40,551 nucleotides of DNA, taken from assembly GCA_030149525.1 (NCBI GenBank), contig JASBRJ010000032.1, forward strand, positions 1-40,551, in the 5' to 3' direction. Positions 1 to 40,551 of the stretch are shown piece by piece. The notes below the pieces were generated by a model that had not been told where the DNA came from, searched no databases, and saw nothing but the letters and a program-made list of their open reading frames with translations. This DNA is from a bacterium (GTDB lineage: Bacteria; Vulcanimicrobiota; Xenobia; Xenobiales; JADMJV01). Position 1 is the stretch's first letter. Every line of letters starts with the position of its first letter. The translations under genes and the position numbers were made by a program.

Positions 1-47
1 GCCAACACCTGAAGTTTAAGTTGATGTCTACGGATGGAGGTAGCTTT

Positions 48-731
48 ATGCTGGCAGCAGCTAAATCGAAAATATGCGGTTCATCCCTCGGTCGCAAGGC
101 CGTCAAGAAAGTAGAACCGCTCCCACCTGAATATGCCGACGACATCGACCTGCAACTCATGGCGCGCGTGAAAGCAGGAGATGACGAGGCCTTTAATCAG
201 CTTATGCAGCGGCACGAAAAGACCGTTGTCAACCTTGTTTATCGTTTCACCGGCAATCGAGAGATTGCAAGCGATCTCGCCCAAGAGGTCTTCCTGAGAA
301 TCTATCGGGCCTCTGGCCGCTTCGAGGCTAAGGCCAAGTTCTTCACCTATCTCTATAAAGTCACCCTGAACTTGTGCCGCAACTATCGGGCCAAAGCTCA
401 AAGGCGTCAGACGACTTCTCTCAACGCCTCCCGTACAGGTGCCGGCGGAGAAGAACTGCCCACCAGAGATATTGAGGATCCAACCGGTTCTGCCGAAGAG
501 CAGGTCTCCCGCTTGGAACTTTCCGCCATGGTGCGAGAGGCTGTGGAGTCTCTTCCGGAACAGCAGAGAGAAGCCGTCATTTTGCAGAGATTCCAGGGTC
601 TGGCCTATGAAGAGATCGCGGAAGCTCTCAACCTGTCGGTTCCGGCCGTGAAGTCTCGAATTCACCGAGCTAAACTCAACCTGAAAGAACGCTTGATGCC
701 CTACCTGGAAAGAGGGGAAAGCGTCGCCTAG
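48..731 (+). CDS. ECF-type RNA polymerase sigma factor
   Basis: A 227-residue sigma-70 family protein of the extracytoplasmic-function type. It should direct RNA polymerase to a small regulon. Sigma region 2 lies at about residues 40-115 (DEAFNQLMQRHE, then a DLAQEVFLRIY segment typical of the core-binding helix). Sigma region 4 lies at about 165-215 (LPEQQREAVILQRF, then a helix-turn-helix YEEIAEALNLSVPAVKSRIHRA). Region 3 is absent, as expected for ECF factors. The start chosen is ATG 48 because GGAGG at 36-40 sits 7 nt before it; in-frame TTG 21 and ATG 24 lack such a site. The next gene begins 2 nt after its stop and encodes a zinc-finger anti-sigma factor, so the two form the usual control pair. 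RpoE/SigW-like by family; the stimulus is unknown. Confidence 0.95.
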   Translation: MLAAAKSKICGSSLGRKAVKKVEPLPPEYADDIDLQLMARVKAGDDEAFNQLMQRHEKTVVNLVYRFTGNREIASDLAQEVFLRIYRASGRFEAKAKFFTYLYKVTLNLCRNYRAKAQRRQTTSLNASRTGAGGEELPTRDIEDPTGSAEEQVSRLELSAMVREAVESLPEQQREAVILQRFQGLAYEEIAEALNLSVPAVKSRIHRAKLNLKERLMPYLERGESVA

Positions 732-733
732 TT

Positions 734-1357
734 ATGGGAGACCCGTGTCGGAGTTTTGAAGAGCTTCTTTTCGAGCCTGATGAGGAGCTTTGTGAAAAAG
801 ACCAGATCAGGCTTGCAGAGCATATCCAAAAATGCGAAGCTTGCCGTGAAGAACGGGAGCTCTTTCTGGAATCCTGGTCGGCACTTGGAGACTTGGAAGA
901 AGAAGCGGAGCTTCTGCCCAGCCCTATGATTAGGGCAAAAGTTTGGGAGCAGATCCGCGAAGACGAACTCAAACCGGTGCCTCTCATCGAGGAAACCACC
1001 GTGGTTAGCCTCCAAGGGCAGCTCATGAAACTTGCCGTTGCGAGCGTCGCACTTCTCTTGGGTTTCGGCCTTGGTCGAGGCGTTCGACCGGAAGCCCCGC
1101 CCCCCACTCTTTCTCAGACCAAAGTGGCAAGTCAAAGCGGCAAGAGTCAGGATTTCATTGATCCGGCGCTCATCAAGCTTGCCTCCCAAGACGGATTTTC
1201 GATGGAAATTTTTCCGGAAAGCAACCAGTTCACACCCCTCGACAAAGACACCCTTTCGACGCTTGCTCCCACCGAGGAAGAACGGCGCTGGGTAACTCGC
1301 TCGCGGGGGGCCGTGGTGCCTGTCCAATACATTTCGAGGAGCAGCCGAACCCGTTGA
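734..1357 (+). CDS. Zinc-finger anti-sigma factor, single membrane span
   Basis: A 207-residue protein that probably holds the upstream sigma factor inactive at the membrane. The N-terminal part carries H-x3-C-x2-C (HIQKCEAC, about residues 31-38), the signature of zinc-binding anti-sigma (ZAS/zf-HC2) domains. One hydrophobic stretch at about residues 98-116 (KLAVASVALLLGFGLGRG) would cross the inner membrane, leaving about 90 residues outside. The outer part shows no domain I recognise. The gene follows the sigma gene with a 2-nt gap. The family role (cytoplasmic ZAS domain binds sigma; release by proteolysis or redox change) is established; what triggers it here is inference. The downstream Spy/CnrX-like periplasmic protein is a candidate input. 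Confidence 0.88.
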   Translation: MGDPCRSFEELLFEPDEELCEKDQIRLAEHIQKCEACREERELFLESWSALGDLEEEAELLPSPMIRAKVWEQIREDELKPVPLIEETTVVSLQGQLMKLAVASVALLLGFGLGRGVRPEAPPPTLSQTKVASQSGKSQDFIDPALIKLASQDGFSMEIFPESNQFTPLDKDTLSTLAPTEEERRWVTRSRGAVVPVQYISRSSRTR

Positions 1358-1388
1358 GACTCAGTCTAAACCACCACGGCGATTTTTT

Positions 1389-1421
1389 CACGAGCCTCCG
1401 CTCAACCTGGAGGCTTTCGTG
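1389..1421 (+). promoter_or_regulatory. SD-masking hairpin before the Spy-like gene
   Basis: AGCCTCC (1393-1399) pairs perfectly with GGAGGCT (1409-1415) across a 9-nt loop. CACG (1389-1392) can extend the stem with CGTG (1418-1421) past a 2-nt bulge. The 3' arm contains the whole Shine-Dalgarno GGAGG (1409-1413), and the extension contains the GTG start. In the folded form the ribosome site would be closed. The pairing is seen in the sequence; that it regulates translation is inference. Confidence 0.5.
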
Positions 1422-1778
1422 ATCTCACTCAAGATCAGTTTTTCTATTCTGGGCTTTCTATGTCTCTTCAACCTGGCCGTCGCGGAGCCGGTAGAATCGG
1501 TTGAATCTATTCGGGCACGCTTCGAACGCCAGAGGGGAGAGATCGCTCAAAAGCTGAGGACTCAGAAAATTGAGTTAATAAAGCTCATGGCGGTGGATTC
1601 TCCCAATCCGGACCAATGCAAGAAAAAGCTTGACCAGATCCTCTCCACCGAACGAAAGCGCCAGTATCTCTTTCTAGACGAAATGTTCGCTGTCCGGCAG
1701 GGCATGAGCGATGAGGAGTGGCGCGATTATCGACGTTCCGTCATCATGATGATGATGAACAAAACCGGTTCGAAATGA
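1419..1778 (+). CDS. Small periplasmic helical protein, Spy/CpxP/CnrX-like
   Basis: A 119-residue protein with a signal peptide (MISLKISFSILGFLCLFNLAVA, probable cleavage after AVA at residue 22) and a short, charged, all-helical mature part rich in Arg, Glu, Lys and Gln. Length, export and helical make-up resemble periplasmic chaperone/sensor proteins of the Spy-CpxP-CnrX group (Metal_resist family). The LTxxQ motif of CpxP is not seen, so the assignment is by general form only. It contains one mature Cys (PDQCKKK). The start is GTG 1419 with GGAGG at 1409-1413. It follows a sigma/anti-sigma pair, the position held by the CnrX metal sensor in cnr-type operons, so an envelope-sensing role is plausible. 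Its end overlaps the next start (ATGA, 1775-1778). Confidence 0.6.
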   Translation: MISLKISFSILGFLCLFNLAVAEPVESVESIRARFERQRGEIAQKLRTQKIELIKLMAVDSPNPDQCKKKLDQILSTERKRQYLFLDEMFAVRQGMSDEEWRDYRRSVIMMMMNKTGSK

Positions 1779-2554
1779 AAATTGAAGCCAAAGAACTCAC
1801 CGTGCTGGCCGGACGTACCAGCATACTCGACGACATTCAACTCAGCTTGAATCCAGGTGAGTTCATCGGCATACTTGGCCCCAGCGGAAGCGGCAAGTCC
1901 ACCCTCCTCACAGCCTTGAGCGGTCGCCGCAAGTACAATAAAGGCGAAGTCCTCTACGACGGGGAGCCTTTAGAAGGTCGACCCGGAGAAACCATCGGCT
2001 TTGTCCCGCAGGATGACAATCTTCATACCGCCCTCAAGACTGGAAGACTGCTTTCCTACTCAGCTCGGCTGCAAATGCCCGGAAAAACCAAACAACAGAT
2101 CTCGAAACTGATCGACCTCACTCTCCGCTCCGTGGGCCTGGAAGATCGGAAGAAAACCGTGGTCAAGAAACTCTCCGGAGGGCAACGAAAGCGGGTGTCC
2201 ATTGCTCAAGAGCTTCTTCTGAGTCCGAAGGCCCTCTTTTTAGACGAGCCAACCTCCGGACTCGACCCGGAACTTGAGAAAAGTGTTATGAAGCTCTGTG
2301 CCCGCCTGGCCAAGGAAGGTCGACTGGTGGTCATGACCACTCATATCCTGGATTCAATCAGCCTGTTTGACAGGCTCATGTTTCTGGTTGCCGGAAAGAC
2401 GGCATTCTTCGGCACCCCCGACGAAGCCATGGCCTTCTTCAAGGTAGAGGACTTCCATCACATCTACCCTTTGCTGGCCAGACCGGAGGCGAGTCGATAT
2501 GCGGAGAAGTATAAAACATCTCTGATCTATCGCAAGTATTTCAAAGGCGGATAA
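1775..2554 (+). CDS. ABC transporter ATP-binding protein, ABCG/ABC-2 type
   Basis: A 259-residue ATPase. Walker A is GPSGSGKST (residues 35-43). The Q-loop region is FVPQDDNL, the signature LSGGQRKR, Walker B LFLDEPTSGLDP and the switch histidine is in MTTHILD. The form LSGGQRKRVSIAQELL followed by PTSGLD is typical of the ABCG/ABC-2 branch. The start is ATG 1775, overlapping the stop of the previous gene by 4 nt, which implies translational coupling; an upstream in-frame start at 1718 would overlap much further. No permease follows directly. The best partner is the ABC-2 membrane protein at 4217-4978, about 1.7 kb downstream past a cyclophilin and an inverted gene. The substrate is unknown. 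Confidence 0.9.
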   Translation: MKIEAKELTVLAGRTSILDDIQLSLNPGEFIGILGPSGSGKSTLLTALSGRRKYNKGEVLYDGEPLEGRPGETIGFVPQDDNLHTALKTGRLLSYSARLQMPGKTKQQISKLIDLTLRSVGLEDRKKTVVKKLSGGQRKRVSIAQELLLSPKALFLDEPTSGLDPELEKSVMKLCARLAKEGRLVVMTTHILDSISLFDRLMFLVAGKTAFFGTPDEAMAFFKVEDFHHIYPLLARPEASRYAEKYKTSLIYRKYFKGG

Positions 2555-2620
2555 GAGGGCAGGTTTATTGACCAAACCCAGGAAGGCACAGCCACAATTA
2601 ATGTTTTAGGAGAATTCCTT

Positions 2621-3136
2621 ATGGCGAACCCTACAGCCCGTTTTCAAACTTCTCTAGGCGACTTCACCGCTGAGATTTATCAAGACAAAATGCCAATCAC
2701 GGCGAAGAATTTCCTGGATCTTGCTAAAGACGGCTTCTATGACGGACTCCATTTCCACCGCGTTATCAATAACTTCATGATTCAATTTGGCTGCCCCCAC
2801 AGCAAGGATCCCCAAAGCGGCCGGGCCGGCACCGGAGGCCCCCCACACGGCACTATCCAGGACGAACATCCGGAAGCTCACAAGCTTTCCAACGAACCGG
2901 GAACGTTGTCTATGGCAAACACAGGGCGCCCCAACAGCGGCGGCTCCCAGTTCTTCATCAACACGAAGCATAACAGCTACCTCGATTGGTTCTCTCCCGG
3001 ACCATCCAAGCACCCTGTTTTCGGAAAGATCATCGACGGAATGGACGTGGTGAAGAAAATTGAAACCACCCCTACCGACGGGGGCGACCGGCCCACCACT
3101 CCGGTCAAGGTTGAGAAAATCACCGTCACCGAATAG
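2621..3136 (+). CDS. Peptidyl-prolyl cis-trans isomerase, cyclophilin type
   Basis: A 171-residue single-domain cyclophilin that should speed cis-trans isomerisation of Xaa-Pro bonds during folding. Hallmarks are the [13 protein letters not shown] segment with the catalytic Arg, GTLSMANTG, and the SQFFINT strand. The insertion [19 protein letters not shown] and the [22 protein letters not shown] ending resemble bacterial PpiB-like proteins. No signal peptide is visible, so it is probably cytoplasmic. The start is ATG 2621 with AGGAGA about 6 nt upstream. A strong terminator follows at 3150-3179. A weak promoter-like TTGACC (2568-2573) lies in the 66-nt gap before it, so it may have its own transcript. 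Confidence 0.95.
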
Positions 3137-3149
3137 TTTTCCAGGCAAC

Positions 3150-3179
3150 AAAAAAGCCCGTCGCAGCACGGGCTTTTTT
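3150..3179. terminator. Bidirectional rho-independent terminator
   Basis: Stem AAAAAAGCCCGT (3150-3161) / ACGGGCTTTTTT (3168-3179) with a 6-nt loop and T runs on both strands. It lies between the stop of the cyclophilin gene (plus) and the stop of the cyclodeaminase-family gene (minus), and serves both. Confidence 0.9.
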
Positions 3180-3194
3180 GTTGAAAGAATCGCC

Positions 3195-4157
3195 TCAGAG
3201 GTGGTAGGGAGTACCCACTTTCCGCTTTACCGCCCGGCGATAAGCAACCCAACTCGCCACTAAATCAACGGCCGGCAGGCCCACTGGAGCATAAACGGTG
3301 ATCTCGTCGTCTCCGGCACGCCCCTCGTGTTCCCCGGCCAGCACCTCCCCTAATTCGGCCACAACCATCTTTCGCCCACCCTTGATGCCCTGAAGCGCCC
3401 CTACCTGAGAAGCCAAGTCTCGGTCGTCACAAAAGAAAGAGCAGCCCCTTAATAACTCCTCGGACAGTTCAGCCTTACCCGGTTCATCCGATCCCAGGGT
3501 GGAGATGTGGGCTCCGGGCTTAATCATCTCAGAGAACAGGAAGGGCTTGCGAGACCAGGTCGCAGAGCAGACGATATCCGCCTCCGACACGGCTTGATTG
3601 AGGGAATCACAAACCTTCACCACGAGACCTTCGTACTTCTCCAGGCGCTTGGCGACTCGCAGGCTTCTTTTTCGATTCAGATCAAAGAGATGAACCTCTT
3701 CTAAAGACCTCATTTCCATGAGAAAACGAAGACTCAACCAACCTTGAGAGCCGTTTCCGATTACGGCGAGCGTTCGAGCCTTCGGCGGGGCCAGAAGATC
3801 CGTTGCCAGGGCCCCTGTGAGGGCCGACCCGATGGCCGACACAAATGAACTCTCTAGAATCGCTAGAAGCCGACCGGTTCGATCGTCGAAAAGATGTATG
3901 CAACCGGATGTCGTGGGATTACGGCTGGGAAAGCGTGTTTCCACCTTGATGCAGTAGGCCGGGATCCCCTCCATCACACCCACATTAGAGGCACAGAAAG
4001 ATCCTGCGCCGTTTCCGAAGAGATGCTCCGGCAAGGCCGAGTTGGTTCGGTTCAAAGAATGCAGTTGGAAGGCCTCGGCCAGTCGACCCACCAACATTCT
4101 CGGGTCCAAATTCTTAGTCACCTCAGCACGGGACAGAAGCAATACCGGAGCGCTCAC
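3195..4157 (-). CDS. Ornithine cyclodeaminase / mu-crystallin family protein
   Basis: A 320-residue NAD(P)-dependent protein of the ornithine cyclodeaminase, mu-crystallin, alanine dehydrogenase and ketimine reductase family. The Rossmann motif is IGNGSQG (about 133-139). The family lysine is in IKVETRFP (K71), and the acid residue is in LGSDEPGKAEL (D224). The segment that usually reads as A-I-R-T-A, whose Arg binds the substrate carboxylate, here reads SAIGSALTGALA with Gly at about position 110. The substrate may therefore differ, and cyclodeaminase activity should not be assumed. The start is GTG 4157; no clear SD is seen. It is inverted relative to its neighbours and sits between the ATPase and permease halves of an apparent ABC system. 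Confidence 0.85.
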   Translation of the reverse strand: MSAPVLLLSRAEVTKNLDPRMLVGRLAEAFQLHSLNRTNSALPEHLFGNGAGSFCASNVGVMEGIPAYCIKVETRFPSRNPTTSGCIHLFDDRTGRLLAILESSFVSAIGSALTGALATDLLAPPKARTLAVIGNGSQGWLSLRFLMEMRSLEEVHLFDLNRKRSLRVAKRLEKYEGLVVKVCDSLNQAVSEADIVCSATWSRKPFLFSEMIKPGAHISTLGSDEPGKAELSEELLRGCSFFCDDRDLASQVGALQGIKGGRKMVVAELGEVLAGEHEGRAGDDEITVYAPVGLPAVDLVASWVAYRRAVKRKVGTPYHL

Positions 4158-4216
4158 TCGAACCGTTTCGTCAGATGGACCAGGATCCCACCTAAAAAAG
4201 AAAGAATCTTCCTAAA

Positions 4217-4978
4217 GTGAACCCCGACGGCCGCCAACTCAGCATATTATGCGAACGATACCTCGAGCTGATCCTCGCCGATAAGTGGAACACTCTGCTG
4301 TTGTTGGCTCAAGCGCCCGTCATCGCCGGTCTCATCGTTCTTATCTGGAAAGATTACGATCAGGTGACCGACTCCTTGCTGTTTGTTCTGGCCCTGTCCG
4401 CCATCTGGTTCGGAACGCTCAACGCTTGTCGGGAAATCGTGAAAGAGAAGAGCATCTTTGAGAGAGAGTGGATGAAGGGCTTGAATCTGGCATCCTATCT
4501 TTGGAGCAAGCTCGCCGTCCTCGCCCTGATCGGTTTCGCCCAGTGTCTCTGCTTGGTTTTCATCGTCAACACCACTGTGATTCTAGGGAACCCGCCTATC
4601 GCTCATCTTCTCGTCCTCTTCCCGGCGTCGCTCGCGGGGACCGGGTTAGGGCTTCTCATCTCGGCATCTGTCACAACTGTTGACCGCTCCCTGACAGCCG
4701 TTCCGCTTTTGCTCCTGCCCCAGATTCTCTTCTCCGAACTTCTCCTGTCTCATGAGCACTCCACGGATTTTGTGAAATTCTTAGAGCGCACCGCCATAAC
4801 AACCTGGACCTACGAAGGTTTAGATCAACTGAAGGCCAGCGAAATCGACTGGAGTGTCGTCTTCTGGTCCTTGGCCGTACCCTGCTTGATGACTGTAAGC
4901 TTCGTCATGCTAAGCTACCTTATGATGAGACTTCGACTGCCTGGAACGGCCAAAAAGACGAGAAAGGCAAAGGCATGA
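4217..4978 (+). CDS. ABC-2 type transporter permease
   Basis: A 253-residue membrane protein with about six hydrophobic segments: around residues 28-45, 55-70, 95-120, 133-152, 162-175 and 213-235. The cytoplasmic stretch FGTLNACREIVKEKSIFEREW after the second span matches the conserved loop of ABCG-type permeases, where an N-A-x-R-E-I-V-x-E pattern and an acidic/aromatic E-R-E-W occur. It is therefore the natural partner of the ABCG-type ATPase at 1775-2554, although two other genes lie between them. The start is GTG 4217 without a strong SD. Its end overlaps the next gene by 4 nt (ATGA). It may form an export operon with the downstream anchored protein and the ABC exporter pair. The substrate is unknown. 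Confidence 0.85.
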   Translation: MNPDGRQLSILCERYLELILADKWNTLLLLAQAPVIAGLIVLIWKDYDQVTDSLLFVLALSAIWFGTLNACREIVKEKSIFEREWMKGLNLASYLWSKLAVLALIGFAQCLCLVFIVNTTVILGNPPIAHLLVLFPASLAGTGLGLLISASVTTVDRSLTAVPLLLLPQILFSELLLSHEHSTDFVKFLERTAITTWTYEGLDQLKASEIDWSVVFWSLAVPCLMTVSFVMLSYLMMRLRLPGTAKKTRKAKA

Positions 4979-5433
4979 AAAAAGTCATCCTCATATTTGT
5001 TCTCCTCCTAACAGTCGCGATGGGGCTTCTCTATTTTAGCAAATCCTCCGGCGATATTACTCACACTTTCAATCAGGTGGCCTCTGCCGACGTTCGGTAC
5101 CTTCGAGAGCGGTCAACCGACTTTCTAGAAGATCTCCAATTCAAGGACTTTGACAAAGCCGCAACCTATCACAGCCTGGAAGATCGCAAGACAGTGGATA
5201 TCGCCAATCTGATCGAACGACTGTTTGCGGTGAAACCGGAGTTTTTGGATATTCGCCGATATGAGATCACATCTGTGGACATTGATCGGAGCGGTGACCG
5301 GGCCAGAGTCATGACGCACACCGTTATCAAACTGTTGAACACGAACGAAATCCGAGAGCCCGATATTATTCTCTACTGGCGCAAAGATCCTAAAGAGGGC
5401 TGGGTCATGAAGCTGGAATCCTCCCTCCACTAG
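4975..5433 (+). CDS. Membrane-anchored protein of unknown function
   Basis: A 152-residue protein with one N-terminal hydrophobic segment (VILIFVLLLTVAMGLLYF, residues 4-21) and a soluble outer part that looks alpha+beta. The part from about residue 45 (DFLEDLQFKDFDKAATYHS) to the end (IILYWRKDPKEGWVMKLES) has the general form of NTF2-like or DUF4878-like domains: a helix followed by strands ending in W-x-x-x-L-E. I offer that only as a resemblance. It overlaps the ABC-2 permease gene by 4 nt, so it is probably co-translated and may act with that transporter as an accessory subunit. Confidence 0.75.
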   Translation: MKKVILIFVLLLTVAMGLLYFSKSSGDITHTFNQVASADVRYLRERSTDFLEDLQFKDFDKAATYHSLEDRKTVDIANLIERLFAVKPEFLDIRRYEITSVDIDRSGDRARVMTHTVIKLLNTNEIREPDIILYWRKDPKEGWVMKLESSLH

Positions 5434-5450
5434 TCAGCCCGCACGAGCCA

Positions 5451-7190
5451 CTGAAGAACATTTTACGCCTCATAAGCCTGCTTTGGACCTATCCGGGACG
5501 AACCCTGGGCGGGTTAGCTGCTATTATCGTCTCCAACAGCGTCCAATTGAGCACTCCATGGATCACTAAGCTCGTGATCGACAAATTGGAGACTCGCTCT
5601 ATCCAAGCTCCGGAGCTTTATCAATGGGGAGGGTTGCTTCTGCTACTCACCGCTGTAGCCTACATCTCCAAACAGATCTGGCGACACTTGATCCTGGGCG
5701 CGGCTCGCGACATCGAGTTCAATCTGCGACGCCAACTCTTGGAAAAGACTCTCAGCCTTTCTATGACGACGGCCAAGAATACGGAGAACGGTAAGTTCAT
5801 GGCGCTGGCCTCCAATGATATCCCCGCCGTGGGGCAAGCTCTGGCTTTCGGGGTCATCGCCTTCTTCGACAGCATTTTCATAACATCGGTGGCCTTTGTA
5901 CTCATGTACGGTTTGTCGCCACAACTCACAGGATATGCCCTGATACCGTTCCCCATTCTTGCGGGGCTTATGATCATGAGCCTCCGTGCCATCTACCGTC
6001 GATACGACGCTTCTCAGCAGAGCCTGGAAGATCTCACCGAAAAGACCAGAGAAAGCCTCAGCGGAATTCGGACACTTCGAGCTTACGTCCAGTCGAAGGG
6101 CGACATCCAAGCTTTCGACAAGAAGAACCACTCCTATCGCCAGGCCATGTTGGACTACGTCAAGATCGATGCCACCTTCGCTCCCCTCATTATGCTTTTT
6201 GCCGGTGCCTCCAGCGGAGTCTTGCTCTACTTTGGTGGAGGACTGGTTATCGAAGGCGCTTTGAGCGTTGGGACGTTGGCGGCCTTCGTTGGATACCTGG
6301 GCCTTTTGACCTGGCCCATGATCGCTGCCGGCTGGATGCTCGTATTGCTCCAGCGAGGATCTGCCTCCATCGCCCGCCTGGACAAAATTCTCGCCAGTGA
6401 GTCGGAGCGCACGGATCAAAAGCCGCTCCAGGCCGACCCGGTTTTGGAAATCAAGCAGCTCAACTACGCCTATCCAGACGGAACCGTCGCACTCAAAGAT
6501 ATTTCTATCTCCCTGCCCGGAGGCCGAACCCTAGGCATTGTCGGACCTGTGGGTAGCGGAAAGACGACCCTACTCAAGCTTCTCCAGCGACTGGAGGAAG
6601 CACCGGCCGGCTCCATATTTCTCGGCGGAAAGGATATCACCCAGCACTCCACCGAGTCCATCAGAAACAGATTTGCCTACGTTAGCCAGGAGCCGTTTCT
6701 GTTCTCGGAGACCATCACCAACAACCTGCTCATGGCAAACCCATCAGCGGAAAAGGGTCAATTAGAGGAAGCCGTTCGTCTGGCCGCACTCTCGGAAGAC
6801 CTGAACCAATTCCCCGACGGCCTGGACACCATGTTGGGAGAACGCGGCATCTCCCTGTCCGGCGGACAGCGTCAGCGCACGGCCTTGGCCCGGGCCCTTC
6901 TCAAAGACTCCCCCATTCTTCTTCTCGACGACACTCTGAGCGCCGTGGACACCGTCACGGAAAATCAGATTCTCGATCATTTGAAAGCCCAGCAAAGAGA
7001 GCGAGGGCAGTCGGCTATCATCGTGACTCATCGCCTGAGCGCGGTGCTGGAGGCGGACGAAATCATCGTTCTCGAAAACGGGCGGATAGCCGACCGAGGA
7101 ACTCACAGAGAACTTCTCAACCGTGGAGGTCTCTATCGCGACCTCTACAACCGACAGGCGGAGGAAGAAGGCGAGGAGACCCTTGTCTGA
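5451..7190 (+). CDS. ABC exporter, half with degenerate Walker B
   Basis: A membrane-spanning domain fused to an ATPase. Walker A is GPVGSGKTT, the signature LSGGQRQR is canonical, and Walker B reads ILLLDDTLSAVD, with Asp in place of the catalytic Glu. With the next gene it forms a heterodimeric exporter of the TM287/288, BmrCD (YheIH) type; this is the YheI-like member. The start is a problem. The first canonical start codon is TTG 5547, but the frame is open from 5394 and the codons before 5547 encode a normal first membrane helix (LLWTYPGRTLGGLAAIIV). CTG 5451 gives about 579 residues and is preferred here. Other options are ATT 5460 or a genuinely short N-terminus from 5547. No clear SD is seen for any of them. 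It lies 17 nt after the previous stop. Confidence 0.88.
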   Translation: MKNILRLISLLWTYPGRTLGGLAAIIVSNSVQLSTPWITKLVIDKLETRSIQAPELYQWGGLLLLLTAVAYISKQIWRHLILGAARDIEFNLRRQLLEKTLSLSMTTAKNTENGKFMALASNDIPAVGQALAFGVIAFFDSIFITSVAFVLMYGLSPQLTGYALIPFPILAGLMIMSLRAIYRRYDASQQSLEDLTEKTRESLSGIRTLRAYVQSKGDIQAFDKKNHSYRQAMLDYVKIDATFAPLIMLFAGASSGVLLYFGGGLVIEGALSVGTLAAFVGYLGLLTWPMIAAGWMLVLLQRGSASIARLDKILASESERTDQKPLQADPVLEIKQLNYAYPDGTVALKDISISLPGGRTLGIVGPVGSGKTTLLKLLQRLEEAPAGSIFLGGKDITQHSTESIRNRFAYVSQEPFLFSETITNNLLMANPSAEKGQLEEAVRLAALSEDLNQFPDGLDTMLGERGISLSGGQRQRTALARALLKDSPILLLDDTLSAVDTVTENQILDHLKAQQRERGQSAIIVTHRLSAVLEADEIIVLENGRIADRGTHRELLNRGGLYRDLYNRQAEEEGEETLV

Positions 7191-8979
7191 AGAACAACTC
7201 CCCCAATCCCTTGCCCCCAGCAAGGAAGCCATCCGCCGTCTTCTCCCCCTGGCCAAAGAGACATTCAGCTATCTTCCCATAGCGTTCGTGCTATTGGCCT
7301 GTCAGTCGCTTGTTCAGGTTCTTTTACCACAGGTGATGAGACTGGCTATCGACGGCCCCCTAGCTCTCAACGATGAACTTCAAAAAGCACAACGATGGAA
7401 CGAGTTACAGTCGCTGGGAGAACTCTTCCTACAACTTCTGACCGTGGCCTTTGTGGCCAATTACCTTTCCACATGGTTGCTGCAGAAATTCGGCCAGACG
7501 CTGGTGCTGAACTTGAGACAAGAAATGTTCAAGAAGGTTCATCGCCTCCCCATTTCTTATTTCGACAAAAATGCCGTGGGGCGAACCGTCACCAGGGTTG
7601 TGAACGACAGCAATTCCATCTCTGAACTCTTCACTTCCGTGCTGGCGGCGGGGATCGGCGATCTTCTTATGCTGATCGGCATCTTAGCCATTCTCCTCTA
7701 TACCGACCCCGTTCTATCGGGCATCCTGGCTGGGTTCTGCCCGCTCCTTATCTGGCTTGTTCTCTGGTTTCGCAGTCGCTCAGCACCGCTTTATCAGGTT
7801 CAAAGAAAGCTTCTGGCACGGATCAACGCTTACTTTTCCGAAATTCTTGAGGGTCTGGGCACGGTCAAGAGCTTCGGCGGGGAAGACTTTCAGAAAAGAC
7901 GCTTTGAGGAACTCAACTCGGAAGCGCTCGACAATGAACTTCAACTCATCACGTTGGTGGCGAGATTTCGGCCTGGATTTGCGGTAGCGCGCATGGCCGC
8001 AAGCGCCCTTCTCTTGACAGTGGGCGGTCTCTCCATCATTCAAGGGAATTCCACCATAGGAACACTGGTCTCCTCACTCCTCTACATCAGACTCCTCTTC
8101 TCCCCGCTTGAGCAACTGGCCGAGCGCTACAACATTCTTATCAAGGCAACCGTCGCCAGTGAAAGAGTTCTGGCTATCCTAGATCTTAAGGAAGAACCCC
8201 AGCAAGGAACACTACCCCCTGCCGACGATCAGACCATCCGCTTCGAGAACGTGAGCTATCACTACACGGCAGACAAACCGGTCCTCCGAGATGTGAGCTT
8301 TAGTGTGGAGCCTGGCCAAACAGTGGCTCTGGTCGGGGCGACCGGCTCAGGCAAATCCACCATCGTCTCCCTTTTGTTGGGATTCTACCAACTCCAACAG
8401 GACCAGGGGCACCGTGGCAACATCACAATAGGAGGCCACCCTCTCAACGCCACAGACTTGACCGCGTGGCGGAGGAAGCTTGCTTTCGTCTCTCAGGATC
8501 TCTTCCTTTTCAAGGGCACCATCGCTCAAAACGTGAGCCTTTACGAAGAGCGCTCAAAGGAGAGAACAGAACTAGCGCTGACCCAGGCCGCATGCAGCGA
8601 CTTCGTCAACCAGCTTCCCCACAAAGCCGAAACCGTTGTCGGTGAAAAAGGTCACGCTCTGTCCACCGGTCAACGACAGCTTCTCTCCTTCGCCCGGGCA
8701 CTGGCTTTCGATCCCGAACTGCTTCTGCTGGACGAAGCCACCGCCAATATCGACTCGGAAACCGAAGCGAAAATCGAAAAGGTGTTGGACGTTCTCCTAG
8801 ACGGTCGGCAAGCCATCATCGTAGCTCATCGGCTCTCTACCGTTCGACGAGCCCACAAAATCCTGGTTCTTTCCGAAGGGCGCATTCTGGAAGAGGGAAA
8901 CCATCAAGAACTCATGCAAAATGGCGGCCTTTACGCCGCCATGGTGAAGAAAGCAGAAGCCAAAAACCACCCGGATTGA
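7183..8979 (+). CDS. ABC exporter, half with catalytic Walker B
   Basis: A 598-residue half-exporter with about six membrane helices in the first 320 residues and an ATPase domain after that. Walker A is GATGSGKST, Walker B LLLLDEATANID with the catalytic Glu, and the switch His is in IVAHRLST. The signature is LSTGQRQL, a departure from LSGGQ. This complements the partner. The site using this Walker A/B plus the partner's LSGGQ is complete; the other site combines Asp and LSTGQ and is degenerate, as in known heterodimeric exporters (YheH-like member). The start TTG 7183 has GAGGAG at 7173-7178 and overlaps the partner's end by 8 nt. GTG 7123 is in frame but would overlap by 68 nt. The substrate is unknown; drugs or lipids are typical of the family. 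Confidence 0.93.
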   Translation: MSEEQLPQSLAPSKEAIRRLLPLAKETFSYLPIAFVLLACQSLVQVLLPQVMRLAIDGPLALNDELQKAQRWNELQSLGELFLQLLTVAFVANYLSTWLLQKFGQTLVLNLRQEMFKKVHRLPISYFDKNAVGRTVTRVVNDSNSISELFTSVLAAGIGDLLMLIGILAILLYTDPVLSGILAGFCPLLIWLVLWFRSRSAPLYQVQRKLLARINAYFSEILEGLGTVKSFGGEDFQKRRFEELNSEALDNELQLITLVARFRPGFAVARMAASALLLTVGGLSIIQGNSTIGTLVSSLLYIRLLFSPLEQLAERYNILIKATVASERVLAILDLKEEPQQGTLPPADDQTIRFENVSYHYTADKPVLRDVSFSVEPGQTVALVGATGSGKSTIVSLLLGFYQLQQDQGHRGNITIGGHPLNATDLTAWRRKLAFVSQDLFLFKGTIAQNVSLYEERSKERTELALTQAACSDFVNQLPHKAETVVGEKGHALSTGQRQLLSFARALAFDPELLLLDEATANIDSETEAKIEKVLDVLLDGRQAIIVAHRLSTVRRAHKILVLSEGRILEEGNHQELMQNGGLYAAMVKKAEAKNHPD

Positions 8980-8992
8980 CGGGGAATCAGCT

Positions 8993-10084
8993 TTATAGCA
9001 GAGCGTCTACCGGCTCCGACAACCCTGCCCTTTTCAGAGTGCTGGGCGAGTGACACCTTTCGAAAGCCGCCTCGACGCTGATTCGGCCTTCTTGCACAAG
9101 AGAAATCAAGTGCTGGTCCATGCTCTGCATGCCCTCTCGACTTCCCATGGTGATAAAGGACGGAATCTGAGACGTCTTCGCTTCGCGGATGAGTCCGGAG
9201 ATGCCCATATTCACCGTCATGATTTCTTGTACAGCTACACGGCCTTGTCCGTCGGAGGTCTTCAACAGCTGCTGGGCGATAACGGCCCGCAATGTGCCGC
9301 TCAACATAGAGCGAATGCTATCCTGGGCATCGGCCGGGAAAACGTCGATAATTCGGTCGATCGTTTTGGCCGCAGAGTTGGTGTGAAGGGTACCGAAAAC
9401 TAAGTGGCCCGTTTCCGCAGCACTGATGGCTTGGGAAATGGTCTCAAGGTCTCGCATCTCACCTACCAAGACGATGTCCGGAGATTCCCGAAGAGCGGCT
9501 CTCAAAGCCTGAGCAAAGGTGTTGGCGTGGATGCCGACCTGGCGCTGCTGAATCATCGACTTCTTACTCGGATGAGCGAATTCGATAGGATCCTCGATGG
9601 TGATCATATGAGAAGCGCGAGTCTCGTTGATATGATTGACCATGGCGGCAAGCGTCGTGGACTTACCGGACCCGGTGGGACCGGTGACGATGACGAGCCC
9701 TTTATCGAATTCACAGATATCGAAAAGAGTGGACGGAAGATTCAGCTCTTCAAGAGTAGGAATCCTGGAAGGAATCACCCGCAGAACCATCCCGTAGCCG
9801 TAGTGCTGAAGAAGAAAGTTGGCACGGAAGCGAGCCAGATCTTTCACTTCGTAGGCAAAGTCTACGCTACCGGTCTTGAACAGGGTGTTGAAATGAGCTT
9901 CGTCGAGCACCTCTTTGACCAGCGCTTCCGTGCGCTGATGGGTGAGAATCTCCTCGTCCAGAAAAACCACATCGCCGAGAATACGGATGGCCGGCCTGGA
10001 ACCGGTTTGAATATGAAGGTCGGAACCTCCCTTATCCACCGTCATGTTGAGATATCGATCGAGCTCCTCAGAGCGCTTGATCAT
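8993..10084 (-). CDS. pilT: Type IV pilus retraction ATPase PilT
   Basis: A 363-residue PilT-family ATPase that powers pilus disassembly and twitching motility from the cytoplasmic base of the pilus. The N-terminal PAS-like domain (1-100) has SDLHIQTGSRP. Walker A is GPTGSGKST (135-143), the Asp box is ITIEDPIEF, Walker B DIVLVGEMRD, and the His box GHLVFGTLHTNSA is intact. It is the second gene of a two-gene minus-strand unit: its ATG overlaps the stop of the other pilT-like gene by 4 nt (ATGA on the minus strand), with GAGGAAG upstream. No pilB, pilC or pilin gene is in the window. It converges on the ABC exporter genes with a 13-nt gap and no visible terminator. Confidence 0.95.
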   Translation of the reverse strand: MIKRSEELDRYLNMTVDKGGSDLHIQTGSRPAIRILGDVVFLDEEILTHQRTEALVKEVLDEAHFNTLFKTGSVDFAYEVKDLARFRANFLLQHYGYGMVLRVIPSRIPTLEELNLPSTLFDICEFDKGLVIVTGPTGSGKSTTLAAMVNHINETRASHMITIEDPIEFAHPSKKSMIQQRQVGIHANTFAQALRAALRESPDIVLVGEMRDLETISQAISAAETGHLVFGTLHTNSAAKTIDRIIDVFPADAQDSIRSMLSGTLRAVIAQQLLKTSDGQGRVAVQEIMTVNMGISGLIREAKTSQIPSFITMGSREGMQSMDQHLISLVQEGRISVEAAFERCHSPSTLKRAGLSEPVDALL

Positions 10085-11178
10085 AGGGCTGCTTCCTCTA
10101 CTAATTTCACGCGTCCGGCGAAAGTCGACTTGTCGTGGGCTCGGTCAAGAGCATCTTTCGCGCTCACTTTGCCTGCTTCGACAAGTTGGAACAAGGATTC
10201 GTCCATCATTCTCATGCCTTTTCGTGAGCCGGTCTGGATAACCGAGTTCACCTGGTGCATTTTGTTCTCCCGGATAAGGTTGGCAACTCCCTGAGTCCCC
10301 AGCATGATCTCCACCGCTACCGAGCGACCGGAACCATCTTTGTTGCGCAAAAGCTGCTGAGAGATGACTCCCCGAAGCGAGTCGGCTAACATGGTCCGAA
10401 TCTGGGATTGCTGACGGGGTGGAAAGGCGTTGACGATACGGTTGATCGTCTGGGCGGCACTGATCGTGTTCATCGTGGAGATCACGAGGTGTCCGGTCTC
10501 GGCCGCCGTCATGGAGAGACTGATAGTCTCCTCGTCTCTCAGTTCGCCCACCAGGATGATATCCGGGTCTTCACGGAGCGCCGCTCTCAAGGCTGAGGCG
10601 TAGGAGTCGGTGTGCATACCCACCTGACGCTGGACGACTAGACTCTTCTTGGGCCGATGCACAAACTCGATGGGGTCTTCCAGAGTGATGATGTTCTGGG
10701 GACGAGTGGAGTTCGCATAGTCGGTCAGTGCGGCGAGAGTGCTGGTTTTGCCGGCTCCCGTAGGCCCCGTCACAAGCACCAATCCCTGATGCCACTCCAT
10801 CAACCCTTGACCGATATCCACGGGCAAGCCCAGTTCAGCCAGGCTTGGAATATTTCTAGGGATAGAACGCAGGACAACACTCGGTCCCGACTTCTGAAAA
10901 AACGCGTTCCCTCGAAATCGACACTGCCCAAGATTCTCCAAGTTGAGCTGAATAGCGAAGTCGATGTCTTTCTGCTTTTTGAGAGATGCAATCTCGGGAT
11001 CGGTTAAAAGTTCTTTCAGAATATTCTGAACTTCTGCCACGGAATACTTTGGTCTATCTTTGAAGACTTCCAGGTTTCCGTGCTTCCGGTAGGCAGGGTG
11101 ATATCCCGCAGCCACCAGAAGGTCCGACCCTCCATCCTGAACCATTTCGGCCAGAATTGTTTTGATACTCTGCTCCAA
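10081..11178 (-). CDS. PilT-family ATPase paralogue with altered His box
   Basis: A 365-residue paralogue of the downstream PilT. It has an N-terminal SDLLVAAGYHP segment, Walker A GPTGAGKTS (138-146), Asp box ITLEDPIEF, Walker B DIILVGELRD, and a His box reading GHLVISTMNTISA (about 229-241). The second His of the family motif (TLHT) is Asn here, so ATP hydrolysis may be weaker or dependent on the partner. Functionally it may be an accessory motor like PilU or one of the extra PilT proteins of cyanobacteria and myxobacteria; this is inference. The start is TTG 11178 (minus strand) with GGAGG 5 nt upstream. It is the first gene of the pair. Confidence 0.9.
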   Translation of the reverse strand: MEQSIKTILAEMVQDGGSDLLVAAGYHPAYRKHGNLEVFKDRPKYSVAEVQNILKELLTDPEIASLKKQKDIDFAIQLNLENLGQCRFRGNAFFQKSGPSVVLRSIPRNIPSLAELGLPVDIGQGLMEWHQGLVLVTGPTGAGKTSTLAALTDYANSTRPQNIITLEDPIEFVHRPKKSLVVQRQVGMHTDSYASALRAALREDPDIILVGELRDEETISLSMTAAETGHLVISTMNTISAAQTINRIVNAFPPRQQSQIRTMLADSLRGVISQQLLRNKDGSGRSVAVEIMLGTQGVANLIRENKMHQVNSVIQTGSRKGMRMMDESLFQLVEAGKVSAKDALDRAHDKSTFAGRVKLVEEAAL

Positions 11179-11256
11179 GAGAGCCTCCCGTTTTCTTGCT
11201 AGTGAGCCTGCCCGCTTTCACGGTCAGAACTAGTGTGCGGGCACCCCTGAGCCCTC

Positions 11257-11327
11257 ACCACTCGAAACGGCAATAGCCGAAGTCAACGAACCTCTCGTGA
11301 GAAGAGCGTTATGGCGACCCGAGTGGT
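11257..11327. ncRNA. Candidate structured RNA (three-way-junction-like)
   Basis: ACCACTCG (11257-11264) pairs perfectly with CGAGTGGT (11320-11327), closing a 71-nt element. Inside are hairpin CGGC-AATA-GCCG (11268-11279) and a longer arm: GTC (11282-11284)/GAC (11316-11318), AACG (11285-11288)/CGTT (11307-11310) and CTCT (11292-11295)/AGAG (11303-11306) with a 7-nt loop. It lies between divergent genes, upstream of a PRC-barrel gene (plus) and pilT-like genes (minus), so either strand could be read. It matches no riboswitch class I know. The pairing is seen; that it is functional RNA is inference. Confidence 0.4.
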
Positions 11328-11353
11328 ATGTGGTTCCTTAAGCGGGTAGCGAT

Positions 11354-11436
11354 CCCTTTTTTAAAGGTTTGTCGTTCCATAAAAAAGGGGAGGTTGGAAA
11401 TCTGGAGTAACTGACTCCAACCTATCTATAAGGAGA
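11354..11436 (+). promoter_or_regulatory. Leader hairpins and SD of the PRC-barrel gene
   Basis: CCCTTTTTT (11354-11362) can pair with AAAAAAGGG (11381-11389). Closer to the gene, GGTTGGA (11392-11398) pairs with TCCAACC (11416-11422), while TGGAGT (11403-11408) pairs with ACTCCA (11414-11419). The last two share a 3' arm and exclude each other. The SD AAGGAGA (11430-11436) follows, 5 nt before TTG 11442. The alternative pairings suggest, but do not prove, a switchable leader. The first stem is not a terminator: no T run follows it on the plus strand. Confidence 0.35.
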
Positions 11437-11441
11437 ATCCC

Positions 11442-11786
11442 TTGTCTCAGACAAACTCACCTGAACTGCATGTCGGTTCAAACGTCTACACCATCGACGG
11501 CGAAAAGGTCGGCCGTTTGCGGTTTATAATGGTCGATCCCGAGACAGCCTCCGTTAGCCATTTGGTATTGGAAAAGAGCAGCTTTCTAGAGAAGGACGTT
11601 ATGGTTCCTACCGACCGAGTCGGACAGGTCCTCCATCGCGGAATCTTCCTCACAGCCAACATCGGTGAGCTTCTCGACATGGAAGAATTTCCGGAATCCG
11701 AGTACGGCGGTCGTGAACGTAACGATGACCGCGGCGGCAATCGCGGTGGACGGCGCGGTAAACGATATCGACGTCATCGCGACTAA
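11442..11786 (+). CDS. PRC-barrel domain protein with Arg/Gly-rich tail
   Basis: A 114-residue protein. Residues about 8-78 form a PRC-barrel-like beta domain: VGSNVYTIDGEKVGRLRFIMVDPETASVSHLVL is the usual opening, and VMVPTDRVGQVL a later strand. Such domains occur in RimM, in photosynthetic reaction-centre subunit H and in small stress or envelope proteins. The tail (about 85-114) is rich in Arg, Gly, Asp and His, including GGNRGGRRGKRYRRHRD, and could bind nucleic acid or acidic surfaces. The start is TTG 11442 with AAGGAGA upstream. A terminator follows. A structured leader precedes it, so regulation in the leader is possible. The function is unknown. Confidence 0.85.
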   Translation: MSQTNSPELHVGSNVYTIDGEKVGRLRFIMVDPETASVSHLVLEKSSFLEKDVMVPTDRVGQVLHRGIFLTANIGELLDMEEFPESEYGGRERNDDRGGNRGGRRGKRYRRHRD

Positions 11787-11811
11787 CGCATCCCTGTTAT
11801 CGCGAAGCAAG

Positions 11812-11838
11812 AAAACCGCCCTCAGAGGCGGTTTTTTT
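11812..11838. terminator. Bidirectional rho-independent terminator
   Basis: Stem AAAACCGCC (11812-11820) / GGCGGTTTT (11827-11835) with a 6-nt loop and a T run continuing after it on the plus strand; the complementary strand also ends in a T-rich stretch. It lies between the PRC-barrel gene (plus) and the stop of the glycine-zipper gene (minus) at 11840. Confidence 0.9.
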
Positions 11839-11839
11839 C

Positions 11840-13165
11840 TTACCCGTGAGAGATCTTCTGCTGGGCCTGTATCACATTGGCGAAAACCGCTTGTGGTCGA
11901 TCGACTTCCACCAGTGTCGCGCGGGCCTCTTTGATCTCTTCCGCTTGCTTGACCATCTTGGCTCCATAGAAGGCGCCTCCGGCTGCACCGACGGCTCCCA
12001 TCACTCCGAAGCCGGCGAGTTTATTCTGGGCCACCATCCCTGTGGGCCCAAGAATCAGGGCGCCTGCGGCCGCGCCGATAGCAATCTTAGCAGGCTTAGA
12101 GAGAGTGTTCTTGGCGAGATAGGGGTCGACCCACTTCTCGTTGATAAAATTCACCACGTCGACTTGAGCGTTTCGCATCACCTGACGGGTGGCTGTTCCG
12201 ACTATAGCACCAACAGGAGCGGCCACCGCTCCGACGGCTGCGCCCGTCATCACACTCGCCATGATATCGGCTTGTCCTGTGATCGCTCCGGCCAGGGCTC
12301 CCGCCACAACTCCGGTTCCGATACCGAGTACGGCCTTCCCGCTGTTTGTGTTGGCTCTGGCGGCGAAACCACTGGCTGCGGCGGTGGCAAGTCCAAGGGC
12401 CGGATTTCCGGTCATGGAACCGATGGCCATCCCGGCCAACATACCTCCGTAGGCTCCGTCGCGCGGAGCTGAGCGCTTGCTGGCACTCACAGTGGCCACG
12501 GCACCGGCCAGGCCACCCATAACGGCCGACCCCGCCAGCATCAAAGTGGAAAGCTCACCGCTTCCCAGAGTGGATACCAGACCGGCTGTGGCTCCTGCCC
12601 CTATGGCGGCTCCGGAGAGACCACCGGCAAGCACCGCAGTGGATGTTGATCCCGTTCGTTTTCCTACTTCGAGACCGATGTACCCACCCACTGAACCGGC
12701 GGCCATTCCAGACATTCGATTGCCGACAAATCCTTGAATTCCACCGGACATGATTCCGCTTCCTCCGGGAGTGGAAGCGAGTGTTCCTGAAAGACCGGCG
12801 AGTCCACCGCCAAGGGCGGAGACGATAGCGCCGGTGGGGCCGACCTGCGTTCCGGAGAAAGCGGCCAAACCGTAAGTCACCCCGGCGGTCAGAGCAGCAC
12901 CGAGGGTGAAACCGGTGGCGGCGCCGGCCAGCATGTTCGACTTTTTGGCCACCTGGGTTCCGGCGTAGCTTCCCACCACTCCCCCGAGGGCTCCACCGAT
13001 TCCGTCGAGCATGTAGCCTTGGATGCCACCGGCCAGTGCGCCCGGCCCGGGCGTGAGTTGGGGCGAATCACCGCTGGTATCGATCCCTTTTTCCGGGTCG
13101 ACCCTGGGTTGGGTGTATTTAGCGGCCTTGACTGCGGCGCTCTTAACGGAACTTGCAATATTCAC
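11840..13165 (-). CDS. Glycine-zipper repeat protein of unknown function
   Basis: A 441-residue protein dominated by Gly, Ala, Ser, Thr and Val in GxxxG-like patterns (glycine zippers), with only about 45 ordinary residues at the N-terminus and a charged tail after about residue 402. Two related blocks are visible, at about 46-95 and 141-195. Each starts GGIQG, continues through a G-x2-VG segment and an xVxK stretch, then an LAG-x-GA-x-G run. A looser third block covers about 238-330. Segments of this kind can insert into membranes as helical hairpins (as in colicin-like or Gly-zipper OmpA-type proteins) or form fibrous surfaces. No classical signal peptide is seen. The start is GTG 13165 without a good SD. 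I do not recognise the family. Confidence 0.75.
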   Translation of the reverse strand: MNIASSVKSAAVKAAKYTQPRVDPEKGIDTSGDSPQLTPGPGALAGGIQGYMLDGIGGALGGVVGSYAGTQVAKKSNMLAGAATGFTLGAALTAGVTYGLAAFSGTQVGPTGAIVSALGGGLAGLSGTLASTPGGSGIMSGGIQGFVGNRMSGMAAGSVGGYIGLEVGKRTGSTSTAVLAGGLSGAAIGAGATAGLVSTLGSGELSTLMLAGSAVMGGLAGAVATVSASKRSAPRDGAYGGMLAGMAIGSMTGNPALGLATAAASGFAARANTNSGKAVLGIGTGVVAGALAGAITGQADIMASVMTGAAVGAVAAPVGAIVGTATRQVMRNAQVDVVNFINEKWVDPYLAKNTLSKPAKIAIGAAAGALILGPTGMVAQNKLAGFGVMGAVGAAGGAFYGAKMVKQAEEIKEARATLVEVDRPQAVFANVIQAQQKISHG

Positions 13166-13236
13166 GACTTAACACTAAACCGGGAGGCTCAAATTTTCAT
13201 GAAATATTCTTGAACAAGGCACCAAGTTGAGAAAGA

Positions 13237-13290
13237 AAGCCTCTCTCATGGGGCGGGACGAGACCCCTATCCGTCGAAGCCTCTCTCATG
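13237..13290. repeat. 14-bp direct repeat around the start of the 13288 gene
   Basis: AAGCCTCTCTCATG occurs at 13237-13250 and 13277-13290, exactly 40 bp apart. The second copy contains the ATG start of the following gene. The first copy's ATG is in a different frame. It could be an operator pair or a small local duplication. Confidence 0.7.
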
Positions 13291-13893
13291 AGCACTGCCT
13301 TCCTCGACAGCTTCGAACAAAAGCGCGTCGCCTTGGAAAAACGAATCATGGGGATGCCCGAGGCCCGACAGGTATTGAGCCGCTTCGGGTCCGAGCCCGA
13401 CAGCACCGGCCAGCGTTACCTTCACGCCCTACCGACCGTACTCTCTCTACTGACCATACTGGCTCAATCTCCCCGCACTGTGGATGCTTTTCGAGAGCGC
13501 GTGGAAAGAGCCGGACACACCCATATGCGCCATCACGAGGCAGCGTTCGCTTTCACCTGCTTCGGTATCGCCTTCATCTACCGCAACGTAGCGAAAACGA
13601 CCGGTCAACCGGAGTTGGGGGTCTTGTTGAGTCGCATGGCCACCCTGGTTCTCCTCACCCCACGAGAACTGGAACGGATCGACTTGATCACCCAATCGTT
13701 CTATCACCGAGGGCCGGACGGTCGCAGAGATCGCTTGGCTCCAGCCAGTCTCCTTTTATGGTGGCTTACCGGTGGGGAATCGCCCGCGCGAGCTTTCGAA
13801 GCCGACACCTTCCTCCAGCTTTTTCAGGACTATATGAATCGGGCTTTAGACCACGCCCTCTCTCATCAGATATGGATGGAGTTTCCGTGGTAA
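13288..13893 (+). CDS. Conserved-looking protein of unknown function
   Basis: A 201-residue, mainly helical, probably cytoplasmic protein with no signal peptide and no clear membrane helix. The middle part has HTHMRHHEAAFAFTCFGIAFIYRNVAKTTG, with a cluster of five His within about ten residues, and a later Leu-rich segment (LAPASLLLWWLTGG). I do not recognise a family. The ATG at 13288 lies inside the second copy of a 14-bp direct repeat, and no SD is clear. Its end overlaps the VOC gene: TGG-TAA of this gene covers the GTG start at 13887. It is therefore likely in an operon with the VOC protein and the Ser/Thr kinase. Because the gene downstream of the VOC gene is a kinase, a regulatory role is possible but unsupported. 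Confidence 0.7.
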   Translation: MSTAFLDSFEQKRVALEKRIMGMPEARQVLSRFGSEPDSTGQRYLHALPTVLSLLTILAQSPRTVDAFRERVERAGHTHMRHHEAAFAFTCFGIAFIYRNVAKTTGQPELGVLLSRMATLVLLTPRELERIDLITQSFYHRGPDGRRDRLAPASLLLWWLTGGESPARAFEADTFLQLFQDYMNRALDHALSHQIWMEFPW

Positions 13894-14261
13894 CACTTCG
13901 CTCCGTTTTCCTCGTCTGCGGAGACTTAGACAAGAGCCTGACGTTCTACCAGCAGCTTGGTTTCGTTCTCAAAGAGCGCAAAACGCGCTCTTACATTTTC
14001 CATACCGGGTCCGAAGTTGAACTGCACCTGCACGAAAGACTCTCCCAGGCGGAAAGGGAATCCTTCGGAGTTCAGTGGGATACAGGATCAAGCGGCCTGG
14101 TCCATTCCTACGAGACCACGGACCTTGACAGTCTCGCTTCATCACTTCCCCCCGATAGCGTCCTGGCCGGCCCCCTGGAAACCCCTTGGGGGACACGAAT
14201 CCTCATGGTGGGCGATCCCGACGGACATCGCATCGAGCTACGCGAAAGGAGGGAGCTCTAG
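13887..14261 (+). CDS. VOC (glyoxalase/bleomycin-resistance) superfamily protein
   Basis: A 124-residue single-domain protein with the VOC beta-alpha-beta3 pattern. It opens with LRSVFLVCGDLDKSLTFYQQLGFVL, continues with VELHLHER, and ends with the typical DPDGHRIELRE, where Glu is a possible metal ligand. The usual first His/Gln ligand near the N-terminus is not obvious, so metal binding and enzymatic activity are uncertain. Members range from glyoxalase I and dioxygenases to antibiotic-binding proteins. The start chosen is GTG 13887, with GGAG at 13878-13881 and a 7-nt overlap with the preceding gene. ATG 13872 is an in-frame alternative. Confidence 0.82.
   Translation: MVTLRSVFLVCGDLDKSLTFYQQLGFVLKERKTRSYIFHTGSEVELHLHERLSQAERESFGVQWDTGSSGLVHSYETTDLDSLASSLPPDSVLAGPLETPWGTRILMVGDPDGHRIELRERREL
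14247..14252 (+). promoter_or_regulatory. Strong SD without a canonical start in range
   Basis: AGGAGG within AAAGGAGGG is the best Shine-Dalgarno in this region, yet no ATG, GTG or TTG in the kinase frame lies 5-12 nt after it; GTT 14263 is the codon at the usual distance. It falls inside the end of the VOC gene and may only reflect its coding sequence. Confidence 0.4.
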
Positions 14262-14295
14262 AGTTTTCTCTCCGGAAACCTCCAGGCACAACTTC

Positions 14296-17200
14296 TTGCG
14301 AGAACCCAAGGATGATACATTCGCCGGCCTAGCTCCGGTTCTGAATCGAACTCCCAGTTTCTGCGGATTCAAACCGGGAGACGTCATCGCCGACGGTCTC
14401 GAAATCATCGAACTGATCGGTCAGGGGGGCATGGGCGTGGTGTGGCGCGTGCACCATCGCGAGTGGAACCGAGAGCTAGCAGTGAAGATGCCTTTGCCGG
14501 CCCTGGTCGGCTCGCCCACCGCCCGGGATCGCTTCTTGAGAGAAGCCGAGACCTGGATCGACCTGGGCGTGCATCCTCACATCGTTCAGTGCTGGTTTGT
14601 CAAGGATATCTCCGGGCTACCGTCACTCTTTCTCGACTTTCTCACCGGGGGCTCCCTGAAGCAGTGGCTGGTGGCCGGTCACATCCGACCCGGACAGTGG
14701 AAGCGGATCCTGGAGATCGCCATCCAGGTGGCTGAAGGACTCTCCTACGCCCACTCTCGGGGCGTGGTCCACCGGGACGTGAAGCCTGCCAACCTGCTGA
14801 TTCGAGGCGACGAACGAGTCTGCGTGACCGACTTCGGTATCGTAAAAACAGCCAACGACAAAGATGAACCACAGGTCCCCTTCGATCTCAATCAACTTCC
14901 CGACGATGTGAGCCTAACCGGAACGGGGGCCTTTCTCGGCACTCCCCAATACGGCGCACCGGAACAATGGGGCGCCGCCGAAGGTGTCGACCAGGCTGCC
15001 GATATCTACGCTTTGGGCGTCACCCTTTACGAGATGATTTGTGGCCGACGACCGTTCGACACCGACGAAGAACGAACAGCCCCGGAGGTCCTCATCGAGC
15101 GCCATCTCGATTGTGCCCCCCCGGACCCTCGCGAATTTTATCCCCATGTGCCGCCGGAATTGGCCCATATGGCGCTTCTGTGTCTTGAGAAAAACCCGAA
15201 GAAGCGCCCCCACGACATGGAACGGCTCCGCAGTGCTCTCTGCAACATTTACGAGCGGCTGACTCAGACTCCCTACAAAGGAGTCGGCAAGGTTCCCAAG
15301 GAGCAACGGGCGGACATTCTCAACAATAGAGCGGTGTCTCTTCACTCTCTAGGCAAGCCCAGGGAAGCTCGGGACGTTTGGCGCAAAGGCCTTCGTATCG
15401 AATCGGGCCACGCTGAGTGTCTTTACAACTTGACCAAACTTGAGTTGCTGGCGGGGCGGATCGACGGCGACGAGGGTCTGAGGAGGCTGAGGCAAGCTAA
15501 GGCAGGTCTTCCTTTGGCCCTCATGTGTATCGAGGAAGGCTACTATCAGGAAGCTATCGACACCATGAACGGCCTTTCCGAGTTCGAGCGAAATCAGGCT
15601 CCCGGTCCGTATCAAAGAGCGTTGGGCGACGCCCAGATGTATGCTCATCAATACTACGGAGCGGAGAAATGTTATCGGCGCGCCCTGGGCGTTATGCCGG
15701 CCGACAATCTCTCCATGGAGCGAAAACGTTTGGCAAGCCTTGGGCGGCGTGGCATGGCCGGCAAGATCCTCTTTCCCAGTAAGGATTCCACCTTTCATGT
15801 GGTGCTTTCCGACCCCACCACCCAGGTCCTGATCACCGACGACAGCGCCGGCGTTGTGGGCATCACGTCAAGCCACGCCACCTACTGGAGTATCGAAGAA
15901 CAAACTGTGGAACACCGCGTCAACCGGCCGGAAGGCTCCACCGCCCCGCGTCGCGTCCGCACGGCGGGAGGGCTGGTCCTGGCCGAAGATCAGACCTCCT
16001 TTGAGCTGCGCCGCCTTCCAACGCTGGCTTTGCTGGGGCGTAAGTCGGGTCGAATTCTCACCACCACGCCCAACCTCAGGCGAATGCTGGTCAGGGAACG
16101 AAAAGGCACGTTCATTTTCGACGTCTCCCAGTCCTCACTGCAAAAGATTGAATTACCGGACGGAGAACAAGAGCCTCACTTGGCCTGTTTTGATCTCAAC
16201 GGTGAGCTTCTCTGTTTGATGCTGAAGAACGGCCAAATCGGACAACCGGACGACTACGGGAAGGTCACACCGGAAGACTGGCCGGAGAAGGTCGAGCAAC
16301 ATCAGAGCGCCACCGCTATTGCCCTCAGCAACGGCAACAGTCATCTCTATATCGGGCATTCCGACGGCTTTCTACAGGCCCTGAATTTCACCACCCGAGA
16401 GATCGACTTCGAACTTGATTTTGGCGATCCCGTGCAAGAGATCATCACCACCGCCAGTGCCGACAAATTCATTGTCCGGTTAGAAGCGGGCTTCGTGGTC
16501 CTGGATTACCAGGGGAGATTACTCCTGGACGGCTCCGGGGCGGTGGCCATGGACCACAAACGAGGGCGGATTCTGTCTTTTCCTCAAGATCATCTGCAGC
16601 TTCACTCCTGCACACCCTTTCGAAGGCTTCGGGTGTGGAACAAGAGCGCCGAGCGCATCACAACTCTTCGTCTGGCCGCCGACGGCTGCCAGGCTGTCAG
16701 TCAATCGGGAACGGGCCGCTTCGACGTGTGGGATGTGGACGAAGACAATCGTGTCTACGAGCGGTCGTTTCTGCTGAGTCCGGGCAAGAGCTTTGCCGAG
16801 ATAGCCAATGCTTCCAAAAGATTCCAGCAATCCTATGACGCCGCCCAGGAAGCCCTCATCCGTGAGGAAGTTCCCACCGCCTATCGTCACCTGCAAAGGG
16901 CTCGTTCGGTGAGCGGCTACAAACAAAGACCCGAGGCGCTCGATCTCAACTGGCAACTCCTGGACGTGCTCCGCAGGGGGCAGCTGGAGTCGGTTTGGGA
17001 ACGGGCCAGTATTGAGTCGCGACGCTCTGCCGATCCCACTCCGGGAACCACCTTGCTGATCGGCAAAGGGGAGAAGATTCTCGTCTCCTTCGGAAATCAC
17101 TTTGTTCTTTACGAAGACGACAGTAACGAGACCAAAAAAGTTTGGTCCAAGGATCAGATAGGACGCGTCCTTCTCGCCCATGTCGGAAAAGACATCGACG

Positions 17201-18009
17201 GGCAACAAGAGCGGGAGATCCTGGTCGTCAATCAACACGGAGTCGGTTACCGGATCGACCTGAATACGGCCTCTCATCGAAAGGTTTTCGATATCGACCG
17301 AGGAGCCCTAAGAGAGATCAAATATAGCGACAGGGGCCTGCTTTACATCACGGCTTCCGGTGAAATCGGACTCTTCGACCAGAACAAGGAAGTGACTATC
17401 GGCAAGTACAGCGGCCTCATGGGTGAAGAGGCGTCGGTCTATCCATGGCTTCCCTTCAAACCCCTCATCACGGTGGACACCCAGTTCTTTGAACTGGATA
17501 TCAAAGCTCGAAAGCCTAAACCGAGAATTCTCGACCTGGCCGAATTCAATAATACCTCCGGTCTTTCATTCACCGGGAAAAGTCGAACCGGTTCCTATCT
17601 TTACCTCGGTTTCAAAAACGGCTGCGTGTGCATCTGCCAGGCGAAAGACGGCTCTCCGGTTTTCCAGCTTCGCGAAGCCGAGGGGGCCATCACCGGTTTT
17701 CACGTGAATCATCAACTCTCGGTGGGCGTCGCCTCCACCGACAAGGGGAAACTCATTTTTTGGGATCTGGCCACCGGTGAACCTCTGGAACAGTTCACCG
17801 CCCATCGCGGGGAGATTCTCGCCCTGCAAGCCAGCACCAGCGGCCGCTATCTGCTCACCTCAGGGACAGACGATCAAGTTCGATTATGGGAAACGTCCTG
17901 GACGGCCACCGAAGAGGTGGGAGAGCCCGAACTTTTTTGGGAGATGGACAAAGCTTCCAAACCAGCCAAGACGTTCGGAAGATTCTTTGGTTTCCGAGTG
18001 AGGAAGTGA
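14296..18009 (+). CDS. Ser/Thr protein kinase with TPR and beta-propeller regions
   Basis: A protein of about 1237 residues. The Hanks-type kinase domain (about 30-320) has the glycine loop IGQGGMGVVW, Lys in LAVKM, catalytic loop VVHRDVKPANLL, DFG as TDFGI, and GAPEQWG in the activation segment; it should be active. Next comes a TPR-like helical region (about 335-490: NNRAVSLHSLGKPREARDVW and similar), then a long WD40/PQQ-like propeller region to the end, closing with a clear WD repeat (GRYLLTSGTDDQVRLWET). No membrane span is seen, so it is probably a cytoplasmic scaffold-kinase. The start is uncertain. TTG 14296 is the only canonical start between the VOC gene's end and the kinase core, and it has no SD. 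A GTG at 13957 would overlap the VOC gene almost fully. Confidence 0.9.
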   Translation: MREPKDDTFAGLAPVLNRTPSFCGFKPGDVIADGLEIIELIGQGGMGVVWRVHHREWNRELAVKMPLPALVGSPTARDRFLREAETWIDLGVHPHIVQCWFVKDISGLPSLFLDFLTGGSLKQWLVAGHIRPGQWKRILEIAIQVAEGLSYAHSRGVVHRDVKPANLLIRGDERVCVTDFGIVKTANDKDEPQVPFDLNQLPDDVSLTGTGAFLGTPQYGAPEQWGAAEGVDQAADIYALGVTLYEMICGRRPFDTDEERTAPEVLIERHLDCAPPDPREFYPHVPPELAHMALLCLEKNPKKRPHDMERLRSALCNIYERLTQTPYKGVGKVPKEQRADILNNRAVSLHSLGKPREARDVWRKGLRIESGHAECLYNLTKLELLAGRIDGDEGLRRLRQAKAGLPLALMCIEEGYYQEAIDTMNGLSEFERNQAPGPYQRALGDAQMYAHQYYGAEKCYRRALGVMPADNLSMERKRLASLGRRGMAGKILFPSKDSTFHVVLSDPTTQVLITDDSAGVVGITSSHATYWSIEEQTVEHRVNRPEGSTAPRRVRTAGGLVLAEDQTSFELRRLPTLALLGRKSGRILTTTPNLRRMLVRERKGTFIFDVSQSSLQKIELPDGEQEPHLACFDLNGELLCLMLKNGQIGQPDDYGKVTPEDWPEKVEQHQSATAIALSNGNSHLYIGHSDGFLQALNFTTREIDFELDFGDPVQEIITTASADKFIVRLEAGFVVLDYQGRLLLDGSGAVAMDHKRGRILSFPQDHLQLHSCTPFRRLRVWNKSAERITTLRLAADGCQAVSQSGTGRFDVWDVDEDNRVYERSFLLSPGKSFAEIANASKRFQQSYDAAQEALIREEVPTAYRHLQRARSVSGYKQRPEALDLNWQLLDVLRRGQLESVWERASIESRRSADPTPGTTLLIGKGEKILVSFGNHFVLYEDDSNETKKVWSKDQIGRVLLAHVGKDIDGQQEREILVVNQHGVGYRIDLNTASHRKVFDIDRGALREIKYSDRGLLYITASGEIGLFDQNKEVTIGKYSGLMGEEASVYPWLPFKPLITVDTQFFELDIKARKPKPRILDLAEFNNTSGLSFTGKSRTGSYLYLGFKNGCVCICQAKDGSPVFQLREAEGAITGFHVNHQLSVGVASTDKGKLIFWDLATGEPLEQFTAHRGEILALQASTSGRYLLTSGTDDQVRLWETSWTATEEVGEPELFWEMDKASKPAKTFGRFFGFRVRK

Positions 18010-18011
18010 GG

Positions 18012-19964
18012 TCAAAGACCAGGCTTCACCCCGAAACGCTTGGAAAAGAAGACCACGCTGTAAGGAATCAGGATCAAGAAAAACAGGATCACTCCGTAAG
18101 CTGAGGCGTTATAAATTCGGCCCCTTTCGATCTCCTGAAATACATGCACCGAGGTGGGATACCAATCGGGAGGAGCGACCATCAAAGTGATGGCCACGTC
18201 TTGCATGCAAGAGATGAAAATCATCACAGAGCCTGCAATAATTCCCGGTGCGACAAGCGGAATGGTGACCCTGGTCAGGGTCAGTAACTCCCCTCCTCCG
18301 AGAGTTCTCGAACCTTCCTCCATGGAGGTTCCGATCTGCTGAAAAGAGGCAAGAATAGTTCGAACGCCATAGGGTGCCCGAGTCACCACGTAGGCAATGA
18401 TAACAAGCTTTGCCGTAAAGTGAAGATCGAAAGCCTCGTTGTTGAAGACCCCGATCAGCGCCACGGCGAAAGCCACACCTGGAATAACAAAGGGTAAAAC
18501 GGTCGTAAAGTCCAGAAACTGGGAGAATCGTCCGCGAGTTCGACTGATCAAGAACGCGATCCCAAAGCTCAAAATGACGCAGCCCAGAAGCGAAGGAGCG
18601 GCCAGGTTGAAAGAGTTGGCCAGGGGCGAATCGTACTCTGTGAAACAGGCCTTGAGAATATGTCCATAGCGATTCAAGGTGAAGCTTGTGGGCATAATTT
18701 GAGCTCCCCAGTTTCGGGCGATAGAGACCAGGAAGGTGGAGGCTAAAAACGAGAGCGGCACGGCAAAAACGGCCCCACAGAAAAGGGCCGCCAACCCGTC
18801 CCTGGGCGTTCTCGTCTCCTCCGGGTGGGCGCTTCGAGCCCCCGAACGGCCACTGACTGTTTGATAAGAGCCCCCCTCCACCACATACTTCTGCAGAGCC
18901 AAGAGCACGAGAATGACCGCCACCATGAGGGTGCTGAGCATAGCCGCCCCACCGAAGTAGCTGCTGCCGGTAAAATCTCGATACGCCTCAATGACAATCA
19001 TAGAATACCGGGTGGGCAAAAGCAGACGGAGAGTGGCAAAATCACCGAACGAACGCACGAATATCAGAAAACTTCCCGCCAGTATACCCGGCATAAGGGT
19101 GGGTAGAGTGACGGTGATATAACCGTAGAAGTTGGATCCTCCGAGCACCCTGGAAGCCTCGGGAAGACTGGTATCGAATCGCTCTAGAGCTGAAAGAGTG
19201 GTCATGGTGACGAAAGGGAAGAAAAGAAAGGACTCGACCAGACCGGCTGAAAGCGCGCTCTGTCCTGAGAAAGGGTGAGTCAAACCTACCAGATGGAACA
19301 GGCGGGTCACCATTCCGAAGTCACCCAGAAGATTTTTGAAGGCAAGAGCTCCGAGAAAAGGAGGCATGGAAAGTGGAACGATCACCAGCAAACTGAAAAT
19401 CTTTTTGAAGGGGAGATTGGTGAAATGGAGACAGAACGCGACTCCAACACCGATAAGACTCCCCGCAAGCGTCACCAGAGGGCAATATCCGCACGCCTGG
19501 AGGAGCCTTCCCGCCACGGTACTTCCGTCCAGAACCCGGGCCCACATCCCCTCGGAATCGGCCCACAAGGGGCGAGTGGCCGAGGCCAGACAGACCAGAG
19601 CAAACAACATTATCAGCCCCGGACCTCGAAGCCAGGCCCAGAGGCGCTTTTGCCGAGGAAAGAGACTCTGCCCCAACCAGCCGAAGAAGAACAGGACAGT
19701 CACGAGGACCGGTCCGAGACCCACCGCGTTGAAAAATCCACGATAATACCGTGGCGTGGAGAAAAACTCACGGTAGTAGTCGAGAGTTCCCTTCTCTGAA
19801 AGCAGACGCAACGCGTCTATGAACCCGCCGGGGGTCAGCCAATTCAAGACCGGCGCTTGTTCCCCCAGGATGGCGGCAAAGAGCAGCCCGGCTAAAGGAC
19901 AAAGGAGAAAAACAAAAAGGAAGAGAGTAAGGGCAAGTCCCAGCCCTACTCGGTAGCTGCTCAA
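18012..19964 (-). CDS. ABC importer permease, fused double domain (FbpB-like)
   Basis: A 650-residue protein with two binding-protein-dependent permease domains in one chain, each with about six membrane helices. Both cytoplasmic EAA loops are visible: EASRVLGGSNFYGYITVTLP in the first half and EEGSRTLGGGELLTLTRVTIP in the second. The fused layout is that of ferric-iron, putrescine and 2-aminoethylphosphonate type permeases (FbpB/AfuB, PhnV-like). The start is TTG 19964 on the minus strand, overlapping the ATPase stop by 4 nt (TTGA). It is the last gene of a three-gene minus-strand importer operon (lipoprotein, ATPase, permease). It converges on the WD kinase with a 2-nt gap and no terminator in between. 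Confidence 0.93.
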   Translation of the reverse strand: MSSYRVGLGLALTLFLFVFLLCPLAGLLFAAILGEQAPVLNWLTPGGFIDALRLLSEKGTLDYYREFFSTPRYYRGFFNAVGLGPVLVTVLFFFGWLGQSLFPRQKRLWAWLRGPGLIMLFALVCLASATRPLWADSEGMWARVLDGSTVAGRLLQACGYCPLVTLAGSLIGVGVAFCLHFTNLPFKKIFSLLVIVPLSMPPFLGALAFKNLLGDFGMVTRLFHLVGLTHPFSGQSALSAGLVESFLFFPFVTMTTLSALERFDTSLPEASRVLGGSNFYGYITVTLPTLMPGILAGSFLIFVRSFGDFATLRLLLPTRYSMIVIEAYRDFTGSSYFGGAAMLSTLMVAVILVLLALQKYVVEGGSYQTVSGRSGARSAHPEETRTPRDGLAALFCGAVFAVPLSFLASTFLVSIARNWGAQIMPTSFTLNRYGHILKACFTEYDSPLANSFNLAAPSLLGCVILSFGIAFLISRTRGRFSQFLDFTTVLPFVIPGVAFAVALIGVFNNEAFDLHFTAKLVIIAYVVTRAPYGVRTILASFQQIGTSMEEGSRTLGGGELLTLTRVTIPLVAPGIIAGSVMIFISCMQDVAITLMVAPPDWYPTSVHVFQEIERGRIYNASAYGVILFFLILIPYSVVFFSKRFGVKPGL

Positions 19965-21073
19965 GAGGAGACCACCAAAATTTCCGAGGGCTCGATGGTC
20001 AAACGAACCGTCTCCCCCTCGTTAAAGTTCGGCGGCTCTTCAATGCGAGGCCGCTGAATTCGAAGTTGTCCAAACCCGGTGTCCACCAGATATTCCACCC
20101 TCGTACCCATGAAGAGTCGGTGAATCAAAGTTCCCTGGATCAGGTTTTCGGCCTCCAGCTGAGTGAACTGGAGAGAATCAGGACGCAAGACCACACTGCT
20201 TCCGGTGCCAACCTCCACCGGTGTAGTCAGGACCGTTCGATCTGAGAGCAGCGCTCTGTTGCCGTCGGCATCCGCCACATCGAAAATGTTCTTCATGCCC
20301 AGAAAGTCGGCCAAAAATCGTGAACTCGGCTTACCGTACAACTCGTTGGGAGTACCCAGTCCGGCCAGTTTGCCTTTGTTCATCACGGCAATGCGATCGC
20401 TGACTGCGAGAGCTTCCTCCTGGTCGTGAGTGACATACACGGTGGTGATTCCGGAGCGCTTTTGAATCCGTCGGATCTCCTCTCGCATCTTGATGCGAAG
20501 CTTAGCGTCCAAAGCGCCCAGCGGCTCATCAAACAAGAGCACTTTGGGCTTAGTGACCAGCGCCCGCGCCAGAGCCACACGCTGCTGCTGACCGCCCGAT
20601 AACTGCTGGGGCTTTCTATCGTCATATCCCGTCAACTCTACCATTTCCAAGACTTCCGAGACCAATTTCTGGTCGTCTGCCGGCAACAGACTGAACACGG
20701 CCTTGAAGAGGTAAGACACCTTACCCAAAGGTGAAGCCTGTCGATATCGACGGGCCATCAATCCATAAGCCACGTTGTCGGCCACCGTCATGTGTGGAAA
20801 GAGAGCGTAGTTCTGAAAAACCATACCGCAGTCTCTCAGGTGAGGCTTGACCTGAGCCACATCGGTTTCGGAAAAAAAGATGGAGCCTGAGGTCGGCAAC
20901 TCCAGCCCCGCGATACAACGAAGCGTAGTGGTTTTTCCGCATCCGCTCGATCCGAGTAGGGAGAAAAACTCACCAGGATCGATCTGAAAGCTCACCTGGT
21001 CGACGGCTCTGGTCGAGCCGAACTCTTTAACCAGACTCTCGATCTTAATGGAAACGGGCTTCTGATGCTCCAC
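19961..21073 (-). CDS. ABC importer ATP-binding protein (FbpC/PotA-like)
   Basis: A 370-residue ATPase. Walker A is GSSGCGKTTT, the Q-loop is in VFQNYALFPHMTV, the signature is LSGGQQQRVALARAL, Walker B LLFDEPLGALDA and the switch His is in VTHDQEEAL. The last 120 residues form a TOBE-type beta domain (LRPDSLQFTQLEAENLIQG and later strands), as in the CUT1/PotA/FbpC group. A 30-residue insertion between NVAYGLMARRY and the helical domain (about 128-160, GKVSYLFKAVFSLLPADDQK) is longer than usual. The GTG start shares one base with the lipoprotein stop (TAGTG). It energises uptake through the double permease. Substrate: see the binding protein. Confidence 0.94.
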   Translation of the reverse strand: MEHQKPVSIKIESLVKEFGSTRAVDQVSFQIDPGEFFSLLGSSGCGKTTTLRCIAGLELPTSGSIFFSETDVAQVKPHLRDCGMVFQNYALFPHMTVADNVAYGLMARRYRQASPLGKVSYLFKAVFSLLPADDQKLVSEVLEMVELTGYDDRKPQQLSGGQQQRVALARALVTKPKVLLFDEPLGALDAKLRIKMREEIRRIQKRSGITTVYVTHDQEEALAVSDRIAVMNKGKLAGLGTPNELYGKPSSRFLADFLGMKNIFDVADADGNRALLSDRTVLTTPVEVGTGSSVVLRPDSLQFTQLEAENLIQGTLIHRLFMGTRVEYLVDTGFGQLRIQRPRIEEPPNFNEGETVRLTIEPSEILVVSS

Positions 21074-22155
21074 TATTGTTGTCCTGCCTTAGGAATCTGC
21101 TCAATTTCATTCTGCCAACGCTTACGAATGCGGTCGAAGTTCTCAGCCAACCAGACCGTGTCGAGTTTCTGTGCCTTACCCGTCAGGGTCTCGATCGACA
21201 TATCTTCCATCCCCCCGGGGGGCGGCAGATCGGGATTCACCGAGAAGAAGTAGCGGTTCACAATCCGCTGCCCTTCGTCCGACATAACAAAATCGATGAA
21301 CTTTTTCCCGTTCTCCGGGTTGGGACCGTTCTTGATCAGGGCGATGGGATCGACCGAGACCGGGCTGTCCGGGGGCAAATACCAGGTGATGTTGGAACTT
21401 GCTCCGGCGGCTTCACCACCGGCTTGCTCCTCCACAAAGTCTAGGACCTGGTGTTCAAAGTGGATACCGATACCCACAGCGCCCCGAGCGACACTGAAAG
21501 CCGGTGCCCCTTCCACCGTATAACCGCGAAGATTTTGCCAGTAACCTTTGAGATAGTCCCAACCGGCCTCCTCTCCTCGCCCCTGATTCTTGGCCCTCAT
21601 CAGAGTGCTTCCCAAAAACAGCATGGCCGTTCCACTCACCCCCGGATCCCACATTTCTATCATTCCTCGATATCGTGGATCGGTCAGGTCGTCCCATGTC
21701 TTTGGGATCTCATCGGCGCTGAAGATCTGAGGGTTGTAGGCAAAACCCAGGGCAATGATGCACATCCCGGTCCAGTGGTAATCCTTGTCGCGAAGAATCA
21801 GATTACCCCGCTCCACCGGCATGTCCTCATATCCGGCCGGTATATAAGGCTCCAGGAGACCTTCTTCGGTGGCCGTCATAAACGGAACAATGCCGCCTCC
21901 CCCGTACCAAACATCGGCCTTTGGATTGTCTTTTTCTGCCCTCAGACGCCCCTGAAGCCTTGTGGTGCCGTCTTTCACCTGAACCACGATGATGCCGGTT
22001 TTGGCCTCAAATGCTCTCTTGAGCTGCTTTGCCGTCAACTCGGGGAAAGGCGTATAAATGACGACTTTCTGCCCCTCTTTTTCGAACGGACTGCGACAGC
22101 CCACCGTCAAGAAAAACAGAGCGAATGACCAGAATATGAGTGCAGAGCGACTCAT
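21073..22155 (-). CDS. ABC importer substrate-binding lipoprotein
   Basis: A 360-residue extracytoplasmic solute-binding protein with a lipoprotein signal (hydrophobic MSRSALIFWSFALFFLTVGC, lipid-modified Cys20). The mature part opens VVIYTPFPELTAKQLKRAFE and continues KADVWYGGGG and GLLEPYIP, typical of the AfuA/FbpA, PotD and PhnS cluster of type-2 binding proteins. Ferric-binding members usually carry a Tyr-Tyr pair where this protein has IGIHFEHQVLDF, so iron as substrate is not supported; phosphonate, polyamine or another anion is possible. It is the first gene of the importer operon. The start is ATG 22155 on the minus strand with no clear SD. It is divergent from the Asp-box protein genes. 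Confidence 0.9.
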   Translation of the reverse strand: MSRSALIFWSFALFFLTVGCRSPFEKEGQKVVIYTPFPELTAKQLKRAFEAKTGIIVVQVKDGTTRLQGRLRAEKDNPKADVWYGGGGIVPFMTATEEGLLEPYIPAGYEDMPVERGNLILRDKDYHWTGMCIIALGFAYNPQIFSADEIPKTWDDLTDPRYRGMIEMWDPGVSGTAMLFLGSTLMRAKNQGRGEEAGWDYLKGYWQNLRGYTVEGAPAFSVARGAVGIGIHFEHQVLDFVEEQAGGEAAGASSNITWYLPPDSPVSVDPIALIKNGPNPENGKKFIDFVMSDEGQRIVNRYFFSVNPDLPPPGGMEDMSIETLTGKAQKLDTVWLAENFDRIRKRWQNEIEQIPKAGQQ

Positions 22156-22229
22156 GAAACTGAGCTTTTGGAGGATTTGGACAAACCCTCTGTGCGGGAG
22201 GATACTCCCTTTCCTCGAACGAGTCGGCG

Positions 22230-23234
22230 ATGCTTAATGAATTACGTCACCTGGCCGCCGGTACAGATCGAGGCGCCTTTCTCTTCCGTCCCCGAGGCGC
22301 TTTGAAAGAGTGGGAAATGATCGGCTACGGATTGTACGGCCAGAAGATCACAAGCCTGGCCGTGGATGAATCGGGCGGTGTCACCGCCGCGGTGGAGCGC
22401 GGCATGGTGAAGTACACTCGAGATTGGCTCCATTGGAAAACCCTCTATCAAGGCCTCGAGTACCCCGATGTCTACTCCGTTTGTCGTGATCCTCACAACC
22501 AAAGGATCTACGCCGGAACAAGTCCTGCCGCCATTTTTAGCTCGGAGGATCAGGGAGAGAATTGGCGGAGCGTGGGCAAGACTAGCGATATCAGCTTCCG
22601 CAACGGTTGGAGTCATCCCGATCCTCCCCACTCTCCCCGCATCATCAAGCTCTTCGTTCACCCCCAGCGAGAAAACTGCCTGATCGGGGGAGTTCAGGCG
22701 GGCGGGGTCATCGTGTCGGAGGACGGAGGCAAATCCTGGCGCAATGCCAAGGCCGGCCTGTCTCACCAGTTGAGCGATCTCCGTTTTCACGCGGGGAGTC
22801 CCGACAGGCTCTACGCCACCAACTTTCTCGGCTTTTATCGCTCCGATGACTTGGGACGGAGTTGGCGTCTCTCCAATCATGGGCTCCCCTATGAAAACGC
22901 GATTTCCGTTTGTGTTCACAGTCTTAAACCGGAATCGCTCTTGTTGGCGGTGGAACATCCTGAAGATCTTCATTCTGTTCTTTTCAAATCCGATAACGGC
23001 GGCAACCATTGGGAGATCGCCTGCCCGGAGTTACCCACCGACGAAGGTCTCCGAGTGACTTGCTTGGAATCCGGTGGCGGAGTTTATTTCGCGGGCACGG
23101 AGGAGGGGTTTCTTTTTGGAAGCCGAGACCGCGAAAACTGGGAGATCGTTCGGGCCGAGCTCCCCCCTCTGCGCACCCTGGCCTGGGTGGGCGAGTTCCG
23201 AGAGCCCAAGGGGAAAGAGGTTAAGGATGAATAG
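22230..23234 (+). CDS. Asp-box (BNR) beta-propeller protein 1
   Basis: A 334-residue protein with repeated Asp-box motifs S-x-D-x-G-x-x-W: SEDQGENW (about 105-112), SEDGGKSW (163-170), SDDLGRSW (205-212) and SDNGGNHW (254-261), each at a beta-hairpin turn. The fold expected is a sialidase/Ycf48/sortilin-like propeller. The interleaved strands read as RIYAGTSPAAIFSS, RLYATNFLGFYRS and VYFAGTEEGFLFGS. There is no signal peptide, so it appears cytoplasmic, unlike many secreted BNR proteins. No sialidase catalytic residues are evident. The start is ATG 22230 without a clear SD. It overlaps its paralogue by 8 nt and lies 74 nt from the divergent importer operon. Confidence 0.85.
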   Translation: MLNELRHLAAGTDRGAFLFRPRGALKEWEMIGYGLYGQKITSLAVDESGGVTAAVERGMVKYTRDWLHWKTLYQGLEYPDVYSVCRDPHNQRIYAGTSPAAIFSSEDQGENWRSVGKTSDISFRNGWSHPDPPHSPRIIKLFVHPQRENCLIGGVQAGGVIVSEDGGKSWRNAKAGLSHQLSDLRFHAGSPDRLYATNFLGFYRSDDLGRSWRLSNHGLPYENAISVCVHSLKPESLLLAVEHPEDLHSVLFKSDNGGNHWEIACPELPTDEGLRVTCLESGGGVYFAGTEEGFLFGSRDRENWEIVRAELPPLRTLAWVGEFREPKGKEVKDE

Positions 23235-24189
23235 AGCTGTTCTAGGGTTGGCCACAGATCGGGGTTCACTTGTCTTGAAACCCGCCGAGGAGGCAACAGC
23301 TTACGCAACAGCTTCCCAAGGGCTGCTGAATCGCAAGTGCCACTGTATCACCCGCGTGGGAGACGGTCGGCTCGCTGTAGGAACAGACGATTTCTTTGTC
23401 AATTTCTCCAAAGACGGTTTGGAATGGAAGCCCTCCTTGGAGGGGATGACCAATCCGAAAATTACGGCGCTGGCTCGCCATCCTCAACACAAACATCTGC
23501 TCTTCGCAGGGACTTCCTCACCGGCTATTTTCATGAGTAAAGATTACGGGGCGAGCTGGGGCAAGTTAGCACCATTGGAATCGTTGCCCAGTGCCGGTCG
23601 ATGGACCGCTGCCCAAGCCCCTTTTCGAGCCCGCATCTCAAGCATCACCTGTCACTCCGAACATACCGGAGTCGTCTTTGCGGGGATCTCTATCGGTGGA
23701 TTGGCAGCCTCCAAAGATGGAGGCCAAAACTGGTTTGCCCGAGACAAAGGACTGTCGCCGGATGTGAGGTTCTTGATAGCACCGCCGGTCGCAAGTCGCC
23801 TCTACGCGGGAACCTCCACCGGCTTTTTTCGAACCGACGATCTGGGGGGCATCTGGAAAGAACATACGGCGGGTCTGCCCTACAAACCGGTGACGGCTCT
23901 GGCCATCGCCGGCTCCAACCCGGATCTCATCGTGATGGCGGTGTGTGGGCGAAACGACGGGCTGAGTGCCCTGGTTCAATCCAAAGACGGCGGAAGGAGC
24001 TGGGAAGTCATCGACAAGGGACTCCCGCCCTTGGGAGACCGCATCGTCACCTGCATCACCTTCGGACGAGGTGGATTTTATGCCGGAACCAACAAAGGTG
24101 ACCTCTTCGGACTGGACAACCTGGAAGGTCGTTGGACCATTCTCGGATCGAAGTATCCGCCCATCAACGAGATCTGCTGCTTGGCCTAG
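23227..24189 (+). CDS. Asp-box (BNR) beta-propeller protein 2
   Basis: A 320-residue paralogue of the preceding protein with Asp-boxes SKDYGASW, SKDGGQNW, TDDLGGIW and SKDGGRSW and the same intervening strands (LLFAGTSSPAIFMS, RLYAGTSTGFFRT, FYAGTNKGDLFG). The same order of blocks, including the long loop before ARISSITCH, shows that the pair arose by tandem duplication followed by strong divergence. There is no signal peptide. The start is ATG 23227, 8 nt before the end of the first paralogue, with AGAGG at 23216-23220; an in-frame start at 23074 lies far inside the other gene and is unlikely. It probably forms a complex with, or is made in step with, its neighbour. The function is unknown; related folds bind protein clients (Ycf48) or peptides. 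Confidence 0.85.
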   Translation: MNRAVLGLATDRGSLVLKPAEEATAYATASQGLLNRKCHCITRVGDGRLAVGTDDFFVNFSKDGLEWKPSLEGMTNPKITALARHPQHKHLLFAGTSSPAIFMSKDYGASWGKLAPLESLPSAGRWTAAQAPFRARISSITCHSEHTGVVFAGISIGGLAASKDGGQNWFARDKGLSPDVRFLIAPPVASRLYAGTSTGFFRTDDLGGIWKEHTAGLPYKPVTALAIAGSNPDLIVMAVCGRNDGLSALVQSKDGGRSWEVIDKGLPPLGDRIVTCITFGRGGFYAGTNKGDLFGLDNLEGRWTILGSKYPPINEICCLA

Positions 24190-24220
24190 ACAGGACAGTG
24201 GGAGACCGCTGATTCCGCTC

Positions 24221-24979
24221 CTAGAACGCTTCGCTAAGGTAGCTGTGGAGTCGCCCGGGTCGGTTAGTGATGATCCCGTCCACTCCGAGCTTGGAGAGAC
24301 GCTCCATCTCGGGGAGTTCATCCACCGTGTAAGTGAGGAGAGTGAGTTCGTAGTCCAGGAAAGACCGGGTAAGACTTTCGTCGATCTGAGCATAGTACAG
24401 TACGGCAGCCGGACGACGAAAATCCAAGTCGTTGTTCACTTGAGGCAGGGCTGCCAGTTCTTCGAGGTCGTCGTCGTGGGGTAGTCCCGTGCTCCAACCG
24501 AAGAGAGGAGCGGTGGCGATGCCGGGGGCAAGACGCCTCACGATCTTCAAAGAACCGTGGTGAAAAGAGCTGATCAGAATTTTAGACTCGGCTCCGAACT
24601 CTTTGACAATGTCACAAACCTTGGTGACCAGAGGACGATAATCGAGATGACGAAACTTCAGTTCAAGATTGAGGGGCACTCGAGGCAACAGCTCTTGAAG
24701 AACCTGGTGGAGGCTGGGAATGCGGTGTCCTCCGGGTAGCTCCACATTGAGAATGTGCTTGGAGGTTCGGTTGGACACGTTGCCGGATTTCTTGCTGATT
24801 CGGCCAAGCCCGTAGTCGTGGAAGACGACCGGCACCCCGTCTTTGGTGAGACGCACGTCCAACTCCATCATCTGAGCTCCCATGTCGATGGCCTGATGGA
24901 AAGACATGAGGGTATTCTCCAGCGTATCGCTGTGACCGCGGTGACCAATATTGAGGGGCCGCATTCCCGGACGGGGCAT
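24221..24979 (-). CDS. Glycerophosphodiester phosphodiesterase
   Basis: A 252-residue GDPD-family enzyme that should hydrolyse glycerophosphodiesters to sn-glycerol-3-phosphate and an alcohol, recycling deacylated phospholipids. The TIM-barrel motifs are complete: HRGH at 13-16 followed by LENT, the metal ligands in MELDVR (E39, D41), the second catalytic His in FHDYGL (H54), and LELK (about 105-108). The end TYTVDELPEMERLSKLGVDGIITNRPG is typical. There is no signal peptide, so it is cytoplasmic. The start is ATG 24979 on the minus strand; a second Met at residue 6 is possible and neither has a good SD. It converges on the Asp-box genes with a 31-nt gap. Confidence 0.95.
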   Translation of the reverse strand: MPRPGMRPLNIGHRGHSDTLENTLMSFHQAIDMGAQMMELDVRLTKDGVPVVFHDYGLGRISKKSGNVSNRTSKHILNVELPGGHRIPSLHQVLQELLPRVPLNLELKFRHLDYRPLVTKVCDIVKEFGAESKILISSFHHGSLKIVRRLAPGIATAPLFGWSTGLPHDDDLEELAALPQVNNDLDFRRPAAVLYYAQIDESLTRSFLDYELTLLTYTVDELPEMERLSKLGVDGIITNRPGRLHSYLSEAF

Positions 24980-25094
24980 GGGGAGCTATTTCGTAGAAGA
25001 AGTTCCTGGGGCCTTCGTGTGGAAGAGAAACTTTCGAATCCGTTTTCATGGACCGGACATGTCCAAATGTTAACAAACCATACGAGAATAGCCC

Positions 25095-25122
25095 TTTCCG
25101 AGAGGCCTAAGGGTGGTATACT
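25095..25122 (+). promoter_or_regulatory. Candidate sigma-70-like promoter
   Basis: TATACT (25117-25122) is close to the -10 consensus. A weak -35 match, TTTCCG (25095-25100), lies 16 bp upstream. It precedes the orphan gene at 25187, which also has a strong SD, and lies in the 207-nt gap between divergent genes. The -10 is good, the -35 poor. Confidence 0.4.
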
Positions 25123-25186
25123 CTACACGACGAGTACAAAAAGGTTTTCTAATGAGACGAAAGCCACAAGTCTCGCGGAGGTAAGC

Positions 25187-25966
25187 ATGTCAACAATTAG
25201 AAACAACAGCATCACTCAGCAGCAAAACTACATGAATCGCATGAGGGCCGATGTCAACACGGTCGATGCGAAAGAAGCAAGCCACGCCGCTCAAACCGGC
25301 GCTTCTTCCAAGATCGCTCAACAGGTCAAGAACAACAAGACCAAAGAGCCCCAGGAAGGACTCTCCAAAGAGCTCCAAGCTAAACTTGCCGCAGCAGCCG
25401 AAAAAGATGCCGAGGCCGACGCCACCGCTCAAGCTCGCCAAAATGTCGCCGACGACGCCATGGTGCAGAACAAAAGCACCAAGCGCAAAGACCTGGGCGA
25501 ACAGGATAATGATGATTATCGCGTCGGCCAGGGTGATTTCGAGAAGAAAGACGGTACCCGCGTCCTCAAACTCGACGGCGGCGACGATGCCGAAACATTC
25601 GAAATTACCAAAACTCAGGGTCAGCAACTCGATAAGCTCGACGAGAAAACCCCCGAGCAAATTCTTGCCGGCATGCCCGAGAACTCTCGTAAAGCCGCCG
25701 AGGCCACCCTGGACACTCAGATGAAGACCCAGGGCAAGGACAAAATCGCTCAACTCAAAGACGATCCGAAAGTCAGCGCTCAGGTGGAAGAGATGGATCT
25801 CGACCCCGTGGGTTCGTTCCGAGATGAAGCCAAAGTTGCCCCCATCCGCACTCCCAAGGATGAACCCCCCATGATGGTTCCCGATGAAAATGCGGAAAAG
25901 ATGGCAAAGGAAGCGGCCATTCGCCAAATGCAAGAAAGCGGCGGCGAAGCGATGCTCGCATCCTAA
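25187..25966 (+). CDS. Charged, probably disordered orphan protein
   Basis: A 259-residue soluble protein rich in Lys, Glu, Asp, Gln, Ala and Met with no Cys and few aromatic residues. The N-terminal part (about 1-95) is helical and Ala/Lys/Gln-rich (SSKIAQQVKNNKTKEPQEG, KLAAAAEKDAEADATAQARQ). The middle holds an acidic DLGEQDNDDYR and a short beta-like segment (TRVLKLDGGDDAETFEITK). The C-terminal half has Pro-containing linkers (VAPIRTPKDEPPMMVPDE) and short helices. No signal peptide or membrane helix is seen, and I recognise no family. The start is ATG 25187, 4 nt after GGAGGT (25177-25182). A promoter-like TATACT and a strong terminator make it a well-defined single-gene unit, likely well expressed. 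Confidence 0.8.
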   Translation: MSTIRNNSITQQQNYMNRMRADVNTVDAKEASHAAQTGASSKIAQQVKNNKTKEPQEGLSKELQAKLAAAAEKDAEADATAQARQNVADDAMVQNKSTKRKDLGEQDNDDYRVGQGDFEKKDGTRVLKLDGGDDAETFEITKTQGQQLDKLDEKTPEQILAGMPENSRKAAEATLDTQMKTQGKDKIAQLKDDPKVSAQVEEMDLDPVGSFRDEAKVAPIRTPKDEPPMMVPDENAEKMAKEAAIRQMQESGGEAMLAS

Positions 25967-25983
25967 AACCGCTCTGGTGAAAG

Positions 25984-26013
25984 AAAGACGAGTCCGATGG
26001 CTCGTCTTTTTTT
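25984..26013 (+). terminator. Rho-independent terminator
   Basis: Stem AAAGACGAG (25984-25992) / CTCGTCTTT (26001-26009), 8-nt loop, followed by a T run to 26013. It ends the unit of the charged orphan gene. Confidence 0.92.
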
Positions 26014-26063
26014 ATACCTTTGCCAAAAGGCAACTTAAAGTCTGTTGGGAAATTTAAGAGACT

Positions 26064-26330
26064 ATGGGATTTGAACTCACTGAAAAGCGCTCGATGTGGG
26101 AAATGCTAATGACGCCTGGACCGATCATTACAGGCATAGGTCTACTCATTCTGCTCATTTCCATTTTCTTTTTCAGCAACGCGGGCCCGGAGACGGCGGA
26201 TGTAGACGCTATTCTAGAGGCTCAAAGCAACACGGGACAGCGACTGAAGTCGATGATCGGATTAGTGGTCGGAATCGTCACCTCTGTCTTCGGAGTGCTT
26301 CTCACCCTCCTAAAGTTTTACAAGTCCTGA
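26064..26330 (+). CDS. Small membrane protein, two spans
   Basis: An 88-residue protein with two hydrophobic helices: about residues 18-38 (GPIITGIGLLILLISIFFFS) and 63-83 (KSMIGLVVGIVTSVFGVLLT). A polar loop of about 25 residues between them (NAGPETADVDAILEAQSNTG) is followed by a short basic end (KFYKS). I recognise no family. The start is ATG 26064 with only a weak purine-rich SD. It comes after a terminator, so it needs its own promoter in the 50-nt gap; none is clear. Its last 13 nt overlap the end of the convergent HTTM gene. Confidence 0.7.
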   Translation: MGFELTEKRSMWEMLMTPGPIITGIGLLILLISIFFFSNAGPETADVDAILEAQSNTGQRLKSMIGLVVGIVTSVFGVLLTLLKFYKS

Positions 26331-28030
26331 CCGGGCTTGCCGCTGTCTTCCGCTCGGTCGCCCCGACTCTCCGGTTCTTGCCGGCCCTGCCTTCGCAAAG
26401 CCTTTTGTAGACCCGGCTTGACCTGCCTCATTCCACCGTCCAGCAAGGCGGGTGCCTTCTTTTCGACTCCCGACGGTTTCTCAAAACACCAGTGCTGCCA
26501 GATCACTCTCTTCTCAGGCTCAGTCTCGGAACCGTCCAGATTTGTGGTCTCGAGCATATAGATGAGGCTGAAAGTGGAGAGCTCTCTTGGACTTCGACCG
26601 TTCTTATTCCAGAGGCGACAGATATACTGGCCGAAAGGTAACCGGTATCTCTCGTTTTCAACCAACCAAAGGTTCATCATGTATTTCCGCCACCTCTGAT
26701 TTTTATAAGTGCCGGCCACGTTCCGGGGCTTATCCCAAGAGATTTCTCCACCGTCTTTAAATAGGTCGAGGTCACGGCCGTCCTTGAAATGCCCTTCGAT
26801 AATGAACCATCCGTCCTCGGTAAACGGTCCAGGGCTAAACATATTCCAACGCTGATCCAGGCGCAGGGAATGACCGATCCAGGCCATCTGTCTGGGGACG
26901 CGCAGTTGCCGAGGTTGAAGCTCTTCATTCCCCAGGTTCCAGACGAAACTGTAAACGAGAAAAAAAGTGAAGAAGAGCTCTCTGGGCACGCTATACCATT
27001 TCCCACTCTCTCGCTCGCCCCCGTCACCGAACCGGGCGTCGGCCCAACAGGATAACGTTTTGAGCGGCACATCCCAAACCCAAGCGGGCAGAAGCACCAG
27101 CGGGGTGAGAAAGCCGATCCAGGCGAAGAACCCCAATTGCATCATAGTGCCGAAACCGAGGTGCAAAGCCATAAAGCCGAGAATTCCTACCGTCCTGGTC
27201 TGGCCTCGATCAAACGGATAGAAAAAAAGAAACGGTCCCAAGGCCTCCCACAGGATAACAGCCCAGGTGAAAATCGCTAACTGTCCGTCAAAAAGATCTC
27301 TGAAGAGATATCCGGCCGGTGTCACAAACTGATCGACACGGAGGGCTAATTGAGTCGCCGAATAGTCCACCATCCAGGAGGGGTCTGTTTTGGGAAGTGC
27401 TGCAAACCAATAAACGCAAGCGATCTGAATGACCACGGCGAGAGCGGCCACACCCTTGAGACTGTTGCCGGAAATCCTATTCATCCAAGGCAGATGATCT
27501 CCCCGGCCCCGCTTAGAGTCGTAAGACCAGCGATGGCCCCAGGGAAGAAAAAGCATCCAAAAAAGAATGCACCGCATGTAGATATCGCCGCCGTTGAGAA
27601 CCGCAGGGTTGCGAGAATGAACCGATATCAAGAGGAGCCAACTCAAAACCGTCACGAGACGGGTTCGCCAACCTATCAAGAGCGCGATGGAACAGACTGT
27701 TTGCAACAAGAAGAGTCCGTGGAGCCAGATTAGACTCCCGCTTGCCATGTGAAGACTGAACCAATTCTCGTTCCAGGCGAGTTTCAACAGTTCTTGTCGA
27801 GGCAACACTCCGAAGTCGGAATAGTGGGCGCGGATATCCGTCCACCTGACCACCGTATCGCAAAACAAAAGGAAACCGTAGGCTATTCGCAGCAGGGCCA
27901 GGCTACGCATATCGATCTGAAAGACATGAGCCCCGGGCCAACGTCGACCCTGGGCCGGCCCCGCCGATTCTCGCAAGGCCCCCTCCTGAGGCGCTGTCTC
28001 CTCGCTCAACACCTTGTTATATGCGCCCAA
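26318..28030 (-). CDS. HTTM-family membrane protein (gamma-carboxylase-like)
   Basis: A 570-residue multi-pass membrane protein of the HTTM/vitamin-K-dependent carboxylase-related family. The opening is typical: DMRSLALLRIAYGFLLFCDTVVRW, then HYSDFGVLPRQELLKL. About eight to ten hydrophobic segments follow to about residue 340, then a soluble region with RWNMFSPGPFTEDGWFIIEG, which is common in bacterial HTTM proteins that sit in exported-protein or lipid-linked systems. Whether bacterial members carboxylate anything is unclear. The last about 60 residues are charged and low in complexity. The start is TTG 28030 (minus strand), with GTG 28012 as an alternative; neither has a strong SD. It overlaps the convergent small membrane gene by 13 nt. 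Confidence 0.85.
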   Translation of the reverse strand: MGAYNKVLSEETAPQEGALRESAGPAQGRRWPGAHVFQIDMRSLALLRIAYGFLLFCDTVVRWTDIRAHYSDFGVLPRQELLKLAWNENWFSLHMASGSLIWLHGLFLLQTVCSIALLIGWRTRLVTVLSWLLLISVHSRNPAVLNGGDIYMRCILFWMLFLPWGHRWSYDSKRGRGDHLPWMNRISGNSLKGVAALAVVIQIACVYWFAALPKTDPSWMVDYSATQLALRVDQFVTPAGYLFRDLFDGQLAIFTWAVILWEALGPFLFFYPFDRGQTRTVGILGFMALHLGFGTMMQLGFFAWIGFLTPLVLLPAWVWDVPLKTLSCWADARFGDGGERESGKWYSVPRELFFTFFLVYSFVWNLGNEELQPRQLRVPRQMAWIGHSLRLDQRWNMFSPGPFTEDGWFIIEGHFKDGRDLDLFKDGGEISWDKPRNVAGTYKNQRWRKYMMNLWLVENERYRLPFGQYICRLWNKNGRSPRELSTFSLIYMLETTNLDGSETEPEKRVIWQHWCFEKPSGVEKKAPALLDGGMRQVKPGLQKALRRQGRQEPESRGDRAEDSGKPGQDL

Positions 28031-28163
28031 AAAGTCGTTCTCTAAACTTTACCCCACAGCCGCGCGGCTAAAAGGGGCGAAGAAGGCCCCCTTGGGTCGT
28101 GTGCCGGACGTCCTCAAACCGCCTCTTGGTGTTGAGAAATATGAGCGCCGGTATAGGATTTCC
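28031..28163. other. Divergent intergenic region before the NCS1 gene
   Basis: This 133-bp stretch lies between the HTTM (minus) and NCS1 (plus) genes. It contains the palindrome AGCCGCGCGGCT (28058-28069) flanked by CCCC (28052-28055) and GGGG (28073-28076). I see no open reading frame and no convincing promoter with correct spacing, although TTGAGA (28132-28137) and TATAGG (28152-28157) are present 14 bp apart. Confidence 0.4.
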
Positions 28164-28201
28164 CCAAACCGCTAGCGCAACCTATCTTGTTAGGGGTTTG
28201 G
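28164..28201 (+). promoter_or_regulatory. Hairpin covering the SD of the NCS1 gene
   Basis: CCAAACC (28164-28170) pairs with GGTTTGG (28195-28201), enclosing CCTA (28181-28184)/TAGG (28191-28194). The SD AGGGG (28192-28196) is inside the paired region, 8 nt before ATG 28205. ATAGG (28153-28157) can instead pair with CCTAT (28181-28185), which would open the inner stem. The arrangement suggests control of translation; it does not match a TPP, purine or preQ1 riboswitch that I can recognise. Confidence 0.35.
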
Positions 28202-28204
28202 TGT

Positions 28205-29686
28205 ATGGTGAATTCTCAACACACGGATATGGTGGAATGTCCGTCGGATCTTGCCGAGATCGCAGAAGATCGGTTTTACAACGAAGATATCGCTCCCACA
28301 ACACTTGAGCGACGAACCTGGGACAAGTGGCACATCGCGGCTCTGTGGGTTGGAATGAGCGTCTGTGTTCCCACCTACATGCTCGCCTCTTCCCTGGTCC
28401 AGAGCGGCATGGACTGGAAACAAGCTATAGGAACAGTGTTTCTAGCCAATCTTCTGGTGCTCGTCCCCATGATTCTTAACGCCCACGCCGGGACAAAATT
28501 CGGCATTCCGTTTCCGGTCTATTGCCGCACCGCCTTCGGGCTGGTAGGCGCCAACGTACCGGCTTTGATGAGAGGCCTGGTAGCTTGTGGCTGGTTTGGT
28601 ATCCAGACCTGGATTGGGGGGTCGGCAATGTACGAAATGTTGGCGGCTATGATGCCCTGGGTCAAAGACGCCCAGGCTCTGCCGCTCATCGGTGAAAACC
28701 CATGGCAGTTCGCCTGCTTCCTCGCTTTCTGGGTGCTCAACATGGCCATTGTTTGGCGCGGTATCGACTCTATTCAATTTCTGGAAAAGTGGGGAGCTCC
28801 GTTTCTGATCTTCATCGGCTTCGCGCTCCTGGTTTGGGCTTACCTCAAGGCCGACGGGTTCGGGCCCATGTTGAGCGAGCCGTCCAAACTCAACAGCTGG
28901 GGAGAGTTCATGGCCGTGTTCGCCCCGGGCCTCACCGCGAATGTGAGCTTCTGGGCCACCTTGTCCCTCAATATCCCCGACTTCACAAGATTCGCCCGCT
29001 CCCAAAAAGATCAGGTGATGGGACAGGCCATGGGCCTGCCCCCTACCATGACCGCTTTCGCTTTCATCGGGGTCGCCGTCACTTCGGCCACCGTAGTCAT
29101 CTATGGGGAGCCGATTTGGGATCCCATTCAACTCCTGGGACGAATCGGAAAAGGCTCGCCTTTCATCGTATTTCTTTCCATGAGCGCTTTTGCTATCGCC
29201 ACACTCACCACCAATCTGGCTGCCAACGTGGTCTCCCCGGCCAACGACTTTGCTCACCTGGCTCCCAAATATATCACCTTCCGAATCGGCGGCTTGATAA
29301 CGGGAGTCTTGGGCATCTTCATTTGCCCCTGGTATCTCCTGGCACGTCCTGATGCCTATATTTTCACCTGGTTGGGCGGATACGGTTCTTTGCTTGGATC
29401 TATCGGAGGGATCTTGCTGGTGGAGTACTGGCTCATCCAGAAACGCAACCTGGAACTACGAGATCTCTATCGGGCAGGTGGAAAGTACCCTACCTGGCGT
29501 CCGCTGGCCATTCTCGCCTTCTTTTTGGGCGCCGCCCCTTGCGTCCCAGGCTTTCTCAACAGCATCGGAGTTCTTCAATTGGCCGATGGGTTCTTCAAAA
29601 CTCTCTATGGGTACAGTATCTTTGTGTCAGCGGGCACGGCCGCCGTGCTCCATCTGATCTTTAGCCTATCGCGGAGAGGTGAATAA
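28205..29686 (+). CDS. NCS1-family nucleobase/vitamin permease
   Basis: A 493-residue inner-membrane transporter of the nucleobase-cation-symport-1 family (cytosine, uracil, allantoin, thiamine or HMP; Mhp1-like), with about 12 membrane helices. Motifs include NEDIAPTTLERRTWDKWHIAALWVG at the first helix, the substrate-site helix VACGWFGIQTWIGG, and NIPDFTRFARSQKDQ in helix 6, which are hallmarks of the group. LTTNLAANVVSPANDFAHL in helix 8 is also typical. The exact substrate cannot be read from the sequence. The start is ATG 28205, with AGGGG 8 nt upstream; in-frame GTG/TTG codons further upstream lack an SD. A hairpin can mask this SD. The mcsA-like gene follows directly, so they may be one operon. 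Confidence 0.93.
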   Translation: MVNSQHTDMVECPSDLAEIAEDRFYNEDIAPTTLERRTWDKWHIAALWVGMSVCVPTYMLASSLVQSGMDWKQAIGTVFLANLLVLVPMILNAHAGTKFGIPFPVYCRTAFGLVGANVPALMRGLVACGWFGIQTWIGGSAMYEMLAAMMPWVKDAQALPLIGENPWQFACFLAFWVLNMAIVWRGIDSIQFLEKWGAPFLIFIGFALLVWAYLKADGFGPMLSEPSKLNSWGEFMAVFAPGLTANVSFWATLSLNIPDFTRFARSQKDQVMGQAMGLPPTMTAFAFIGVAVTSATVVIYGEPIWDPIQLLGRIGKGSPFIVFLSMSAFAIATLTTNLAANVVSPANDFAHLAPKYITFRIGGLITGVLGIFICPWYLLARPDAYIFTWLGGYGSLLGSIGGILLVEYWLIQKRNLELRDLYRAGGKYPTWRPLAILAFFLGAAPCVPGFLNSIGVLQLADGFFKTLYGYSIFVSAGTAAVLHLIFSLSRRGE

Positions 29687-29715
29687 AACTGGAACATTTC
29701 TGGCTACAAGGACCG

Positions 29716-30039
29716 GTGCAATTCGGGCTTCAGCACAGCCCCTACTCCTATCCTCGATGCCCCGGTTGCGGTCTCCACGAGGCCGAACTCCGAGGCTCCA
29801 CCCATGTGGGTTGCCCCCTGTGCTACGAAACCTTTCCCGAACTGATCGGTACAATCGTTTGGGAACACCAGCGTTCAGCCGTTCACCACGGGCGAGTTCC
29901 CTACTCTCCTGAGGTGAGGTTCCACATTCGTAGAGAAGCTTATTTGAATGCTCTTGAAAAAGCTCGACTTGACAACCAACAGGAAGAGGTCAAGTTCTTG
30001 ACCGACCTCCTACAACTGCTCGACTCCCACTATGGGTAG
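29716..30039 (+). CDS. McsA-like zinc protein, short form
   Basis: A 107-residue protein placed directly before mcsB. It keeps the second zinc finger of McsA: CPGC, then THVGCPLCYETFPELI and a W-E-H-Q...HHGRVPYS segment that matches the H-x-G-K-x-P end of that domain. The first McsA finger is missing. The C-terminal helix (AYLNALEKARLDNQQEEVKFLTDLL) corresponds to the UVR-like motif. In Firmicutes McsA activates the McsB arginine kinase. The start is uncertain. GTG 29716 has AAGGA only 3 nt upstream. In-frame CTG 29689 has a strong AGGTGA 6 nt upstream, within the end of the NCS1 gene, and would add nine residues. It overlaps mcsB by 8 nt. Confidence 0.8.
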   Translation: MQFGLQHSPYSYPRCPGCGLHEAELRGSTHVGCPLCYETFPELIGTIVWEHQRSAVHHGRVPYSPEVRFHIRREAYLNALEKARLDNQQEEVKFLTDLLQLLDSHYG

Positions 30040-31093
30040 CAACCCTCTTCAACAACCGTACTGGCTAAGAAGCGACGACGCGCCCCACGACGTAGTTCTC
30101 TCCACTCGTTACCGCCTGGCGCGCAATCTTCACGGGGTGCCTTTCCCCTCTCGTGCCGACGCGGCCCTGCGAGAGGTCATTCTCGACCGAGTCGGTCGGG
30201 CTTTCCGCTATGAACTTCCTCACTGGAGACTGGTGAGAGCCGACCAAGTATCGCCCCTCATGCGGGAAGTGTTCTTTGAGAAACACCTTATCTCAAGCCA
30301 ACTCAAAGATCATCCCGACGGCTCTATGATCTGCTTTTCACCGGAAGGCCGCTTCTCCGTCATGGTCAACGAAGAAGATCATTTGAGATTTCAGTTTCTC
30401 CTGCCGGGTTTCCAGCTCAGAGATTCCTGGCGCGAACTTCTTGAGGTGGAGTCTCGAATCGAGCGATGGGTTGATTTTGCTTTCCATGAACAGTTCGGCT
30501 ATCTCACCAGTTGTCTCACCAACGTGGGAACCGGACTGAGAGCCTCCGTCATGCTTCACTTGCCGGCACTCTCATGGACCGGAAGCTTGCCCTCGACCAT
30601 CAACCTATGGCCGGACCAAGCTGTGGAATTCCGAGGGCTGTTCGGGGAAGGCAGCAGTATGAACGAGAGTTTTCTCCAACTTTCCAACAAGACGACCCTG
30701 GGCGCAGACCTGGAAACTTTCAATCACCGCGTCCTCCAATCGGCGGAAAAATTGATCATGATGGAACGAAGAAGCCGCGAACAGCTTTTGTCCAGACATC
30801 GCCTCCAACTGGAAGACACGATATTCCGCGCCTTGGCGACGCTCGGGGCTGCTCGTATCATGACCTCATCCGAGGCAACGGCCCATCTGAGCATGGTCCG
30901 CTTAGGTGCCTGTCTCGGTTTGCTCAACCAGTTTCCACCCATGACGCTCCTACGGTTGCTGGTGGGCATTCGCCCGGCCCACCTCCAGTTGGAGGCTCAA
31001 CGCCCACTGGACCCGGACGAACGAGATGAGTGGAGAGCGACCTATATAAGAAGTCAAATCGAACACCTTGTGGAAGATAAGAGCGATGGATAG
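30032..31093 (+). CDS. mcsB: Protein-arginine kinase McsB
   Basis: A 353-residue member of the ATP:guanido phosphotransferase family that phosphorylates arginines in proteins, marking them for ClpCP degradation in Firmicutes. Motifs: STRYRLARN at the N-terminal part, NEEDHLRFQ, the active-site segment FGYLTSCLTNVGTGLRASVM with the catalytic Cys (the usual CPTN reads CLTN), LPALSW, and SNKTTLGADLETFN. The C-terminal ERDEWRATYIR contains RDxxRA, the motif that binds phosphoarginine allosterically in McsB. Length is normal. The start is ATG 30032, overlapping the McsA stop by 8 nt (ATGGGTAG). No ctsR or clpC gene is nearby. Confidence 0.93.
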   Translation: MGSNPLQQPYWLRSDDAPHDVVLSTRYRLARNLHGVPFPSRADAALREVILDRVGRAFRYELPHWRLVRADQVSPLMREVFFEKHLISSQLKDHPDGSMICFSPEGRFSVMVNEEDHLRFQFLLPGFQLRDSWRELLEVESRIERWVDFAFHEQFGYLTSCLTNVGTGLRASVMLHLPALSWTGSLPSTINLWPDQAVEFRGLFGEGSSMNESFLQLSNKTTLGADLETFNHRVLQSAEKLIMMERRSREQLLSRHRLQLEDTIFRALATLGAARIMTSSEATAHLSMVRLGACLGLLNQFPPMTLLRLLVGIRPAHLQLEAQRPLDPDERDEWRATYIRSQIEHLVEDKSDG

Positions 31094-32219
31094 TGTCCTG
31101 ACAGAAGCAGAGTACCTCCTGAAAATGAGAGATTATCAAGCGGCCGTCGACTGCATTCGAGCCGCCGACCCCTCACAAGATCGGGAGGTTCAGGCCCTTC
31201 GCAGACGTTTTCTAGCCTGGGCCACCCTCGCTACCGGCGAGACCACCCAGGCCTACGAACTCTTCTGGTCATGCGCTCACCACGAGGGCGCAAGAGCGGG
31301 CATCCTCCTTCTCACCGTTCTGGCCGGACAGGTCGAGACTGCGGTCACCAATTGGCGAAGATATTGCGACAAACTTCCCCATCCGCCGCTATCCTTGCCG
31401 GACAAAGAGTGGCACACGCCTGCCGTGGTCCGACCTGCCCTTATGATCTTGGAAAACTATCCTTTCCCGGAGCGAAGCACCGACAAAGGGGCAGCCGCCG
31501 TCTACCAGGCTCTGCTCCATCAGACTCAAGGCAACGCTTCCGAAACCTTTCGCACCCTGGGGCGGGTGACCGACTACTACCTGCCGGCCCAGCTTCTAAG
31601 AGACAAGTGGATGGACGGGCTACTGTGTCTACCTTTGCCTAAGAACTCGCCAGAGACAGCCGCCGAGTCCAGCAGGCCCCAGGAACGATCAACGACCAGC
31701 CTGCGAGGGCACCGAGCTGAAGATGTGGTGGCTAAAGCGGTCCAGATCTTACTCTATCCAGACATCGAACTTCTCCAGGGCCAGTGCGAGACAGCGCTTC
31801 AAGAGGGGCGATACCTGGAAGCTCTGGAGGCGCTCAGACGCATGCTTTTTCTGGACCCGCAGCATACACCCAGCTTGGAGAAACGATGGCGCTTGTATCT
31901 CATGCTGGAAGAACCGGATGCGGCCAAAGCAGACCTCTTCTATCTCATGGACCTTTACGAACGAGAAAAACAGATCCTTGCATGCCAGCGCGTGGCCGCC
32001 CAGACGCTGGACCTTTTTCCCGAAGATGAGAGAGCTCTCTTGAAAATGTGTTTTTTGCAGGCTCGTCTGGACTGCCCCACAGAGCTTGCCCTCTATGGCA
32101 GAAAGCTTTTGGCTCTGTGTCGCAAGAACGATCTTCATGAACGTGCCAACAGTTATCGACGCTGGCTTCTGCGCCAGTCGCTCAGCCTCGATGACCGAAC
32201 AGATTTTGAAGTCGGCTGA
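31086..32219 (+). CDS. TPR-repeat protein coupled to mcsB
   Basis: A 377-residue all-helical soluble protein. Helix pairs of tetratricopeptide type are visible near the N-terminus (LTEAEYLLKMRDYQAAVDCIRAA) and in the C-terminal half (CETALQEGRYLEALEALRRMLFLDP, then PDAAKADLFYLMDLYERE). A less regular linker at about 195-225 (SPETAAESSRPQERST) is probably flexible. There is no signal peptide or membrane span. The start is ATG 31086, which overlaps the mcsB stop by 8 nt in the same ATGGATAG arrangement as mcsA/mcsB, so it should be co-translated and may act with the arginine kinase, for example as a substrate or degradation adaptor. That link is inference from context only. Confidence 0.82.
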   Translation: MDSVLTEAEYLLKMRDYQAAVDCIRAADPSQDREVQALRRRFLAWATLATGETTQAYELFWSCAHHEGARAGILLLTVLAGQVETAVTNWRRYCDKLPHPPLSLPDKEWHTPAVVRPALMILENYPFPERSTDKGAAAVYQALLHQTQGNASETFRTLGRVTDYYLPAQLLRDKWMDGLLCLPLPKNSPETAAESSRPQERSTTSLRGHRAEDVVAKAVQILLYPDIELLQGQCETALQEGRYLEALEALRRMLFLDPQHTPSLEKRWRLYLMLEEPDAAKADLFYLMDLYEREKQILACQRVAAQTLDLFPEDERALLKMCFLQARLDCPTELALYGRKLLALCRKNDLHERANSYRRWLLRQSLSLDDRTDFEVG

Positions 32220-32293
32220 CCCGCATCTGAAAAAGTGTGAACCAGATCACAGAATCTTCTCGTCACTCTCTCTAGCATGAAACGAGGGTCAGT

Positions 32294-33226
32294 ATGCGAC
32301 CCAAAGAGTCACAGGTGCATCATCTCACGAAATCGCACCGCTCTGAAGAAAGAGAGAGAATGTCCGAACCGAATCAGAACCTTCTCCGCCTATCCTACAA
32401 CGAGTTGATGGAACTTCTGGACAAGAGCTCCGTCCTCGAAGGGTACCAAGCAGAAGCTTTCGCTCGCGCCCTGCGCGACGTCCCCCTTTACGAAAACGAG
32501 CCGCAACTTCAGCTCATTCACAGCAAAGCCGTCCTTTCCAGAATGCAAGAAACTTTTGATTTCGAAGAAGCTCTGGTCTTATCACATGTTCAAGAAAGCG
32601 TTCCCTCGTTTTATCTCAGCCTGACCCTCCGTCAGACGTTCGCCCGCGGGCTTGTTGTCTCGGCCCAGAAGAATCCCACCAGGAACGTCCTGGATAGGGC
32701 CCTGGACCGTGTGGCCAAACTTCCCAGTTTCAATTCCTGCCCCATCCTCCAACGGTGCGCCGGAGAACTGCTGTTGGAAGGGGTTGCCTCCTCCACCAGT
32801 CCCGAGGAAGCAACCCACTTTCTCTCTCAATTCCAGAAATTGCCGGGCATGAACTTTTGCCGGGAGCTTCAAAAGATTCAGGAGTGCGCCAAGCGGGAAG
32901 CTAAACGCGCGGGCCGAGACCCCATTGTGAAGATCGATCTCAACCAGAGGTTGGCCGCGCCCGTGAAAGTGGTGGCTAAACTGTTCGGGATGGGCGATTT
33001 CCGGATGCGTGTAGAGGTGAGAGGCCTGGAGTACTACGACCAGGTGGTTGTGAGAGTCCCGGCATTCACCGAGCGAGCGGCCCGCAAAGCGGCCAACAAA
33101 TTCATTCTAGATTTCCTGCGAAAACAGAGCGGCGACGACGAGAAAAAGAGCGCCAAGATTTTAGACGTGTTCCCCCCCGGTTCTCCCTGGGAATCGGGTC
33201 GCCATCCCGTCTTGAATCTCAAATAG
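32294..33226 (+). CDS. Protein of unknown function downstream of the mcsAB-TPR genes
   Basis: A 310-residue soluble protein, mainly helical to about residue 215, followed by an alpha/beta part (VKIDLNQRLAAPVKVVAKLFGMGDFRMRVEVRGLEYYDQVVVRV, then a helix AARKAANKFILDFLRKQ). I do not recognise a family. It contains several Cys, including a SCPILQRCAG segment. The start is ATG 32294, with GAGGG at 32284-32288 and 5 nt spacing; ATG 32360 after a purine-rich run is an alternative that would trim 22 residues. It follows the TPR gene by 74 nt and ends at a strong terminator, so it could be the last gene of the NCS1-mcsA-mcsB-TPR unit. Confidence 0.75.
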   Translation: MRPKESQVHHLTKSHRSEERERMSEPNQNLLRLSYNELMELLDKSSVLEGYQAEAFARALRDVPLYENEPQLQLIHSKAVLSRMQETFDFEEALVLSHVQESVPSFYLSLTLRQTFARGLVVSAQKNPTRNVLDRALDRVAKLPSFNSCPILQRCAGELLLEGVASSTSPEEATHFLSQFQKLPGMNFCRELQKIQECAKREAKRAGRDPIVKIDLNQRLAAPVKVVAKLFGMGDFRMRVEVRGLEYYDQVVVRVPAFTERAARKAANKFILDFLRKQSGDDEKKSAKILDVFPPGSPWESGRHPVLNLK

Positions 33227-33258
33227 CGAGCAACTACGGAAACCCTACCTAGCGCCAG

Positions 33259-33293
33259 GCGCCGGACAAGCCATTGAGTCCGGCGCTTTTTTT
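33259..33293 (+). terminator. Rho-independent terminator
   Basis: Stem GCGCCGGAC (33259-33267) / GTCCGGCGC (33278-33286), 10-nt loop, then seven T (33287-33293). It ends the cluster that begins with the NCS1 or mcsA gene and separates it from the sensor/transporter pair. Confidence 0.93.
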
Positions 33294-33349
33294 GTGCCCT
33301 GGCCGTGCCCGAGAAAGGCTACTCAAGTCAGGCGTAAAATCTTGCCAGG

Positions 33350-35110
33350 GTGAGGCTCCGACAAAAGTTCCTAACTCTCGTGGCAGCTCTCCTGATTCTG
33401 GTCCTCGGCGGTAGCTTCGTCTTTCTCTTTCGAGATCTGCGAAGTGAGTTCGAGCGAAATTTTTCTGAAGACCTGGAGAGTTCGGCGGCTGCTTTTCGGG
33501 CTCAGGAGCGTCAGCGCTTCCAAAGCATGGAGGTGATCGGGAGCTTTTTAGAGAGCTCACCCAGCTTTCGGAATGTCCTCCGCCGCTCCGACTATCAGAC
33601 CATGCATCAATACCTGTTAGATGTGAACGGTTCTATGCAGGTCACCCTCTTGATCCTTACCGACGCCTCGGGCAAACTGCTCAACCGAACCGACAGGGAA
33701 GGCGAACAGGGCACCGATCTTTCCGGCCAAATCCCCATTCAGGGTGCACTCAACGGCGAATCTATTCGCGATTATTGGTTAGAAGACGATAAGCTCTATC
33801 AAGTGGTCTCTCTACCCCTGGTGGACTCTCACGATTATGTGGACGGAAGCCTGACTCTTGGCTTTGAAATTAACAAGAGTTTCCTGACCTCACTGAAAAA
33901 AGAGCTAGGTGGCGAGGTGGGCTTCCAGGTGGGTGAGAGCTGGAGTCTCACCACCAGTGACAAGCTCGATAATCCGAATTCCCCTCAACTTCTGACCCGG
34001 CGTCTGCCTCTCTCCGATGAACCATCGACTCAAGCCCACAAAGTCTTTCTTCTTGGCAAAAGCTTAGAACCGGTCCAACGTTTCGTGCAGAGCTCTCAAC
34101 TCAAATTGGCCACACTAGGCGTGGTCGCCCTAATACTGGCGCTTCTCATCAGCCTCCCGCTCATCGGCCGGATGACCAACCCCGTGGAGCTGTTGGAGAA
34201 GGCCCAGGCCGAAATGAGAACGATTTTCACAGCCAACCTCGACGGACTCCTCGCCACCGACGAAAAGGGATTGATCACGACCTGCAATCCTGCCGCCACG
34301 GTGGCTCTGGGACGGCCCGAAAAGGACCTCGTAGGATATCCCATCACCGAGAAACTACCCGCCTCACTTCACCAACAGTTGGAGTCGACGCCGGGAGTCT
34401 CTCAGACAGCAACCTTCTCCCGACAAGGTCGTGACTTCAAACTCTACCGAACATCCGTTCGCATCGACGATTCCGATCTCTTAGGCAACATTTTCCTATT
34501 CCATGACATCACCCGGGAAAGAGAACGGGAGAAACTGTTTGAGCAATTCCTGGAGAGTCTGGACTCCCGTTTGACCGAAGAGATGGAGCAACTCGAGCTC
34601 TCTATCGATCTCAAGAACCTGAAACTCTGGCACCAACTGAAACGAGACTCTTGGAGGCCCAGACTCAAGCGTGTCCATCTCGACAAACTCCATAGCTCGC
34701 TCTCCTCCACATGGCCTGAAGAACCGCGCCTACAACTCGATTTCCCCTCCCATCGGGATGAGTATGTCGCGGCCGACGAAGATAGCCTGATAATCCTTCT
34801 TCAGAACCTTATCCAGGCCGGACTTTCCCAGGCTGAATCCACGGTTAGACTGCGCGTCGGCAAAAACGGCGGAGCCTTCGACTTTTCCGTCACGGTGAAT
34901 CACCCGGACTCGAACCATCTCCTCGCTGTGGAGGCCGCTCAGGAGAGCGATCCCTACTATCAGGCGCTCGGGTTGGTGGGACTCGGCCTTTTCGTCACCA
35001 CCAAACTGCTTGAGCTTCATGAAAATCGGCTGCATATCCGATCGATCCCCGCAAGTCACGGCCAAGAATTCTTCTTCACTCTCCCCGCTGCCGTGGAGGG
35101 AGAAGCTTGA
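33350..35110 (+). CDS. Sensor protein with degenerate histidine-kinase core
   Basis: A 586-residue membrane receptor. TM1 (about 6-26) and TM2 (about 251-273) flank a Cache-like outer domain (LLILTDASGKLLNRTD and LYQVVSLPLVD are typical strands). A PAS domain follows at about 285-395 (MRTIFTANLDGLLATDEKGLITTCNPAA). The expected phosphoacceptor helix (about 400-450) has no H-E-x-R/K motif. The ATPase-like domain keeps an N-box-like LLQNLIQ and a G2-like LGLVGLGLFVTTKLLELH, but the G1 DxGxG motif is gone (VTVNHPDSNHLL). It therefore looks like a pseudo-kinase that senses and signals by conformation. The start is GTG 33350 with a weak SD. It overlaps the next gene by 4 nt (TTGA), which suggests the two act together. 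Confidence 0.85.
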   Translation: MRLRQKFLTLVAALLILVLGGSFVFLFRDLRSEFERNFSEDLESSAAAFRAQERQRFQSMEVIGSFLESSPSFRNVLRRSDYQTMHQYLLDVNGSMQVTLLILTDASGKLLNRTDREGEQGTDLSGQIPIQGALNGESIRDYWLEDDKLYQVVSLPLVDSHDYVDGSLTLGFEINKSFLTSLKKELGGEVGFQVGESWSLTTSDKLDNPNSPQLLTRRLPLSDEPSTQAHKVFLLGKSLEPVQRFVQSSQLKLATLGVVALILALLISLPLIGRMTNPVELLEKAQAEMRTIFTANLDGLLATDEKGLITTCNPAATVALGRPEKDLVGYPITEKLPASLHQQLESTPGVSQTATFSRQGRDFKLYRTSVRIDDSDLLGNIFLFHDITREREREKLFEQFLESLDSRLTEEMEQLELSIDLKNLKLWHQLKRDSWRPRLKRVHLDKLHSSLSSTWPEEPRLQLDFPSHRDEYVAADEDSLIILLQNLIQAGLSQAESTVRLRVGKNGGAFDFSVTVNHPDSNHLLAVEAAQESDPYYQALGLVGLGLFVTTKLLELHENRLHIRSIPASHGQEFFFTLPAAVEGEA

Positions 35111-37998
35111 ACGGAGCCCTCTCGTTTCTTTTTCCGGACGTTCGCTCTTCGGAACTTCACCGGTTCCGCTTCTTCTTTGTCCTGGCCGGTTTACTCATGG
35201 CTTCTCAAGCGACGGCGATGACGGTTTGCGAATCGCTCCTTTTGTCACGACTCGGCATTGAGGCGCTCCCCTACTCTGTTCTAGCCGCCTCTGCGCTCAC
35301 CATGGGATGTAGCTACCTTTACTCCCAGCGGGTGGGTCGTGCCCGCCATGAAAGCACCATGCTTATCCTTATCGGCCTGGCTGTTCTGGTCGTCGGTCTA
35401 AGCTTTCCCCTGGTCCTGGCCCGCTACAAAGCCGCCTACGTCGGCATCTTCGCCTTCCATTTCGTCACTTTTAGCCTTTTCAGCGGTCACTTGCAGGCTC
35501 TGGCCAACGACTACTTCGATACCCTGGCCTCCAAGAGAGTCATGCCGCTAGTGGGCGTGGGCGCGACCGCTGGAGAGATCGCCGGAGGACTGTGCTCCTC
35601 GGCTGTCACCAAGGTTGTCTCCATCGAGGCACTTATGGGTGTCTGGATACTCTTTCTGATTCTAGCCGCCGCCTTTATTCTGAAGAATCGTGAAGAGCTG
35701 CGGCTGTGGAACCCTTCCCAGACGTCAGGCGCCGATGAGACCCGAGATGTCACCAAAATCTCCATGCTGGGCTTGCTGAAGACGGCACCGTTGAACCGGT
35801 CTCTGCTCGGTACCGTCTGCTGCATGGTTCTCACCATGTCTATGGTCCAGTACGTGGTTTCCGATGTTTTTGTGGCAAGCTTTCCCAACGAAAATAAGCT
35901 GGCATCCTTTTTAGGCGTTTTTGTGGCCTGCTCCAACGCCCTTGAGCTTCTGCTCGCCTCCCAGGTGACACCCAGACTGCTAAAAAAACTGGGAGTAGCA
36001 AAAACCAACACAATCCACTCGATCCTGGCTCTGATTACGCTCAGCCTGTTGTGGAATCAATACACCCTGATCCCTGCCATGCTGGCCTGGGCGAATCGTA
36101 AAACCGTTCACGACGCTCTGGCCGGCCCGGTGAGAAGGCTTCTCTTCAACGCCTGTCCCAACAAAACGCGGATTTCTCTTATGGCCTTCATTTCCGGAGT
36201 GGCGGGTTCCGCCGCTCGCGCTGTAGCAAGCCTCTTACTTTTTGTTATGCAGAATCGACTAGAGGCACGAACCTTCATCCTGTGGGGGCTAGGATTTGCC
36301 GCGCTCTACCTCTTCTTCTCTCTGGTCGTGGGGGGAGACTACTTGCAAGCTCTTAAGGAACAAGTGGAGGAGGGCCGTCTTCGGCTGGACGCGAGAGAGG
36401 TTTGGAAGGGCGAAGAACTCACGTTACTATGGTACGACTGCCTTTGCGACCCGAAGGAGCAGGAACTCCGTCGCCTGGCCGGGTTGCTGGACTCCCAAGA
36501 TCACACGGAGGTCCTTCTGGAGAGTCTTTCCCACACCTCGGCGTTGGTTCGCAGAATCTGTGCCGAACAACTTGGAGTTCGGTGTCCTGAGAGCTGCCTT
36601 GACGACACCGATGACGAGGTGAGATTGGCGGCCTGCACGGCCCACTGGCAAAACCCGGAGAAAATGAAGGCGCTCCTCACAGATGCCAATCCGGCGGTCC
36701 GTCAGCGAGCGGAAGCCGCTTGCGGAGAATTGAAGAACGAGCCAACTCCCGACCAGATAAGGTTCCTCCACTTTGGAATGCTGGACAAGGCACTGGAATG
36801 CCTTGAACACAGCGACTCCGCTTATCAGATAGCTGCACTCCACCGGTTGTCCGGAGAGTTCTGCGTAGCGCTGGAGCGAATCTTTCGAAAAATCCAGGAC
36901 CCTCGAGTGGAAGTCAGTGTGGCAGCCGTGCAGTCACTCGCCGGATGGAGTGATCCCATGGCTTTGGTGCTTCTGTCTCGAACCCTCGAACATGAGCGAG
37001 CCAGGACTCGGCAGGCCGCCTCACAGGCCTTGGCAGGTAAAGGTGCCTCCGCTCTGGCGCACCTCAAGCCCTATTTCCGCTCGGAGAGAAAAGTGGTGGC
37101 AGAGGCGGCCTTCGATGCTCTCTCCGGCCTGGACGACCCGGAGGTCAGAGAGACCCTCGGTCAGGAGTTAAGGCTGCTGGTTCGAGAGGCCTGGAAAAGC
37201 CTGATCCTTTATCACCGGGCCGCTGTCCTGGGCGAGGAATCTCTCAGCTTTCTGAGTCGCGCCCTGCTGGACCGGTCTGAGAAGTACAAGAGTCTCGCCT
37301 TTAAAGTTCTCTCTCTCCTGGAGGACGATACCGTGGTAGGCTCGGTGGTCAACGCTCTGCGGTTCAGCGATGCGGGGAAACGAGCTACGGCGCTTGAGAT
37401 TCTCTCCAACCTGGGTGATCGTGAGGCGGCCGGCTTGCTGGTCTTGTTGACAGAAAACTCGCCACTTGCCGAGCGATTGACGCTGGCGCAGAAAGAGAGC
37501 TCCTCACTGGCCGGGCTCCCTCATCAGCGCGACAAGCTCTTAGCACTGTGCCTTCAGTCCTCCGACCGTTTCGTGACTCTCGGAGCCCTATCAGCTCTGC
37601 AAAGAAGCGCAAGCCCACTCCCCGCCAAACTCTTAGCTTTGGGCGGATTTGAAATCTTCAGCGGGCTTTCCCTGGAAGAGCTTATGGAACTGGAAGCCCT
37701 CCTGGTGGAGGAGCGCTTTTCTGCAGGGAGTCCGATCCTCGAATCGGGTGAAACCTACGGAAAGCTCTATCTTCTGATTTCCGGCCGCCTCAGTGACGGG
37801 GCGACCGTCGCCGGGGAAGTGGGCATCATGGACGGCGGACCTGAAGTTGCAACAGTGACGGCCCAAGCGAACTCTCGCCTCTGGAGCCTCTCCGGCGACG
37901 ACTTCAGGCGACTCATCAAGCATCAGCCTTCGGTGGCCTTTCCACTCATTCGGCGGATGGTGAAGAGAGTCAAGGAAAAGGAAGCTAGCGGCCTGTAA
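35107..37998 (+). CDS. Nucleotide-transporter-like membrane domain + HEAT repeats + cNMP-binding domain
   Basis: A 963-residue fusion. Residues about 1-415 form a 12-helix membrane domain resembling the ATP/ADP translocase (NTT) branch of the major facilitator group (FFFVLAGLLMASQATAMTVCESLLL; YFDTLASKRVMPLVGVGATAGEIAGG; SLMAFISGVAGSAARAVASLLLF). About 430-840 are HEAT-type helical repeats (VLLLSRTLEHERARTRQAASQALAG; DGDREAAG-like units). About 845-955 are a cyclic-nucleotide-binding domain (FSGLSLEELMELEALLVEERFSAGSPILESGETYGKLYLLISGRLS), in which the usual phosphate-binding R-x-A-S/T is not obvious (EVGIMDGGPEVATVTA). The start TTG 35107 overlaps the sensor gene (TTGA). Such fusions exist in some free-living bacteria; transport of nucleotides by this one is unproven. 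Confidence 0.83.
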   Translation: MNGALSFLFPDVRSSELHRFRFFFVLAGLLMASQATAMTVCESLLLSRLGIEALPYSVLAASALTMGCSYLYSQRVGRARHESTMLILIGLAVLVVGLSFPLVLARYKAAYVGIFAFHFVTFSLFSGHLQALANDYFDTLASKRVMPLVGVGATAGEIAGGLCSSAVTKVVSIEALMGVWILFLILAAAFILKNREELRLWNPSQTSGADETRDVTKISMLGLLKTAPLNRSLLGTVCCMVLTMSMVQYVVSDVFVASFPNENKLASFLGVFVACSNALELLLASQVTPRLLKKLGVAKTNTIHSILALITLSLLWNQYTLIPAMLAWANRKTVHDALAGPVRRLLFNACPNKTRISLMAFISGVAGSAARAVASLLLFVMQNRLEARTFILWGLGFAALYLFFSLVVGGDYLQALKEQVEEGRLRLDAREVWKGEELTLLWYDCLCDPKEQELRRLAGLLDSQDHTEVLLESLSHTSALVRRICAEQLGVRCPESCLDDTDDEVRLAACTAHWQNPEKMKALLTDANPAVRQRAEAACGELKNEPTPDQIRFLHFGMLDKALECLEHSDSAYQIAALHRLSGEFCVALERIFRKIQDPRVEVSVAAVQSLAGWSDPMALVLLSRTLEHERARTRQAASQALAGKGASALAHLKPYFRSERKVVAEAAFDALSGLDDPEVRETLGQELRLLVREAWKSLILYHRAAVLGEESLSFLSRALLDRSEKYKSLAFKVLSLLEDDTVVGSVVNALRFSDAGKRATALEILSNLGDREAAGLLVLLTENSPLAERLTLAQKESSSLAGLPHQRDKLLALCLQSSDRFVTLGALSALQRSASPLPAKLLALGGFEIFSGLSLEELMELEALLVEERFSAGSPILESGETYGKLYLLISGRLSDGATVAGEVGIMDGGPEVATVTAQANSRLWSLSGDDFRRLIKHQPSVAFPLIRRMVKRVKEKEASGL

Positions 37999-38019
37999 GC
38001 GACGAGTGGGATGAGGACT

Positions 38020-38700
38020 TTAAAAAGTGAAATCGAGAGAGGCGCTCTGTCCGGCCTTTATCTCAACCGTTTCTAACTTCGAACCCAACCGCGGATGCCA
38101 AGCCTTTACGGTGTACTTTCCGGGCGGCAGTTCCTTGATAGTGTAGGCATGATCGGAGCCTGGTTGGGCGAAGAAACCGTTTTCAAGAATTACAATGAAA
38201 GCGTTCATGTGGGCGTGAATGTGACAGAAGAGTTCCACCACACCCGGTTTCTCAAAAACAAGAGAGCGAGACTCCCCGTTGGCGTATTGGGGCAACTCGA
38301 AGGCTCGAGCTTTGGACTCGGAGTAAACCCCGTGGTAGATCTTGTCGTCGTTCGGGAACTCCACTTTCGTGCCTACCATCACCGGCAGGACGAAGGGGAT
38401 AAAGTTTCTGTCTTTCTGTCTCATCACAGCCGGGGTCGACGACTTCGTTATCGGCGCGTTCATCACGGACACGACCACCGAGCGAACCTCGTCCCGGTTT
38501 TCACTCTTCGAGCCGCTTCTGTCGGTGTAGGAGCGGTCATCTTGATTGGAGCGCAACGGCTGCCGCCGGTTGCGCCTCACAACCTTACGGATGGGTGTCT
38601 TGATCTCCACCTTGCCTCGAAGCGTCTCGGCAGAAACCGACATCGGCTCCAGCAGAACAAACAAAATAAAGCTTAAAACAACGCAGGCACCCCGTCTCAT
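38020..38700 (-). CDS. Periplasmic cupredoxin-like protein
   Basis: A 226-residue exported protein. The signal peptide runs to about residue 24 (VVLSFILFVLLEPMSVSA). A basic/polar linker rich in Arg, Ser and Asp follows (about 30-75), then a cupredoxin-like domain: VEFPNDDKIYHGVYS gives the first His, and VVELFCHIHAHMNAFIV gives Cys, His at +3 and Met at +6, the type-1 copper ligand set. The end (YTIKELPPGKYTVKAWHPRLGSKLETVEI) is a carboxypeptidase-regulatory-like beta domain, a combination common in periplasmic electron-carrier or copper-handling proteins. The start is ATG 38700 (minus); its GGAGG is 14 nt away, which is rather far. It is convergent with the HEAT fusion (21-nt gap) and divergent from the SLH porin (23-nt gap). 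Confidence 0.82.
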   Translation of the reverse strand: MRRGACVVLSFILFVLLEPMSVSAETLRGKVEIKTPIRKVVRRNRRQPLRSNQDDRSYTDRSGSKSENRDEVRSVVVSVMNAPITKSSTPAVMRQKDRNFIPFVLPVMVGTKVEFPNDDKIYHGVYSESKARAFELPQYANGESRSLVFEKPGVVELFCHIHAHMNAFIVILENGFFAQPGSDHAYTIKELPPGKYTVKAWHPRLGSKLETVEIKAGQSASLDFTF

Positions 38701-38723
38701 AGCGAGAACTTTCGCCTCCGACT
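38701..38723. other. 23-bp divergent intergenic spacer
   Basis: The starts of the cupredoxin gene (minus) and the SLH porin (plus) are 23 bp apart. There is no room for two promoters, so at least one must lie inside the other gene. No SD precedes the porin ATG; GGAGG on the minus strand lies 14 nt before the cupredoxin ATG. Confidence 0.7.
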
Positions 38724-40551
38724 ATGCCTCGCCTTTTCCTATGTCTCCTATGCCTGTTCCTCTGGTTGCCTGCTTGGAGCGCTCCCTTGTCCGAGGGAGA
38801 CAACTGGGCCCAGGATGCCGTCTCTGTTTTGAGAGTTTGGGGCCTCATCGACCAAGACCGTAATCGCAATTTTCAGGGAGACAGGGCGATCAGCCGATAC
38901 GAGGCCGCCGCCCTTATTGCGCGAGCCCTGACGAAGCTTGAGCAAAAGCAAGCGGACTTTCTCAGCCGGGAGCAACTCCACAAGCTTGACACTATGCGCG
39001 AAGCCCTCGCCCAGGAGATGGAAGTGCTGGGATTGCGAGTCGGCAAGCTTGCCCACACAGTGGAGCGACTGGAGCAAAGGGTCACCGAACAAGAACGACT
39101 CCTCTTCAGCGGCGAATTTCAGACAAGATTGGTCTCCCAAAGCTTTCGCAACGCCGGCAACACCAACTCCGGGCCTCAAGGCCTCAACTACGACAACCTG
39201 GTAGGAACGATCGCAGGCTCGAACCTTCTTCCCCACGGTCCCGACGGAATATTGCCCGTCATCGATCAGAACTCCGGCCGCCCCCTCACCAACGGCACGG
39301 GATTGACCTCTACTCTGTTTCTCAACATCAACTTCCTGGGAGATGGAGACTGGGACGGTGATCTTCGTCTCTTCGCTCACACCAGTCAGGGAAACCCCAT
39401 CGTCGACGCCGTGTGGGGAACCCAACCCGGTTACCTGGCCAACCCGTTCACAGGCACCAGCGGCCTCAACGATCCTCAAGGCCGTTCTCGAACACCGTTG
39501 ACCACCATGGGGCTGGAGAAAGCCGAAGTGCGCCACAGCAGCGGACTGACCGCTACCATCGGTCACTTTGAGCCGGACATTCTCAATCCCACCGTCTTCC
39601 TCACACCGGTGAATCCTAACCCCAACGGACCGGCTCTTCTGGGCGGCTTCGGATTTCGCGCCCTGAAAGACTGGGAGCGGATTTCCCTTGAGGTCTTCGG
39701 CACGAAATTGCCCGACGGGAGCCCCGGCCAGGGCGCAGCCGAGTACGACACCAACGCCCTCGGCGCAGGGCTTCGCTATCAAGATGAAAAGTGGAAGATC
39801 AATCTCAATGTTCTTCGAGCCGCCAATGAATCGAGCGGCGGCGCTCCTCTGGCGGTCGGTCAAACCGGATTCTTCAACGATGTCACCGGCGGGTTGTACG
39901 GCAACTGGGTCAATCCCGACGGCTATCTCGTGGGCCAGCTGGGCGGAGTGGGCGACTCGCGCGTGGCGGGCGCCAACAGCACCAGCGACAAGCGCCCAGT
40001 TCCCGGTCTCCCCAACAGCGACGGAATCAACCGGGGAGCAACTTTCGGGCCTCAGTCACAAACCTCGGCGGGCCTTTCGGTGGAATGGAACAGCGACAAC
40101 TGGACTCTCCTAGGCGACTATGCCTTTTCCGACTATCGGCCTAACAAGAACTCCAGCTATTCCGCCACCGACAGTCTGTGGCGACTGGGAGCCGAAGTCT
40201 TGCTGTTCAACGAGACCGTCGACCTGAACCTGGAGTATCGCTACACGGGAGCGCGTTACGACCCGTTCGTGGTGAGCTTTCCCACCACGCTCACAGGCAC
40301 TCCGGTCTTTCGAGTGTATCATCGCCTCCCCTCATTCGATAACTTCTGGCACCTCTACGCCCTTCATAACACTCAGGAATTTCCTAGAAACCGACAGGGC
40401 TTCTGGCTGGACGCCGGATGGAGGTACGACCCCGACGGAATCGTTCGGGTCGCCTACCGCAATCTGACTCAAGTGACCTCGTCGCTGCAAGATGTGCGAT
40501 ATCTTCCAGGTCAGGTAGGTCCCGCCACCCCCAACACCACCGTACTCGGCT
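38724..40551 (+). CDS. SLH-domain outer-membrane porin (3' end beyond the window)
   Basis: At least 609 residues, open to the window end. The signal peptide is residues 1-20 (MPRLFLCLLCLFLWLPAWSA). An SLH-like segment at about 26-70 (NWAQDAVSVLRVWGLI, then ISRYEAAALIARAL) would bind peptidoglycan-linked polymer. A coiled coil follows at about 85-130 (MREALAQEMEVLGLRVGKL, TVERLEQRV), spanning the periplasm. From about 135 a long beta-barrel-like part has alternating polar and hydrophobic strands with many Asn, Gly and aromatic residues (RLVSQSFRN, KINLNVLRAANE, WTLLGDYAFSDYR, VDLNLEYRYTG). This is the OmpM/SLH-porin layout that ties the outer membrane to the wall in non-proteobacterial diderms. 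ATG 38724 is the first Met before the signal peptide; no SD is visible. Confidence 0.88.
   Translation, partial: MPRLFLCLLCLFLWLPAWSAPLSEGDNWAQDAVSVLRVWGLIDQDRNRNFQGDRAISRYEAAALIARALTKLEQKQADFLSREQLHKLDTMREALAQEMEVLGLRVGKLAHTVERLEQRVTEQERLLFSGEFQTRLVSQSFRNAGNTNSGPQGLNYDNLVGTIAGSNLLPHGPDGILPVIDQNSGRPLTNGTGLTSTLFLNINFLGDGDWDGDLRLFAHTSQGNPIVDAVWGTQPGYLANPFTGTSGLNDPQGRSRTPLTTMGLEKAEVRHSSGLTATIGHFEPDILNPTVFLTPVNPNPNGPALLGGFGFRALKDWERISLEVFGTKLPDGSPGQGAAEYDTNALGAGLRYQDEKWKINLNVLRAANESSGGAPLAVGQTGFFNDVTGGLYGNWVNPDGYLVGQLGGVGDSRVAGANSTSDKRPVPGLPNSDGINRGATFGPQSQTSAGLSVEWNSDNWTLLGDYAFSDYRPNKNSSYSATDSLWRLGAEVLLFNETVDLNLEYRYTGARYDPFVVSFPTTLTGTPVFRVYHRLPSFDNFWHLYALHNTQEFPRNRQGFWLDAGWRYDPDGIVRVAYRNLTQVTSSLQDVRYLPGQVGPATPNTTVLG

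Follow-up and report, generated by a model that had tools for sequence, protein, structure and literature searches.

The locus raises the question whether a McsA-McsB pair that lies apart from ctsR and clpC, with a shortened McsA, still forms a working arginine-phosphorylation module, and whether the TPR-like protein encoded directly behind mcsB belongs to that module. The features are collected in Table 1; the window is the whole stretch of DNA analysed, 40,551 nt in length, from a member of the Vulcanimicrobiota ("the phylum" below).

Table 1. Features of the mcsA-mcsB-TPR locus, with positions in the window
Feature	Position	Strand	Evidence
NCS1-family nucleobase:cation symporter (allantoin-permease-like)	28187..29686	+	TIGR00800 E 8e-109, over cut-off; PF02133 E 8e-109
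Short mcsA, 107-116 aa, encoding a linker, one C-terminal zinc finger and a degenerate UVR-like tail	29689..30039	+	NF053706 partial match, PDB matches, alignment
mcsB, protein arginine kinase, 353 aa	30032..31093	+	NF002194, PDB 8wtb_A, AlphaFold model, catalytic residues
mcsA/mcsB overlap, 8 nt, ATGGGTAG	30032..30039	+	sequence
RDEWRA phosphoarginine-pocket motif of McsB (R331-A336)	31022..31039	+	aligned to B. subtilis R337/D338/R341
mcsB/TPR overlap, 8 nt, ATGGATAG	31086..31093	+	sequence
Orphan TPR-like all-helical protein, 377 aa	31086..32219	+	TPR_14 E 8e-5; single-sequence model; no ortholog found

The NCS1 permease gene (alternative start 28220) ends 2-29 nt 5' of mcsA and is probably the head of the same transcript as mcsA-mcsB-TPR; the HTTM gene 5' of it lies on the opposite strand. 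The reading frame of mcsA opens after a TGA at 29680 and offers two candidate starts, CTG at 29689 (with GGAGAGG nine bases upstream) and GTG at 29716, the first conventional start. Because mcsB has no clear ribosome-binding site upstream, translational coupling of mcsA and mcsB is probable. Overlapping translation probably ties production of the TPR protein to that of McsB. The original prediction described an arginine-phosphorylation module with a short McsA, joined to its neighbour and to the TPR gene by two 8-nt overlaps and flanked by an NCS1 permease gene and unknown genes, and the genes, both overlaps and the neighbours are as it described them. The fetched loci contain 113 pairs of same-strand neighbours, whose short overlaps measured 4 nt (n=14), 1 nt (n=4) or 8 nt (n=3), so that 8 nt is the third commonest size (3/21); one of the three is the mcsA/mcsB junction of a relative (G030). 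Since 8-nt overlaps recur in these loci, the repeated junction is unremarkable in itself and compatible with ordinary operon structure. No CIRCE or CtsR operator patterns were found in the window. About 140 nt 3' of the TPR gene, positions 32360-33226 encode a protein of 288 aa for which Pfam, NCBIfam and PHROGs gave no match. Further on, a PAS/dCache sensor kinase-like gene (33350-35110) is overlapped by a gene (35107-37998) for a 963-aa protein that combines an MFS-type membrane domain with HEAT repeats and, at its C-terminus, a cyclic-nucleotide-binding domain.

The kinase is preserved in its predicted fold and in every catalytic and phosphoarginine-pocket residue tested. McsB consists of an ATP:guanido phosphotransferase domain (PF00217, E 4e-49) and a C-terminal dimerisation domain, its AlphaFold model (pLDDT 87) has a TM of 0.90 to 6fh1 over the full chain, and its sequence matches PDB 8wtb_A with E 2.3e-65. 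The match to NF002194 (protein arginine kinase; E 1.7e-94) scored 316.8 bits, below the equivalog cut-off of 385 bits, and that to NF053707 scored 298 bits against a cut-off of 500; such a cut-off is a naming threshold and no functional criterion. Of the compared positions in the alignment, McsB agrees with B. subtilis at R26, R28, E114/E115, R119, C161, R170, R201 and E206, which we take to be catalytic or phosphate-binding sites. The catalytic Cys, Cys161, is followed directly by Leu, where Pro is near-invariant elsewhere. The octamer-locking R194 is replaced by S188, and the compared relatives also have a residue other than Arg there. Both the catalytic Cys and the RDxxRA motif had been read from the sequence beforehand, and the latter pocket is intact in the alignment (R331, D332, R335 and A336, plus S279). 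The phosphoarginine pocket of B. subtilis McsB is formed by R337, D338, R341 and S285 (PMC8370763), corresponding to R331, D332, R335 and S279 of the window protein. The branch of the window McsB has a length of 2.1 (median 0.3), is the second longest in the tree and could not be placed by the McsB phylogeny. This long branch, together with scores under the NCBIfam equivalog cut-offs for both proteins, makes an altered function possible. A genome search returned a single McsB and a single McsA, so no fuller copy takes over.

The partner has been shortened from its N-terminal side. McsA matches NCBIfam McsA (NF053706; E 9e-7) just across positions 78-148 of the 182 in the model, with a score well under the cut-off, and matches PDB 8wtb_B (E 1.4e-7) and 8gqd_E (E 0.0034). 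In agreement with the claim of a one-finger McsA, it has a single zinc finger, CPGC...CPLC, with all four Cys intact, and an alignment with 15 other McsAs identifies this as the C-terminal finger, the N-terminal one being absent. The missing finger cannot hide upstream of mcsA, because of the in-frame TGA at 29680, with the permease gene upstream. The tail aligns with the UVR region but is without the E..A..LRD pattern of the other McsAs. Residues 14-66 are the part aligned with 8gqd_E, a zinc-finger domain of McsA, 59 residues long, bound to S. aureus McsB. According to a review (PMC12467219), the C-terminal finger in S. aureus touches loop Y147-Y153 of McsB and sets the orientation of the catalytic Cys157. 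Since the kept finger matches the McsB-binding finger of 8GQD, the retained part of McsA is predicted from the alignment to be the activating part. The other McsAs of the phylum that are readable in full have the N-terminal finger region present or matched, and loss is shown for the window copy only; some partial contigs (G016, G017) do not include the beginning of mcsA. That the loss of CtsR made the first finger dispensable is a weak explanation, as relatives also without CtsR have kept the finger. In the McsAs of five Planctomycetota loci (L093, L056, L061, L070, L119) the last Cys of the C-terminal finger is changed to Asp (GCPxDY vs GCxxCY), and judging by these residues zinc binding may differ in them.

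Candidates for the rest of the pathway lie elsewhere in the genome. Neither ctsR nor clpC is present in the examined neighbourhood, as first noted, but the absence does not extend to clpC in the genome as a whole. A search for a clpC with an N-terminal domain of the phosphoarginine-binding type, which had been proposed, found it on contig C345. The product is a canonical ClpC of 858 aa, whose N-terminal domain bears a strong resemblance to ClpC structures and has two Clp_N repeats with both GTEH motifs kept; the glutamates of these motifs presumably correspond to the B. subtilis phosphoarginine sites E32/E106. Two further Clp_N proteins are encoded in the genome, one a truncated form of 476 aa (L036:5084-6514) overlapping a TPR-like gene on its upstream side and the other a Clp ATPase of 1130 aa (L038:3031-6423). 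CtsR was found in none of the 58 phylum genomes searched, so that the missing ctsR beside mcsB is a trait of the phylum, and HrcA was not found in the window genome. Both regulators are targets of McsB in Bacillus (PMC9604228). Of two LMW phosphatases in the window genome, the one on contig C348 carries CSGNTCRS, with Thr at the position where the copy on C28 has Ile; this Thr sets the specificity for phosphoarginine in YwlE/PtpB (PMC8001253). The C348 protein carries no arginine-phosphatase name in NCBIfam and is therefore put forward as a candidate YwlE-type phosphatase only. With the kinase pair, ClpC and this candidate phosphatase, the arginine-phosphorylation pathway looks complete.

In the phylum, mcsB is patchy, being present in 15 of 149 genomes including the window genome and not found in G003, a genome of the same family. 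With the window McsB as the sole query, a genome-contig collection yielded no relative, although records lying very close to the genome of the window may be missing from it. The relatives in the family and phylum (G001, G002, G004, G005, f4, f9, f10, f16) have the same gene pair, no CtsR and, in several cases, overlapping genes. They differ from the window in that the N-terminal finger of McsA is kept where it could be read, no TPR gene is present, and mcsB adjoins clpC or lies within about 7 kb of it (divergent or a few kb away in genus g2 of the same family); the window McsB is 35-42% identical to theirs. In the window genome mcsAB and clpC are on separate contigs, neither of which carries the other gene; in view of their proximity in the relatives, either mcsAB or clpC has changed its place. 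Between families of the phylum McsB is 36-47% identical and ClpC 74-82%, which indicates that fast change of McsB is general in the phylum. The original prediction had placed the locus in a probable diderm; mcsB is common outside the Firmicutes, diderms included, with Planctomycetota, Verrucomicrobiota and KSB1 among the best 80 GTDB matches. Four Planctomycetota loci examined (L056, L061, L070 and L093) resemble the window in having mcsAB without an adjacent clpC and an McsA with altered fingers; unlike the window, they have an McsA N-terminal region, and no TPR gene was found in them. Some relatives encode an McsB without the catalytic Cys, with Phe or Tyr in L029 and L030 (LSAFPTN/LSAYPTN; genus g16, family f10) and Ser in L034, L155 and L156 (LTASPSN; family f16). 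These relatives have clpC adjoining mcsB, and their genomes also contain mcsA, in g16 on another contig; a link between loss of McsA and loss of the catalytic Cys was rejected, since those genomes encode McsA.

Compared with the McsA-McsB systems of B. subtilis, Geobacillus and S. aureus (8wtb, 6tv6, 6fh1, 8gqd), the window shares the kinase fold, the catalytic Cys and Glu, the RDxxRA pocket, the C-terminal zinc finger of McsA and the order mcsA-mcsB. It differs in the absence of the N-terminal finger and of a recognisable UVR motif from McsA and of the R190/R194 octamer sites from McsB, in its place outside a ctsR-mcsA-mcsB-clpC operon, and in the TPR gene that follows mcsB. It is fairly likely that the locus encodes a working McsA-McsB pair that has been relocated away from clpC and whose McsA is pared down to its McsB-activating domain. 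We infer McsAB activity, docking, substrate flow, phosphatase specificity and any role of the TPR protein along the following lines. The C-terminal finger of McsA would dock on the loop before Cys161 (F151-Y157, homologous to Y147-Y153 of S. aureus) and position this residue, and McsB would then phosphorylate arginines on unfolded proteins. Phosphoarginine would be read by the RDxxRA pocket of McsB, as allosteric self-stimulation, and at the two sites within the N-terminal domain of ClpC; the LMW phosphatase with the YwlE-type Thr would reverse the mark. Because no CtsR or HrcA was found, the pathway would serve quality-control tagging and not derepression of those regulons. The TPR protein would have either a lineage-specific accessory role, as a scaffold of substrates or of the complex, or be an unrelated passenger.

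The TPR protein is predicted to have two helical blocks joined through a linker at about residues 185-210. Its TPR_14 match, just below the gathering score, covers residues 235-262, and its single-sequence model (pLDDT 44) is all-helical, with nothing beyond helicity interpretable. Across the 148 other phylum genomes, of which 14 have mcsB and none belongs to the same genus, no ortholog was found at E 1e-6, and a search of the phylum at a relaxed threshold gave generic TPR matches only. No ortholog lies beside mcsB in 80 other GTDB mcsB loci, and plasmids, PDB and PHROGs held nothing past generic TPR similarity. This absence, and the assortment of genes in the operon (permease, mcsAB, TPR), would fit an accidental operon formed after the separation of mcsAB and clpC. 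In this reading the TPR protein is a lineage-specific orphan that shares an operon with mcsAB and the NCS1 permease by chance and plays no role in arginine phosphorylation. The TPR gene is intact, however, and overlapping translation, which often couples functionally linked genes, is found at the mcsB/TPR junction; the orphan reading is given somewhat less than an even chance.

The same junction and the tight operon order are what favour a dedicated adaptor, one that would bind McsB or the short McsA and recruit substrates or link the kinase to ClpC, and perhaps replace the lost N-terminal finger of McsA. TPR proteins are common scaffolds, the codon-position composition of the TPR gene equals that of its neighbours, and the gene occurs in the sole phylum genome in which loss of the N-terminal McsA finger is shown. 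Still, the association is confined to a single genome, a literature search found no paper linking McsB with TPR proteins, and the new adaptor of the original prediction is not borne out by the relatives examined, as the gene adjoins mcsB in none of them. An adaptor is thus unlikely, and a passenger is at least as likely.

Decay of the module, with half of McsA lost, McsB evolving fast and the pathway becoming non-functional or independent of McsA, would account for the long McsB branch, the degenerate UVR tail, the lost finger and the patchy occurrence of mcsB. Against it stand the intact catalytic and phosphoarginine-pocket residues, the four intact zinc Cys of the kept finger, the absence of frameshifts and the preserved overlapping operon structure; McsB also diverges far more than ClpC between families of the phylum anyway. 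Decay is accordingly considered improbable. A split of the activator in this genus, in which the one-finger McsA activates and the co-translated TPR protein recruits or targets substrates in a three-part complex not seen elsewhere, is improbable as well. The McsAB variant is real and, as far as gene content and residues can tell, probably functional, with the TPR gene as an orphan partner.

A TPR partner, if true, would represent a novel kind of accessory factor, on the basis of one genome. If the short McsA activates McsB, it would be a natural minimal activator of the sort implied by the structure of the S. aureus complex, and what the N-terminal finger of McsA does could be separated from kinase activation. 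As machinery for arginine phosphorylation occurs here in a phylum lacking CtsR, the tag could be studied as protein quality control apart from CtsR regulation.
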